This document shows, one piece after another, positions 1 through 51,452 of a DNA stretch of 51,452 nt (positions are counted from its first letter, which is position 1; every line of letters begins with the position of its first letter). The stretch comes from Bacteriovorax stolpii. Its GTDB lineage: Bacteria > Bdellovibrionota > Bacteriovoracia > Bacteriovoracales > Bacteriovoracaceae. The notes under the pieces are model-generated. The model was given only the letters and a program-made list of their open reading frames with translations, was not told where the DNA came from and did not search any database. The DNA is taken from contig CAMDQH010000016.1 of the NCBI GenBank assembly GCA_945905815.1, positions 1-51,452 of the forward strand. Direction: 5' to 3'. The position numbers and the translations under genes were made by a program.

Positions 1-677
1 GAGAACGCATCTTTATCAATACGTCCACCAAGCTTAGTATTATTATCTGAAACCATCATAACGAATGGATTAAGTTTTCCTTTATGAGCAAGCCCTGGAA
101 TAGCCGCGAAAGCTTCTTTGGCTTCACCCTCCATGGCCGCACCATCAGATACAGAAACAACCGTGACCCGATTATTTCCTGTAAGCTTGTCTGCAAAAGC
201 TAATCCCTGGGCCTGGGGCAAAGCAGATCCCAGTGGGCCGTTTGAAAGCAGTACACCTTCAGGATAAAGATGAGACTCTCCGTGCCCAGTAAGTTTTGAT
301 GTAATTGAACGGAAACCTTTAAGTGTTTCCAAAGTTAGGTCCCCGTATCCTAGAACTGCCCTTAGAGCATAAATTCCGTTCTCAGCATGGCCAATATCAT
401 TTACGAAATTAAAATTCTCAAACCAGTTCTTCTCTTTGAACATTATGGAGTGCAAAGCGGTCCAGGTTTCGGTCATGGCCGAAGGTCCACCCCAGTGGCA
501 AGCTGCTCCACCATTAACCGCGGCAAGGTCCATAAGAGCAATCAGAGACCTGGTCGCTTTAGGATTCGCCAATTTAATTTCATTTTGCTTTGCGTCTTTA
601 ATTACCAATGCATATTTAGGTGCAGAAGTAGGAGCAGGCAAAAGTTTTGATTTAATATTCAGGGGTTTAAGTGACAT
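1..677 (-). CDS. Transketolase, N-terminal part (runs off the window)
   Basis: The minus-strand frame opens at an ATG at 677 and is open to the window edge, giving about 225 residues. The start is preceded by AGAAGGTGG. The protein has a GHGESHLYPEG stretch and a diphosphate-binding segment SDGAAMEGEAKEAF followed about 20 residues later by SDNNTKLGG. This is the GDG...NN thiamine-diphosphate motif of transketolases with Ser in place of the first Gly. Transketolases move two-carbon ketol units between sugar phosphates in the pentose phosphate pathway, in the cytoplasm. The C-terminal pyrimidine-binding and third domains lie outside, so a transketolase-like paralogue with another donor cannot be excluded. 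The gene is divergent from rpmB. Confidence 0.85.
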   Translation of the reverse strand, partial: MSLKPLNIKSKLLPAPTSAPKYALVIKDAKQNEIKLANPKATRSLIALMDLAAVNGGAACHWGGPSAMTETWTALHSIMFKEKNWFENFNFVNDIGHAENGIYALRAVLGYGDLTLETLKGFRSITSKLTGHGESHLYPEGVLLSNGPLGSALPQAQGLAFADKLTGNNRVTVVSVSDGAAMEGEAKEAFAAIPGLAHKGKLNPFVMMVSDNNTKLGGRIDKDAF

Positions 678-790
678 GTAGACCACCTTCTATAGAGGGA
701 AAAATAAATGAAAAGAGTATGAAACGAAAAGCGCGGTTAATCCACAAGATTCTAGCACTTTAGTCTTGCCAAGGTGCTTTAACTTCAATA

Positions 791-804
791 AAGTTTCGAA
801 ACTT
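791..804. promoter_or_regulatory. Perfect 14-bp palindrome upstream of rpmB
   Basis: AAGTTTCGAAACTT is a perfect palindrome ending 29 bp before the rpmB ATG, in the gap between the divergent transketolase and rpmB genes. It could be an operator or part of the leader transcript. No regulator is identified, so the role is only inferred from position and symmetry. Confidence 0.3.
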
Positions 805-833
805 AAATTTGAATATCACCACAAGGAATTTTT

Positions 834-1055
834 ATGGCACGTCAATGTGATCTAACTGGAAAAAGCCGTCAGGCAAACCATAAAGTGTCTCACGCTAACA
901 ACAAGACACGTGTTTTTAAGCAACCAAATCTTAAAACTAAGAAAGTTTTTGATCCTGAATCAGGCCAGACGATCCGTCTTAAGCTTGCAACTTCAACAAT
1001 CAAGACTTTGGACAAACTAGGTCTTTCTAAATTCTTACGTAAATACTACAAATAA
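834..1055 (+). CDS. rpmB: 50S ribosomal protein L28
   Basis: A 73-residue basic protein of normal L28 length. The N-terminus MARQCDLTGK, the following SHANNKT segment and the C-terminal KLATSTIKTLDKLG segment match the L28 pattern. Only one Cys is present, so this is the zinc-independent form. The ATG follows AAGGAA with good spacing. It is a structural component of the large ribosomal subunit. The gene is transcribed alone and followed at once by a strong hairpin terminator. L33, often next to L28 in bacteria, lies 3.8 kb away on the opposite strand. Confidence 0.96.
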   Translation: MARQCDLTGKSRQANHKVSHANNKTRVFKQPNLKTKKVFDPESGQTIRLKLATSTIKTLDKLGLSKFLRKYYK

Positions 1056-1085
1056 TTGTAGTAAATTTTTCAATAAAAAGCTTAC

Positions 1086-1114
1086 GAGCCTCCGAATGGA
1101 GGCTCTTTTTTTTT
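1086..1114 (+). terminator. Rho-independent terminator of rpmB
   Basis: The 8-bp perfect stem GAGCCTCC/GGAGGCTC with loop GAAT is followed by nine T. It sits between rpmB and the convergent protease gene and probably ends rpmB transcripts. Confidence 0.9.
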
Positions 1115-1122
1115 GCTAAATA

Positions 1123-2781
1123 TTAATAGATAACTTTTGCGTTTTTAATGATGGCACCAAATCTTGCTTCAGAAGAATCAGAGGTAAATTCAACCGTAAT
1201 CGTTTCAGTCTCTGCGTAATCAGTTTCATAGTTTGTGCCAGAGCCAGAAATTCTCTCAATCACTGCACCTTTTGCATCTTTAAAAATAACAAAATCATAA
1301 CTTGCTTCCGTCTCGTATTTTTCAATGACGAGCTTCACGAATTTAGCGCCAGAGAAAGTATACGTTTTAGAAATTTTTGCATTGTTAGCATATGGGTGAG
1401 TGGTTTCAAAAATTTCTTTTAAGGCCTCAATTCTCCAAGCACCTTCATCAGGTCCCTGACGAGGAATACGAGTATCAGTTAAAAAATTATAAGCATCAAC
1501 GCGACCACCGGCGATCGTTGATTTACGATAAGCGCCAGCAGGAACTGTCGTTGCCATCAAACGATCACGAACGCTCTTCACATCTTGTCGGCCATTTTGA
1601 GCAATATAAAGTCCAAGCACACCCGAAACATGGGGAGTCGCCATGGAAGTTCCAGAATAAACTTTATAAGTATTTCCTGGAGTCGTAGAAAGAATATTAT
1701 GTCCTGGTGCCGCTACATGTACGGTACGTTTTCCAAAACAGCTAAATGTGGCCAGTGAGTCTTGATTCGTATGGGCCGCAACACTTACGACGTTATCGAC
1801 TTGATAGTTAGATGGATAATGCGGAGCTGAATCATTGTTTGTCCCGTCGTTTCCAGCAGCAGCTACGAATAATATCCCTTTCGCTTTTGCGGCCTTGATT
1901 GAATCTTCAAGCGCTTGTGAAAAGCCACCGCCTCCCCAAGAGTTACTCATGATATCAACATTCATTTTTGTCGCGTAATCAATAGCGATAACGGCATCAG
2001 CAAGATTACCTGAACCTTCATCTGATAGAAACTTTACGGCCATCAATGAAACGTCGTTCATCACTCCCGCAACACCCACACCATTTCCGTGCTTAGCACC
2101 GATCGTTCCTGAACAGTGAGTTCCGTGTGAATTTCCATCCATTGGATTACCGTTTTTAGCAAAGGCGTTCCAACCGTGGATATCATCAATGAATCCATTT
2201 CCATCATCGTCTTTATTATTACCTGCGATTTCTTTGGTATTGACCCAAATATTACCTTTAAGGTCGTCATGGTTATAATCAATGCCTGTATCGATTACAG
2301 CAATTACAACATTTTTTGAGCCCTTAGTGATTGCCCATGCCTTGTCAGCATTTACATCAGCTCCGGCAACGCCAACAGTACCTGAACTCCCACCATTTCT
2401 ATCTGGCTCGTTATTTCCAGTGTTCGACAATCCCCAAAGTTTTTCAAAAAGAGGATCGGCCGTGTTGCTACTTATCGCCTTATAAATGAAATTGGGTTCA
2501 GCATATATAACTTCTGGAAAATGCTTTAATTGAGTCAAAAGTGACTGTGTCGATTTTGAAGAAGATCCTAAAACAACAAAATCACCGGCTATCAAGTTCA
2601 TACTCGATTTAAGTTCTGCATCTAAAAGAGATTTTTTACCGAGGAATTTGCCCATGAAGCCTTTTTTAACCTTAACCACAACCTCACCCGGAACAAAGGC
2701 AACCTCAGTTGACATTGGTCTGGCGTGGACGGTAGCTACAACTCCAAGACTCAACACCGCTGGTAAAATCAATTTTTTCAT
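1123..2781 (-). CDS. Secreted subtilisin-like serine protease (S8) with C-terminal CUB-like domain
   Basis: A 552-residue protein. Residues 1-20 form a signal peptide. Residues about 25-100 look like an I9-type propeptide that would act as an intramolecular chaperone. The S8 domain follows with the triad Asp164 (AVIDTGID), His219 (GNSHGTHCSG) and Ser379 (SGTSMATPHVSG); Asn311 in AAAGND fits the oxyanion hole. From about residue 445 a beta-rich tail with the SYDFVIFKD pattern resembles a CUB-like domain, which may bind substrate or the cell surface. The ATG follows AGGAG. The gene is monocistronic between two convergent or divergent neighbours. A role in degrading extracellular or prey protein is inferred from export and family. 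Confidence 0.92.
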   Translation of the reverse strand: MKKLILPAVLSLGVVATVHARPMSTEVAFVPGEVVVKVKKGFMGKFLGKKSLLDAELKSSMNLIAGDFVVLGSSSKSTQSLLTQLKHFPEVIYAEPNFIYKAISSNTADPLFEKLWGLSNTGNNEPDRNGGSSGTVGVAGADVNADKAWAITKGSKNVVIAVIDTGIDYNHDDLKGNIWVNTKEIAGNNKDDDGNGFIDDIHGWNAFAKNGNPMDGNSHGTHCSGTIGAKHGNGVGVAGVMNDVSLMAVKFLSDEGSGNLADAVIAIDYATKMNVDIMSNSWGGGGFSQALEDSIKAAKAKGILFVAAAGNDGTNNDSAPHYPSNYQVDNVVSVAAHTNQDSLATFSCFGKRTVHVAAPGHNILSTTPGNTYKVYSGTSMATPHVSGVLGLYIAQNGRQDVKSVRDRLMATTVPAGAYRKSTIAGGRVDAYNFLTDTRIPRQGPDEGAWRIEALKEIFETTHPYANNAKISKTYTFSGAKFVKLVIEKYETEASYDFVIFKDAKGAVIERISGSGTNYETDYAETETITVEFTSDSSEARFGAIIKNAKVIY

Positions 2782-2801
2782 TAGCTCTCCTAGCTGCTGG
2801 C

Positions 2802-2816
2802 GGCGAATCCTTCGCC
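2802..2816. other. Short hairpin in the leader of the S8 protease gene
   Basis: GGCGAA-TCC-TTCGCC forms a 6-bp perfect stem with a 3-nt loop about 20 bp upstream of the protease start. It may shape the 5' leader. Nothing else recognisable is seen in the 2782-2983 gap. Confidence 0.3.
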
Positions 2817-2983
2817 TTCAATAATGATCTGATCTTTAAATCATAGGCCGTTGTTTAACTTTTCTCGCCGGGGTAAAAATGGCTAACGCGGCCAGTTATT
2901 GAAACTAAAATAATCGGCCTTTTTTTGCCTATTGTTTCTTCTTTTCTCTTACTGAGTGATAATACAAAAGAGGAGAATTCTAA

Positions 2984-3775
2984 ATGATTTACAATAAAAG
3001 CGGTCACCCAATTGAAGTGAAAAAAATCTCTGTACGCTTGTGGTCACAAAGAGATGAAATTGAAGCTGCTATTGGAAGACGCATGAAAGAATGTGAAGCG
3101 GCCGGCGTCCCTCTCTTCATTGATGACATTAAACGTTTTTATAATTTAGATCTCCAGACATCACTAACTGATCAAAGTAATGTTTTACAGCTCCATAACA
3201 AAACTGATGAAGCTGAAAGCATGGCCAATTTGATGGAGTCTATAAAAGATGAACCTGCACCTGAAGTAATTGCAGCTCCTCCTATCGAGGGGGAACCAGT
3301 CGCAGCGGTAGACAGTAAAACTTTCGATCAAGCAGAGCAACTGATAGCGGAACAAAATAAACAAGGTCTTGAAACTAAAAAACCAAATCCAATATTAGAG
3401 CGTCCTTATAAGCGCCAGCCGCCAGATTTGGATAAAATATCTTACGGCTTTACTCTACTCTCTGACATCAATATGGAAAGTATCCTTAGCTTCACTAAAG
3501 ATAAATTCCTCCAGGGTCAGTCAGTGGTGGTGGAATTTTTAATTCCGCAAAGTTTTATGATGACCGCAACTGTAACTTATTGTCATTTCTATGCTCTCAG
3601 AAGCCGTATTATCTCATCCACTAAGCCCGATTATCGGCTTCAGTGTTTTTTCTCGTTCTCTATTTTGGGTGAAAGGGACACACTTCGTAAGTTTTTAAAG
3701 TCTATCGAACCAGATCTTTCTCCCGGCAAAAAAAAGGTTGTTAAAGATGCTGAAGATGATTCCCTAGGAATCTAG
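2984..3775 (+). CDS. Unknown protein with degenerate PilZ-like C-terminal region
   Basis: A soluble 263-residue protein starting at an ATG after GAGGAG. Residues about 90-140 are Pro/Glu/Lys-rich and look like a linker. Residues about 150-245 alternate short strands in a pattern similar to PilZ domains: LLSDINMESI, then a GQSVVVEF turn, then an aromatic strand. The classical RxxxR motif needed for cyclic-di-GMP binding is not clearly present. It may therefore be a non-binding PilZ fold or something unrelated. It lies 21 bp upstream of the DUF4340 gene on the same strand, so the two are probably co-transcribed. No signal peptide or membrane segment is visible. Confidence 0.5.
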   Translation: MIYNKSGHPIEVKKISVRLWSQRDEIEAAIGRRMKECEAAGVPLFIDDIKRFYNLDLQTSLTDQSNVLQLHNKTDEAESMANLMESIKDEPAPEVIAAPPIEGEPVAAVDSKTFDQAEQLIAEQNKQGLETKKPNPILERPYKRQPPDLDKISYGFTLLSDINMESILSFTKDKFLQGQSVVVEFLIPQSFMMTATVTYCHFYALRSRIISSTKPDYRLQCFFSFSILGERDTLRKFLKSIEPDLSPGKKKVVKDAEDDSLGI

Positions 3776-3796
3776 ATTCAGTGTAACCTATAGTTC

Positions 3797-4792
3797 ATGA
3801 AGGCTTTACTTAGACCAACATTCTCATCAATTTTAGTGATCACATTTGCTTTAATCCTGCTCTTTTTAGGATTATTTGCGGAGGTTTTTGAATCCCATAC
3901 GCCTGAAGTTGATCTGGCACAGATCTATGCCAACCCAATTCCTGTTATTGAACTACAACACCTAAAGTCTCTGCGAATGACTAATAAGCAGGGTAACTTT
4001 CTACTAGAGAATACTCATCCCGAAGGAAAACTTGAGGGTCCTTGGCAAATGGTTGAACCCCAGGCCTTAAAAGTTAAAGACGACGTGATCCCTAAAATCG
4101 TGGACGCTTTAAATGTTATTCGAGTTCGTAATTTTCATTTACTTGAACCCATTAACATCGCAAGTTTCTCACTTGATAATCCAACATTAACCCTAACCTT
4201 TAAAACTTTTCTGGATAAGTCCTACGAGGTAAAAATGGGACTCATCAATCCCATCGATAACTCTGCTTATCTAAGTCTCTCTTCTCAAAATCAGATTTAT
4301 CAAATTGATCCGATAGAAATTACGCTTGAAAGTTACGATATTTCTCAATTGGTTGAATCAAGAGTTCTCGCCCTCAACACTGAGTCTTTAGTATCTTTAG
4401 AAATCTACACACCAACTGGTCTTGAAGTGAAACTTCTTAAAAAAGAAGAACTATGGGTGGATCAGAATGGAGTTTCACTCGAGACCAATAAAGTTAAAAA
4501 ATATTTTGAAAAACTTGAAGACCTAAAAAGCTTTACCATCTTAGACAAGCTAACCGTGCCCCAACAAGCGTTTATGGAAGCAGCATTGGCGACTCCTATT
4601 TACACGCTTAAACTCATCTCGGCACAAGGTGTGCGTTCGTATTATGTAAGTGAAATCAAAAATGGCATTCCTGGAATGAGCCTCGCCCAAAGCAATTTTT
4701 TCGCACTGAGTTCTGAGGAGAAAAAATCCTTCGTTCTGATAGAAAAAGAACAACTTCGTGCGTTTACTCTGAAAAGCAGTGAGCTAAAATAG
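3797..4792 (+). CDS. DUF4340 family membrane-anchored protein
   Basis: A 331-residue protein with one N-terminal membrane segment (residues about 10-30). The rest is outside the membrane in repeated beta-alpha units of the DUF4340 type: a LKSLRMTNKQGNF-like start, WQMVEP, and a second half repeating the pattern from about residue 200. In other bacteria DUF4340 proteins often accompany ABC-2 transporters linked to gliding or cell-surface export. No transporter is adjacent here, so its function stays unknown. No clear ribosome-binding site precedes the ATG, which suggests reading through from the upstream gene. A hairpin terminator follows. Confidence 0.7.
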   Translation: MKALLRPTFSSILVITFALILLFLGLFAEVFESHTPEVDLAQIYANPIPVIELQHLKSLRMTNKQGNFLLENTHPEGKLEGPWQMVEPQALKVKDDVIPKIVDALNVIRVRNFHLLEPINIASFSLDNPTLTLTFKTFLDKSYEVKMGLINPIDNSAYLSLSSQNQIYQIDPIEITLESYDISQLVESRVLALNTESLVSLEIYTPTGLEVKLLKKEELWVDQNGVSLETNKVKKYFEKLEDLKSFTILDKLTVPQQAFMEAALATPIYTLKLISAQGVRSYYVSEIKNGIPGMSLAQSNFFALSSEEKKSFVLIEKEQLRAFTLKSSELK

Positions 4793-4823
4793 AATCTTAA
4801 CCTTTGCTTAATTCGATAGAAAC

Positions 4824-4854
4824 AAAAAAGGGACACTTTTAGTGTCCCTTTTTT
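4824..4854. terminator. Bidirectional terminator between the DUF4340 gene and rpmG
   Basis: The 14-bp perfect stem AAAAAAGGGACACT/AGTGTCCCTTTTTT with loop TTT has a T tract on each strand. It fits termination of both convergent genes. Confidence 0.92.
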
Positions 4855-4880
4855 ATAATTAACCAATTAAAAAAATCAGA

Positions 4881-5057
4881 TTACTTAATTTCTTTGTGAA
4901 GAGTGTGACGACGAAGATTGTTGTTGTACTTCATCTTTTCCAATCTTTCTGGAGTCGTCTTCTTGTTTTTAGAAGTCGTATAACGAGAAGGTGAACCACC
5001 CTCTTTTCTAGCTTCTGTACATTCTAACGTAACGATAACTCGTGGACCCTTGGCCAT
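4881..5057 (-). CDS. rpmG: 50S ribosomal protein L33
   Basis: A 58-residue basic protein starting [16 protein letters not shown]. The central [12 protein letters not shown] and C-terminal [11 protein letters not shown] segments are typical of L33. Only one Cys is present and no CxxC pairs, so this is the zinc-free form. A longer frame reaches upstream to 5132, but the ATG at 5057 is the L33 start and has GAGAGGA just before it. It is a component of the large ribosomal subunit. Confidence 0.96.
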
Positions 5058-5154
5058 AAAATCCTCTCTGTGGAAATTGCATTTACATAAAAGTGGACAG
5101 ACTATAGACTCATGCTCTGGATAAGACAACAATTTTATTAATGGATAGAGTTAT

Positions 5155-5430
5155 ATGCAAGGCGTAAATTTAAAGAATTGGACCTATACCCGCTACCAAA
5201 AAGGGGATTTCATGGCCCTAATCACATTTGGAGCTGATCCAGAGTCGGTTAAGGAAGATTGCCTTGAATATTACGTCACCGTTCTTGAGCATGAAATTCA
5301 CGAATCTTTTCAGGAAAAATTCAATTCTTTGGCCGATGCCTGCATGTTTTTGAATGCAAATTACGGTGATTGGACTTTCGAAGATCAGACTGCAGCTAAA
5401 ACTGGCTGTTCAACCTGTGCTGCTCACTAA
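5155..5430 (+). CDS. Unknown small protein with C-terminal CxxC
   Basis: A 91-residue protein with no signal peptide, of mixed charge, ending in GCSTCAAH. The terminal Cys pair could bind metal or be redox active. The ATG is preceded by GGATAGAG. An internal ATG at residue 20 (DFMALITFG) is an alternative start. It is divergent from rpmG and its stop overlaps the convergent lipoate ligase gene by 4 bp. The family is not recognised; base and codon use look like the neighbours, so it is likely a real gene. Confidence 0.55.
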   Translation: MQGVNLKNWTYTRYQKGDFMALITFGADPESVKEDCLEYYVTVLEHEIHESFQEKFNSLADACMFLNANYGDWTFEDQTAAKTGCSTCAAH

Positions 5431-6299
5431 AAAACTTCTTCGCGCGCTTTATTTTGTTCAGTAAAATCAGCAAAGATTTTCTCTAGTTCATTTGCATCAA
5501 TTAAATTTCTCATGAATTCTTTTTCGAATCGACCTTGGATAGGTTCCTCTACGATACCTTTACGAACTTTTATTCCATTACTCATTTCAAATGCTGGGGT
5601 TTCACCCCAAAGCCAATCCCAACTTGTGAGCTGTTTGAAACTTTGTTGAACTTCATAAAGAGAAAGAATTGATTCGTCAAAAGATCTGGGAGTTGTTTTT
5701 AATTCATGGGCAATGAGATCAATTACATCCTGAATAGTCACATCCGAATATTTATCCTGTAGTTTGGTTACCTGAGAACGAACTGAAGGAATGGATTTAG
5801 ATTCTTTTGGTATAAGTGTATGTTTTAAGCTTTCTGCTAATTTCTCCATATCCGATGAAATGAGAAAAGTTCCATGATGAAAAGAAGCGTCTTTGGTTTG
5901 TTTAAAAGCTGACCCAGAAATCTTTTTCCCATCTAGCCATAAATCATGACGAGGAGAAATATCAAGATGGATGTCAGCTTTTACAAAAGCACTCTTGATA
6001 AGCTCAACTCCCCGACTCCGATTAATCATGCCCTCTGGATAAATAAAACAATAATTTAAATTTCCTTCATCATGAAAAACACAACCGCCGCCACTTTGTC
6101 GACGAACCATCCAGATATCATTTTTAACTAGATAAGGAAGGTTGCATTCAAGCCAGGGATTCTGAAAACGCCCCAAAATTACAGATGGCCGGTTGATGTA
6201 AAAGAAGGCCACAGGTAAGTCGGCCCCACCCCTGAGGAAATGGTCTTCCAAGGCGAGATTGATAAAGGGATTATTGAATGGGGACACAAAGACATTCAT
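5427..6299 (-). CDS. lplA: Lipoate-protein ligase A family protein
   Basis: About 290 residues from the ATG at 6299. The frame continues upstream to a GTG at 6383, but the conserved family sequence begins at MNVFVSPFNNPFINLALEDHF. Family motifs are clear: VILGRFQNPW, RRQSGGGCVFHDEGNLNYCF, then GKKISGSAFK with the catalytic Lys, and a HHGTFL strand. LplA-type enzymes adenylate lipoate and attach it to Lys of E2 and H proteins in the cytoplasm. A C-terminal accessory part is present, as in the bipartite enzyme. The start codon overlaps the likely start of the divergent ogt-like gene. No strong ribosome-binding site is seen, so the exact start is uncertain. Confidence 0.87.
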   Translation of the reverse strand: MNVFVSPFNNPFINLALEDHFLRGGADLPVAFFYINRPSVILGRFQNPWLECNLPYLVKNDIWMVRRQSGGGCVFHDEGNLNYCFIYPEGMINRSRGVELIKSAFVKADIHLDISPRHDLWLDGKKISGSAFKQTKDASFHHGTFLISSDMEKLAESLKHTLIPKESKSIPSVRSQVTKLQDKYSDVTIQDVIDLIAHELKTTPRSFDESILSLYEVQQSFKQLTSWDWLWGETPAFEMSNGIKVRKGIVEEPIQGRFEKEFMRNLIDANELEKIFADFTEQNKAREEVF

Positions 6300-6789
6300 G
6301 TATCTTGATGATAGGCTTAAACGCATGAAAGAACAATTTGCGATTCTTCCCCGCCTACCCATCGTTGGGACCTTAAAACTCACCAGTTATGACGGTAAGA
6401 CCCTTTCATCAATCACAGTGGTAAAAAAACAGAAAGCGACCGAACGAAACAGTATGTTCGAGCATTGTTTTAAGGAAATCCAAAATTATTTAAATGGTTC
6501 GTCTCATGAGCTTGATATCGAACTGGATCTTAGTCATCTGACGAAATTTCAAACAAAAGTCATGGATGAAATGAAGAAAATTCCGTATGGCAGCGTCGCT
6601 TCTTATAAAGATCTTGCAGTCAGTATGAATTCTAAAGGCTATCAGGCAATTGGGACGGCATGTGGCAAAAATCCATTCTTATTGATTTATCCGTGCCACC
6701 GAGTTGTTGGATCAAACGATCTGGGTGGCTTTGCTCATGGAATCGCAATGAAGAAAAAGCTTTTAGAGCTCGAGAGTACCTTTCATTGA
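6298..6789 (+). CDS. Methylated-DNA-protein cysteine S-methyltransferase
   Basis: About 163 residues from the ATG at 6298; ATG at 6325 is also possible. The C-terminal domain holds the acceptor motif IYPCHRVVG with Cys133, and the helix-turn-helix region IPYGSVASYKDLA followed by GTACGKNPF. The enzyme removes alkyl groups from O6-alkylguanine by a suicide transfer to its own Cys, in the cytoplasm. Length fits the Ogt/AdaC single-enzyme form without the Ada DNA-binding part. The gene starts head to head with lplA and its 3' end overlaps the next lipoprotein gene by 27 bp on the opposite strand. Confidence 0.93.
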   Translation: MYLDDRLKRMKEQFAILPRLPIVGTLKLTSYDGKTLSSITVVKKQKATERNSMFEHCFKEIQNYLNGSSHELDIELDLSHLTKFQTKVMDEMKKIPYGSVASYKDLAVSMNSKGYQAIGTACGKNPFLLIYPCHRVVGSNDLGGFAHGIAMKKKLLELESTFH

Positions 6790-7644
6790 ATTACAGGCCC
6801 CGTCTTCATCGTAAGCGAGATCTGCAGACTTGAATTCAATCCTTGCTTTTCTACCAACAAAATCACCAACGATTTCTTCTCGAGACTTAATAATTTTAAT
6901 TTTGAATGAAATGTCTCTTGATTCATAAGATAAGTTAACAAATCTTTTCTTGATTTCTTTTTTATAAAAACGTGCACTGACGTTGGAGGTTTTTTTATTA
7001 CCCTGCAAATAAATGGCATCCTTTCCTTCCATAATAACAAATGATTTGTCCTTCGAACGACATTCCAAAACATCCTGAACTTCATTGGATTTAATAATAA
7101 CATCACTAATTGTTATCAATGACAGGTCGGTTTCTTGGAATTTACCGCACTTTGTATTAACAAGAACTTTTCTAGTTGATTTTAAACCGCGCACGCTAAA
7201 ACTATAGAGGGTATTATTTGTATCTTTTAATTTATAATCAGTTCCGTCCTGAAATAAATCTCGAACAGCAGTAAAAAAATAAGCGGTAGACTGGTAAACA
7301 CGAGATGGTGTCTCTAGTTTATTTTTTAGTAGAATAATATTTAATTCATAATTTAAAATGTTCCGTGTCTCATCAGACAGAAACGCCCAAAAGTCTTTAG
7401 GATCTAAATATTTAACAACCCTAAGATCAGCTAACACTTTGTCGACGGTGCTTTTGTATAACTTAACATCGTAATCTTGAGCGAAGTCGCTCTCTATTTG
7501 TGCCCCCAGGTCTGAAACACCACATTCAAGCTTTTCGCCCATATCTTTTCCAACTTTCTTCACAACACTGTTTACGGCCTTCCCGCAGCTCAATGTAGAT
7601 AGAAGTGAAATTGTCATAAGACCGAGTATTATTTTGTTTTTCAT
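6763..7644 (-). CDS. Unknown lipoprotein
   Basis: A 293-residue protein with a signal peptide and lipobox LSTLSCG, so the mature N-terminal Cys20 would be lipid-modified and held at a membrane. The rest is a mixed helical and then beta-rich protein with two later Cys (CGKF and ECRSK) that could form a disulfide. No known domain is recognised. It is convergent with the methyltransferase gene and overlaps its last 27 bp. Confidence 0.7.
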   Translation of the reverse strand: MKNKIILGLMTISLLSTLSCGKAVNSVVKKVGKDMGEKLECGVSDLGAQIESDFAQDYDVKLYKSTVDKVLADLRVVKYLDPKDFWAFLSDETRNILNYELNIILLKNKLETPSRVYQSTAYFFTAVRDLFQDGTDYKLKDTNNTLYSFSVRGLKSTRKVLVNTKCGKFQETDLSLITISDVIIKSNEVQDVLECRSKDKSFVIMEGKDAIYLQGNKKTSNVSARFYKKEIKKRFVNLSYESRDISFKIKIIKSREEIVGDFVGRKARIEFKSADLAYDEDGACNSMKGTLEL

Positions 7645-7795
7645 AAACCTATATTAGTTTAAAGATCTTTCAAGGTGCTGATATTTGAAAATTTTTCAAT
7701 TTCTAACAAAAGCCCACAATAACAATACCTTATGCCTTTGTAATAAATACTTGACGCACTGGATTAGTTTCATTGATTCAAGTAGTGTCCAGTCC

Positions 7796-8953
7796 ATGAA
7801 AACACTTACAGCACTCTTTATTACATCACTTTTTATCCCTTCTGCTTTTTCGCAGACTACGCTTTCAGGCAAGGCAAGTTCGGTGAGCTGGGGCGGGCAT
7901 TGGTGGACCATGCGAAATGGTGAACTAGCTCTTGGTTGGGACGATTTAAAATCAAGAAAGAATTATTCTGTAGCTCAGGCGAATCAATTTGATGCTTGTA
8001 TTTCTGCCGCCACAGCTGCCTGCAAAAAGCTCATACAGTCTCATATTAAAAACAATGGAGTCGCACTATCACCAATGATGAAGTTTGATCTTTGGGTTAA
8101 GAAGCAAGTAGATGCAGTCTATGCTGAAGGAAGTGCCGTGAGTATGTATTCAAGAGCAACAAATAATGAACTAAAAATTCATTACATAACTGGCCCCGAG
8201 CATCGCCATTATGAGGCCAGTGGATTTGCTGGAAAGTGTACTGGTTGGTCTCTTTCGAATATGGATTATTCAGAACCAACGACGACCAAGACTATTGATG
8301 GAATCACTTTTACTCCAGCAGATATTAAAGGAATTTTAGCGGCCATATACAATGGTGCTCAATTCTTTGTTCCTAACGAAATGGTATTAGGAAATGCTTT
8401 TCGTAATTATGCTCCTGATAACACTCCAGAGATTAAAGCAGATCCGCTCCCGCATGACTTAATCGTCGCGTTTGAAAAACACATAAAAACAGATAAAAAA
8501 ATCATTGTGGCCGACATGGATCCAACTGAAGGGGTATGGAATCACCCAGTTTATGGATATTCGGTTAAGCTTGATGCCCCAAAAGCTGGCAAGGTCTTAG
8601 GAACCATGATCATTAATTATGCAAATGATGAAGTGAATACCGATGAAGTATTTACGACAAATACTGCACGCCCGGATCTTTTAAGTCGAACAATTAGTTT
8701 TGAACTAACAGTTCCAAAAAGCTGGGACAAGAAGATAAATTCTGTTAAATCTTCTAAATGGATTGGCGAATCGGTTAATAAACATCCTGACTCACTCATT
8801 TTTGGACTTGAGACAGGCTGGCGTAAATCAATTTATGAATATAAAAACACCGACATGAAACTTGAAGTCAATTACCAGTTGATTAAAAAAGTTAATCTCG
8901 GTAGCGGATTTAAAATAATCGTGGATGATCTTTTAACGAAATACTACAAATAG
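7796..8953 (+). CDS. Secreted transglutaminase-elicitor family protein with Pep-13-like motif
   Basis: The frame opens at 7685, but the ATG at 7796 begins a clear signal peptide (MKTLTALFITSLFIPSAFS), giving 385 residues. Two segments identify the family: GFAGKCTGWS, with the probable active Cys148, and VWNHPVYGYSV at residues 247-257. The latter lines up with the Pep-13 core VWNQPVRGFKV of the Phytophthora GP42 transglutaminase. Enzymes of this fold form isopeptide bonds between Gln and Lys side chains. Substrate here is unknown; cell-wall or prey-envelope protein crosslinking is one possibility. A small exported protein follows 14 bp downstream and may be co-transcribed. Confidence 0.8.
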   Translation: MKTLTALFITSLFIPSAFSQTTLSGKASSVSWGGHWWTMRNGELALGWDDLKSRKNYSVAQANQFDACISAATAACKKLIQSHIKNNGVALSPMMKFDLWVKKQVDAVYAEGSAVSMYSRATNNELKIHYITGPEHRHYEASGFAGKCTGWSLSNMDYSEPTTTKTIDGITFTPADIKGILAAIYNGAQFFVPNEMVLGNAFRNYAPDNTPEIKADPLPHDLIVAFEKHIKTDKKIIVADMDPTEGVWNHPVYGYSVKLDAPKAGKVLGTMIINYANDEVNTDEVFTTNTARPDLLSRTISFELTVPKSWDKKINSVKSSKWIGESVNKHPDSLIFGLETGWRKSIYEYKNTDMKLEVNYQLIKKVNLGSGFKIIVDDLLTKYYK

Positions 8954-8967
8954 ACAACAGAGTTCAT

Positions 8968-9285
8968 ATGAAAAAATTAATGATCGCACTTATAGTATCT
9001 ATTTCATTTGCTCAGGCCTCTGAACCTATTAGAGACTTAGAAAAGTTTCCATTAACGATCAATGAGGCCAAGGCCTATTCAGCTGCAAAGAAATTGGCCG
9101 CATCAGAAAGTCAGATTATTAGTGATGTTTGTGTGAATGCAAGCTTCAAACCAGGATCTGGGCCTGTGACGGTCCAATTCTATCATCTAGATGAAGAAGG
9201 CGAATCTTGTATCGATCCTCACTATTCCATTGAAGTGGAGTTTGAAGCTGGAAACGTAGTCAGCATAAAACTTAACGACGCTTAA
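8968..9285 (+). CDS. Small exported unknown protein
   Basis: A 105-residue protein with signal peptide MKKLMIALIVSISFAQA and a mature part of about 85 residues. Two Cys (DVCVN and GESCID) could form a disulfide in the periplasm. It starts 14 bp after the transglutaminase-elicitor gene, so it is likely co-transcribed and perhaps functionally linked. No known family is recognised. Its stop overlaps the convergent lipoprotein gene by 4 bp. Confidence 0.62.
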   Translation: MKKLMIALIVSISFAQASEPIRDLEKFPLTINEAKAYSAAKKLAASESQIISDVCVNASFKPGSGPVTVQFYHLDEEGESCIDPHYSIEVEFEAGNVVSIKLNDA

Positions 9286-9695
9286 ATTTTGCCGTGACTG
9301 TGACAATCAACTTTCTTACCATCCACCCATTTTTGAATCTGATGAGAGTAGACACCCGGTGGTCTAAAAAGATCACCTTTTGAATAGACTTTAACCATTG
9401 AACCCATTTCATCTTTGACCACTTCGACAAAAACTAAAGGTTTGGGACCCGTAGACTGGTTATCTATCTCATAGGCAATTGTTCCAAATTGTTTTGCCTC
9501 GTCAAAAACTGATACGGTTTTTTCATAAACAGGATAATCAGATTGAGGATAACACTTGGTCATCTTATCAACCAACATGCGATGAACGACAGAAGGCGCA
9601 AGCTTACTTTTCAAATCTTGAAGGTGAAACTTTTTCTTGTAAGTACCCTCTGTCATAGAACAACTTATAAGAATAAAAAGTAAAAGAAATTTCAT
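9282..9695 (-). CDS. Unknown small lipoprotein, coupled to the upstream gene
   Basis: A 137-residue protein from the ATG at 9695, with signal peptide MKFLLLFILISCS and lipobox LISC. The longer reading to 9719 lacks a sensible signal. The start overlaps the stop of the upstream 476-residue protein gene as ATGA, so translation is probably coupled. The mature part contains two further Cys and no family I recognise. The coupling suggests related work, but nothing more can be said. Confidence 0.66.
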   Translation of the reverse strand: MKFLLLFILISCSMTEGTYKKKFHLQDLKSKLAPSVVHRMLVDKMTKCYPQSDYPVYEKTVSVFDEAKQFGTIAYEIDNQSTGPKPLVFVEVVKDEMGSMVKVYSKGDLFRPPGVYSHQIQKWVDGKKVDCHSHGKI

Positions 9696-11122
9696 GGTTT
9701 TTCCTTTGAAATAAAGCAAGGATGCCCAAAAAGACCTTTTTTATTAATCTCTTTAGCAACTGCGGTCGGTACCATCTTTTCCCAACCGGGCTCTTTAGAA
9801 GTAATCATTTGAAGAACTTTAGAAGAATAGATATGCAACAAATCTTTATTAGGATTTTCAACGTCAACAATTTGCTTGGATTGTTTTATGAAAGAAAATA
9901 TATGCTCAAACTTGTCAGAAACTTTCAAATTCTCCAAAGACTCAATTACCCCTTTATCATCCTTGTATGGATAAATATAAAGTTTCACTTTATCTCGAAA
10001 AAGTTGTCCAAGAGCAGAAAGGATCCCTCCCTCTACTTTAGAGTAATCAGTGTCTGTAAAAACTTGGCGAAAGTTATAAATTCCAAGGACGAGCCCAAGG
10101 TTTGGCACACTCATACGAGCGAAGTAATTAGCAAGTTTGTAATACTGAGGATAATTGGTAAAGAGTGTCTTTCGTCCTAAAACACATATCAAATCCACAC
10201 GTGCAAGAAAATCTTCTTTAGTGACGTCTCCTGCTTCAGCTTTGAGCGTAGAAATGGTAATCTCAGAAATTGCGACAATCTCTTCTTCTTTTTCTCCGAT
10301 ATCTTTTGCAAAATTTGCGAGACCTGACTTAATCATATCAAGACTTACAAGAGTCGGTGGTCTGAATGATCCACGGACAACAAGAACATTCTTATGGTGA
10401 AGATGATCTGCTGGAAGAACAACTTGTCCCTGTTCATCAAACATTATCGCGTGAGTCATCCCTTGTTTCAAGAGATGTAAATTCATCAGGCGATTATCTA
10501 CTTTTTCAAATACTTTCCCACCAAAACGAATAAAGTTAATTTCAATTCGAGTCAAATCAAGATGATCCATTAGAGAATCAATAAATGCTTCCGGATCATG
10601 CTGCAAAAAGAATGCTGCATACAAAAGATTTACACCAATTATTCCAATCGCATCCTGTTGAAGTACATTTTGCGGGTCAAGCATACGTACGTGAATAACA
10701 ACTTCAGAAACTTCACTTCCTGGAGCGTGCTGAAAACTAACACCCATCCAGCCGTGGGCCTCATTGGTTCGATTAAAATTGAGAGCTGCAACAGTATTTG
10801 AGAAAGTAAAAAACTGATGATCAAGTCCACGAGTATCAGATAAGCGCTCTTGTAAAAGATGCATTTCTTTTTCAAGCATTTTTAAAAGACGGGACTCGCA
10901 GACATAACGACCCGTTTCTTCTTTACCGTAAATATGATCTGAAAACGTCATATCATATGCAGAAATAGTTTTTGCAATTGCACCACTTGCTCCGCCGGCC
11001 TGAAAAAAATAGCGGGCAACTTCTTGGCCAGCACCAATCTCAGCAAATGTGCCATAAAAACGTTTCGCAAGATTAATTTTGAGAGCTTTCTGTCTCAGTG
11101 AAAGAGCTTCTAGCATGTTCAC
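9692..11122 (-). CDS. Conserved unknown protein, 476 aa (GAGQEVARYFF family)
   Basis: A soluble protein with no signal peptide. It begins MNMLEALSLRQKALKINLAK and carries the conserved block FAEIGAGQEVARYFFQAGG. Relatives with this opening are familiar from Bacteroidota, where they are often labelled as a TonB-dependent receptor or nucleotide adenylyltransferase; nothing here looks like an outer-membrane barrel or a nucleotidyl-transferase motif. The GTG at 11122 is preceded by AAGGA at 6 bp, against 12 bp for the in-frame ATG at 11116, so GTG is preferred. A lipoprotein gene is coupled downstream by ATGA. Confidence 0.7.
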   Translation of the reverse strand: MNMLEALSLRQKALKINLAKRFYGTFAEIGAGQEVARYFFQAGGASGAIAKTISAYDMTFSDHIYGKEETGRYVCESRLLKMLEKEMHLLQERLSDTRGLDHQFFTFSNTVAALNFNRTNEAHGWMGVSFQHAPGSEVSEVVIHVRMLDPQNVLQQDAIGIIGVNLLYAAFFLQHDPEAFIDSLMDHLDLTRIEINFIRFGGKVFEKVDNRLMNLHLLKQGMTHAIMFDEQGQVVLPADHLHHKNVLVVRGSFRPPTLVSLDMIKSGLANFAKDIGEKEEEIVAISEITISTLKAEAGDVTKEDFLARVDLICVLGRKTLFTNYPQYYKLANYFARMSVPNLGLVLGIYNFRQVFTDTDYSKVEGGILSALGQLFRDKVKLYIYPYKDDKGVIESLENLKVSDKFEHIFSFIKQSKQIVDVENPNKDLLHIYSSKVLQMITSKEPGWEKMVPTAVAKEINKKGLFGHPCFISKEKP

Positions 11123-11234
11123 GCCTGATCCTTAAGGACTTGATTTTGTTCAGTTCACTAATGAGTGTAGAACATTTTTTGAACTTTGAGGAGAAAAAAT
11201 CGAACGCTTTCCTATTCTAAGGCATAATTAATTC

Positions 11235-11260
11235 TAGAGGGTTACCGATAGAGGGTTACC
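11235..11260. repeat. Tandem 12-bp direct repeat upstream of a microprotein gene
   Basis: TAGAGGGTTACC occurs twice with a 14-bp period (11235-11246 and 11249-11260), 20 bp before the ATG at 11281. Tandem sites of this kind often bind a dimeric activator or repressor. They could instead lie in the leader RNA, since the second copy runs close to the strong ribosome-binding site. Confidence 0.5.
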
Positions 11261-11280
11261 CATTAAGGGAGGAGAATCCC

Positions 11281-11397
11281 ATGCATTACCTAATTATTGC
11301 TACCACATTTGTCATCGCTTGCTACTCAGCTTTGAGCATGCGCGAAAGAAGTATGATTTATCGGCCTGTAGCTATGAACAAGCGTCGTAGCCACTAA
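11281..11397 (+). CDS. 38-residue membrane microprotein
   Basis: The ORF reads MHYLIIATTFVIACYSALSM then a basic tail ending RRSH. An excellent ribosome-binding site (GGGAGGAG) lies 6 bp before the ATG. Residues 3-18 form one hydrophobic helix, followed by a positively charged C-terminus, which predicts an inner-membrane microprotein with a cytoplasmic tail. The stop codon overlaps the stop of the convergent aminopeptidase gene. A tandem 12-bp repeat lies just upstream. Too short to assign to a family. Confidence 0.6.
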   Translation: MHYLIIATTFVIACYSALSMRERSMIYRPVAMNKRRSH

Positions 11398-14003
11398 GCC
11401 AAGTATTTCGACACCACTTCAAAAGTATCCCGAGAAGGTGTTCCTTCCATTATCTTATTAAGTGCCTTTTTCATCCCTTCACGCCTCGAAATATCCACAT
11501 GATTAACAAGTGAAAATGCCGTTGCCGCTCTAGCAGCAACTTGTGGATTAAAACCGTCAATCATTTTAATACGCTCACCCACAAAAGTATATCCACTGCC
11601 ATCTTTAGCGTGAAAAGCCACAAGATTAGATTTTGCAAAATTTAAATAGAGCGCTCTTAAATAATTTGGAACATCTTTTAAAAACATTGGATCAAGCTCT
11701 AAGGTTTGCATTCGTTTTAAAACTACGTCTTTTGGAGAATAACTAGCAATAGCACCAAACCATTTAAGCATCACAAGAGAATCATTCTTCCACTTATCAT
11801 AGAATCCAACTATGGCATCATGATCGAGACCAACACCAATTCTAATGTATTCAGTCAAGGCCTGGATTTCTTCAGTCATGTTCGATGCTGTTTTATAGTG
11901 AGAATCTAATCTTTCAAGCCCAGCAGGTGTCATAGAAGCTGCCAAATAAATCAAACACTGATTTTTAAGCGAACGTAAACCGTAGGCAATTGGAGTTAGT
12001 TCAAAACTACTTGGGATAGAAAGTTGTTCATGCTTATTTAAAAACCAATCCTGAAAACTTAAACCGAGCTTCTTTTTAAGATTGTTTCTAACTAAACTAA
12101 TGGCATCAAAGTCTGGATTAAATAATTCCTGCGCCAGAGAGTTTTCAGTTGGAAGAGTCAAAAGATATGATTTGAATGAGTTATCAATCGATGCATCATT
12201 GAGAAGTTTCTGTAAGGAAGATTTAAAATCTGAACCTAAATCAGCATTAAGTATACCCGATCGAAGGTAAATTTTAAGGTCATTCTTTAGGATGCCAGAA
12301 TAAACTTGTTGAGTTGCCTCGTATTTGCAATAGGCATCAGATTCATAAGTCATGATATGTAAAAGATCAGAAAACTCATATGGATAATCAATAATAACTG
12401 GTGCCGTAAAATTACGATTTAGCGATATAATGGGGTTTGAATCCATATTAAAATTAAACGTCTCACTAAGATTTTTTATCTCTAAGAATTGTTCCGACAA
12501 TTGTCCTTCTCTACCAAGGAAAGCAATCTTGAGAGGCATCTGAAGAACATCAGTGGCTGGAATCTGCAATGATGTAGCTGGATATATCTGATCAACCTGA
12601 AGCTTCAATTGACCGTTTAAAAATTCAGAGCGAATTTTCAAAGTCGGCGTTCCTGGACGGGAATACCAATTTTTGAATTGAGTAAAATCTTTACCTGATG
12701 CAAGCTCCATCGCCTGAACGAAATCTTCTGTCGTGACGGCCTTCCCATCAAATAGCTCAAAATATTTGTCCATACCTATTCGGAATTTGTCCTTTCCGAT
12801 AAAAGTTTCTATCATTCGAATAATTTCTGCACCTTTTTCATAAATAGTGCGAGTATAAAAATTATTAATTTCAATATAACTTGAAGGCCTTATAGGATGG
12901 CTTAAAGGTCCTGCATCTTCAGCAAACTGAAGTTCCTTAAGGGCACGAACATCTTCAATCCTTTTTACTGCACGCGATAAAAGATCTGATGAAAACTCTT
13001 GATCACGATAAACTGTAAGTCCCTCTTTCAATGTTAATTGAAACCAGTCACGGCAAGTCACACGATTTCCTGTCCAGTTATGGAAGTACTCATGCCCAAT
13101 AACACCTTCGATATTTTGGAAATCGTGATCCGTAGCACTTTTTTCATCTGCTAGAGTATACGTAGAGTTAAAAATATTTAACCCTTTATTTTCCATCGCA
13201 CCCATATTGAATGAATCGACGGCAACGATCATATAGATATCTAAGTCATACTCTAGGCCGAATGTTTCTTCGTCCCATTTCATCGAGGTTTTAAGTGAAT
13301 TCATTGCATGCGATGTTTTCCTTAAATTTCCTTTATCCACAAAAATTTCAAGTTCAATTTTTCGACCTGTCATTGTGACATATGAATCTTGGGCAACGTC
13401 GAAATCCCCAGCTACCATGGCAAAAAGATAGCTAGGCTTTCTAAATGGATCTTCCCACTCAACAAAATGCCTGCCATTTGGTAGATCTCCTGACACAGTC
13501 TTGTTTCCATTTGAAAGAAGAAAAGGAAATCTACTCTTGTCGCCTGTCATGCGAGTTTTGAATTTGGCCATTACGTCTGGTCGATCAATGAAATAGGTTA
13601 TTTTTCTAAAACCCTCGGGTTCACATTGAGTGCAAAACTGATCACCGGACTGATAAAAACCTTCGCAAGCTTTATTTGTAGCTGGGTTAATTTCATTTTG
13701 AATTTCAATAATGAACTGGTCCGTAGTTATATTCGGAATAATCAGTTTATCAGAAGTAAGCTGATATTTATCAGGGGCGAGCTGAACACCATTCAATTTT
13801 AGAGATTTTAATAGGACGTTCTCGCCATTAAATTCCAGATCCCCTTGCCTTCCTTTCAACAAATTAGACTTAAAGATCTTCATCGTCGAAGTTACTTGTG
13901 TATTGTCCTCAAAGATATCAACGGATAGACTTATGGTATCAATTAAAAAATTTGAAGGTTGATAATCTTTTAAATGAATCGTCTTAGGTTTTGCTACTTG
14001 CAT
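11394..14003 (-). CDS. pepN: Aminopeptidase N (M1 zinc metallopeptidase)
   Basis: 869 residues from the ATG at 14003, which follows GGGAG; longer starts to 14066 lie inside the upstream gene and lack a ribosome-binding site. Zinc and catalytic residues are His304, Glu305, His308 (HEYFHNWTGNR) and Glu327 (TLKEGL). The substrate-binding GAMEN motif is at 268-272. The length and the Ig-like plus helical C-terminal parts fit the E. coli PepN class. The enzyme trims N-terminal residues from peptides in the cytoplasm, the last step of protein breakdown. The gene overlaps the DUF2797 gene by 20 bp and is probably co-transcribed with it. Confidence 0.95.
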   Translation of the reverse strand: MQVAKPKTIHLKDYQPSNFLIDTISLSVDIFEDNTQVTSTMKIFKSNLLKGRQGDLEFNGENVLLKSLKLNGVQLAPDKYQLTSDKLIIPNITTDQFIIEIQNEINPATNKACEGFYQSGDQFCTQCEPEGFRKITYFIDRPDVMAKFKTRMTGDKSRFPFLLSNGNKTVSGDLPNGRHFVEWEDPFRKPSYLFAMVAGDFDVAQDSYVTMTGRKIELEIFVDKGNLRKTSHAMNSLKTSMKWDEETFGLEYDLDIYMIVAVDSFNMGAMENKGLNIFNSTYTLADEKSATDHDFQNIEGVIGHEYFHNWTGNRVTCRDWFQLTLKEGLTVYRDQEFSSDLLSRAVKRIEDVRALKELQFAEDAGPLSHPIRPSSYIEINNFYTRTIYEKGAEIIRMIETFIGKDKFRIGMDKYFELFDGKAVTTEDFVQAMELASGKDFTQFKNWYSRPGTPTLKIRSEFLNGQLKLQVDQIYPATSLQIPATDVLQMPLKIAFLGREGQLSEQFLEIKNLSETFNFNMDSNPIISLNRNFTAPVIIDYPYEFSDLLHIMTYESDAYCKYEATQQVYSGILKNDLKIYLRSGILNADLGSDFKSSLQKLLNDASIDNSFKSYLLTLPTENSLAQELFNPDFDAISLVRNNLKKKLGLSFQDWFLNKHEQLSIPSSFELTPIAYGLRSLKNQCLIYLAASMTPAGLERLDSHYKTASNMTEEIQALTEYIRIGVGLDHDAIVGFYDKWKNDSLVMLKWFGAIASYSPKDVVLKRMQTLELDPMFLKDVPNYLRALYLNFAKSNLVAFHAKDGSGYTFVGERIKMIDGFNPQVAARAATAFSLVNHVDISRREGMKKALNKIMEGTPSRDTFEVVSKYLA

Positions 14004-14817
14004 GCTCTCCCTCAATTGTGACTTCAAATCCACTATGTGATCTGACATTAAATACGCCGGCCTCAAAGATCAAATACTGACCTTTAATACCAAGAAGTTT
14101 TGATTTTACGACAGGTACTTTTTCAAGATTAATGGACGTAACTTTTTCAGGATAAAGATCCACAGGATAATTAAACTTATACTCCGGTTCATTCAATACT
14201 GTGAATTCATGCCCTTTCAAATCATCCTTCACGAGCGTAAGTAGTTTTTCCTTCCACTCAAGAAGATTAACCTCTTCTGAAGCGCCTCTGAGCATTTTTC
14301 GCCAATCAGTTTTATCAGCGATATGCTTTTTAAAAATTACCTCTATGAGCCCTGAAGTGAGTCTTTTCTTAACTTCAATAATTGGCAGGGCCTGAGTCGC
14401 CCCTTGATCAATCCAACGAGTTGGAACCTGGGTTCGTCTTGTGATGCCTACTTTTAATCCAGAAGAATTTGCGAGATATACTACATGGGGTTTCAAACAA
14501 TGCTCTTCTCCCCAGAACGGTTCGCGACAGGTTCCTTTTTCATAGTGACAAAGTTCAGGCTTCAAAATACAAAGATCACACGCGGCCAGCTTAATCGTAC
14601 AAGGAAAACAATATCCTTGATTATAGGATTTCTTTGTAGATTTCCCACAATTGCCACAAAATATTTTTCCCAAATAACTAAGGGTAACCTCTGAACCAAT
14701 GAGGTTATTGAGGTCAAACTGCACCTCGCCAAGCATCAACTGATACTTAATAGGTAAGTCTGGGTAAGAAACCATCTTAGATAATCTGCCTGAGAATTTC
14801 ATGGGAGAATTATCCAT
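13984..14817 (-). CDS. DUF2797 family protein with zinc-binding cysteines
   Basis: A 277-residue soluble protein. It has several Cys pairs (FCGNCGKS, YCFPCT, CDLC) that probably bind zinc, then a VVYLANSSGLKVGITRRTQ stretch followed by RWIDQGA. This last block resembles a GIY-YIG-like core as seen in DUF2797 proteins; nuclease activity is not shown. The start at 14817 has no strong ribosome-binding site and ATG at 14802 is possible. It overlaps pepN downstream by 20 bp. Function unknown, probably cytoplasmic and nucleic-acid related by fold alone. Confidence 0.75.
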   Translation of the reverse strand: MDNSPMKFSGRLSKMVSYPDLPIKYQLMLGEVQFDLNNLIGSEVTLSYLGKIFCGNCGKSTKKSYNQGYCFPCTIKLAACDLCILKPELCHYEKGTCREPFWGEEHCLKPHVVYLANSSGLKVGITRRTQVPTRWIDQGATQALPIIEVKKRLTSGLIEVIFKKHIADKTDWRKMLRGASEEVNLLEWKEKLLTLVKDDLKGHEFTVLNEPEYKFNYPVDLYPEKVTSINLEKVPVVKSKLLGIKGQYLIFEAGVFNVRSHSGFEVTIEGEHASSKT

Positions 14818-14926
14818 AAAAATGCTGCATATGTCTTAGAAAAATGTTCCATTATTGCTTAAACTAAAAACTCAAATACAATCATGTTAAAGTTTATTAG
14901 TTTGGCTTACCAAAAAGGATGGTTAT

Positions 14927-15580
14927 ATGAAGAAAGAGTTTCGCAGTTTAAAGATGATGATCCTAACTTTGGCACTTCTTGTTGCTACAAGTTGCGGAAA
15001 TTCACCTAAACTACCCGAGATTCCTGGAGTTAAAGGACCAGTCTTCAATCTTTTAGACGGAAAAGTCTTGGTCACTGTAAAATTACTTAGAGCAAATTTG
15101 AATGTTGGTGCAAGAGTTCCGATACCTAAAACCAAAGCTTCATCCTTTGAAGTCTCTCCAAATCTAGAAGATGGTGGAACACTGGTTGTTTTCTCTCTCG
15201 ATATTGAAGATTTGAAAGATATGAATATTGGCGTTGGTGATGGGAATACTTTGCCTGACGGTAGAGCTATTCCAGGAATTCCTGGTGGAACACTCACTGA
15301 TTCACTTAGAGTTGATACTGAACTTCTTGATATGTCTTTTTACTTCCATAAAAGTCTTTTTGGCTTCTATATTCCTCTTGGTTGGAATACAAATGGTTTC
15401 GGTGGGTACTGGAATGTAGTGATTAATGATAAAAATATTGGTTTACTTGGAGCAGTGTCTTCAAATGACCAAGGTCATGGGGCCGGGTTTATTCTTTTCT
15501 TAAGACTACAGCAATTGAAGACTAAAGAGTTCCAAAAGCTCCTCAGGCTTTCAAAGCAGAATCCTCACATCTTGTACTAG
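14927..15580 (+). CDS. Unknown lipoprotein
   Basis: A 217-residue protein with signal peptide and lipobox VATSCG; mature Cys23 would carry lipid. The mature part is beta-rich with many Gly and hydrophobic strands, ending with a short basic tail. No family is recognised. The ATG follows AAGGAT. It is divergent from the DUF2797 gene and ends before a GC-rich hairpin. Confidence 0.68.
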   Translation: MKKEFRSLKMMILTLALLVATSCGNSPKLPEIPGVKGPVFNLLDGKVLVTVKLLRANLNVGARVPIPKTKASSFEVSPNLEDGGTLVVFSLDIEDLKDMNIGVGDGNTLPDGRAIPGIPGGTLTDSLRVDTELLDMSFYFHKSLFGFYIPLGWNTNGFGGYWNVVINDKNIGLLGAVSSNDQGHGAGFILFLRLQQLKTKEFQKLLRLSKQNPHILY

Positions 15581-15587
15581 TTTGAAT

Positions 15588-15617
15588 AATTTGGGGCCCT
15601 TACGCGCCCCAAATTTT
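15588..15617 (+). terminator. Hairpin terminator after the 15-kb lipoprotein gene
   Basis: AATTTGGGGC/GCCCCAAATT forms a 10-bp perfect stem with an 8-nt loop, directly after the stop codon. The T tract on the 3' side is short. Confidence 0.65.
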
Positions 15618-15692
15618 GATTAACATTTGTAAATTTTTCCCAAAACTGGCCTTTTATCACCCATATCACCCCACTCAACCCATAATCGGTCA

Positions 15693-16865
15693 ATGAAGCT
15701 GAAATTGGTCCTCTTTATCTTACCTCTCATGATGTCCATTGGACTTACGTCTTGTGGAAAGAAGGCAAAAGATAAAAACGCAAATGAGCCTCAAGATAAA
15801 TCGACAAATGCAGAATCCGCCATCATTGAGGAAACGCATAAAGAACTATTTGAAGCAATTCTGATTAATGACATTGTTAAAGTCCAATCACTTTTAGAAA
15901 AAAAATCTCAAGTAAACTTAGATAAAATCTTGGAAAATGGCGAAACTCTGATGACCTTGGCGGTTAAAAAAGATCTCTATCAAATCGTAGAACTTCTTAT
16001 CGCAAATAAGGCCAGTCTATTTAGAACCAATATAAAAAGTGAGACTCCATTAATTATTGCCGCGGGTCTTGGTCATGAAAACGTGGTAAGACTCCTGATC
16101 TCATTAGGTTCAAAGACAGATGCCAAAGATGTTAACGGCAATACGGCGCTACATATAGCGATCATCAATTCCCATGATACTATTGCACTCTTTTTAATTA
16201 ATAGCAGAGCGAATATTGATATCACCAACAATGATAATCAAACAGCACTTAAGCTGGCGGAAATTATAAATTTAAAAAAAGTTGTCGATTTACTCAGAAG
16301 CTTGACCCAATCAAGTGTTGGTCTCCCCAATAAAATTGACGTGCGAAATCTAATTAGTCTTGGGGACGTTGAAAGTTTAAATCAGCTTTTCATTAAGTAC
16401 CCAGTTGTTGTCTACGAATATAGAGACCTGGATTTTTATGTTCTCATTATTTCATCTCATGAACATGACAAGGCACTAAGTATGACTCATCTTATGATGG
16501 GATATGGTGCTAACCTAGACGGTCACGCCGGATCAGACACTACAGCGCTGATCGAAGTTGTAAAACGTGATTTTGAAGATTTCGTAAACCTATTGTTAAA
16601 TGAAAATGTAAATCCAAATATCATTGACGATAAAGGTAATTCGGCTCTAATTTGGGCGATCAAACGTAACAACCAAAATATCGTTAAAATGTTAATTGAA
16701 AAGAATGCTATCCAAAAATACAATTACTATGAAGCGGGAAGAAAGAGGGTCATGCGGGCCTGCGATGTGGCACGAGAAATGACAGCATTAAGCACCACTT
16801 CAGAAACTAAAAAATCCAATTCGGATATTAAGGCCATATTAGGCTGCAGCCTTTGGCCTTTCTAG
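15693..16865 (+). CDS. Ankyrin-repeat lipoprotein
   Basis: A 390-residue protein with lipobox LTSCG (Cys21) and a charged spacer to about residue 50. Ankyrin repeats follow: NGETLMTLAVKKDL, SETPLIIAAGLGHENVVRLL, NGNTALHIAIINSHDTIALFL, NQTALKLAEI, and after a less regular middle GSDTTALIEVVKRDF and GNSALIWAIKRNNQNIVKML. Such repeats bind protein partners, so this is probably a periplasmic or surface scaffold. The last 27 bp overlap the convergent ampG gene. No partner is evident nearby. Confidence 0.88.
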   Translation: MKLKLVLFILPLMMSIGLTSCGKKAKDKNANEPQDKSTNAESAIIEETHKELFEAILINDIVKVQSLLEKKSQVNLDKILENGETLMTLAVKKDLYQIVELLIANKASLFRTNIKSETPLIIAAGLGHENVVRLLISLGSKTDAKDVNGNTALHIAIINSHDTIALFLINSRANIDITNNDNQTALKLAEIINLKKVVDLLRSLTQSSVGLPNKIDVRNLISLGDVESLNQLFIKYPVVVYEYRDLDFYVLIISSHEHDKALSMTHLMMGYGANLDGHAGSDTTALIEVVKRDFEDFVNLLLNENVNPNIIDDKGNSALIWAIKRNNQNIVKMLIEKNAIQKYNYYEAGRKRVMRACDVAREMTALSTTSETKKSNSDIKAILGCSLWPF

Positions 16866-18065
16866 TTTAAATACCGGGATAAGAAGCAAGAGTCCGGGTA
16901 TTGCAACCACCGTACAAAACACAAAGAACATTTCCCAGCCCATGACTTCGGCCATTTTACCTGTTGGTGAGGAAAGAATCACACGAGGAACACCCATAAG
17001 GGCCGTTAAAAGAGCATACTGGGTCGCTGTGAACTGTTTATTGGTTAACGAAGCCATGTAGGCAGCATAAGCGGCCGTTCCCATACCAGAGGCAAGATTT
17101 TCAAAGGCGACAACTATGGCAAGGGAGCTAAGAGTAATTGGCATTGATGGAAGAATAGCAAAACCAATTGTAGAAACTGCTTGTAGTATACCAAAAAAGA
17201 TCAAGGACCACTTCATGTTATATCGTAGCATCATCACACCACCAATAAGACCGCCAATGATGGTCGAAACTAATCCAAATAACTTCGCCACATTCCCCAA
17301 ATCAGATTTGGTATAACCCAATTGTAAGATAAATGGAGTCGTCATGTTAGCGGCCATACTATCGCCAACTTTATATAAGAGAATAAAAAGCAAAACGATG
17401 AATGCTCCTTTACGGGTGAAGAATTCTTGCAACGGACCAAAGACTGCTTCCTTCATATTGGAAGGAATTTTAATGTGATGATTTTCCTTAGGAGCGATTA
17501 AGGTAAAAAAGATAGCTGGAATCATACAAAGGGCCATAATTTTATAAACATTCGTAAATGGCATATTATCGGCCATATTAAGAGCTAAAGATCCAGAGAC
17601 GATCATCGCCAATCGGTAACCATTTACATACAATGAAGAGCCCAGACCTAATTCTTCATCAGGCATAATTTCCCGGCGGTAAGCATCCACCACAACGTCC
17701 TGAGAAGCAGAAAAAAGCGCTATACAAAAGGCCCATCCAAGAACTGCCATTAAATTTGTAGTTGGATTGCTCAGAGAAAGACCGAAGATAGAAACTAAAA
17801 TAAGGACCTGGAAAATAATCATCCACCCCTTACGTCTGCCGAGGAAGGGGATTTGATAACGGTCCAGAAAAGGGGCCCAAAGGAATTTCAGTACATAAGG
17901 CATACCGATCAAAGAAACCATTCCTATCGCAGTCAGATCAATTTTTTCGTCTGTCATCCATGCCTGAAGTGTTCCACCCGTCAAAAGAAGTGGTAATCCA
18001 GAGCAATACCCCATCATAAGCATTGTCAGCATTCTGAAACTAAAAATCTTCTTTACGATATCCAT
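16839..18065 (-). CDS. ampG: AmpG-like muropeptide permease (MFS)
   Basis: 408 residues with about 12 membrane segments. The AmpG signatures are present: MGYCSGLPLLLTGGTLQAWM, then LKFLWAPFLDRYQIPFLGRRKGW, then DAYRREIMPDEELGLGSS. AmpG imports GlcNAc-anhydroMurNAc peptides from the periplasm for cell-wall recycling. In a predator it could also bring in fragments of prey peptidoglycan, which is inference. The gene starts 6 bp after the cytosine methyltransferase stop, so the two form an operon. Confidence 0.9.
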   Translation of the reverse strand: MDIVKKIFSFRMLTMLMMGYCSGLPLLLTGGTLQAWMTDEKIDLTAIGMVSLIGMPYVLKFLWAPFLDRYQIPFLGRRKGWMIIFQVLILVSIFGLSLSNPTTNLMAVLGWAFCIALFSASQDVVVDAYRREIMPDEELGLGSSLYVNGYRLAMIVSGSLALNMADNMPFTNVYKIMALCMIPAIFFTLIAPKENHHIKIPSNMKEAVFGPLQEFFTRKGAFIVLLFILLYKVGDSMAANMTTPFILQLGYTKSDLGNVAKLFGLVSTIIGGLIGGVMMLRYNMKWSLIFFGILQAVSTIGFAILPSMPITLSSLAIVVAFENLASGMGTAAYAAYMASLTNKQFTATQYALLTALMGVPRVILSSPTGKMAEVMGWEMFFVFCTVVAIPGLLLLIPVFKLERPKAAA

Positions 18066-18071
18066 AATGTC

Positions 18072-19199
18072 CTAGAGATAAGTGGCTTCATGGTAATGAA
18101 AGGCATTTTTGCCAACAAGAGAGTTTATTTCTTTTTTCTTATTCTTACCCTTTTTAAAAGTAAGCTCTTTAATTGTTTCTCCAAGGGCGCGAGCAAGTAA
18201 AGGAGGAACGGCATTTCCGATCTGGCGAAAAACCGCTGTTTGTGATCCGTGAAAAATAAAATCGTTAGGGAAACTCTGACAAGCAGCTGCTTCTCTTGGG
18301 GTCAAATATCTCGGCTCTACAGGATGATAGTAACTGGTACGAGCTGTGAGTATTGTTGGAGAGGGTTCATTTAATGGTAAGCGCTGAAGACGAGTTTGAC
18401 GAAAACGATTTTCACGTAATTTTTTCCAGTCTACTCCAAACCACAATTTCTTAGGTAGAAATTCTTTTTCATCTTCTTGATATCGAATGCCTCGACCAGG
18501 CGGAATAAGTTTCAACCGCTCACGATCCTCTTTCTTTTTGACTTCGGCCAAAAGAGTGTCGTGATTATAAATGCGTCCATCTTTAGATTTTAAATTTCTT
18601 AACGCTTCTTTGACTGTTAGAGTTTTTTTACTCGCACGCGTTCCATGAGTGGCAATAGGAAAGAGGCACTCTCCATCTTTAACACCCATGATAATGGTTC
18701 TGCGTCTTTTCTCTGGGACCCCAAATTCTTCAGCAGAAAGGACTCTTGCATCCATATTGTAACCAAGACTTTCGAAATACTTAAAGATCTGTTTTAAAAT
18801 TGCCTGATTTTTTTTTGCCACAAGTCCTGTGACATTTTCAAAAATAATAACTTTGGGTTGTGTCACTTTTACAATTCTAACAAACTGCTTAAACAATTGG
18901 TTTCGATCATCTTCAACTTCACCTCGGCCAACAGTGGAAAAACCCTGGCAAGGTGGTCCTCCCACAACCATATCAACTTTCTGACCTTTCAAAAGTTCGA
19001 TAAGCTTCTTCTCTTTGAGTTGTTTGATATCTCCCAAATAAACTGCCGCCTCATGGTGATTAGCAGCAAATGTCTGAATTGCTTCTTTGTTAAAATCCAC
19101 ACCTAATAAACAGCGATGACCGGCCATCTCTAAACCATGGGACATTCCTCCGCACCCACTAAAGAGATCAATAAAAGAAAGTGAAGTTTTGTTTTTCAT
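18072..19199 (-). CDS. Orphan DNA (cytosine-5-)-methyltransferase
   Basis: 375 residues with the class order of C5 methyltransferases: motif I FIDLFSGCGGMSHGL (SAM binding), motif IV GGPPCQGFS with catalytic Cys84, motif VI FENVTG with Glu121, motif VIII PEKRRRTIIMG, and motifs IX-X near the end (RQIGNAVPP). The target-recognition region is short, between about residues 190 and 280. No restriction endonuclease or Vsr gene is next to it, so it is probably a solitary methylase acting in gene control or phage defence. Recognition site unknown. It is co-transcribed with ampG. Confidence 0.93.
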   Translation of the reverse strand: MKNKTSLSFIDLFSGCGGMSHGLEMAGHRCLLGVDFNKEAIQTFAANHHEAAVYLGDIKQLKEKKLIELLKGQKVDMVVGGPPCQGFSTVGRGEVEDDRNQLFKQFVRIVKVTQPKVIIFENVTGLVAKKNQAILKQIFKYFESLGYNMDARVLSAEEFGVPEKRRRTIIMGVKDGECLFPIATHGTRASKKTLTVKEALRNLKSKDGRIYNHDTLLAEVKKKEDRERLKLIPPGRGIRYQEDEKEFLPKKLWFGVDWKKLRENRFRQTRLQRLPLNEPSPTILTARTSYYHPVEPRYLTPREAAACQSFPNDFIFHGSQTAVFRQIGNAVPPLLARALGETIKELTFKKGKNKKKEINSLVGKNAFHYHEATYL

Positions 19200-19402
19200 G
19201 CCAACTCGAATTTAAGGTAAAAAGATCTTACTAAGATTGTAAATTCTCGACCAAACAGTGTCTATAGAAAACACTAACAAATGTTTGATATATGAAACTC
19301 GATTTGTTTAACTTTTTTCACTCACAAATTCACAAAAAATATGAGAAAATAATCATAACTATTTCATATTAATTTTTTTACTTATTTAACAAAGGCTACA
19401 AG

Positions 19403-19735
19403 ATGAAAAGACGCGATTTTCTTAAAAGCACTCTCCTATTAGCAGCTGTTTCAACAGTTCTAGGTAAAGCCTCTGGACTATTTAACCAGGCACTAGCAGC
19501 TGGATCTTCTGTAGCTGTAGGCAAACTTGGTTACAAACTAGTCTCTCCGCAGGCAAAGAATGGGAAACAATGTAGTACTTGCAAGCATTATAAGGCGAAT
19601 AAAGAAGCTGGAGAAGCTGCGGGCGAATGCGTTCTTCCAGCTATGAAGTCGGCGATGAAGCCAGCTGTAGCACCGTTTATTGTACTAGACGCTGCTTATT
19701 GTAATATGTGGGCAAAAAATATAGTTAAAAAATAG
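19403..19735 (+). CDS. High-potential iron-sulfur protein (HiPIP), Tat-exported
   Basis: 110 residues with a Tat signal (KRRDFLKSTLLLAAVST). The mature part has four Cys in HiPIP order: Cys57 and Cys60 (CSTC), Cys76 (GECVLP) and Cys100 (AYCNMW, compare GWCSAW of known HiPIPs). These ligate one [4Fe-4S] cluster that works at high potential as a periplasmic one-electron carrier. Export after folding by Tat fits a cofactor protein. The gene stands alone after an AT-rich gap and before a hairpin. Its redox partners are not in this window. Confidence 0.87.
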   Translation: MKRRDFLKSTLLLAAVSTVLGKASGLFNQALAAGSSVAVGKLGYKLVSPQAKNGKQCSTCKHYKANKEAGEAAGECVLPAMKSAMKPAVAPFIVLDAAYCNMWAKNIVKK

Positions 19736-19746
19736 TTTAATTCAAA

Positions 19747-19780
19747 GTAAATAAGGCTCTTAATAGAGGGCCTTATTTAC
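19747..19780 (+). terminator. Stem-loop after the HiPIP gene
   Basis: GTAAATAAGGCTCT and AGAGGGCCTTATTTAC form a long stem with a 2-nt bulge and loop TAAT, 12 bp after the stop. There is no T tract, so termination is likely but not certain. Confidence 0.5.
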
Positions 19781-19895
19781 ATATCCAACCCCTCGTTTAT
19801 TTAAAACTAATGTTGTCAGAAAATGTTAGTTTCCAATCGATTCTTACTTTGGAATAAAGGGCCCAGGAAAATCACTTTTCTTTAGGAGCCCAGTA

Positions 19896-20834
19896 ATGAA
19901 GATAGTCACTTTTATCACCATTCTTGTTATGACAATTTCAGCTTATGCTGGGCCAAATGTTATTTATGGAAAGGATGACAGAAAAGATGTCTATCAAACG
20001 ACTAACGCTATGCATTTATCATTGGCCAAATCTTCAGCGGGAATGATTAAAAAATCCATGTTTATCAATAGCTTAACGGCCAATGCCTTTGATTTAAAAG
20101 AGACTGTTAGTCTTGAACGAGCAGAGAACGTATGTACAACGGAAAAATTCTCACAACAACCATTAGCGCCTATCTGCTCAGGTTTTCTGATTGGACCTGA
20201 TACACTGGTCACCGCCGGACACTGCTATAACACTTTTGATAGGCCAGAAAATGTCTGTCGAGATTTTGCCTGGGTATTTGACTATGACATGAAGTCTGCT
20301 TCTCATGATCCGACTAAGAAAATTTCAATTGCAAACATTTATAACTGCAAAAGTGTATCTTCAGTTCAACGTGACAACTTATTTGATTTTGCCATCATCA
20401 AACTGGATCGTAAGGTGGTAGGTCGCACTCCACTTAAGTTTAGAAACACTGGTAAGCTGGCCGACTCTGCTTCACTAGTAGTTATTGGTCACCCAACTGG
20501 CCTTCCAACTAAGATCTCTGCCAATGGAAAAGTCACGTTTAACTCTGAATTAACTCGTTTTTCTACGACTCTTGATACTTTTCACGGTAACTCTGGTTCT
20601 GCTGTCTTCGATGCAACAACTGGCCAAGTGGAAGGGATTTTGATTATGGGTAAAAATGATTACCGACCAAGTCTTTTATCAAATCCAGAGAGCTGTCAGG
20701 TTGCGAATATTTGTGATGAGTCGGCAAAGAACTGCTCGGCCGGCACTGAGTCTGGAACTATTGCCCATGGAGAAGTTGTACTACGTATTGAAAAAATTAA
20801 CGCTCAAATTACAAAAGCTCTCGCAACAAAATAA
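19896..20834 (+). CDS. Secreted trypsin-like (V8-type) serine protease
   Basis: 312 residues with signal peptide MKIVTFITILVMTISAYA. The triad is His109 (VTAGHC), Asp164 (NLFDFAIIKL) and Ser233 (HGNSGSAVFD). The GNSGS form and the extended N-terminal strand resemble V8-like glutamyl endopeptidases of the S1 fold. About 75 residues precede the catalytic core and may be a propeptide. Extra Cys near the C-terminus may be in disulfides. It is exported and probably cuts extracellular protein. The gene's last 26 bp overlap the convergent DUF167 gene. Confidence 0.9.
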   Translation: MKIVTFITILVMTISAYAGPNVIYGKDDRKDVYQTTNAMHLSLAKSSAGMIKKSMFINSLTANAFDLKETVSLERAENVCTTEKFSQQPLAPICSGFLIGPDTLVTAGHCYNTFDRPENVCRDFAWVFDYDMKSASHDPTKKISIANIYNCKSVSSVQRDNLFDFAIIKLDRKVVGRTPLKFRNTGKLADSASLVVIGHPTGLPTKISANGKVTFNSELTRFSTTLDTFHGNSGSAVFDATTGQVEGILIMGKNDYRPSLLSNPESCQVANICDESAKNCSAGTESGTIAHGEVVLRIEKINAQITKALATK

Positions 20835-21102
20835 GTACTTCATCAATAGAAAGCTCCACCAGAAGATCCTTCTGGCGGGAGCTCTCACCACGAATTAAAA
20901 ATATTTTAGACTTTGACACTTTGAGAAGCTCCGCAAAAAACTCAATTAATCCTGCATTCGCTTCACCATCTCTAGGTGGTGATTTTATTTTTACCTTTAG
21001 CCGTTCTCCATAAGTCCCCGACAGCTTATTACTTGAAGCTCCCGGTTGAATATAAAGCTGGAGTACTGTTCCCTTGAGATGAATTTTTGACCATGATTCC
21101 AT
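20809..21102 (-). CDS. DUF167 (YggU-like) family protein
   Basis: A 97-residue cytoplasmic protein with the DUF167 pattern: VLQLYIQPGASSNKLSG, ERLKVKIKSPPRDGEANAGLIEFFA, then SKIFLIRGESSRQKDLLV. The family is widespread and its function is not established. It lies between two plus-strand genes and overlaps the end of the protease gene by 26 bp. Confidence 0.9.
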   Translation of the reverse strand: MESWSKIHLKGTVLQLYIQPGASSNKLSGTYGERLKVKIKSPPRDGEANAGLIEFFAELLKVSKSKIFLIRGESSRQKDLLVELSIDEVLILLRELL

Positions 21103-21124
21103 ACATTAATGTTAACATCATCTT

Positions 21125-21886
21125 ATGGAATTGAAATTCTTTTGGGCCCAAGTGAGAGACCTTACCGTTGCATCCTTGAAATCCCGATATCGTAAGACTT
21201 TTGCAGGCTTTATCTGGGTTGTTTTAAATCCTCTCATGATGTTTGGTGTTCAAAGTTTAGTTTTTAAAACATTTATGCGAATTCAGGTACCTGATTATAA
21301 TCTTTTTTTACTTGGTGGACTTCTACCGTGGATTTTTTTTTCCTCTACTATCCAAATGACAACTCCTCTTTTTGTAACCCAATCATATCTTCTACGGTCA
21401 TTTAAAATTAATCCTATGGTCATCCTTACGTCTCAAGTTATTGATAACTTCATAAACTTTATTGCCAGTTTTCTGTTAATCCTCTTACCATTTTATATTT
21501 CAAGCGACAGAAGTCTATCTGCACTTCTGCTACTTCCTTTTGCACTCGTACCATTATTAATAGGGACTATCTCACTTGGTATCACTTTAAGCACGATCAA
21601 CGTTTTTTTTAGAGATACAAATTTTGTCATGAGTTTTATCTTAAACTTACTTTTTTATATTACTCCGGTCTTTTATCCAAAATCATATATTCCAGTAAAG
21701 TGGCAATGGCTTGTAGATATTAATCCGGCCGTTTATCTACTTAATCCTTTTAGATCAGTCATCTATTTTGAAGGAAACGCATTTTGGATTGATCTGATAA
21801 AAGCTCTAGGGATTTCGATCTTGCTTATGTGTGTTGCACTTGGAGTTTGGAAAAGGAAAAGAAATGACTTCTACCACAAGCTCTGA
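21125..21886 (+). CDS. ABC-2 permease of a polysaccharide-type exporter (Wzm-like)
   Basis: 253 residues, six predicted membrane segments, with the N-terminal amphipathic SLKSRYRKTFAGFIWVVLNPL segment and the late PVFYPKSYIP and NPAVYLLNPFRSVIYF motifs of O-antigen and teichoic-acid exporters. It would form the membrane channel for a lipid-linked glycan crossing the inner membrane. The ATP-binding partner starts inside its 3' end. No glycosyltransferase genes are adjacent, so the glycan is unknown. Confidence 0.88.
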   Translation: MELKFFWAQVRDLTVASLKSRYRKTFAGFIWVVLNPLMMFGVQSLVFKTFMRIQVPDYNLFLLGGLLPWIFFSSTIQMTTPLFVTQSYLLRSFKINPMVILTSQVIDNFINFIASFLLILLPFYISSDRSLSALLLLPFALVPLLIGTISLGITLSTINVFFRDTNFVMSFILNLLFYITPVFYPKSYIPVKWQWLVDINPAVYLLNPFRSVIYFEGNAFWIDLIKALGISILLMCVALGVWKRKRNDFYHKL

Positions 21887-22652
21887 AATTCTTCTTTCTG
21901 TAAAGAATCTGAAAGTTCATTTTGAATTAGAACACTACCAGAACAATAATTTACGCGAAGTATTCATTTCAGCGATTACCAGTCCTATCGAATATTTTAT
22001 AAAAAAACCGGAACTCTTACATGTAATCGACGATGTCTCCTTTGATATAAAAAGGGGCATGCGCCTTGGTCTATTAGGAGTTAACGGAAGCGGTAAAACG
22101 ACATTATGCAGGTGCCTCGCCGGTATGATGGTCCCTCAAAAAGGGAGCATTAAAACTGAAGCACAAGTGCGAGCAATTTTTGATATCGGAACCGGAATAA
22201 TGCCTGACTTAACAGGCAGAGAGAATGCTTTTCTTCTTGCTCGACTTTTTTTCCCAGAGATGAAAGATCTTAGACCTCTCGTAAATGAATCTTTAGAGTT
22301 TTCTGAACTTGGCCATTTTCTAGATATACCTTTTAGGCAGTATTCAAAGGGAATGCAGGCGCGACTGATGCTTTCCTTGGTTTCCTCGCAACCAACAGAC
22401 ATATTGATTTTGGATGAAGTATTGGATGGGGCTGATTATTTTTTTCAACAAAAACTTTCTGTTCGCATGAAAAACTTTATTAAATCAACAGGAGCAACAA
22501 TTTTTGTTTCTCACAGTGCAGATCAAGTGCGAGAAGTTTGCGATGTTGTTCTTGTGATGAATAAAGGGAAGCTTGGCTTTTTCGGGGGAGTAGAAGAAGG
22601 ACTAGAGTATTATCATAAAAATATGGCGCCAACTCTAAATCCTTCTATCTAA
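21864..22652 (+). CDS. ABC transporter ATP-binding protein (Wzt/TagH-like)
   Basis: 262 residues from the ATG at 21864, which follows AAAGGA; an upstream in-frame ATG at 21831 has no ribosome-binding site. Walker A is GVNGSGKT, the signature is QYSKGMQARL in the YSKGM form typical of polysaccharide exporters, Walker B is ILILDEV, and the switch is VSHS. About 40 residues precede the core and contain a hydrophilic loop. There is no C-terminal glycan-binding domain as in long Wzt proteins. The gene overlaps the permease gene by 23 bp. It supplies energy for that permease. Confidence 0.92.
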   Translation: MTSTTSSEILLSVKNLKVHFELEHYQNNNLREVFISAITSPIEYFIKKPELLHVIDDVSFDIKRGMRLGLLGVNGSGKTTLCRCLAGMMVPQKGSIKTEAQVRAIFDIGTGIMPDLTGRENAFLLARLFFPEMKDLRPLVNESLEFSELGHFLDIPFRQYSKGMQARLMLSLVSSQPTDILILDEVLDGADYFFQQKLSVRMKNFIKSTGATIFVSHSADQVREVCDVVLVMNKGKLGFFGGVEEGLEYYHKNMAPTLNPSI

Positions 22653-22658
22653 GCAAAT

Positions 22659-25600
22659 TTAAACTATTTTATTGTGACCTTTCTTGTAAGCAAAAAGTGA
22701 ATACATTGCAGGGACTACAACTAAAGTCAGAACTGTCGAAACAAGTGATCCACCTATAATCGCAATGGCCATTGGCTTTAGTGATTCTGATCCTGGCCCA
22801 AGCGACAAGGCCAGGGGTACAGCGCCAGCAACTGTTGAAAAAGTTGTCATAAGAATAGGTCGAAGCCGTTTTGGGCAGGCATCTTTTAAAGCATCCTGTA
22901 CTGACAAACCCTCTTCTCTTCTTTGATTCGTAAAATCCACTAGGAGAATAGAATTTTTCTTAACAATTCCCATGAGAAGAATGAGTCCAATCATCGAATA
23001 CATATTAATCGTCTGACCTGTTAACCAAAGCCCAAGGAAGGCACCTGAGAAACTAAAAGGTAGTGCCACCAAAACAGTGACTGGATCAATAAAACTATTA
23101 AACTGAGCACCAAGAATCATATAGGCGATGAGAATTCCCAAGGCCAGAGCAACAAGTAGACTCTTAAATGTTTCTTTAAAACTTTCTGATGAACCCGACT
23201 CGACCAATGCATATCCAGGGGGTAAATGCTTCTTAGCAATTATTTTCACTTCATCTAAGGCCTCACCCTGAGATTTACCGGGAGCGATACCAGCAAAAAT
23301 AGTAATGGCCCTCTGACGTTGACGACGACTTATGGTTTGAACCCCTGGGAGCTCTTTAACCACAACAACATCTAGGAGTTTAATTAACTCTCCCCTAGAA
23401 TTTCGCACGAATATTTTTTTCAAATCTTCTAAGCTATTTTTAGAAGCATTAATCATTTTAACTCTGATGTCGTTTCGGTGACCATCTTTAGAATATTTGC
23501 CAACCACGACCCCACCAATAAGAGCGTTAATAGTGGTTCCTATTTCCTGCACACTAACACCATAAAGTTTGGCGCGATCACGATCAGGGAAAATTTTAAT
23601 TTCAAGAACAGACTCTTTGTAATCTGTATCTACATCGGTATAGGTACCGGAGTCCTTCATCTCTTTCATGGTATCTTTAGCGGCCTTAATTAGAGTTACC
23701 CAGTTACCACCCATAAGTGTGAATTCCACGGGAAAACCACGCCCAGAAGCAGAGAATCCCCCCTGCGATGTATCCTGAACAAAGACCATACCTTTTTTAA
23801 AATTCTTTTTAAAATAATTTCGATATTCTTCTAAAAGTTCAAACTGTTTCTTGGATCGTCCAAGCAATTTGTCTTTAGGTCGGTCTTTTGGCCTGTGAAG
23901 AGTAACAAACATGTTGGAAATGTTTGATTCACTGCCACCCTGACCACCAAAGCCGCCAATGGAGACATAAAATCGCTTAATTTCTTTTCTCGTATTGAAG
24001 TATGCCTCAACTTCCTTAGTTGCTTCATCAGTAAAACTTAAAGATGAACCATCGGCAGTCTTTAGTCTTATCATAAATGATGAAATATCCTGAGCGGGAA
24101 CAAATTCTTTTGGAATCCATTTAACCAACACAAATGTTCCTGCAAAGAACAAAAAAGAAAAGATGAGAACCTTCCAGCGATTATTCAAGGTATAATTAAG
24201 CGCCTTTTCATATAAAAGGACCTGCTTTTCAAATAAATTATCAACGGATTTACCTAGCTTAGAGCGTTTAGTCGTATCATCAATGAATTTAGAAGTACGC
24301 ATAGGAGTAAGCGTAATCGCCTCAAGATAAGACAAACCAACTGCTACGGAAATCGTTATACCGAATTGGAAAAAATATTTCCCAATCAGTCCATCCATCA
24401 TCGCCACGGGAAGAAAAATCGCCATAATTGCTACAGTTGCAGCAAGGGCCGCAAATGTAATCTCATTAGCTCCATCTAAAGAAGCTTGAACTTTATCTTT
24501 ACCACCTTCATGATGTCGGAAAATATTCTCAAGAACCATAATCGCGTCATCCACAACAATCCCGATAGAAAGAGAGAGTCCAAGAAGTGTGAAAGTATTG
24601 AGGGTAAAACCCATATATTTGAGAAATATGAAAGAGCCTAAAATCGAAGTAGGAATAGCAAGAATCACATTTAGAGTTGCAGCAAAAGAACCAAGAAAGA
24701 TCCAACAGACTAGAGCAGTAAGAACCGCAGATAATCCCATCGTGAAAGATAACTCATGAATTGAATCTTCAATAAATGTCGTTGAATCGAAATTCACACC
24801 AATCTGAAGACCTTGAGGAAGGTTTTTATTTAATTCCTCCATTTTCTTTTTTACACCCAGGGCAACATCAACCGCATTTGATCCACGCTGCTTTCTTACT
24901 CCAAGACCTACAGCAGTTTTTCCAACAACACGTGAGATTCTTCTTACATCCGCCAATCCTTCCTCTACGCTTACAACGTCACCCAAAAAAAGTGGCACAT
25001 AGTTCGTGGCCCCACCCCTTTTAATAATTGGTAATCTAGAAAATTCATCCACCGTGGATGCTTCACCCAAAGTTCTTACATTTCTTTCTTTCATGGCATC
25101 TTCAATGAAACCAGATGGAGACTCTTTGTGCTCAGATTGAATGGCCCCAACGACATCTGTTACGGAGAGCTGATATTTATTTAAATGATCATTATCAACC
25201 CATACTCTTAAGTTAGGCTCAACATAGCCACCAAGAAAAACGTCTGCCACCCCAGAAACTGTCTGGAAGCTATCTTTTAAATGATCTCTGACATAGCTCA
25301 TTAATTCTTTCGATTTCATCGTATCAGAAGTAACTGATAGCCACATAATCGGCCGATCATCCGGATTAACTTTAGAAATAGTTGGGGGATCAATATCTTT
25401 AGGAAGTAAACGCTTGGCCTGATTAATTCTGGCCTCAACTTCTGCTACAGCGACGTTGATATCTTTATCTAAATTAAACTCAACTGAAATATTGGCAGAA
25501 CTTAAACGTGCCTGTGAAGTTATACTTTTTACGCCCTCAACAGAAAGAACAGCAGACTCTATTGGGTCAATTACATCAAGCTCCATTACTTCGGGAGCAG

Positions 25601-25760
25601 CACCTTGATATGTTACTGAAATATTAACCATGGGAAAATCAACGTCAGGTAATTGTGAAACACCCATTCTTTTCATGGCGAGATAACCAAAGATAATCAT
25701 TGCTGCCATTAGCATCCAGGCAAAAACCGGTTTTCTGATTGAAATATCGGATAAACTCAT
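22659..25760 (-). CDS. RND efflux transporter (HAE1 type)
   Basis: 1033 residues with two repeats of membrane helices and large periplasmic loops. The N-terminus MSLSDISIRKPVFAWMLMAAM is typical. The proton-relay Asp pair sits in GIVVDDAIMVLENIF. Porter and docking domains follow the AcrB/MexB order. It exports hydrophobic compounds from the periplasm to a TolC-like tunnel, using proton influx. It overlaps the upstream TolC-like gene by 4 bp (ATGA). No membrane-fusion protein gene is in the operon, although RND pumps of this class need one. It ends 6 bp from the convergent ABC gene. Confidence 0.95.
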   Translation of the reverse strand: MSLSDISIRKPVFAWMLMAAMIIFGYLAMKRMGVSQLPDVDFPMVNISVTYQGAAPEVMELDVIDPIESAVLSVEGVKSITSQARLSSANISVEFNLDKDINVAVAEVEARINQAKRLLPKDIDPPTISKVNPDDRPIMWLSVTSDTMKSKELMSYVRDHLKDSFQTVSGVADVFLGGYVEPNLRVWVDNDHLNKYQLSVTDVVGAIQSEHKESPSGFIEDAMKERNVRTLGEASTVDEFSRLPIIKRGGATNYVPLFLGDVVSVEEGLADVRRISRVVGKTAVGLGVRKQRGSNAVDVALGVKKKMEELNKNLPQGLQIGVNFDSTTFIEDSIHELSFTMGLSAVLTALVCWIFLGSFAATLNVILAIPTSILGSFIFLKYMGFTLNTFTLLGLSLSIGIVVDDAIMVLENIFRHHEGGKDKVQASLDGANEITFAALAATVAIMAIFLPVAMMDGLIGKYFFQFGITISVAVGLSYLEAITLTPMRTSKFIDDTTKRSKLGKSVDNLFEKQVLLYEKALNYTLNNRWKVLIFSFLFFAGTFVLVKWIPKEFVPAQDISSFMIRLKTADGSSLSFTDEATKEVEAYFNTRKEIKRFYVSIGGFGGQGGSESNISNMFVTLHRPKDRPKDKLLGRSKKQFELLEEYRNYFKKNFKKGMVFVQDTSQGGFSASGRGFPVEFTLMGGNWVTLIKAAKDTMKEMKDSGTYTDVDTDYKESVLEIKIFPDRDRAKLYGVSVQEIGTTINALIGGVVVGKYSKDGHRNDIRVKMINASKNSLEDLKKIFVRNSRGELIKLLDVVVVKELPGVQTISRRQRQRAITIFAGIAPGKSQGEALDEVKIIAKKHLPPGYALVESGSSESFKETFKSLLVALALGILIAYMILGAQFNSFIDPVTVLVALPFSFSGAFLGLWLTGQTINMYSMIGLILLMGIVKKNSILLVDFTNQRREEGLSVQDALKDACPKRLRPILMTTFSTVAGAVPLALSLGPGSESLKPMAIAIIGGSLVSTVLTLVVVPAMYSLFAYKKGHNKIV

Positions 25761-26983
25761 GGGAGAACCCCCGTTGCTGCTTCAAGGTTTTTGTAGGTCA
25801 TGTGTGCCATCGCATAGAGCGTATCGTAAGAACGTTTATTCTGAATATAAACGTTAAGAGTTTGGAGGACATCAAGATTGGGTACAAGTCCAAATTGATA
25901 ATCTTTCATGTTCAGCTTATAGGCCTCTTCACTTTTAAGCATCGCATTTTTTTGTGATTTAAGTTGTTCCTGAATCTGTAGAAAGTTCTGAAAGACAATA
26001 GAAAGCTCTCTTTCCGCAGTTCTTACTGTTTCACGCGCGGTTAGTTCAGAAATCCTTTTAAGAGCAACGGCTTCACGGGTCGCGGCCAATACAGAGCCCC
26101 CTTGATAAAAAGGAACTGAAAGAACAATTCCTGCATCCCATTCCGAAGTCGCAAGAATACCCGTCCGATCAACGTAGTAATTCCCTACCAAATCAAGATT
26201 CGGATAATGCCCACCTTTTGCGACTGTAACTTGATAATCAGCTGCCTTAACCTGTTGTTGAGCGGCCAAAATATCAGGTCGTGCACTAAGTTTACTTAAA
26301 TAGGCTTCAAGCGAACCATTTACGTTAGGAACTTCGGTTAGAGGCTGCACTTCCTGAGGAATCATCCCAGTGAGAAATTCAAAATTCTTTTCAATCTGAG
26401 TAAGTTCAATCAGCCGCTTCTGATATTCAGATTCCACAATAAAGTATTGGGCTTCGGCTTCAACCAGCTCACCTTTTCTAGAACGACCAATTTTTGTTCG
26501 TGCTCGAATTTCGGCTACGCGGTCTTTACTGAGGGCAAGGTAGCTAACAATATTTTTCAAATCAGTTTGTAAAATTTGTAAATTGTAATAAGCATCAATG
26601 ACAAGCTGATAGAGATTTAATTCAGTGGCATCTTTTTGGAACTTCGCCAAAAGAATGTTTTCGTTCGCTACATTCAAGGCACCTAAAACTCCTCCACGAA
26701 TTAATGGCTGAGTCAGACGGACACCAACTGAGTATTGCTTTTGCAGGGTAAAAGCACTTAGACCGCTAACTGCTGGCGGATCAATGCGAGTGTAGGTCGC
26801 AAATCCACTAATGGTTGGCAGAATCGCTGCTTTAGCACGACCCTTCTGCTCCTCTCTCTGAACGATACCTTGATCGGCACGCTTAATGGATTCCATGTTA
26901 AGGCGCGCGGCCTCAAAAGATTCTTTTAAGGTCGTCGCGTTAGCAACAAATGAAATTGATAATAAAAGTAACAATGAATACAT
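25757..26983 (-). CDS. TolC-family outer-membrane efflux protein
   Basis: 408 residues with signal peptide MYSLLLLLSISFVANA. Two repeats of long helices with beta segments fit the TolC fold: FATYTRI and SVGVRLTQPL in the first half, and VGNYYVD and IVLSVPFYQGGSVLA in the second. The ATG follows GAGG. It would form the outer-membrane and periplasmic tunnel for the RND pump encoded immediately downstream. The two are translationally coupled by ATGA. Confidence 0.92.
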   Translation of the reverse strand: MYSLLLLLSISFVANATTLKESFEAARLNMESIKRADQGIVQREEQKGRAKAAILPTISGFATYTRIDPPAVSGLSAFTLQKQYSVGVRLTQPLIRGGVLGALNVANENILLAKFQKDATELNLYQLVIDAYYNLQILQTDLKNIVSYLALSKDRVAEIRARTKIGRSRKGELVEAEAQYFIVESEYQKRLIELTQIEKNFEFLTGMIPQEVQPLTEVPNVNGSLEAYLSKLSARPDILAAQQQVKAADYQVTVAKGGHYPNLDLVGNYYVDRTGILATSEWDAGIVLSVPFYQGGSVLAATREAVALKRISELTARETVRTAERELSIVFQNFLQIQEQLKSQKNAMLKSEEAYKLNMKDYQFGLVPNLDVLQTLNVYIQNKRSYDTLYAMAHMTYKNLEAATGVLP

Positions 26984-27271
26984 TTTGAAACCTCTTCAAC
27001 TTTTCTCTTTAAGATGTGCAATAACAATAACTAATTTGAAACAAGTATGCTTTTAATATTTACTAATCGCCTGAACACCACGTTGATTGCGAAAGGTCTA
27101 AAAATAGATAATTAATGACCGATAGTCTTAATCGGAATTGTTTTTATGAGCAAAGCAGGGATAAGACAAAAACCATGTGAATTTGTCAGGAAAAAGTGAG
27201 AGTAAATGTAAGGTGCATTTTTAAAAGTTAGGCATAAAGTTTATCTATAAAACGTTTCTCAAGGAGGAGAT

Positions 27272-28516
27272 ATGAAAAATTTAGCACTCGTAGTCACTAT
27301 GGGTCTTTCGTTCCAAGCATTTGCTGCTATCGATTCAACATACTTCGCAACTTTAGATGTTAAAAGCATCCACGATCAAGAAAAAGCTAACGAGAAAAAA
27401 GGTGAAGCACCTCGCTTTGCAATTCCTCATTCAGTATCTATAAGTCCGATGAAATCTCAAAACTGGGAAAAATCTGCACAGGGTTATACTTGGACCCACA
27501 GAGTAACAACTCCAAACGCAGTTTCATTGAACTTCGGTTTTTCTAGCTTTGAACTTCCAGAAGGAGCTGAATTAAACATTTATTCAGCTGACCGCACTCA
27601 ATTTATCCGTCCTTTCACTGCAGCTGATAACAATGTTAACGGCCAGCTTTGGACACCAGTTATTATGTCTGATGACGTTATCATCGAGCTTACTGTTCCA
27701 GCTAACGCTGTTGACTCAGTTAAACTTGAACTAACTCAAGTCGGTCAAGGTTTCAGAACTTTCGGTCAATCAACTGCAAAATCTGGTTCATGTAATATTG
27801 ACGTTGCTTGCGACGATTCTAAAGGTTGGGAAGCAGAAGTTAATTCAGTAGGTGTTATTTCAACTGGAGGCTCTTCGTTCTGTACAGGTTTCATGATTAA
27901 CAATACAAACAATGACAAGACTCCATTCTTCATGACTGCAGCTCACTGTCGTATCACTGCTCAAACTGCTCCTACTTTAGTTGTTTACTGGAATTACCAG
28001 GCTTCTAAGTGCGGCGGTTCACGAGATGGCAGAATGACTGATTTCCAATCAGGTTCAGTTCACCTTGCGACAAATAGTAAGTCAGATGCAACTCTGGTAA
28101 AAATGAACACAGCTCCTAAAGCTGCTTGGAATGTAAACTTTGCAGGTTGGGATGCAACTACAGCTATCGGAACTGCAGCAGTTGGTATCCACCATCCAAA
28201 TGTTGATGAAAAATCAATTTCATTTGAAAATGAAGCGACAGTTCTTGCTTCATACGGTGGCGATAGTTCTCCGGGAGATTCTACTCACGTAAGAATAGTT
28301 GATTGGGATAAAGGAACAACTGAACCAGGTTCTTCAGGCTCTCCATTGTTTGATTCTAATCACCGTGTAATCGGTCAACTTCACGGCGGCGGAGCTGCTT
28401 GTGGAAATGATCTTTCAGATTACTACGGACGTTTTCATACTTCATACAAAGAAGCTAATTTCAAGAAATTTCTTGATTCTGCTAACACTGGTAAGCTGAC
28501 TGTTGATACAATTTAG
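27272..28516 (+). CDS. Secreted lysyl-endopeptidase-like serine protease
   Basis: 414 residues, signal peptide to about residue 18, then a propeptide with a beta-rich part to about 170. The catalytic domain begins SGSCNIDVAC as in Achromobacter protease I. Triad: His225 (MTAAHC), Asp272 (SDATLVKM) and Ser355 (EPGSSGSP). VVYWNYQ and AIHHPN-like strands and the SDYYGR segment with its Asp, which in that family lies in the Lys-selective pocket, are kept. Cleavage after Lys is therefore likely. A very strong ribosome-binding site (AAGGAGGAG) suggests high expression, and a good terminator follows. It is a strong candidate for a secreted predatory protease. Confidence 0.94.
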   Translation: MKNLALVVTMGLSFQAFAAIDSTYFATLDVKSIHDQEKANEKKGEAPRFAIPHSVSISPMKSQNWEKSAQGYTWTHRVTTPNAVSLNFGFSSFELPEGAELNIYSADRTQFIRPFTAADNNVNGQLWTPVIMSDDVIIELTVPANAVDSVKLELTQVGQGFRTFGQSTAKSGSCNIDVACDDSKGWEAEVNSVGVISTGGSSFCTGFMINNTNNDKTPFFMTAAHCRITAQTAPTLVVYWNYQASKCGGSRDGRMTDFQSGSVHLATNSKSDATLVKMNTAPKAAWNVNFAGWDATTAIGTAAVGIHHPNVDEKSISFENEATVLASYGGDSSPGDSTHVRIVDWDKGTTEPGSSGSPLFDSNHRVIGQLHGGGAACGNDLSDYYGRFHTSYKEANFKKFLDSANTGKLTVDTI

Positions 28517-28541
28517 TTTTTTAAACATAAAGTATCTGAGG

Positions 28542-28568
28542 GCCCTGCGAAAGCGGGGCTTTTTTTTT
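28542..28568 (+). terminator. Rho-independent terminator of the LysC-like protease gene
   Basis: GCCCTGC/GCGGGGC pairs over 7 bp (one G-T) around the tetraloop GAAA and is followed by nine T. Confidence 0.93.
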
Positions 28569-28587
28569 CCAAAAACAAGCAGAATGT

Positions 28588-29433
28588 CTAAGCTTTTTTT
28601 GTAAGAGTCTCTTTAATGAGATTAACAACTTCAAATTGGATTTCTTTGTCGTCATCTAATTCAGTATGATCGCGAGGAGAAAGAATATTTTTAACCGAAG
28701 TCATTTCATGTCGGCGGGCCACATGGGGTCCATCGTTTAAAAGAAAGTTATTTTCACCAAAAACATTTAGATGATTTTTTACATTTTGAGGAACGATATC
28801 ATTATCTGCACCAACCGCATCTATCATGACCAGTAAATCAACCTTTCTAAATCCATGCTCTAATGAATCAAGTTCTTCAGCAACTTCAAGGGCCGTATCA
28901 CCACCAAAACTATGCCCTACTAATATCACAGGCTGGTCCTGTTTCACTTTTTTAATTTCTTCTATAATATCTTCGTGCTCATTCCAGTTAAAAGTTTTTG
29001 ACCCCTCAACTGCATCTGCTATTTTTCCTACCCCCGCATAACCACGCTCAGATGTTGAAGGTGAACTAAACAAATCAAGGCCCTTGATAAAAATAATCGC
29101 TGGTTTTTTGAGCGAATATTCTTTAACAGGAAGATCGATGTCAGGAGTTTTTTTAATATCTGGTTTTTTAAATTCCGGTTTATCAGGTTTTGTTTCGGGA
29201 AGTTTAGGTAAATCAGGAGTTGGAATCGAAGGCGTCGGCACACTCGGTAAACTTACTGTTGGAGCTGAGGCAGGCTTACTTAACTCAACTTTATAATCTG
29301 GTGCAGGCTTAGTTTGCAAAAGTTTAGGATCAATTATTTTAGGATCTGTTTTTGCTACAGCAGCTGCCTTGGCCGGATTGGCCCGATTCTGAGACTGAAG
29401 CATAGATCCATAGGTTGTTAGGTCAGTTTTCAC
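28588..29433 (-). CDS. Alpha/beta hydrolase with N-terminal Pro-rich segment
   Basis: 281 residues with no signal peptide. Residues about 55-110 are rich in Pro, Lys and Asp in a repeated K-P-D pattern, forming an extended linker. The hydrolase part starts near 110 with AIIFIKGLDLF and has the nucleophile elbow VGHSFGGDTAL. A later Asp (VMIDAVGADND) and His (RDHTELDD) could complete the triad. It resembles small esterase or thioesterase-type hydrolases. Substrate unknown. Localisation is also open, because the Pro-rich part could tie it to another protein. Confidence 0.72.
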   Translation of the reverse strand: MKTDLTTYGSMLQSQNRANPAKAAAVAKTDPKIIDPKLLQTKPAPDYKVELSKPASAPTVSLPSVPTPSIPTPDLPKLPETKPDKPEFKKPDIKKTPDIDLPVKEYSLKKPAIIFIKGLDLFSSPSTSERGYAGVGKIADAVEGSKTFNWNEHEDIIEEIKKVKQDQPVILVGHSFGGDTALEVAEELDSLEHGFRKVDLLVMIDAVGADNDIVPQNVKNHLNVFGENNFLLNDGPHVARRHEMTSVKNILSPRDHTELDDDKEIQFEVVNLIKETLTKKA

Positions 29434-29541
29434 TTTTATAGTTTAGCTCGAATCCGTAAAAGTAGCTTCAGAAGGCAAAAAAGATCAAGCCTGAGTATTT
29501 TACTTCTGATTATTCTGTGATTTGCCGCCGATAAGACCAAA

Positions 29542-30297
29542 ATGAAAGCTGTAGGTTATATACTGTTATTGATTCTCCTAAGCTGCGGTAAACAATCGCT
29601 TAAGAAGTCTTCAACTACCAAACAAAACGTCTCAGCTCTTTACCAGGCACAGGAAATTCGAGTAAAAGTTTATTACGAGGTTGGGGCCGAGCCCTACATC
29701 TCAGATAATCCACTTTTAGAATATTGGACCATCCTCGAGCAAAATCTTAAGGCACTCTTCGCTGGAAGAAAGATTGAGCCACAAATTAGAGTCCCAAAAT
29801 CATTGCAAGAGATGAGCTTAATTCCTGCTTCAGGTGATGTGAGTTGGAGCATTGATGATGTCCTCAAACTCTCCAATAAGACTGCCACAAGCTCAAGTGC
29901 AACCACCTTCGAGATTTATTTTTTAAATGGTCACGCTGCAGAGAATCCGGGCATTATTGGTTTTCATATCGATAGAACTAAGATTATCGCTATTTTTAAA
30001 GATGTCGTTCGTTCAACCGGTACTCTCGACCCACTTCAGCTAGTCCCGAAATATGTAGAACAATCAACATTAGTACACGAAATGGGTCACGCCTTAGGTT
30101 TAGTTAACAATGGTGTTCCAATGCAAGTCAATCATCAGGACAAAGTTCATGGATCTCACTGTACGAATTATAAATGTGTGATGTATTGGTCAAATGAGGG
30201 CACGAGCAATCTTATGCAATTTGCCCAAGAAGCCGCGTCAAACGGAACTATTATTATGTTCGATGATAAATGCTTGAAAGACGCTCGTTCTTTTTAG
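29542..30297 (+). CDS. Metzincin-like metalloprotease lipoprotein
   Basis: 251 residues with lipobox LLSCG (Cys15), so the protein is lipid-anchored. The zinc site is HEMGHALGLVNNG, which matches HExxHxxG with Asn or a later residue in place of the usual third His. CVMYWS is a fitting Met-turn. This is the membrane-metalloprotease type seen in Bdellovibrio relatives. It would cut protein at the periplasmic or outer face. The ceramidase gene starts 11 bp downstream, so co-transcription is likely. Confidence 0.83.
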   Translation: MKAVGYILLLILLSCGKQSLKKSSTTKQNVSALYQAQEIRVKVYYEVGAEPYISDNPLLEYWTILEQNLKALFAGRKIEPQIRVPKSLQEMSLIPASGDVSWSIDDVLKLSNKTATSSSATTFEIYFLNGHAAENPGIIGFHIDRTKIIAIFKDVVRSTGTLDPLQLVPKYVEQSTLVHEMGHALGLVNNGVPMQVNHQDKVHGSHCTNYKCVMYWSNEGTSNLMQFAQEAASNGTIIMFDDKCLKDARSF

Positions 30298-30308
30298 ATA
30301 ATCCTTCC

Positions 30309-31934
30309 ATGAAATTAAAAGCAGGATTCGGAAAGCATGAGACCACATGCTTTATACCAGGTATTGGAATGATGGGTTGGGGTCAAACCAGCAACACAGT
30401 CAAAGAAGTGGGCACTCCCCTTTTTGCGCGCGCCATGTTCATGCAAGATGAAGATAAAAAGATTTTTATTTTAGTGCACTTGGAACAGGCGTTCGTCACA
30501 ATGGCGATTACCGAAGAAGTTCTCAAAACAATAAATATCCACTACCCTGATTGGAATATAAGTTATGCCAATTTGATGATAACTGCCCAACACACACATT
30601 CAGCGCCCGGTGGTTATGGCCATTACCCATTTTATAATTTCACTATTCCTGGATTTCAGTTAAAAGTTTTCAGTACCATCTGTAATGGAATCCTAGAAGC
30701 AGTTAAAGCGGCCCATAAAGACCTAGGCCCAGTAAGTATTCATTGGGGTAAACATAAAATCAGTGAAGAGAAAGATGTCGCCTTCAATCGATCAATGGGG
30801 GCATACTTAAATAATAAAGACTCTCTGAAGATAAAAAAAGAAGAATGGCATTTAGGAATCAACCGTGAAATGCAAGGTTTAATTTTTTCTGATGATCAAG
30901 GCAAAGTAAAAGCTCACATAAATTGGTTCGGCGTTCATGCCACAAGTGTTTCAAGCCTTAATCACCGAATCCATCATGACAATAAGGGCGTTGCAGCTGC
31001 CCTGTATGAAAAATCTCATCCCGGCACGACCGCATTTTTCATGCAAGAAGCTGCTGGAGATGTATCTCCCAATTACATTTGGGATAAAAGTATAAAATTA
31101 ATGCGCGGAAAATTCAGAGATCAATACGAAAGTACTGAAAACAACGGTGAGATACAGTTCCGTGAATCTGAACAAATTGGAAAAGAAAAAGAAGTTAAGG
31201 GAAATATTCAATGCTTTCACCAATTCATGGATATGTCTCTTGAAGTAGCACCTGCTGCCCACGGTGTGGCATTTTTTGAAGGGACAGCAGAAGGTCCAGG
31301 TATACCAAAGGCCCTGGGAACAGTAGTAAAAGCCGTCGCTAGATTCGTAAAGAAAAAAAATCTTTTGCGACAACCGGAACTACATCAAAAATTTTATGAA
31401 GCCCACGCCCCTAAAGATATTCTTCTTGATCATCGAAATGGATCATTTATAGGGATTCCATTATCCGTTTGGAAAAAGTTACCACCCATGCCTGAGCCTT
31501 CAGTGGAAGCTTTTAGAAAATGTGCTGCCAACGAATCACTCAATACCCTCCCATGGGCCCCGGCCATTTTACCTTTTCAAATTATCGTTATAGGCCCGAT
31601 ACTAATTGCAGCAGTCCCGGGAGAAATTACGACAACCTCTGCTAAAAGATTAAAAGATGCAATTCAAACTCAACTTCAAGACCATAATATCGAAAGGGTG
31701 ATTATATCTTCTTATTCCAACGCTTTTATGGGTTACATAACTACACCTGAAGAATATGCCACCCAAAGCTATGAAGGGGGCCATACAATATTTGGGAGTG
31801 GAACCCTTAGAGGGATTATCAAGGGCTTCGCGGGAATTGTAGAGGAGTTTAAAGATAAGAAGGTTAACCCTCTAAAAATTAAGGACCCCTTCCATTTCCC
31901 AAAAGAAGAACTAGAACGCAGAACTGTACGATAA
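30309..31934 (+). CDS. Neutral ceramidase, short form without signal peptide
   Basis: 541 residues from the ATG at 30309. It aligns with the Pseudomonas neutral ceramidase at GIGMMGWG, AQHTHSAPGGYGHYPFYN (zinc His95 and His97), INWFGVHATS (His210), HDNKG and AGDVSPN with nucleophile Ser253. Ceramidase hydrolyses ceramide to a sphingoid base and fatty acid. Usual bacterial forms are about 650 residues, exported, with a C-terminal Ig-like domain. Here both the export signal and that domain are missing, so it may act in the cytoplasm. A sphingomyelinase-like gene follows after 76 bp. Confidence 0.9.
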   Translation: MKLKAGFGKHETTCFIPGIGMMGWGQTSNTVKEVGTPLFARAMFMQDEDKKIFILVHLEQAFVTMAITEEVLKTINIHYPDWNISYANLMITAQHTHSAPGGYGHYPFYNFTIPGFQLKVFSTICNGILEAVKAAHKDLGPVSIHWGKHKISEEKDVAFNRSMGAYLNNKDSLKIKKEEWHLGINREMQGLIFSDDQGKVKAHINWFGVHATSVSSLNHRIHHDNKGVAAALYEKSHPGTTAFFMQEAAGDVSPNYIWDKSIKLMRGKFRDQYESTENNGEIQFRESEQIGKEKEVKGNIQCFHQFMDMSLEVAPAAHGVAFFEGTAEGPGIPKALGTVVKAVARFVKKKNLLRQPELHQKFYEAHAPKDILLDHRNGSFIGIPLSVWKKLPPMPEPSVEAFRKCAANESLNTLPWAPAILPFQIIVIGPILIAAVPGEITTTSAKRLKDAIQTQLQDHNIERVIISSYSNAFMGYITTPEEYATQSYEGGHTIFGSGTLRGIIKGFAGIVEEFKDKKVNPLKIKDPFHFPKEELERRTVR

Positions 31935-32010
31935 AGCTCGGGTTATCTTGCGATCATAAAATTCCTTAAAAAACCGATATGAATCATAGTTAATCCTTAG
32001 GATGGTAAAA

Positions 32011-32868
32011 ATGAAATTATTTGTTCTCCTGCTCATTCTACCCCTGTCAGCAATGGCACAGGAACTCAAAGTTCTTACTTGGAATACTTTCCTTATTCCC
32101 CCGCCATGGAACATAACAAAACAAAAAGAACGTGCCAAAATCATGGCAGAAAAGCTGCCGACACTTGGACACGACATCATGTTTTTTCAAGAAGCATTCT
32201 ATAATAAAAAACGAAAGCTTATAATCAATTCGCTGAAAACAAAACTTCCCTATATCGCAATACCCACACCAGGAAGAAAGTTATCTCAGATTCAGGATTC
32301 CGGACTTTTGATAGCAAGTAAGTTTCCGATGGAAGTTTTAGATCAGGTTATTTTCAGAGATTGTGCAAAGTCTGATTGCATGGCCTCAAAGAGTGCGATC
32401 ATAGTAGAGATAACTCTGCCTAATAATAAAAAAATTCAAATGATTAACACTCATTTGCAGGCATGGAATGAACCCAACACATTCGCTGTACGAAAAAAAC
32501 AACTCATTCAAATCAGAGAAATGATGGCGGCACATAATAAACCAGGAATCCCTCAGGTCTTGGTCGGTGATCTGAATATTGATGGAAAAATAGAACCTGA
32601 ATATTCAGAATCAATTTCACTCATGGGACTGACTTCCACTCCATTAGATGGGCCTCTCACTGCTACAAATGGATTTTCAACAGCAGGATGTTTTAAAAAT
32701 CCAGGCGGAACTCAAGAAGGTGAATGGTTGGACCATCTATGGCTAAATGCAAATGGCACCGAAACCACCATTACCTCTAAAACAGTACTTCCAATTTTGG
32801 GCAAGCTTAAATCGGGTGAGTGTCCATTGTCAGATCATTATGCCGTTGAAGCGCTTATCAAACTATGA
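32011..32868 (+). CDS. Secreted sphingomyelinase-like phosphodiesterase (EEP superfamily)
   Basis: 285 residues from the ATG at 32011, where AGGA lies 8 bp upstream; the ATG at 32002 has no such site. Signal peptide MKLFVLLLILPLSAMAQ. Family residues: Glu61 (FFQEAF), His148 (NTHLQA), Asp187 and Asn189 (VGDLNID), Asp241-His242 (LDHLW) and His276 (LSDHYAVEA). The THLQA and SDHYAVEA pattern resembles Bacillus sphingomyelinase more than nucleases of the same fold. It would release a phospho-headgroup from sphingolipid outside the cytoplasm using a divalent metal. Its stop overlaps the next start as ATGA. Confidence 0.85.
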   Translation: MKLFVLLLILPLSAMAQELKVLTWNTFLIPPPWNITKQKERAKIMAEKLPTLGHDIMFFQEAFYNKKRKLIINSLKTKLPYIAIPTPGRKLSQIQDSGLLIASKFPMEVLDQVIFRDCAKSDCMASKSAIIVEITLPNNKKIQMINTHLQAWNEPNTFAVRKKQLIQIREMMAAHNKPGIPQVLVGDLNIDGKIEPEYSESISLMGLTSTPLDGPLTATNGFSTAGCFKNPGGTQEGEWLDHLWLNANGTETTITSKTVLPILGKLKSGECPLSDHYAVEALIKL

Positions 32869-34028
32869 TGGATCAATACAAAAATTTTCTTCACGCATTA
32901 AAAGATGCTCCCAGTCCTTCGCTCTTCCTAGACCAGGAAGCTTTTTACAAAAATCTAAATTGGGTAATTTTAAACTCTGGTAACAAAAATATACGCATAG
33001 CTACAAAGTCTATTCGTTCAGTAGAAATTCTCAAAAAGATCCATGCCTCTAATCCCGTTTTTCAGGGGTTCATGACATACACCTTAGAAGAATCTCTTTG
33101 GCTAAGGTCACTCGGCTTAAAAGATCTCTTAATAGGCTACCCAACAACTGATCTTGCCTCTTTAAACAAACTGGCAGAAGACCCTAGAGAAATTGTATTA
33201 ATGGTTGATCGCATCGAGCACCTAGACCTTTTAGAAGAGATTGCATCAGCTAAAAAGACTGTATTTGAAGTGTGTGTTGACCTTGATCTTTCAATGGATT
33301 TACCTGGCGTTCGTTTTGGTGTTTATCGTTCAAATCTCCATGAGGAAAAGCATTTAAGAAATTTTTTATTTCATTTAAAAAAATGCCCACACATTCAATT
33401 GGTTGGGGCCATGGGCTATGAGGCCCAAATTGCAGGAGTTATGGATGAAAACTCGACACTCATGCAAGTTCTTAAACAGCTATCTTTGACACAAATTAAA
33501 AACCGTCGTCTAAAGATGATACAGATCATTCAAGCAGCAGGGCATACACTTAAACTAATTAATGGTGGTGGCACAGGCAGCTTAAAGCATACAAACAAAG
33601 AAGAAGTCGTAAATGAGATAACAATCGGTTCTGCCTTCTTTGCCCCGGTACTTTTTGACCACTACCAAGACTTTAAACTATCACCCGCACTTTTTTTTAG
33701 TTCTCCTATAGTCAGGCAACCGGCAAAAAACATATTCACGATCTTAGGCGGTGGATATATAGCTTCTGGTCAAACTGATGAAATAAAACAACCACAGGCG
33801 TGGCTTCCAATCGGCCTTGCACTTATCAAAAATGAAGGCGCAGGAGAAGTTCAGACTCCGCTTAAATACAATGGACCTCTTAAGCTAGGAATTGGTGATC
33901 TAATCATTTTGAGACATGCCAAAGCGGGTGAAATTTGCGAACGCTTTAATCAAATACATATTATTGAAGGTAACAGAATTACTGAGACAGTAAGTACCTA
34001 TCGCGGCGAAGGTAAGTGTTTTTTATAA
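32865..34028 (+). CDS. PLP fold-III amino acid deaminase/aldolase-like enzyme
   Basis: 387 residues with the alanine-racemase-type barrel. The PLP Lys is in IRIATKSIRS near the N-terminus. GVRFGVYRSN and LINGGGTGS match the phosphate-binding loops. The C-terminal RHAKAGEICERF and STYRGEGKCFL segments match enzymes named amino acid deaminase/aldolase in actinobacteria, related to D-threonine aldolase. It would act on a beta-hydroxy amino acid or similar amine in the cytoplasm. Coupling by ATGA to the sphingomyelinase-like gene raises the possibility of a sphingoid-related substrate, which is only inference. Its 3' end overlaps a receiver gene by 6 bp. Confidence 0.85.
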   Translation: MMDQYKNFLHALKDAPSPSLFLDQEAFYKNLNWVILNSGNKNIRIATKSIRSVEILKKIHASNPVFQGFMTYTLEESLWLRSLGLKDLLIGYPTTDLASLNKLAEDPREIVLMVDRIEHLDLLEEIASAKKTVFEVCVDLDLSMDLPGVRFGVYRSNLHEEKHLRNFLFHLKKCPHIQLVGAMGYEAQIAGVMDENSTLMQVLKQLSLTQIKNRRLKMIQIIQAAGHTLKLINGGGTGSLKHTNKEEVVNEITIGSAFFAPVLFDHYQDFKLSPALFFSSPIVRQPAKNIFTILGGGYIASGQTDEIKQPQAWLPIGLALIKNEGAGEVQTPLKYNGPLKLGIGDLIILRHAKAGEICERFNQIHIIEGNRITETVSTYRGEGKCFL

Positions 34029-34433
34029 TGTTCTACTTTTTTCATCCAAAACATAATCTGAATCAAAATAATACTTTTTAACTAGTTCTAAAAGATCTTG
34101 GAGATTAATTGGTTTATCAAGTTTAATGACATACTTGGGTATTTTGATCTGATCTGACAAAAAACCAGTACTTAAGGCCAAGGGAATCTTTCCAAGTGTT
34201 TCAGAATATTTCTCATCCAATAAGGAAATGAATTCGACACCATTCATAGTTGGCATCATATAATCAACAATGATGAGACTCGGAAGATCATCAGGCGAGA
34301 GCTGGGACAGATGCTCTTCGGCCAGCTTGGCACTTTCAAAAGAAATAGTCTTAATATTTTCGAATTCCAGAGCATATTCAATGACTCCACGGATATCCTC
34401 ATCATCATCGATGATGCATATAGGGTGATTCAT
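34023..34433 (-). CDS. Single-domain response regulator
   Basis: 136 residues of CheY type: acidic pocket at CIIDDDED (residues 6-12), phospho-acceptor Asp57 (IIVDYMMP), Thr/Ser switch region, and Lys in VIKLDKPI. No output domain follows, so it acts by protein contact or phosphotransfer. Its ATG overlaps the stop of the histidine kinase gene (ATGA), which makes it a likely target of that kinase. Confidence 0.93.
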   Translation of the reverse strand: MNHPICIIDDDEDIRGVIEYALEFENIKTISFESAKLAEEHLSQLSPDDLPSLIIVDYMMPTMNGVEFISLLDEKYSETLGKIPLALSTGFLSDQIKIPKYVIKLDKPINLQDLLELVKKYYFDSDYVLDEKSRTL

Positions 34434-35212
34434 AAAAGATCCTTAGAAATGAAATCAACTGTAAAAGTAGAGCCTTTTTCAGGGCAACTCTTTACAGAAA
34501 TTTTACCATTATGGGATTCAACTATTTCTCTAGCAATATACAAACCAAGTCCAAGGCCACTAACTTCAGATGCCGATATCCCACGCTGAAAACGATGAAA
34601 TATTCTTTTTTGATTTTCTTGGGAAATACCATGACCCTGATCTTTAACAGAAAAAGAAATTTTAGTTTTCTTTTTAATTAATGTGACCTCAATTGGTAAA
34701 TCCTTACTAAATTTCAAAGCATTATTGATGATATTATGAAAAACCTGAGCAACTCTTTCACAATCTCCCCAAAGAAAAATATTTGTATCTACCTTTAATG
34801 AAATCCGATTTATCTGATTTAAACTAAACTTTAGTACTACATCATGAAGAAGATCACTAACATTGAAATCATCTTTCGTCATACAGAGTTGACCAGACCT
34901 AATGCGAGAAATATCCAGCATGTCCTCCACTAGTTTTATTAAACGTGATGTTTGAGCATCAATCTGATTAACGAGGCGATCAACTTTATCCTTTGAATAA
35001 GGAAGACTTTGATCCTTAGTTGAATATCTTTTGAATACTTGTGTATGAAGTCTCATCGTCGTTAGAGGAGTTTTAAGTTCATGGCTTGCAATGGATAAAA
35101 ACTCATCGCGGTAAAACAAGGCCTCCATTAAAGTCTCAAGGTTGAGACCCTCTGTTTGGAGATCAGATCTTTTAAGATTTTGCATGGCCCAATATTTATC
35201 AGCGTCTCGCAT
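34430..35212 (-). CDS. Soluble histidine kinase
   Basis: 260 residues without membrane segments or sensor domain. The HisKA domain holds the phospho-acceptor His44 in IASHELKTPL. The ATP-binding domain shows HNIINNALKFS (N box), DQGHGIS (G1) and GLGLGLYIA (G2). The short N-terminal stretch suggests it receives its signal through a partner, perhaps the receiver encoded just upstream. It is flanked by two receivers in one operon. Confidence 0.92.
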   Translation of the reverse strand: MRDADKYWAMQNLKRSDLQTEGLNLETLMEALFYRDEFLSIASHELKTPLTTMRLHTQVFKRYSTKDQSLPYSKDKVDRLVNQIDAQTSRLIKLVEDMLDISRIRSGQLCMTKDDFNVSDLLHDVVLKFSLNQINRISLKVDTNIFLWGDCERVAQVFHNIINNALKFSKDLPIEVTLIKKKTKISFSVKDQGHGISQENQKRIFHRFQRGISASEVSGLGLGLYIAREIVESHNGKISVKSCPEKGSTFTVDFISKDLL

Positions 35213-35258
35213 TCTTGTATATCAAAACAATCCTACCAAGCTTTACTTAACCATAAGA

Positions 35259-35633
35259 TTACATGGAAACAATGCCTAAAACCTTAGACAGAAAGAGTTC
35301 TAGATCAAAGGGTTTTTCAATAAAATCATTTGCCTTCAGTGCATTCGTCCTATTCTCAACATCAATTTGACCAGATATCACTATGATTGGTATTTTTTTG
35401 CAGCCTTGTATCGATCTTAGACCAGAAACAAATTCCTCGGCGGTCATAAAAGGAAAAGTTAGGTCCATGAGAATTAAGTCGGGAACAACTTGCGTTTCCT
35501 CTAAACATTTTAGAGCGGCTTTACCATGGGCGGTCCCTATCACATTAAAACCCTCAGAACGAAGAATCTCTCCGTAGAGATTAAGGGAATCAGGGTTGTC
35601 TTCAATTATGAGGATGGTCTTAGTTGTATTCAT
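35259..35633 (-). CDS. Single-domain response regulator, first gene of the set
   Basis: 124 residues: acidic pocket IIEDN, phospho-acceptor Asp57 (LILMDLTFP), switch Ser in VISGQ and Lys in IEKPF. No output domain. It precedes the kinase by 46 bp, with a good start at 35633. Input receiver or second output of the same phosphorelay; the sequence does not decide which. Confidence 0.92.
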   Translation of the reverse strand: MNTTKTILIIEDNPDSLNLYGEILRSEGFNVIGTAHGKAALKCLEETQVVPDLILMDLTFPFMTAEEFVSGLRSIQGCKKIPIIVISGQIDVENRTNALKANDFIEKPFDLELFLSKVLGIVSM

Positions 35634-35661
35634 GCTTTAAGATATTATAAAGAGGTCTTAT

Positions 35662-36183
35662 ATGAATGTCTCTGTTTATGAAGTTTCAGTGCATCAGTTT
35701 GTGCTATCCTTACAAAATATTAAAAATATTTTAAAGAAGGCGGAAACTTATTCAAAAGGTAAAAACTTTAGTACAGAACTCTTGCTATACACGAGATTGT
35801 TTCCAGACATGTTTGCCCTTGGTCAACAAATCCAAACTGCCTGTGACGCTGCCAAATTTTGTGCCTCACGATTAAGCCAGGTCAGTGCTCCAAAATTTGA
35901 AGATAAAGATGAATCATTTGATGAGCTTTTACACAGAATTGACAAAACAATTGAGTATCTTAATTCATTAACAGCAAATGACTTTAAAGATTTTGATGCA
36001 AGAAAGATTAAGTTCCCATGGAAGCCTGGAAAAGAACTTAATGGGAAAGATTATCTCATTCAGTTTGCTCTGCCTAACTTCTACTTCCATATCTCTACGG
36101 CCTATAATATTCTTCGCAGCATTGGTTTGGAATTAGGTAAAGCTGATTTCCTCGGACAAATTAACTGGCAAACTGAGAGTTAA
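35662..36183 (+). CDS. DUF1993 family protein
   Basis: 173 residues, helical, with the DUF1993 layout: start SVYEVSVHQFVLSLQNIKNIL, ARLFPDMF-like segment (TRLFPDMFALGQQ), RIDKTIEYL, and a final NFYFHISTAYNILRSIG. The family is related by fold to DinB-like helical bundles and its role is unknown. The ATG follows AGAGGT. Its stop directly abuts the stop of the convergent M28 peptidase gene. Confidence 0.87.
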   Translation: MNVSVYEVSVHQFVLSLQNIKNILKKAETYSKGKNFSTELLLYTRLFPDMFALGQQIQTACDAAKFCASRLSQVSAPKFEDKDESFDELLHRIDKTIEYLNSLTANDFKDFDARKIKFPWKPGKELNGKDYLIQFALPNFYFHISTAYNILRSIGLELGKADFLGQINWQTES

Positions 36184-37248
36184 TTACTCCGCGTCTTTAG
36201 TCATAATTGCTGCAAGGTTTAGTTTGGCAATTTCACCAGCATACTCATAGTTTACAGTTGAAGGTTTATCACATTCTTGGTGATAACAAGGAGTTTTTGT
36301 ACTCCAATCCTCAATTGTAAGGAGTGTTGGCACTCCGGCCTGAATGAAAGGAACATGATCGCTTCCCCAAGCACCAATCGTGATTTTTGATCTAAGTTTC
36401 GTATAAGTAGTGGCCAGACCTGCAAACCAATTGGCCAATCCTTCATACTGAGAATCAGTTTCGAGTTCTACCATGCCATTCGAATTGTATCCAACCATGT
36501 CCATATTGATCGCTAAAACTACTTTCTTAATAGCACCAGATTTTGTTAAGAGCTTAGCGTAGTGTTCAGCGCCATAGAGTCCACCCTCTTCACCATTCGT
36601 CGCAAAGAAGCGAAGAGTTTTTTTATTTCCGTAATCTTTAAGTACGCGCGCAATTTCCATTAAAACCGCTGTTCCACTGGCATTATCATCAGCACCTGCG
36701 AAGTTTTTTCCAACTGAGTCCAGGTGACCCATAATCATGATCACATCACTTGAAGATCCGTCTCCGGCCTTATCAGCAACTATACTGCAGGCACCATCAC
36801 GGTAGCAGTACTCAGAAATGCTGTACCCAAGACCTGCAAAAATTCCCTTAACCTGGGCGGTCGCCTTTTGATTATCTGGAGTTCCTGCAAGACGTGTTTT
36901 GTAGTTTGAGAGTGTTTCAACATCACTTTTAATTGAAGGTACATCAATGCGAGAAATAAAATCTTTAATTAACGGAGCCGCGAAAGCTGCTTTTAAAACT
37001 GGTGCACTATAGTGTTTTACATCTTGGCCGTTTGTTCTTCTAAAATTTTTCATGACCTTAGGTGGAACATTGCCTTTCAAATGTACAAGCCAGAGACGGC
37101 CTTGTTGTTTCACCGTCTGGATATAAGGAGTAAATTCTTTTACATCATGAGGATGTGAACTCATGACTTGATAGAGTACTTGCTTAGGAGCTGCTGAAGA
37201 AAGAATAAGACAAACGAGGAGCAAGCTTGCGAGGCCAATTTTGTTCAT
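36184..37248 (-). CDS. Exported M28 family aminopeptidase
   Basis: 354 residues, signal peptide to about residue 20. The M28 zinc motifs are present: MGHLDSVG (His, Asp), AGADDNASGTAV (second Asp), TNGEEGGLYGA (Glu general base and Glu ligand), MDMVGYN (Asp) and a later His in the GSDHVPF segment. The gene has AAGGATAGGATC before the ATG. About 110 residues precede the catalytic part and may be a prodomain. It would release N-terminal residues from peptides outside the cytoplasm, working with the endopeptidases elsewhere in the window. Confidence 0.92.
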   Translation of the reverse strand: MNKIGLASLLLVCLILSSAAPKQVLYQVMSSHPHDVKEFTPYIQTVKQQGRLWLVHLKGNVPPKVMKNFRRTNGQDVKHYSAPVLKAAFAAPLIKDFISRIDVPSIKSDVETLSNYKTRLAGTPDNQKATAQVKGIFAGLGYSISEYCYRDGACSIVADKAGDGSSSDVIMIMGHLDSVGKNFAGADDNASGTAVLMEIARVLKDYGNKKTLRFFATNGEEGGLYGAEHYAKLLTKSGAIKKVVLAINMDMVGYNSNGMVELETDSQYEGLANWFAGLATTYTKLRSKITIGAWGSDHVPFIQAGVPTLLTIEDWSTKTPCYHQECDKPSTVNYEYAGEIAKLNLAAIMTKDAE

Positions 37249-37310
37249 GATCCTATCCTTGGATATTAAAGCTTAGAAAGTGACTTTAATTAGAAACCAA
37301 GGAAAACGGA

Positions 37311-38087
37311 TTAACAATCTAAATGAGAATGACTCGGCGCGGCTTTGGGTAACTCACCCTTCCAAGTTCCCATGGCTCGGTCCCAGAATTGGAGATAAAA
37401 CCCATAATTGCCTTTTTGAAACCGATGGTGCCAGCTGTGGTGTGTTGAATGACTTGCAAGGTTCAGCGGGAAGCGTCTGATTCTTTCTGGTTTAAATAGG
37501 CCGAATCCTAGGTGGGCATAGACGTTCATAAAAAGTGAAAACAAAGAAAATAAAAACACTACTGACCAATGAACGGGTAAAATTAAAGGAATTAGTAGAA
37601 AGACCCCAGCTTCCACCATGGCCTCGAGTGGATGAAAAGCAAATGCGGCAAAGGGAGAAGGGTTAACTGATAGATGATGGATCTTATGAAAATACTTATA
37701 CAATCTTTGATGATGCATTAAACGATGGGTCCAATAAAAATAAGTATCATGAATGAAAAATACCAGAACAAAACTAAGTAGGTACCAGCTTAAACCCCTG
37801 TCACCAATTTTTAAATAAACTTGGAAGAGATGAAGCTCCTTGGCGGACACAATGATGACAGTTGGTATAAGAAAAATAGTGGTTGAAAGAACTGAATATA
37901 TAAATTCCCGCTGAAGATCGTTTTTCTTTGGTAGTTCTGAATAGAGGAAGCGATTCTTAAAATATGCAAACCCCCATTTCCACAATATCAAATATGATAA
38001 ACCAGCAATTAATAGGTAGCGGGACACGTTATTGATCCATTGATAAGTTACTAGTTCTGTTAACGAAAGATTTGCAAGCAGTTCCAT
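37311..38087 (-). CDS. Membrane fatty-acid hydroxylase/sterol desaturase family protein
   Basis: 258 residues from the ATG at 38087 (GGAGG lies 8 bp upstream; the ATG at 38102 has none). Four membrane segments and three histidine boxes: HDTYFYWTHRLMHH, KIHHLS and HSTHHSWHH. These bind a di-iron centre. The family hydroxylates or desaturates acyl chains, sphingolipids, sterols and carotenoids. Substrate cannot be read from the sequence. Given the ceramidase and sphingomyelinase genes 3-6 kb away, a sphingoid or ceramide hydroxylase is one option. Confidence 0.88.
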   Translation of the reverse strand: MELLANLSLTELVTYQWINNVSRYLLIAGLSYLILWKWGFAYFKNRFLYSELPKKNDLQREFIYSVLSTTIFLIPTVIIVSAKELHLFQVYLKIGDRGLSWYLLSFVLVFFIHDTYFYWTHRLMHHQRLYKYFHKIHHLSVNPSPFAAFAFHPLEAMVEAGVFLLIPLILPVHWSVVFLFSLFSLFMNVYAHLGFGLFKPERIRRFPLNLASHSTHHSWHHRFQKGNYGFYLQFWDRAMGTWKGELPKAAPSHSHLDC

Positions 38088-38302
38088 TGTAGTTGCCTCC
38101 ATTGCAGGTACAATTATCAGGCATTTTTATAATTAGTGAAACTCGTATTTAAATGCAAGTCGTTTACTCAGGAATGCAAGATGTTGAAATAAGCGATAAA
38201 AGTACTGTAGATTGAGATTGCAGAAAAGGCCGGAGTCAGTGTGGGTTAAAGAGAGCATTATTGAAGCCATTATACTCCGCATGACTGAGATGAAATAATC
38301 AG

Positions 38303-39139
38303 TTACGTTTTGACGACAAATCCCCATTCAATTTTAACTACGCCATTTTTTATTAATCCCTTAGGTGGGTTTGGAAAAGGACCCGCTTGATTAAAGGATT
38401 CAATTGCGGCATCGTCGAGCTCTTGCACTCCACTACTACCATTTATTACCACACTGACAATTTGTCCCAGTTTATTCAAAGTGACCTCAAGAGACGTGAT
38501 AAGATTATCATTAGAGGCAACTCTTCTTCCTTCCTTCAAAATGGAATTGGCTTTTTCTTGGATACTTCTTCCCCAGAATTGTTCTAACTTCTGACGAATG
38601 CGAAAAAAGAATCCATAGTATTTGTACTCAACTGTGTTGAGATAAGTTAAATCTCCAAGTGGAACATCCTCAATAAAATCATTAGTGGAGCTAATTCCAC
38701 TCTTTTGAACATCTCCGGATTTAGTTCCAATACGAGTGCTCTTGGAGGTCTCTGTAAGAGGGTTATGTCCTTTTTTAAAAGCACCAAGATCTGAAAGTGA
38801 AATTGATTCTTTGGTAGGAATGCCTTTTCCGGAAGATTTAAAAAGATCAATTTTCCGTGCAATAGACTGGCGATCAAACTGCCGGTCCTTGTCACTCAGA
38901 AAGCTTTTATCGATTGGTTTATTGTTTTTCTCAGGATGTTCAGATTGAACGATTTGCTTTTTTAAATTCGCCCTAAGATCTGAAACAATTTTAAGATTTA
39001 ATGTCTTTGGCACTTGAGAATCAACGACCCTTAGATCACTATAAATCTTTAATGCCATAAAAATTATGTGAAGAAAGATGACCAGCACGAGGATGGTATA
39101 AAAGAGTCCATTTCGATAGAACCAAGAGCGCTGTATCAT
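38303..39139 (-). CDS. TonB-like energy-coupling protein
   Basis: 278 residues from the ATG at 39139, which follows the very strong site AGGAGGTGGC. One N-terminal membrane helix (about 10-32), a polar low-complexity spacer of about 150 residues rich in Lys and Ser, and a C-terminal TonB-type domain (residues about 190-278) with LNKLGQIVSVVINGSSGVQELDDAAI and the NPP segment. It would carry proton-motive force to the outer membrane. No ExbB, ExbD or receptor genes are next to it, so it may use partners encoded elsewhere. Confidence 0.82.
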   Translation of the reverse strand: MIQRSWFYRNGLFYTILVLVIFLHIIFMALKIYSDLRVVDSQVPKTLNLKIVSDLRANLKKQIVQSEHPEKNNKPIDKSFLSDKDRQFDRQSIARKIDLFKSSGKGIPTKESISLSDLGAFKKGHNPLTETSKSTRIGTKSGDVQKSGISSTNDFIEDVPLGDLTYLNTVEYKYYGFFFRIRQKLEQFWGRSIQEKANSILKEGRRVASNDNLITSLEVTLNKLGQIVSVVINGSSGVQELDDAAIESFNQAGPFPNPPKGLIKNGVVKIEWGFVVKT

Positions 39140-39517
39140 GCCACCTCCTGTAGTTCTCAATTTTAACAGTTCATACGTACAAAGAAATTGGAGGCAAACA
39201 AAAGAATATTAGACTAAATCATTAAAATATTTAATTGTTCGCAGACAACTGAGGATAATAATTTTCAGTCATTTCAATAATTTCAAATTGCCCAAACAAG
39301 TCCGAAATACACAATTCTGTTTATCAAACAGAATTAATTAGAGGACGCTTCAACTCTGAACCAGTAAGTGGACCTCCATGTCTTAAATGAAACAGGGGAT
39401 TTCCACAAGTTAGGTGGAAGAAATGGATTTGTGCAATTGGACGCGATCCATTTTAGAAATAATTTAGATGTAGTGTTGAACGAGTCAAAAGGAGAATGAG
39501 GTAAAGCGGAGGTCCTT
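39140..39517. other. Intergenic region with one palindromic hairpin
   Basis: 378 bp between the divergent TonB-like and DUF5996 genes. The only clear structure is the hairpin AATTCTGTTT-ATC-AAACAGAATT at 39313-39335, a perfect 10-bp stem with a 3-nt loop and no T tract. It may be an operator. The rest is AT-rich and carries the promoters of both genes by position. No RNA gene is seen. Confidence 0.4.
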
Positions 39518-40447
39518 ATGTTGGAAGAATCCAGTAGTATAAAGAGAAATGAAGACATATGGCCTGAGCTTTCATACACGGCATGGAAGGAAAGCTACGC
39601 CACTCTTCACATGTGGACTCAGATTGTAGGTAAAATAGAATTAGAACTTAACCCACTTACTAATCACTGGTGGGAGACAGCACTGCTGGTGACCCCTACT
39701 GGACTAATTTCGTATCCTATATATTATAACTACCGTTGTTTTACTTTGGAGTTTAGCTTTCAAGAGCACCAACTGAAAATTGCTACCTCAGATGGGGGGC
39801 GAAAAAGTATGTCTCTTGAATCCCTGTCAGTTTCAGAATTTTACTTTGAACTCATGAAGCTTATCTCGGAACTAGGCATCAGTGCTAAAATTAATACGCT
39901 CCCACAAGAAGTACCCAACCCAATCCCCTTTCCAAAAAATAAGACTAATCACACCTATAATCGCCAGCAGGTAAGAAATTTTCATAAAATCCTTCTTCAG
40001 GCAGATCGCCTGATGAAAAAATTTTCTGGTGGTTTTATTGGCAAAACATCACCCGTGCATTTCTTCTGGGGAAGCTTTGATCTTGCAGTGTCTCGTTTTT
40101 CAGGAAGAGAGGCCAAACCTACAGAAGCAACCGATATAGTTACTAAAGAAGCTTATTCACATGAAGTAATGAGTGTTGGCTTCTGGCCAGGCAGCGGAAA
40201 TATTCTTGAAGCTGCATTTTATGCTTATGCTGCCCCAGAACCGAAAGGCTATTCTACAAGTAAGGACATCAAACCTGACAAAGCTTTCTACAACGAGGCA
40301 ACCAAGGGATTTATCTTGAGATACGAAGACGTTCGCAAAGCCGAGAACCCAGATCAAATGGTTTTAGATTTTTTTGAAAGTACCTATGAAGAAAGTGCTC
40401 GACTTGGTGGATGGGATCGTAGAAATTTGGAGCGAAATTTTCACTAA
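39518..40447 (+). CDS. DUF5996 family protein
   Basis: 309 residues. The family layout is visible: WPELSYTAWKESYATLHMWTQIVGKI, then WWETALLVTPTGLISYPI, later HFFWGSFDLAVSRFSGREA and FWPGSGNILEAAFYAYAAPEP. The many Trp and His suggest a ligand pocket. No function is established for the family. The ATG follows GGAGGT. The gene is monocistronic and is followed by a perfect hairpin. Confidence 0.88.
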   Translation: MLEESSSIKRNEDIWPELSYTAWKESYATLHMWTQIVGKIELELNPLTNHWWETALLVTPTGLISYPIYYNYRCFTLEFSFQEHQLKIATSDGGRKSMSLESLSVSEFYFELMKLISELGISAKINTLPQEVPNPIPFPKNKTNHTYNRQQVRNFHKILLQADRLMKKFSGGFIGKTSPVHFFWGSFDLAVSRFSGREAKPTEATDIVTKEAYSHEVMSVGFWPGSGNILEAAFYAYAAPEPKGYSTSKDIKPDKAFYNEATKGFILRYEDVRKAENPDQMVLDFFESTYEESARLGGWDRRNLERNFH

Positions 40448-40479
40448 ATGTCTTTTAAAACCAACATATGATCATGAAA

Positions 40480-40504
40480 GGTTGGCACCGTTTAGGTGCC
40501 AACC
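40480..40504. terminator. Perfect hairpin between convergent genes
   Basis: GGTTGGCACC-GTTTA-GGTGCCAACC, a 10-bp perfect GC-rich stem placed 32 bp after the DUF5996 stop and before the end of the opposite lipoprotein gene. No long T tract on either side, so it is probably but not certainly a shared terminator. Confidence 0.6.
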
Positions 40505-40528
40505 CTATAAAAATCAGAAAAAAATATT

Positions 40529-41365
40529 TTAATCAACAGTCTCATCACTAGAGTCTAGATCCATATCACCATCGTCGTTACCAAAATTACCTTCAGTCTC
40601 AAGGCCCTTTCTAAAACAAGTATAAAGATCATTTGCCGAAGCATCAATGAGAGGACATGCTCCAACTGCACTAACCCTATTACCAGAATGAATATCGGTT
40701 GAAACTAGAATTGAAGACAAGTCTATTTTCTTAAACAAATCAGCCATTCGGATAACTACTAACATGTCTTGGGCCGATGAAGGAACAATTGGATTAGGGC
40801 CTGCGATTTCAAGCTCAGTTGAATCATCTGCTGCATACGTGAAAGCAACTCCATTTACAGTCCCACTGAAATACAAGCTCTTGCTCGTTAATCCTACTGG
40901 CGCAGAAGCAGGCAACGAGTCTGCCTCATGCAGTTTCATCTTTATTCTTCTGATCCCGGTCTCTGGAACGGAAACATTTCCAAAACTAATTGGAGCATTT
41001 GAAAGCAAGTCTACATAAAATGGTCCTTGCAGCTCAACCTCGTCTCCATCAACCTCCGCGCCATCGGACACCTCTTGAGACTCAAATTCAATTTCTTTTA
41101 TAACAATCCATGCCTCACTGAGACTTACACTCAAGCTGGTTGAATCAACCAATAAGGGCGGACTTAACGCAATCGCGGAAGGAAGAAATAGTGAGAAAAA
41201 CTTTTGAGAATTTGTTTGGGCCACTGCATTTTGACCCGAGCCAGTTATTGCCATGCCGGTACTGACTCAACCTGAAGACACAGGTGATGACGAAGAACCA
41301 TTGCATCCTGCTAAAATTAAAGTCATTGAAAAACCAACTGAGAAAACAGTTAAAGTCTTTTTCAT
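40529..41365 (-). pseudogene. DUF4382-like lipoprotein gene with in-frame TGA
   Basis: A good start at 41365 (AAGGA 7 bp upstream) opens MKKTLTVFSVGFSMTLILAGCNG, a signal peptide and lipobox with Cys21. After codon 32 there is an in-frame TGA (41267-41269). The same frame then stays open for 241 codons from an ATG at 41254, with DUF4382-like strands (WIVIKEIEFE, FYVDLL, RIKMKLHEA) and an acidic C-terminus. Without readthrough only a 32-residue peptide forms, or a signal-less protein from the inner ATG. A single base change explains it. Function of the intact form is unknown. Confidence 0.72.
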
Positions 41366-41652
41366 ATTTGATCCTTTCAAAAATGAAGTTTAAGCTTAGA
41401 TAACAGACGTTCAACTTTCAGCTTATCAAAGTTTTTTTATTACTTTGGTTAGAACAGTTTGATGGTAATACAGCCTTTCAACATCAAGAAATATCCAATT
41501 TCCATAATGTTCTAGACTTAAGCTGAAAACCACAAACAAAGATTCAATAAGGGGAATGTAATGTGCCATTATTTTTGGCTGACGATAGTTCAACTATTTG
41601 TTTTTTTAAAATAAAATACAAAGGAATGTTGATTAATGATTACAGAGAGTTA

Positions 41653-41676
41653 ATTTAACTTTGAGTCTTTGTTTGT
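41653..41676 (+). repeat. 24-bp direct repeat, copy A
   Basis: Identical over 24 bp to 43533-43556. The sequence starts ATTTAACTTTGAGTC and ends TTTGT. About 20 bp further in, both copies carry GCCAAAATAGCGC. On the minus strand both copies encode a short open tail beginning RYFG.N.P, before a stop. Confidence 0.8.
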
Positions 41677-41743
41677 CCCTTGTCGGGCAAATTAGTGCCA
41701 AAATAGCGCAATAAATAACAATTCTTTAAACCATATTTACTCA

Positions 41744-41762
41744 ATTATCGTAATATGATAAT
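41744..41762. promoter_or_regulatory. Candidate operator of higBA
   Basis: ATTATC-7 bp-GATAAT is an inverted repeat ending 8 bp before the higB GTG. It overlaps an AT-rich stretch that could be the -10 box. Antitoxin autorepression at such a site is usual for HigBA; here it is inferred from position. Confidence 0.45.
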
Positions 41763-41770
41763 ATCTTGTT

Positions 41771-42073
41771 GTGATAGTGAATTTTGCCAATAAACTGGCC
41801 GAAAATTTATTTGAAGATCGAAGATCAAAAGAAGTTAGAGGCTTCCCGCCTGAGTTGTATCGTAAGGCGAGAATGAAACTCCTCTACTTACATGATGCCG
41901 GAGACTTAAACGATATGAAAGTCCCACCAGGGAATAAGCTGGAAGCCTTAAAAGATGACCGGGCCGGTTTTCATTCAATTCGTATCAACGATCAATGGAG
42001 ACTTATCTTCCGATGGAAAGATAGTAATGCCTTTGATGTTTCAATTGAAGATTATCACGTGGAGATTTTATGA
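41771..42073 (+). CDS. higB: HigB-like toxin (RelE superfamily mRNA interferase)
   Basis: 100 residues from a GTG start. The fold pattern is HigB: MIVNFANKLAENLFE, a helical segment FPPELYRKARMKL, PPGNKLEALKDDRAGFHSIRINDQWRLIFRW, then VSIEDYH. The RIN-x-QWR segment is typical. Such toxins cut mRNA on the ribosome when the antitoxin is lost. The stop overlaps the antitoxin start as ATGA, with toxin first as usual for HigBA. Confidence 0.92.
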   Translation: MIVNFANKLAENLFEDRRSKEVRGFPPELYRKARMKLLYLHDAGDLNDMKVPPGNKLEALKDDRAGFHSIRINDQWRLIFRWKDSNAFDVSIEDYHVEIL

Positions 42074-42333
42074 AACAGCCTAAAAACCCATTTCACCCTG
42101 GCGAAATTTTGCTTGAGGAATTCCTTGAACCAATGGGCATGACCCAAGTGGCATTGGCAGAAAAACTCAGTTGGACGAAAGCAAAACTCAATGAACTGAT
42201 TAAAGGTAAGCGCGGAATCACTGCAAACACTGCTCTTGATTTGTCTGATGCACTTGGTACATCACCTAAACTATGGATGAATTTACAAGCAACTTGGGAT
42301 TTAAGTCAGGCCATGAAATCTAGATCTGCTTGA
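42070..42333 (+). CDS. higA: HigA-like antitoxin (XRE-type)
   Basis: 87 residues with the HigA pattern: NPFHPGEILLEEFLEPMGMTQ, helix-turn-helix VALAEKLSWTKAKLNELIKGKRGI, then ALGTSPKLWMNLQATWDL. It neutralises HigB by direct binding and represses the operon. A lytic transglycosylase gene starts 1 bp after its stop, so it could be in the same transcript. Confidence 0.94.
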   Translation: MKQPKNPFHPGEILLEEFLEPMGMTQVALAEKLSWTKAKLNELIKGKRGITANTALDLSDALGTSPKLWMNLQATWDLSQAMKSRSA

Positions 42334-42334
42334 A

Positions 42335-43003
42335 ATGAGCTTAATTAAACGTCCACCTACTCTTAAAATGGCTCCTCATGGATCCCATGTCGTGGCCAGA
42401 CAGGCCCGTATTTCTAAAAATGGTATTAGATACTTTGTGAAGGCCCATGTACGTAGAAACCGAGGCAAGAAGATTGTTCTTCTACCTGAAAATCGACTCT
42501 ACCTCTTTTGGCATGGGGACCGTGAATATCCAACGATTGGTGCCGTCAAAGGATTTCCCAAATTTCCTGAACTAGATGCTGTCATTTATTTTTGGTTAAA
42601 CTATTGGCAAGAATTCGGATTACCATTCCCCAAAGGTCTGGACCCGATGGTTATCAAAACCATGATTGCAATTGAATCCAGTTTCCGCCCAAAAATTGGA
42701 ACGAAGGGAAGCTCCGCATATGGTCTAATGCAAATAACTGACACCACTCGCAGAGATGTCAAAAATATTAATGATGGGATACTCGATCTTGAAAGAAAGG
42801 ATCTCGAAGATCCAGTCATTAATATCGCAATGGGTATTCGCTGGATAAGTTACAAATATGCATCCATCGGCAAGGGCGTCAAAAAAGATTTATTCAACAC
42901 TATCAAATATTATTACGATAAAAAGAAGGGCGACCACTATGCTCATAAAGTTCTTAACCTTTACAATCTTTCTAAGCACAATAAACCTTCAAGCTTTCGC
43001 TAA
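42335..43003 (+). CDS. Lytic transglycosylase (SLT domain)
   Basis: 222 residues without a signal peptide. The N-terminal 70 residues are basic. The SLT core is MVIKTMIAIESSFRPKIG with catalytic Glu113, then SSAYGLMQITDTT, and later NIAMGIRWISYKY. The enzyme cuts the MurNAc-GlcNAc bond of peptidoglycan to give anhydro ends. Absence of a signal suggests phage-type release by other means. It starts 1 bp after higA, and the next gene starts within its 3' end. Confidence 0.87.
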   Translation: MSLIKRPPTLKMAPHGSHVVARQARISKNGIRYFVKAHVRRNRGKKIVLLPENRLYLFWHGDREYPTIGAVKGFPKFPELDAVIYFWLNYWQEFGLPFPKGLDPMVIKTMIAIESSFRPKIGTKGSSAYGLMQITDTTRRDVKNINDGILDLERKDLEDPVINIAMGIRWISYKYASIGKGVKKDLFNTIKYYYDKKKGDHYAHKVLNLYNLSKHNKPSSFR

Positions 43004-43436
43004 AGAAATCGATCCAATTGTTGAAAAGCTTCATGATAAAAAATATCTTAAACTTCCTGATGGAAAAGAAATTGTTTTGGTTCGACTATATAACGAAATA
43101 GGGCCAAGCATGCATATGAGGGTATTCTTACGAAAAAAGGGAGTCGTCCTTTGGGATGTAACATATAATGGAGAATTCGATACACTTTGGGCCGATGCTC
43201 ATTTTCATCCTTTGTACAAAGAAGAATTCTCAAGCGATTTAAATGGCGACTCTTACCCTGAAATAGCAATAGCCGTCTGGCATGGAGGTCATGCAATGGA
43301 ACTCTGTAGGGCGGTTATTTTTACTGTAAAAGATGATCGATTAATTCCGCTTAAAACACGTCAAAATAATTATGAATTTTCGCGTTCGGTTTTTAAGAAT
43401 AAAGTCCAGGCTGAGTCAGAATTTAAAATAAAATAA
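42939..43436 (+). CDS. Exported unknown protein overlapping the transglycosylase gene
   Basis: 165 residues from the ATG at 42939, which begins a clear signal peptide (MLIKFLTFTIFLSTINLQAFA) and follows AAGGG; the frame open to 42858 gives no sensible N-terminus. The mature part has a DLNGDSYPEIAIAVW segment, similar to calcium-binding FG-GAP-type loops. Its first 65 bp overlap the transglycosylase gene in another frame. The family is not recognised. The arrangement suggests translational coupling and a periplasmic role, perhaps with the transglycosylase. Confidence 0.68.
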   Translation: MLIKFLTFTIFLSTINLQAFAKEIDPIVEKLHDKKYLKLPDGKEIVLVRLYNEIGPSMHMRVFLRKKGVVLWDVTYNGEFDTLWADAHFHPLYKEEFSSDLNGDSYPEIAIAVWHGGHAMELCRAVIFTVKDDRLIPLKTRQNNYEFSRSVFKNKVQAESEFKIK

Positions 43437-43443
43437 TAGATAT

Positions 43444-43467
43444 TTTTTAATGGTGCCCAGGACTGGA
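43444..43467 (+). repeat. tRNA-end-like repeat, copy in scar B
   Basis: This 24-bp segment (TTTTTTAATGGTGCCCAGGA then CTGGA) matches 45604-45627 with two differences. On the minus strand it reads as a tRNA 3' end with CCA, followed by an A-rich flank that is also shared. Confidence 0.65.
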
Positions 43468-43491
43468 GCCGAGATGAGGCACATGCCTGTT

Positions 43492-43528
43492 TTTCGTAAT
43501 ATCAACTAATTGATTTGTGATTACGAAA
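43492..43528. repeat. Inverted repeat inside scar B
   Basis: TTTCGTAAT and ATTACGAAA (9 bp each) flank a 19-bp core that itself contains the short inverted pair ATCAA/TTGAT. It lies between the tRNA-end-like sequence and the 24-bp direct repeat. The symmetry is what a tyrosine-recombinase core site would show, but no recombinase gene is present. Confidence 0.5.
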
Positions 43529-43532
43529 CGTT

Positions 43533-43556
43533 ATTTAACTTTGAGTCTTTGTTTGT
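43533..43556 (+). repeat. 24-bp direct repeat, copy B
   Basis: Identical to 41653-41676, 1880 bp away in the same orientation, and likewise followed by a GCGCCAAAATAGCGCC motif (43601-43616). Confidence 0.8.
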
Positions 43557-43667
43557 TGTTGTCCGTTTTCGTCTTTATTTGTCTATTTCCGGGGAAGTTA
43601 GCGCCAAAATAGCGCCAGAGAATCGTTTTCCATAGTACATCAGGACCCAGCGAGACTTTGTCAAACT

Positions 43668-43702
43668 CTTGGTACAGCAAACTTTGTAGGTGCTGTACCA
43701 AG
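43668..43702. repeat. 12-bp perfect hairpin
   Basis: CTTGGTACAGCA and TGCTGTACCAAG pair perfectly around an 11-nt loop, just past the stop (on the minus strand) of the truncated regulator. There is no T tract. It may be an RNA structure, a recombination site or a terminator. Confidence 0.6.
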
Positions 43703-43713
43703 GAGATTCAACA

Positions 43714-43995
43714 TTATAATATTTTTATCAATGAGAAATGCATACTAAAAGTTATTACTCTTGTTACATGTAAAAATAGTGTCCGCTCTTTTGGGCCAAG
43801 CGAAAGTTTATCAGCAATTTGAATGGATTTATTTAATGGGAGACCTCGCTTACCTTTAAACATCATGCTCAAAGTTGCAGCATGAAGCCCCATGTCGCGA
43901 GCGTATGCTCGCAGTGAGTATCTAGGAGATCTGCGCTGCCTTTGCGAAAAATCTTCTTTCAACTTTTGAACGTAATAAGGTGTCTGAGCTTCCAT
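43714..43995 (-). pseudogene. Truncated TIGR02147-type regulator (HTH part only)
   Basis: 93 residues from the ATG at 43995. The N-terminal helix-turn-helix region of TIGR02147 proteins is recognisable: YYVQKLKEDF, SLRAYARDMGLHAATLSMMFKGKRGL, then SIQIADKLSLGPKERTLFLH. Full members run to about 270 residues and have an effector-like C-terminal part that is absent here; the frame ends after a short unrelated tail. It may be a remnant or a small DNA-binding protein. A phased GTAAC array lies just upstream. Confidence 0.6.
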
Positions 43996-44018
43996 GAATG
44001 ATGTTCTACCAAGATGGA

Positions 44019-44067
44019 GTAACGTTGTGTAACCTGAAAGTAACAAACTGTTACCTGCCTAAGTAAC
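44019..44067. promoter_or_regulatory. Phased GTAAC/GTTAC array
   Basis: GTAAC occurs at 44019, 44029, 44040 and 44063, and GTTAC (inverted) at 44050. Steps are 10, 11, 10 and 13 bp, so most lie on one face of the helix. The array ends 24 bp upstream of the truncated regulator start and is about 100 bp before the divergent antitoxin gene. Confidence 0.55.
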
Positions 44068-44163
44068 ACCTGCATCCTTTTGAAATTACGTTTAATTCTG
44101 CGTTTATCAAATAGATGCAAAAAGAATCATTTTGATGTGTAACTGAATTTAGAGGGGTGTTAT

Positions 44164-44394
44164 ATGGGTAAAGCTAGAACTGTACGATTCGAAGATGATG
44201 TTGATCCTGCCGTGGATCGATTCATTGAAAAGAATGACATAAATTTTAATAAGCTCGTAAATCTAGCTGTGAAGGAATTCATCAGCAAGCCCCACACCAT
44301 TGAACTCCAGCCAGTTGATGAAGCTGAATGGGATAAAATGATGAAGAAATCATCTAAGAAATATACTAAGATTCTGAATGGTCTTGTTGATTAA
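44164..44394 (+). CDS. Orphan ribbon-helix-helix antitoxin-like protein
   Basis: 76 residues. The start KARTVRFEDDVDPAVDRF and the helix NFNKLVNLAVKEFI fit a ribbon-helix-helix dimer, and the acidic C-terminal part (DEAEWDKMMKK) resembles a toxin-binding tail. No toxin gene is adjacent: the next gene is a separate TacA-TacT pair with its own promoter region. It may be a remnant of a lost pair or a simple repressor. AGAGGGG precedes the ATG. Confidence 0.7.
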   Translation: MGKARTVRFEDDVDPAVDRFIEKNDINFNKLVNLAVKEFISKPHTIELQPVDEAEWDKMMKKSSKKYTKILNGLVD

Positions 44395-44429
44395 TTTCAA
44401 TAAGATAGCATAATTAAAGTGATCCATAC

Positions 44430-44482
44430 GTGTATCCGATAGGTATACAAAAGGTACACGTCCTCCGGATTTTGTGATACAC
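44430..44482. promoter_or_regulatory. Candidate operator/promoter of the TacA-TacT pair
   Basis: GTGTATC (44430-44436) and GATACAC (44476-44482) form an inverted pair; GGTATAC (44442) and GGTACAC (44453) lie between them. The cluster sits 20-70 bp before the antitoxin ATG. DUF1778-type antitoxins usually repress their own operon at such sites. Confidence 0.5.
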
Positions 44483-44502
44483 TACCCAAAACGAGGTTTA
44501 GC

Positions 44503-44784
44503 ATGGAACAGAGACTCTCAAAAGATGAAGTCATCAACACAAGAGTAGATAAAGAGACGAAAGATTTTCTTAAAAGAGCTGCTTCTTTAGCAGGCCTTGA
44601 TCTTTCTGCCTACATTATCGCAAAGGCGAAAGAAGCCGCAGCTGATGACATTATAAAATATGATCAGGCCAACAAGATTCTTTTATCTAACGACCAATTT
44701 GACTTTGCCCAGTCTGTAGTTGAAGCTCCTGCCAAAATTAACTCGAAACTCTCTGAAGCGTTTAAGCGCCATAGAAAAAAGTAA
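44503..44784 (+). CDS. DUF1778 antitoxin (TacA-like)
   Basis: 93 residues with an N-terminal ribbon-helix-helix (RLSKDEVINTRVDKETKDFLKRAASLAGLDLSAYII) and a C-terminal segment ILLSNDQFDFAQSVVEAP that covers the partner's acetyl-CoA site in known pairs. It neutralises the acetyltransferase toxin and represses the operon. The toxin gene starts 7 bp downstream. Confidence 0.94.
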   Translation: MEQRLSKDEVINTRVDKETKDFLKRAASLAGLDLSAYIIAKAKEAAADDIIKYDQANKILLSNDQFDFAQSVVEAPAKINSKLSEAFKRHRKK

Positions 44785-44791
44785 CTGAATC

Positions 44792-45298
44792 ATGGATATC
44801 ATTAAGCTCTCTTCCTGCCTTGAATGGGAAAAATCGATTTCATTAGACCACGGTCTCAGAGACTCATTTGACTGCGGTAAATCTTCATTAAACAATTTCC
44901 TGAAGCAATACGCCCGACAAGCGGACGAGCACAATACCGCACGAACTTTTGTGGCCCTTGATCAAGAGAATAAGAAAATTGCTGGATACGTGAGCCTTGC
45001 TAATACCAGTCTGGAAAAACAAGCAGCAGCAGGCTTGATCAAAACGACGGTTAACCCTATTCCCGCTCTACTGATCGGAAGACTTGCTGTTGATATAAAT
45101 TATCGCGGGCAAAGATTAGGTGAGAAGCTTCTGGTATTTGCATTTGAAAAGGCACTTGCGATTAACGAGATGAGTGGTATTCAGGCCATCGTCGTTGACA
45201 CCATTGATGCTGAAGCAGAAGCTTTTTATGACAAGTATGGATTTCAAAAAATCAAAGACACCAACAAAATGATCCTTTCCTTGAAAGATCTCCACTAA
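44792..45298 (+). CDS. GNAT acetyltransferase toxin (TacT-like)
   Basis: 168 residues of the GNAT toxin family paired with DUF1778: FDCGKSSLNNFLKQYA, RTFVALDQENKKIAGYVSLA, LIGRLAVDINYRGQRLGEKLL (acetyl-CoA loop), VVDTIDAEAEAFYDKYGF with the catalytic Tyr. Such toxins acetylate the amino acid on charged tRNA and stop translation. The partner antitoxin is encoded directly upstream. Confidence 0.94.
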   Translation: MDIIKLSSCLEWEKSISLDHGLRDSFDCGKSSLNNFLKQYARQADEHNTARTFVALDQENKKIAGYVSLANTSLEKQAAAGLIKTTVNPIPALLIGRLAVDINYRGQRLGEKLLVFAFEKALAINEMSGIQAIVVDTIDAEAEAFYDKYGFQKIKDTNKMILSLKDLH

Positions 45299-45306
45299 AT
45301 AATTTT

Positions 45307-45323
45307 GTTATCAATTCGATAAC
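45307..45323. terminator. Inverted repeat just after the TacT-like gene
   Basis: GTTATC-AATTC-GATAAC lies 8 bp after the toxin stop, and GTTATC recurs at 45330. The 6-bp stem has no T tract, so it is either a weak terminator or an operator-like site. Confidence 0.35.
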
Positions 45324-45385
45324 ACCCCTGTTATCCATTCCATACCACTCAAAAGTTCAAGCGTAAGTAAGCCTTTGTTTTCTAT

Positions 45386-45474
45386 ATCACTATTACAAAA
45401 ATTGTTTTGGCCTCCTTTTTGACTACTAAGATCCCAAAAGTTGCAACCAAGGGAGGCCAATGCAAGATAGTGAT
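45386..45474 (+). promoter_or_regulatory. Nested inverted repeats that could hide a ribosome-binding site
   Basis: TTGGCCTCC (45407-45415) pairs with GGAGGCCAA (45452-45460), and outside it ATCACTAT (45386-45393) pairs with ATAGTGAT (45467-45474). The inner right arm contains the AAGGGAGG ribosome-binding site and reaches the ATG of a 28-codon reading frame. In RNA this would block its translation until opened. Confidence 0.5.
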
Positions 45475-45546
45475 GTGCTTTTAAAAATTAATCCTTTCCA
45501 TCTGGAGCTGATACGCCCACTCATAAAATGGAAAATGAGAATTTAG
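45460..45546 (+). pseudogene. 28-codon gene start truncated by a cassette scar
   Basis: The ATG has the strong site AAGGGAGG 3 bp upstream. The frame reads MQDSDVLLKINPFHLELIRP and ends at a TAG that lies inside the scar motif TTTAGCGCC. This looks like the beginning of a longer gene cut off by integration. Family unknown. It could also be a real micropeptide. Confidence 0.4.
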
Positions 45547-45603
45547 CGCCTATTTAGCGCCAAGTTCAATCGATGCTTCGTAAGTTGTAAATGTTAAAAG
45601 GGA

Positions 45604-45627
45604 TTTTTGAATGGTGCCGAGGACTGG
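45604..45627 (+). repeat. tRNA-end-like repeat, copy in scar C
   Basis: Matches 43444-43467 at 22 of 24 positions. Just upstream (45542-45562) lies TTAGCGCCTATTTAGCGCC, related to the GCGCC motifs next to the other copies. Confidence 0.65.
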
Positions 45628-45682
45628 ACTAGATACACATACTTTAAGACTCGCCGGCCCCTAAAGACCGCATGTCTACCAA
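45612..45682 (-). pseudogene. Decayed tRNA-Leu(UAG)-like fragment
   Basis: On the minus strand this reads TTGGTAGACATGC (D-arm side as in tRNA-Leu), then CTTTAGG with a UAG anticodon, and ends CCTCGGCACCA. The 5' acceptor strand that should pair with CCTCGGC is absent, and the T-arm stem does not pair. It is therefore not a working tRNA. A 3' tRNA piece is the usual mark of an integrated element. The stop codon of the neighbouring gene lies 3 bp away. Confidence 0.6.
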
Positions 45683-45684
45683 AA

Positions 45685-46539
45685 CTAATCGAGCGCCATT
45701 TCAAAATGCATCGGCTGATGATCTGAAGACTTAACTGAATAAATATGGGGATTCTTGACATGAACGCCCCTTACAAAAGACCAATCAAGAAAATTTCCGC
45801 CAAGCCCTTTTGATCTTTTATTTCCATCAATAAAGTCAACAGACTGAAATCCACGTTTCAATGTTTCTTGAAACAAATGAGTCGTTCTTTTTTTGGTTCG
45901 GGTATTAAAGTCACCTGCAAATAAAACGGGGCCATCGTGACGATCAATTTCATAAAACGCCTGATCCATGTGACGAACAAAGGCAGCGTGCGAGGCCATG
46001 TTGATCCCATGTACGGAGATGACAAGCATATCCTGCTGATAACCTTTAATTGGATATTTGGCCATCGTTAGCGCTTTAGGCGTCTTAATGATGGGCTCCA
46101 TGTCAACTGTATGAGTAACGACAACATTTGAAGGATTCACATTTGATCCAATCATAGTTCCAGTTTCGTAGTTGTGATCTTTTTTGTAGAGAAAACTTAC
46201 TCCAAACTCCCAAACGAACCCCTTAAAAGATTCAAAGAGTTTGATTAAATCTGGCTTCAAATAACCCTCAGAAATAAGAACCAGGTCACGGTCGCGAGCA
46301 AGTCTTGGTAAATCAATATCAAGTCCTCTCTCCTGACCTTTTTTGATATTCCAAGCTAGTACCTTTATCGACTTGGGATCAAGTTCTCCGCCTTCAGCAG
46401 ACCCTATGGTTAGGTGGGCCTGACTAACGGGTATAAGGCTGAACTGGGAGGCAAAAAGGATTCTTTTAGCGTGGGCACTTGAGGAGTGAAGTGAAAAAGT
46501 GAGAAGGATGGCAAAGGCCGATACAAATAATCTATCCAT
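45685..46539 (-). CDS. Exported endonuclease/exonuclease/phosphatase family protein
   Basis: 284 residues from the ATG at 46539 (GGAGGAAATC before it), with signal peptide MDRLFVSAFAILLTFSLHSSSAHA. EEP residues: VLAWNIKKG, Glu in LISEG, HGIN, FAGDFNTR and SSDHQPMHF. It could cut nucleic acid or a phosphodiester of a lipid outside the cytoplasm. It lacks the THLQA pattern of the sphingomyelinase-like protein at 32 kb, so a nuclease role is more likely. A tRNA-like fragment lies at its 3' end. Confidence 0.87.
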   Translation of the reverse strand: MDRLFVSAFAILLTFSLHSSSAHAKRILFASQFSLIPVSQAHLTIGSAEGGELDPKSIKVLAWNIKKGQERGLDIDLPRLARDRDLVLISEGYLKPDLIKLFESFKGFVWEFGVSFLYKKDHNYETGTMIGSNVNPSNVVVTHTVDMEPIIKTPKALTMAKYPIKGYQQDMLVISVHGINMASHAAFVRHMDQAFYEIDRHDGPVLFAGDFNTRTKKRTTHLFQETLKRGFQSVDFIDGNKRSKGLGGNFLDWSFVRGVHVKNPHIYSVKSSDHQPMHFEMALD

Positions 46540-46743
46540 GATTTCCTCCAAATTGAAATCTGTACGAGATGACAAATTATCGGAAATCTGAATCTGAACT
46601 TAAAACAGCGGGTCATTTTAGCTAAGGAGTGGAGTTATTTTCCCATTAAAAGTGTAAAAATTAGACAACGAGGGTAAACATTGCGTCCTCCGTCCAATCA
46701 AAGCATTCCATGTGGCAAAATCTCTCTATCCGTTGGAGATCAA

Positions 46744-47290
46744 ATAATCATCAAAATATTAGGCCTATTAACAGTCATATTAACCTCACCGAGTTGGGCG
46801 CAAGACTTGATTATCCCTACGGTTTCGGCAACGGTTCAGGAATTCATTAATATTAACGGCACTGATATGTCGCTTCTAACTGCAAGCTGTGAAACATTTG
46901 ATGCTTGTAGAGATATGAACTATCACTCAAAGACCTATACCTTTATAGGAAATGCTCAATCGGACCAAAAAAATATGGAAAAACACTTCCCGTTTTGAAA
47001 TGGAATATGATCCTGAATCCAATCTTTTCCTGGGAAAAGATCAGGAGCTACCGGAAGTTCGGGTGGGACAGGTTTTCTTTCTTGAATTAGATATTACTAT
47101 GGGTATGCAGATCCCGGTCGCTTTTGAAGTTATCGAGTTAAATCACAGCAAAAGAACGATAACTTTTAGTTATTTGAAAAAAAACAAATCACAGGGCGGC
47201 CAGAGAATTAGTTTTCATCAAGACGGTGAGAACATCAATATCGTTCATGAAACTCGCTATAAGAGCTCATCAAAATTTCGAGACAATTAA
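46744..47290 (+). pseudogene. Exported protein gene with lost start and +1 frameshift
   Basis: The first part reads IIKILGLLTVILTSPSWAQ, a good signal peptide, directly preceded by ATA where GGAG-5 bp spacing expects ATG (46744-46746); the only other start is an unlikely TTG at 46681. The frame ends at 46998, while a second frame one base on reads from about 46970 to 47290 (RFEMEYDPESN and VGQVFFLELDITMG). Removing one A from the run of seven near 46970 joins them into about 180 residues. Family not recognised; the C-terminal strands resemble a SRPBCC-like or DUF1990-like fold. Confidence 0.6.
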
Positions 47291-47352
47291 CTCTCTATGG
47301 GCAATTTCATACGAAGCTTTTGGATGTTGTTTGGGATGATTTCAGCAAAAAC

Positions 47353-47799
47353 TTATAAGCACACTTCAGTATCATTGATCTGCCCACTTGAGGTCGTGCC
47401 AGTTGTTAAAATGGTGATTTGATTTCCTATCTTGTTAATTTGAAAATGCAAATTGGTAAATTCCTGAAACTCGGAATAGACCTTAAGATCCAGAATCAAA
47501 GCATTTCCTTGGCAGCTCGCCAAAGAGGCAATAGTAATTTCCCCACTTGGATCAGGAAAAATGTCCGCCCGCAAAACACCATCAGTAATGAAAGTTTCCG
47601 TCACTTCTGAACCCGAATCATTATCAGTGGAAACAACAGTATATGTGGTTACACCATTAGTTATTTTTTGAGAAATCGTTGAACCAGAAGTCACTTCGCC
47701 AGACTGAGATCGGCATGATGTATAATCCCCAGCGAGGTCAGGACAAACCGCCATCACTGAAAAAGACACAAACATGCCAGAAACGATTAAAAATTTCAT
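47353..47799 (-). CDS. Small exported unknown protein
   Basis: 148 residues with signal peptide MKFLIVSGMFVSFSVMA. The mature part is beta-rich with Cys near both ends (VCPDL, TSCRS, ASCQG, EVCL), which could form two disulfides in the periplasm. The pattern of strands is lipocalin-like but weak. Its ATG overlaps the aminotransferase stop as ATGA, so it is the last gene of the pyrimidine operon. Its link to that pathway is not understood. Confidence 0.72.
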   Translation of the reverse strand: MKFLIVSGMFVSFSVMAVCPDLAGDYTSCRSQSGEVTSGSTISQKITNGVTTYTVVSTDNDSGSEVTETFITDGVLRADIFPDPSGEITIASLASCQGNALILDLKVYSEFQEFTNLHFQINKIGNQITILTTGTTSSGQINDTEVCL

Positions 47800-49130
47800 A
47801 CGACTGCTTTATCCGTAATCTCAAACGCTTTAGAATAAATTTCTAATGCATCATCAATCTGTTTCTCATTAACACAAAGAGGAGGACAGATATAAACCTG
47901 ATTCCATCTCACAAACGTAGAAATCCCGTTATTTTTAAGAGATGCCGCAAGATCCATCATCGGTTGTGACATGGGCTTGTTCCACTCACTCATTTCTTGA
48001 CGAGTTTTGCGGTTCTTAACCATCTCAATACACCAATGAAGACCTTTCCCGCGCGCTTCACCGATGGAAGGATGTTTATCGGCAAGGACTTGAAGTTTTT
48101 TCTCTAGCTTCGCACCAAGAGCAGCTGCATTCTCAACCAGTTTATCTTCTTTATAAACATTAATAGTAGCGATACCAGCTGCGCAAGAAACAGCGTGGCC
48201 GCTATAAGTTAGTCCGCAAGCAAGCATGTTCTTATCAAAGTATTTTGCAATTTTATCATTAGTGACTACTGCCCCAAGAGGCAGATAAGCAGAGGTTAAA
48301 CCTTTGGCCATGACCATGATGTCAGGAACAACATTTGCATGATCAATACCAAACCATTTACCAGTTCGACCAAATCCACTCATCACTTCATCAGCAATGA
48401 GAACTACGCCGTATTTTTCACAGATTTCTTTAGTGCGAGTCCAATAGGCAGCTGTTGAAGGGGCAATAACACCACTTGAACCTGAGTATCCTTCCAGGAG
48501 GACTCCAGCAATAGTACCTGCACCTTCTAAGAGAATTGTCTCCTCAAGAAGGTCACACATAATCATGTCTCCTTGTTCAGGAGTACAGTGTCTATATATT
48601 GGGGAACGGTAGCTATAAGGATCATGCATTTTTACAATCCAACCGACACCTGGTTCAATTGCAACTCGTCTTGGGTCGCCTCCAGCAGAAGCGGCAGCAA
48701 AAGTTCCACCGTGATATGAGCGGTAACGAGTGATTATTTTCTGACGTCCAGTATAGAGTCTGGCCATTTTCATAGCATTCTCTACGGCCTCAGAACCACC
48801 AATTGTGAAAAGAGTTTTATTCAGGTCTCCAGGGGTAACAGAAGCTATTGCCTCCCCTAACTCTCCACGAACTTTAGTTACGTTTGATGGCTGAACATAA
48901 TGAATTTTGCTAATCTGATCAATGATCGCTTTATTTACGCGCTCATCACCATGGCCAATGTTAGTGCAAATTAGCTGGGAAGAAAAATCTGCGTACTGTT
49001 TTCCATTATAGTCCCAGAAATAAATCCCTTTTGCTTTTTCAATAGCTATAGGATTTGCGGCTTCTTGAGGAGACCAAGAAAAGTATGTATATTTCTTATT
49101 TTTATCTACGATGTCTTGATATTCGCTCAC
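47796..49130 (-). CDS. Class III (omega) aminotransferase, probably for beta-alanine
   Basis: 444 residues with the class III pattern: FTIGGSEAVENAMKMAR (cofactor loop), YHGGTFAAAS, VLIADEVMSGFGRTG (Asp to pyridine N) and the PLP Lys in VMAKGLTSAYLPLGAV. The family moves amino groups from omega-amino acids or amines to a keto acid in the cytoplasm. Because it follows preA and a dihydropyrimidinase gene (17 bp gap), the likely substrate is beta-alanine, the end product of reductive uracil breakdown, giving malonate semialdehyde. Substrate is inferred from context. Confidence 0.88.
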   Translation of the reverse strand: MSEYQDIVDKNKKYTYFSWSPQEAANPIAIEKAKGIYFWDYNGKQYADFSSQLICTNIGHGDERVNKAIIDQISKIHYVQPSNVTKVRGELGEAIASVTPGDLNKTLFTIGGSEAVENAMKMARLYTGRQKIITRYRSYHGGTFAAASAGGDPRRVAIEPGVGWIVKMHDPYSYRSPIYRHCTPEQGDMIMCDLLEETILLEGAGTIAGVLLEGYSGSSGVIAPSTAAYWTRTKEICEKYGVVLIADEVMSGFGRTGKWFGIDHANVVPDIMVMAKGLTSAYLPLGAVVTNDKIAKYFDKNMLACGLTYSGHAVSCAAGIATINVYKEDKLVENAAALGAKLEKKLQVLADKHPSIGEARGKGLHWCIEMVKNRKTRQEMSEWNKPMSQPMMDLAASLKNNGISTFVRWNQVYICPPLCVNEKQIDDALEIYSKAFEITDKAVV

Positions 49131-49147
49131 AAGAAACTCCTTAAAAT

Positions 49148-50260
49148 TTAATTCGTAGCAAGATCATTAGTTTGCTTGTCGATATTGTCCCCAGACCACT
49201 GTGAATCTTTAGAGATTTCTTTCGCTTCAAACTTGCCTTGTTTCAATTCATTTAAATGCGCATGGGTAGTGAAATATTGGAGTGAATGACCAATAAAATC
49301 TTCAAGTTTATTGAAATTATGTTTGACCATGAAAGCCTCTAGGCCTGCTTTTAACTCATGTACCATCTTGTATCCCTGAAGCATTGGCCCCGTACAACTT
49401 TGAACAGTATGTGATCCAAGTAGCATGAATTCAATTGCATCACTTGATTTCTCAACTCCACCCATACCACTAATTGAAATATTATTCATCTTGGCATCTT
49501 TGAGGGCCTTCGCAAGTTTCGAAGCATGTCTTAAAGCAATAGGTCTTACGGCCTGGGAAGAGTAACCACCGTAAGTTGAATAACCTTTAACAGTTGGAAG
49601 TGGCCTTAGCGTATCAAGATCAACTCCGATAACTGCAAGAATAGTATTGATCAAAGAAATCCCGTGAGCACCGGCCTCAATTGCTTTGAATGAAGGAACG
49701 TTTACGTCGGTCACGTTGGGAGTCATCTTGGCCCAAACAGGTATCGTAGCAACGTCAGTTACCCATTTAGTAACTTCGGCAACGATATCAGGATTCTCAC
49801 CCATCGCTGCGCCCATTTTTCTTTCTGGGAGTCCGTGAGGACAAGAAAAGTTTAACTCGAAAGCGTCAACACCGGCATCCTGGCACATGATTACAAGTTT
49901 CTGCCAAGCGGCCTTGTCGTATTCTTCCATGATCGATGCGATCAAAATACCTTTCGGAAATTCCGCCTTGATTTCTTTGAAATCTCTGATCCAGTCTTCA
50001 ATTGACATGTCTGAGATCAGCTCAATATTTTGAAAACCAATTACTTCTTTATTAACTCGGGAATAAAGTTTTCCATATCTAGGAGCAACGTTGTGAACTT
50101 TAGACGCATCTAAAGAACAAGTCTTTGCTACCACTCCGCCCCAGCCTTCTCTAAAAGCTTTAAGAATAGTTGCTTTGTTAGTACCAGGAGGACCTGAACC
50201 AATAACGAATGGGTTCTCAAATTTTAAACCGTTAACAACGATCGACAAATCTTTGCTCAT
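49148..50260 (-). CDS. preA: Dihydropyrimidine dehydrogenase-like subunit PreA, lacking the Fe-S tail
   Basis: 370 residues from the ATG at 50260 (AGGAGA before it); the frame open to 50359 is not supported. It matches the FMN-barrel part of PreA/DPD: VIGSGPPGTNKA, KTCSLDAS, LNFSCPHGLPERKMGAAMG with active Cys140, KMTPNVTD and GMGGVEKSSDAIEF. The usual C-terminal ferredoxin-type domain with CxxCxxC motifs is absent and replaced by a polar tail. It would reduce uracil or thymine with electrons from a PreT-like partner, not in this window. It is 13 bp from the dihydropyrimidinase gene. Confidence 0.87.
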   Translation of the reverse strand: MSKDLSIVVNGLKFENPFVIGSGPPGTNKATILKAFREGWGGVVAKTCSLDASKVHNVAPRYGKLYSRVNKEVIGFQNIELISDMSIEDWIRDFKEIKAEFPKGILIASIMEEYDKAAWQKLVIMCQDAGVDAFELNFSCPHGLPERKMGAAMGENPDIVAEVTKWVTDVATIPVWAKMTPNVTDVNVPSFKAIEAGAHGISLINTILAVIGVDLDTLRPLPTVKGYSTYGGYSSQAVRPIALRHASKLAKALKDAKMNNISISGMGGVEKSSDAIEFMLLGSHTVQSCTGPMLQGYKMVHELKAGLEAFMVKHNFNKLEDFIGHSLQYFTTHAHLNELKQGKFEAKEISKDSQWSGDNIDKQTNDLATN

Positions 50261-50273
50261 AATGATTCTCCTA

Positions 50274-51452
50274 TTACATACCCGTGCGTGGAATATAGCG
50301 GCCGGCACCACGTTCAACATTGAGTTTCCCCTCGTCGAACTGAACCTTACCGTTAACAATTACCCACGTCGGAGCACCTTTCGTTTTATAACCTTCAAAA
50401 ATATTTCTATCGCATTTATGTAAATGAGTTTTGGCCGAGATCACATCTTCTTTTTCAGGGTCCCAGATCACGAGATCAGCATCTGATCCTACCATGACCG
50501 CACCTTTACGAGGGTACATGCCAAAGATTTTCGCCGGACGAGTACAGTTCACTTCAACAAACTGATGCAGATCAATTCTATTTTCAAGCACACCATAAGT
50601 GTACATAAGTGAGAGACGATTTTGTATTCCAGCTGCGCCGTTAGGAATTTTTCTGAAGTCGTTTTTGCCAAGAATTTTTTGTTTGCCCTGATGAAATGGA
50701 CAATGATCAGTTGCTACCGTTTGAATAATCCCTGATTTTAAAGCGGCCCATAAAGGTGCCTGGTGACCAAGGGGACGAATCGGAGGACTCATCACGTATG
50801 CAGCACCTTCAAAATTTGGTTTATCATAAACAGAATCATCAAGAAGAAGATACTGAGGACATGTTTCACCAAACACAACTTGTCCACGTTTGCGGGCCTC
50901 ATCTATGGCCTCCACAGCTTCTTTTGCCGTAACGTGTACGATATAAAGTGGCACGCCTGTCATACGTGCGAGCATGATGGCGCGACCTGTAGCTTCGCCT
51001 TCAAGAGGAGCTGGACGAGATTGTGCGTGATATTTAGGATCGATCTTGCCTTCTTTAAAAAGCTTTTCCTGAAGTGCGACAACCATCTCACCGTTTTCAC
51101 AGTGAGCAGTCACCAGCGCGTTCAGATTCTTCGCAGTCTCCATAACCTTGATCATCTCAGTGTCATCCACACCGATTGCTCCACGGTATGCCATGAACGT
51201 TTTAAAAGATGTTATTCCTTCTTTACGTACACAATGTTCCATTTCTTTGGCGGTGTTATCACCAAACCAAGTCACGGCCATATGAAAGGCATAGTCAGCG
51301 ACGGATTTCTTGGCCTTTTCTTGCCAAGATTTAAGACCATCTAAAAGCGGTTGATTACGAGAAGGGATAACAAAATCAATAATTGTTGTCGTTCCACCAG
51401 CAACACCAGCAGCTGTTCCGGTTTCAAAATCATCAGCAGAGATTTCGCCCAT
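50274..51452 (-). CDS. Dihydropyrimidinase (D-hydantoinase family), 5' end outside the window
   Basis: The last 392 residues of an amidohydrolase. Motifs: DDFETGTAAGVAGGTTTIIDF, SFKTFMAYRGA with the carbamylated Lys, TAHCENGEMV, YIVHVTAKE (metal His), ATDHCPF (Asp) and a final DADLVIWDP. About 60 residues including the first metal-binding HxH lie upstream. The enzyme opens dihydrouracil to N-carbamoyl-beta-alanine. It is the first visible gene of the operon with preA and the aminotransferase. Confidence 0.93.
   Translation of the reverse strand: MGEISADDFETGTAAGVAGGTTTIIDFVIPSRNQPLLDGLKSWQEKAKKSVADYAFHMAVTWFGDNTAKEMEHCVRKEGITSFKTFMAYRGAIGVDDTEMIKVMETAKNLNALVTAHCENGEMVVALQEKLFKEGKIDPKYHAQSRPAPLEGEATGRAIMLARMTGVPLYIVHVTAKEAVEAIDEARKRGQVVFGETCPQYLLLDDSVYDKPNFEGAAYVMSPPIRPLGHQAPLWAALKSGIIQTVATDHCPFHQGKQKILGKNDFRKIPNGAAGIQNRLSLMYTYGVLENRIDLHQFVEVNCTRPAKIFGMYPRKGAVMVGSDADLVIWDPEKEDVISAKTHLHKCDRNIFEGYKTKGAPTWVIVNGKVQFDEGKLNVERGAGRYIPRTGM

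Follow-up and report, generated by a model that had tools for sequence, protein, structure and literature searches.

Ceramidase, phosphodiesterase and PLP enzyme genes in a Bacteriovorax stolpii assembly: a candidate module for the catabolism of sphingolipids

Genes at the locus

The window, a stretch of 51,452 nucleotides from a Bacteriovorax stolpii assembly, contains three consecutive genes on one strand encoding a ceramidase, an exported phosphodiesterase and a PLP enzyme, an arrangement which an earlier note on this DNA had described and which the open reading frames bear out in place and strand. Together with two genes upstream, the locus comprises the following features:

28588..29433, minus strand: alpha/beta hydrolase, possible accessory gene (Thioesterase PF00975, 27.9 bits)
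29542..30297, plus strand: metzincin-like lipoprotein (lipobox LLSCG, HEMGHALGLVNNG, VMYW)
30309..31934, plus strand: short neutral ceramidase lacking both signal peptide and C-terminal domain (PF04734)
32002..32868, plus strand: exported sphingomyelinase-C-like phosphodiesterase of the EEP fold (closest solved relatives are sphingomyelinase C)
32865..34028, plus strand: PLP enzyme of fold-type III, a predicted aldolase acting at C2-C3 of a C1-oxidised sphingoid base (AlphaFold2 model, genomic partners)

The ceramidase matched the Pfam profile PF04734 with 309.7 bits (cut-off 32.1). The ORF tool placed its start at ATG 30270, while ATG 30309 agrees with the N-termini of its relatives. Alignment paired residues H97/H99, R160, H204, E411 and Y448 of the P. 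aeruginosa ceramidase 2zws with H108/H110, R174, H223, E452 and Y489 of the window protein, counted from ATG 30270; the histidines named His95/His97 in the earlier note are the same H108/H110, numbered from ATG 30309. These positions, which we take to be the zinc ligands (H, H, E, Y) and the catalytic R, were identical to those of 2zws in alignments that also included the human neutral ceramidase 4wgk. While the catalytic domain and zinc-site residues are common to all three enzymes, the form linked to the PLP gene differs from 2zws and 4wgk in lacking a signal peptide and a C-terminal domain. Neither was detected in the window protein, which scored 186.6 bits against the cut-off of 1200 for classical secreted neutral ceramidases (NF041649), and the N-terminal Pfam domain stood alone in 10 of 10 relatives scanned. 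Judged from its family and active site, the leaderless enzyme would cut an amide bond, with ceramide as the presumed substrate.

The phosphodiesterase carries a signal peptide, every one of its nearest relatives of known structure is a sphingomyelinase C (5e-13 to 2e-8), and the EEP catalytic residues E/H/D-N/D-H are retained in the alignment. Both the catalytic residues and the export signal looked for in a sphingomyelin phosphodiesterase were found, and secretion and catalytic residues are shared with the bacterial sphingomyelinases C (7cne, 2ddr, 3k55). On the other hand, its score of 63.9 bits against TIGR03395 (sphingomyelin phosphodiesterase) is about one quarter of the 248.2 cut-off, and because that cut-off was missed we name the protein sphingomyelinase-like only. 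The gene adjoins the ceramidase in the window genome and the relative G016 alone; G132 has a weak EEP homologue directly next to the cluster, at a distance of 4.6 kb from its ceramidase. The sphingomyelinase-like gene has been added to the cluster locally, and its earlier assignment to the sphingolipid set was not supported by the gene order of relatives.

The PLP enzyme gene is coupled to the phosphodiesterase gene by an ATGA overlap. Its product exceeded the Pfam cut-off for Ala_racemase_N (43.3 bits), and an AlphaFold2 model (pLDDT 93) had fold III, in agreement with the first description of this gene. The best structural matches were D-threonine aldolase (4v15) and the beta-hydroxyaspartate aldolase BhcC (6qkb), at Z 37.2 over 350 residues with an rmsd of 2.4. 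Common to these enzymes are the whole-length structure with fold-III barrel and beta domain and the PLP lysine (K48, invariant), whereas identity is 17-19% and the divalent-metal motif H-x-D / H-x-C near the C terminus, absent from the window enzyme in the profile alignment, is replaced by an invariant K-x-G-E in its family. In that alignment GHCDPT of BhcC falls on RHAKAGE, where K353, G355 and E356 are invariant and H351 is not strictly kept. As the metal motif is absent, identity as a classical D-threonine aldolase was rejected, and the BhcC equivalog NF045642 gave 47.5 bits against a cut-off of 690. In public records the only names given to the family are alanine racemase and amino acid deaminase/aldolase, and no biochemistry was found for it in the literature.

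The metzincin-like lipoprotein has a HExxHxxGxx motif, read in the sequence, and no Pfam match. Its gene ends 11 bp upstream of the ceramidase (ATG 30309) and is probably transcribed with the run. The earlier note had let this gene start the run and had placed a membrane hydroxylase 3.3 kb further on; both distances were confirmed, the FA_hydroxylase gene lying on the opposite strand, but neither gene recurs in the clusters of relatives (the metzincin does not adjoin the ceramidase in G016) and both were rejected as module members. A nearby M28 peptidase was rejected on the same ground, and the M28 genes adjoining the PLP gene in G044 and G090 share no more than 26-27% identity with it. Four genomes of the phylum carry the alpha/beta hydrolase gene close to the ceramidase; its relatives there are 56% (G016), 38% (G114) and 40% (G150) identical.

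Linkage across genomes and within the window genome

The neighbourhood comparison proposed earlier showed a linkage of ceramidase and PLP genes far beyond chance. Of 154 genomes from the phylum, nine had both (P = 9e-6 against an expectation of 2.05), and in eight of these nine the two were neighbours. In G016 the ceramidase, EEP, PLP and ALO-family genes form a single operon in this order, all four on the same strand and each overlapping or abutting the next, and G132 holds EEP, aldehyde dehydrogenase (ALDH), GMC oxidoreductase, PLP and ceramidase genes inside 7.3 kb.

A wider search, seeded on the PLP family alone, yielded 80 loci outside the phylum sample. The ceramidase adjoined the PLP gene in seven of these, an ALO-family flavin oxidase (SphC-like) in 47, and a GMC oxidoreductase, usually with ALDH, took the place of ALO in nine; ALO and GMC were never found together at any of the 80 loci. 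Apart from the ceramidase, these oxidases were the sole PLP neighbours recurring across lineages. The pairing with ALO, the arrangement known from SphD, was also observed in five genomes (G016, G134, G101, G100 and G102). Pseudomonadales loci had the order PLP-GMC-SMALL-ALDH, and on a Mycobacterium plasmid PLP and ALO flank an M28 hydrolase. The PLP tree requires a minimum of 11 changes for the ceramidase linkage and a minimum of 8 for ALO/GMC (row Ps_L212, with a branch length of 10, was excluded from these counts), and the arrangement is therefore not one inherited cluster. Most Gram-positive PLP-ALO pairs occur in genomes without a ceramidase, so the substrate of the pair could be wider.

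The window genome, rated 100% complete, holds a single ALO-family gene that is unlinked to the cluster, and no GMC oxidoreductase was found in it. Its 10 Aminotran_1_2 matches were aminotransferases, cysteine desulfurase, SHMT, a DegT-type enzyme or sphingosine-1-phosphate (S1P) lyase, with no alpha-oxoamine synthase of the serine palmitoyltransferase (SPT) type among them. The S1P lyase homologue (491 aa; 1e-116 to 1e-67 to human and bacterial S1P lyases) is encoded next to transport and biopolymer-type genes, away from the ceramidase.

Proposed route and its relation to the Pseudomonas SphR regulon

With moderate confidence we read the cluster as a module for the breakdown of sphingolipids acquired from prey or the environment, in which ceramide is converted to sphingosine, oxidised at C1 and cleaved by the PLP enzyme in a retro-aldol reaction. 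The exported phosphodiesterase may strip the phospho head group, after which the leaderless ceramidase would release a fatty acid and the sphingoid base. A flavin enzyme, to judge from linkage the single unlinked ALO in the window genome and an ALO or GMC within the cluster in relatives, would oxidise the C1 hydroxyl to give a 2-amino-3-hydroxy aldehyde or acid, from which C2-C3 cleavage by the PLP enzyme would yield glycine (or aminoacetaldehyde) and a long-chain aldehyde that an aldehyde dehydrogenase may convert to a fatty acid. C1 oxidation of (2S,3R)-sphingosine leads to a (2R), that is D-configured, beta-hydroxy amino acid, and D-threonine aldolase-type enzymes use the D alpha-configuration; the product would thus suit a PLP enzyme of this type. 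The central idea of the earlier note, a PLP enzyme acting on the freed base, gains support from the oxidases and the ceramidase-PLP linkage across phyla, while the parts given to the EEP protein, the metzincin, the hydroxylase and own-lipid turnover do not. The missing H-x-D/C metal site and the S1P lyase homologue, a possible rival end-point, speak against the pathway, as do the dispensability of sphD in P. aeruginosa and the distance of SphD from the window enzyme.

In P. aeruginosa the ALO and PLP pair sphCD belongs to the sphingosine-induced SphR regulon, which also holds the ceramidase gene cerN (PMC3900636, PMC5150637). An activity on a sphingoid-derived amine, at first thought to be new, had already been predicted there: SphD, a PLP enzyme of this superfamily, was proposed in 2014 to act on oxidised sphingosine in a two-step oxidation/aldol route (PMC3900636). 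In this species two genes are needed for the disposal of sphingoid bases. Sphingosine is not consumed by sphBC mutants and sphBC give protection against it; sphD is dispensable for growth on sphingosine (PMC11893366). The same kinds of enzyme, ceramidase, ALO-family SphC and Ala_racemase_N SphD, are thus united in one regulon (sphA, sphBCD, cerN). In contrast to Pseudomonas, where SphC, which has a cytochrome c partner, is secreted by the Tat route, SphD has a Tat-type leader and cerN is unlinked, the ceramidase, PLP enzyme and ALO described here lack signal peptides and the ceramidase lies beside the PLP gene. SphD is about 21-23% identical to the window enzyme, no nearer to it than BhcC is, and the SphD rows, picked by synteny (cytochrome c-ALO-PLP, with genes like crc and rph close by), branch off deeply in the tree as a clade of their own, by which orthology was rejected. 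No Pseudomonas sphD came out of the plasmid search, and a Gammaproteobacteria draw of 185 genomes yielded the centre genome alone; the true sphBCD loci were located via the family Pseudomonadaceae. The ceramidase linkage and the cytoplasmic version of the route appear to be new.

Alternative readings and meaning

Detoxification of sphingosine, a bactericidal base, rather than nutrition is a somewhat unlikely purpose of the module: the protection given by sphBC in P. aeruginosa (PMC11893366) favours it, but a ceramidase in the same operon would generate the toxic base, a better match to catabolism, and the chemistry would be the same with the purpose alone differing. We regard it as unlikely that sphingosine is phosphorylated and then cut by the fold-type I S1P lyase, leaving the PLP enzyme another amine such as the head group. 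The lyase homologue in the window genome would cut the same C2-C3 bond, but its gene is not beside the ceramidase, and the repeated linkage of the PLP gene to ALO, GMC, ALDH and ceramidase would be left unexplained; moreover, S1P lyase needs the 1-phosphate, whereas the cluster enzyme is of fold-type III with oxidases as partners.

Quite unlikely, too, is an action of the ceramidase-family enzyme and the module on other N-acyl amino-alcohol or N-acyl amino-acid lipids. The score of 187 against the NCBIfam neutral ceramidase cut-off of 1200 and the M28 hydrolase between PLP and ALO on the Mycobacterium plasmid point that way, and to our knowledge none of the short leaderless ceramidases without the C-terminal domain has been assayed so far, which we count in favour of this reading; all zinc and catalytic positions are kept, however, and the SphR regulon offers a parallel that applies to sphingosine specifically. 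It is improbable that the PLP enzyme acts on D-amino acids in general, as a racemase, dehydratase or D-threonine aldolase, and has the ceramidase as an incidental neighbour, as its public annotation and the many PLP copies without a nearby ceramidase are set against adjacency in 8 of 9 genomes of the phylum and 7 of 80 wider loci and the repeated linkage on the tree. Turnover of the bacterium's own sphingolipids, which the earlier note had allowed on the strength of the sphingophosphonolipids of B. stolpii, a species that has SPT (PMC6148460), was rejected as very improbable because the window genome, in this unlike B. stolpii, lacks an SPT-type enzyme.

Beyond the catabolic module itself, we tentatively propose a widespread cytoplasmic route for sphingoid bases that requires no 1-phosphate, in which interchangeable ALO or GMC oxidation at C1 may be followed by a fold-III aldolase without the metal site of D-threonine aldolases, in Bdellovibrionota, Bacteroidota, Bacillota, Chloroflexota, Actinomycetota and Pseudomonadota. 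If true, evolution would have invented the S1P lyase step a second time. A STRING co-occurrence search had found no sphBCD-like sets outside Firmicutes, Actinobacteria and Proteobacteria (PMC11893366), and the clusters described here tie a ceramidase directly to the PLP aldolase and oxidases in phyla beyond these. By naming a specific substrate and product, the clusters make the question of how bacteria dispose of sphingoid bases directly testable, and they supply soluble leaderless enzymes for work in vitro. The adjacency of ceramidase and PLP genes across several phyla supports the largely unproven degradation of sphingosine independent of sphingosine phosphate, and our results suggest that some Bacteriovorax-type bacteria can digest sphingolipids not of their own making.

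Gene content and conservation of the cluster

The three genes that the earlier note had interpreted as a possible sphingolipid-degrading cluster were present on the + strand at 30309-34028, and its proposed coupling of the phosphodiesterase (EEP) and PLP enzyme genes was borne out by their ATGA overlap. The flanking genes were:

28588-29433, - strand: alpha/beta hydrolase, recurring near the ceramidase in the related genomes G016 (56% identity), G114 and G150
34023-35633: response regulator, histidine kinase and second response regulator, running convergently onto the cluster end

The hydrolase is a possible lipase of the ceramidase-PLP module. The window ceramidase (Ceramidase_alk, 309.7 bits, Pfam) could be aligned to both the P. 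aeruginosa (2zws) and human (4wgk) enzymes, and the zinc-ligand or catalytic residues of 2zws (H97, H204, E411, Y448 and R160) were identical in it and invariant in ten relatives. It has neither a signal peptide nor a C-terminal domain, as is the case for the PLP-adjacent ceramidases of relatives with the single exception of locus L180. The phosphodiesterase is exported, retains the EEP catalytic residues and scored exactly at the Pfam cut-off for Exo_endo_phos (24.5); all of its best solved relatives are sphingomyelinase C, while its TIGR03395 score of 63.9 lies below the cut-off of 248.2. The PLP enzyme matched Ala_racemase_N (43.3 bits, Pfam).

Among 154 Bdellovibrionota genomes analyzed for co-occurrence and adjacency, 15 encoded the ceramidase, 21 the PLP enzyme and nine both, compared with 2.05 expected (P = 9e-6). 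The gene-neighbourhood comparison suggested earlier revealed that the two genes adjoin in eight of these nine. They share a strand in the genome of the window (G000) and G016, have a head-to-head arrangement in G114, G132, G067 and G144, and lie no more than 1.5 kb apart in G131 and G102. The probability of their adjoining by chance is about 0.3% per genome, although the sampled genomes are related to one another. The phosphodiesterase did not hold as a conserved third member, since it adjoins the ceramidase in G000 and G016 only; the ceramidase-PLP pair is thus the core of the cluster and the phosphodiesterase a local addition. G132 has a weak EEP homologue lacking a TIGR03395 match; it abuts the cluster's aldehyde dehydrogenase (ALDH) gene, at a distance of 3.3 kb to the PLP gene and 4.6 kb to that of the ceramidase.

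Oxidase partners within and beyond the phylum

Clustering of neighbour genes within the phylum placed an ALO-family flavin oxidase beside the PLP gene in G016, where CER-EEP-PLP-ALO form one operon, as well as in G134, G101, G100 and G102. In other genomes (G147, G132, G067, G144, G005, G044 and G116), the partner was a GMC oxidoreductase, together with a small protein of ~150 aa and, in G067, G144, G132 and G116, ALDH. This small GMC companion (130-156 aa; L086:10526-10996, L095:4932-5390) had no Pfam match and was at times fused to ALDH (L092:6451-8394). G000 contained no oxidase gene local to the cluster, exactly one ALO gene (G000:C38; 60% identity to that of the G016 operon) and no GMC gene.

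A wider scan of genome contigs, seeded on the PLP family alone, yielded at least 592 relatives, the best 80 of which, from many phyla, were examined. Within a few kb of the PLP gene, ALO was found in 47 and GMC in nine of these best 80 loci, and both together in none; a ceramidase was present in seven, one of which also had ALO and another GMC. No further gene family recurred across lineages. A PLP-family tree of 81 rows required a minimum of 11 changes in the ceramidase link and of eight in the ALO/GMC state; that the same parts were brought together again and again points to a common function rather than to inheritance of a single locus. Ceramidase matches occurred anywhere in 25 of 49 PLP-carrying genomes (strong in 19 of those) and were absent from many Gram-positive PLP-ALO genomes among the 49, so free sphingoid bases or other amino-alcohols may also be substrates of the PLP-ALO pair. 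In Pseudomonadales, the PLP gene is first in a run also encoding GMC, the small protein and ALDH. On a Mycobacterium riyadhense plasmid (L235:7193-8398), an M28 peptidase gene lies between PLP and ALO, and its product might stand in for ceramidase as amide hydrolase. On a Tsukamurella plasmid (L266:4857-9889), gcvT lies two genes away from the PLP-ALO pair, an arrangement that would agree with glycine as product but may be coincidental.

The PLP enzyme and the parallel in Pseudomonas

The AlphaFold2 model of the PLP enzyme (run on 46 sequences; pLDDT 93) best matched D-threonine aldolase (4v15) and the beta-hydroxyaspartate aldolase BhcC (6qkb; Z 37.2, rmsd 2.4, 350 residues), followed by D-threo-3-hydroxyaspartate dehydratase (Z 34), D-serine dehydratase (33) and alanine racemase (at most 27). 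In a profile-profile alignment, the BhcC metal motif GHCDPT fell on RHAKAGE of the PLP family, a stretch that has invariant K353, G355 and E356 and lacks a second metal ligand. Given these aldolase-type matches and the incomplete motif, the modeled enzyme probably functions like a fold-III beta-hydroxy-amino-acid lyase, yet is no classical D-threonine aldolase.

In P. aeruginosa, cerN (ceramidase) and sphBCD are induced by SphR and sphingosine; SphC belongs to the ALO oxidase family, and SphD is Ala_racemase_N/threonine-aldolase-like (PMC3900636, PMC5150637). Sphingosine consumption requires sphBC, while sphD is dispensable for growth (DiGianivittorio et al., PMC11893366). The sphBCD loci of Pseudomonadaceae, recognised by gene order, carried Tat-type leaders on SphD and SphC. 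One of them adjoins crc- and rph-like genes, as in PAO1. SphD forms a separate deep clade, no closer to the window PLP enzyme than BhcC; the Pseudomonas system and the window cluster are alike in parts and logic, but not in PLP-gene orthology. A second Pseudomonadaceae PLP subfamily (L238:7273-8535), with a Tat-type leader, is encoded directly downstream of a nitronate-monooxygenase-like gene and away from any ALO gene.

Sphingolipid source and proposed route

G000 is rated 100% complete, and its Aminotran_1_2 matches comprise aspartate-, methionine-, DAP- and other aminotransferases, HisC, SufS, SHMT, a DegT-type enzyme and an S1P-lyase homologue, with no alpha-oxoamine synthase among them. 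Judging from this gene content, sphingolipids used by the organism would come from outside, which counts against the turnover of own lipid considered in the earlier note. Since SPT is present in B. stolpii (PMC6148460), the window's organism differs from B. stolpii. Despite the absent serine palmitoyltransferase-type gene, G000 encodes a strong S1P-lyase homologue (L262:1249-2724, G000:C48; 1e-116 to human SGPL1), which is itself a hint of sphingoid catabolism and is what most complicates attributing C2-C3 cleavage to the PLP enzyme of the cluster.

In the proposed route, EEP would remove the head group and the ceramidase, by its family and active site, would hydrolyse ceramide; ALO or GMC would oxidise C1, as gene linkage and SphC genetics suggest, and the PLP enzyme would cut the C2-C3 bond, as its predicted fold and linkage suggest. 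C1 oxidation of (2S,3R)-sphingosine switches the C2 descriptor to R, giving an allo-type D-amino acid, and D-threonine aldolases use the D alpha-configuration, which the oxidised sphingosine would match. Glycine as product would need the C1 acid, while the aldehyde alone would give aminoacetaldehyde; the ALDH of GMC-type clusters could form this acid or oxidise the released long-chain aldehyde. The role proposed for the modeled PLP enzyme in sphingolipid catabolism is well motivated but unproven, and the genes form a real cross-phylum module that is probably sphingolipid-catabolic.
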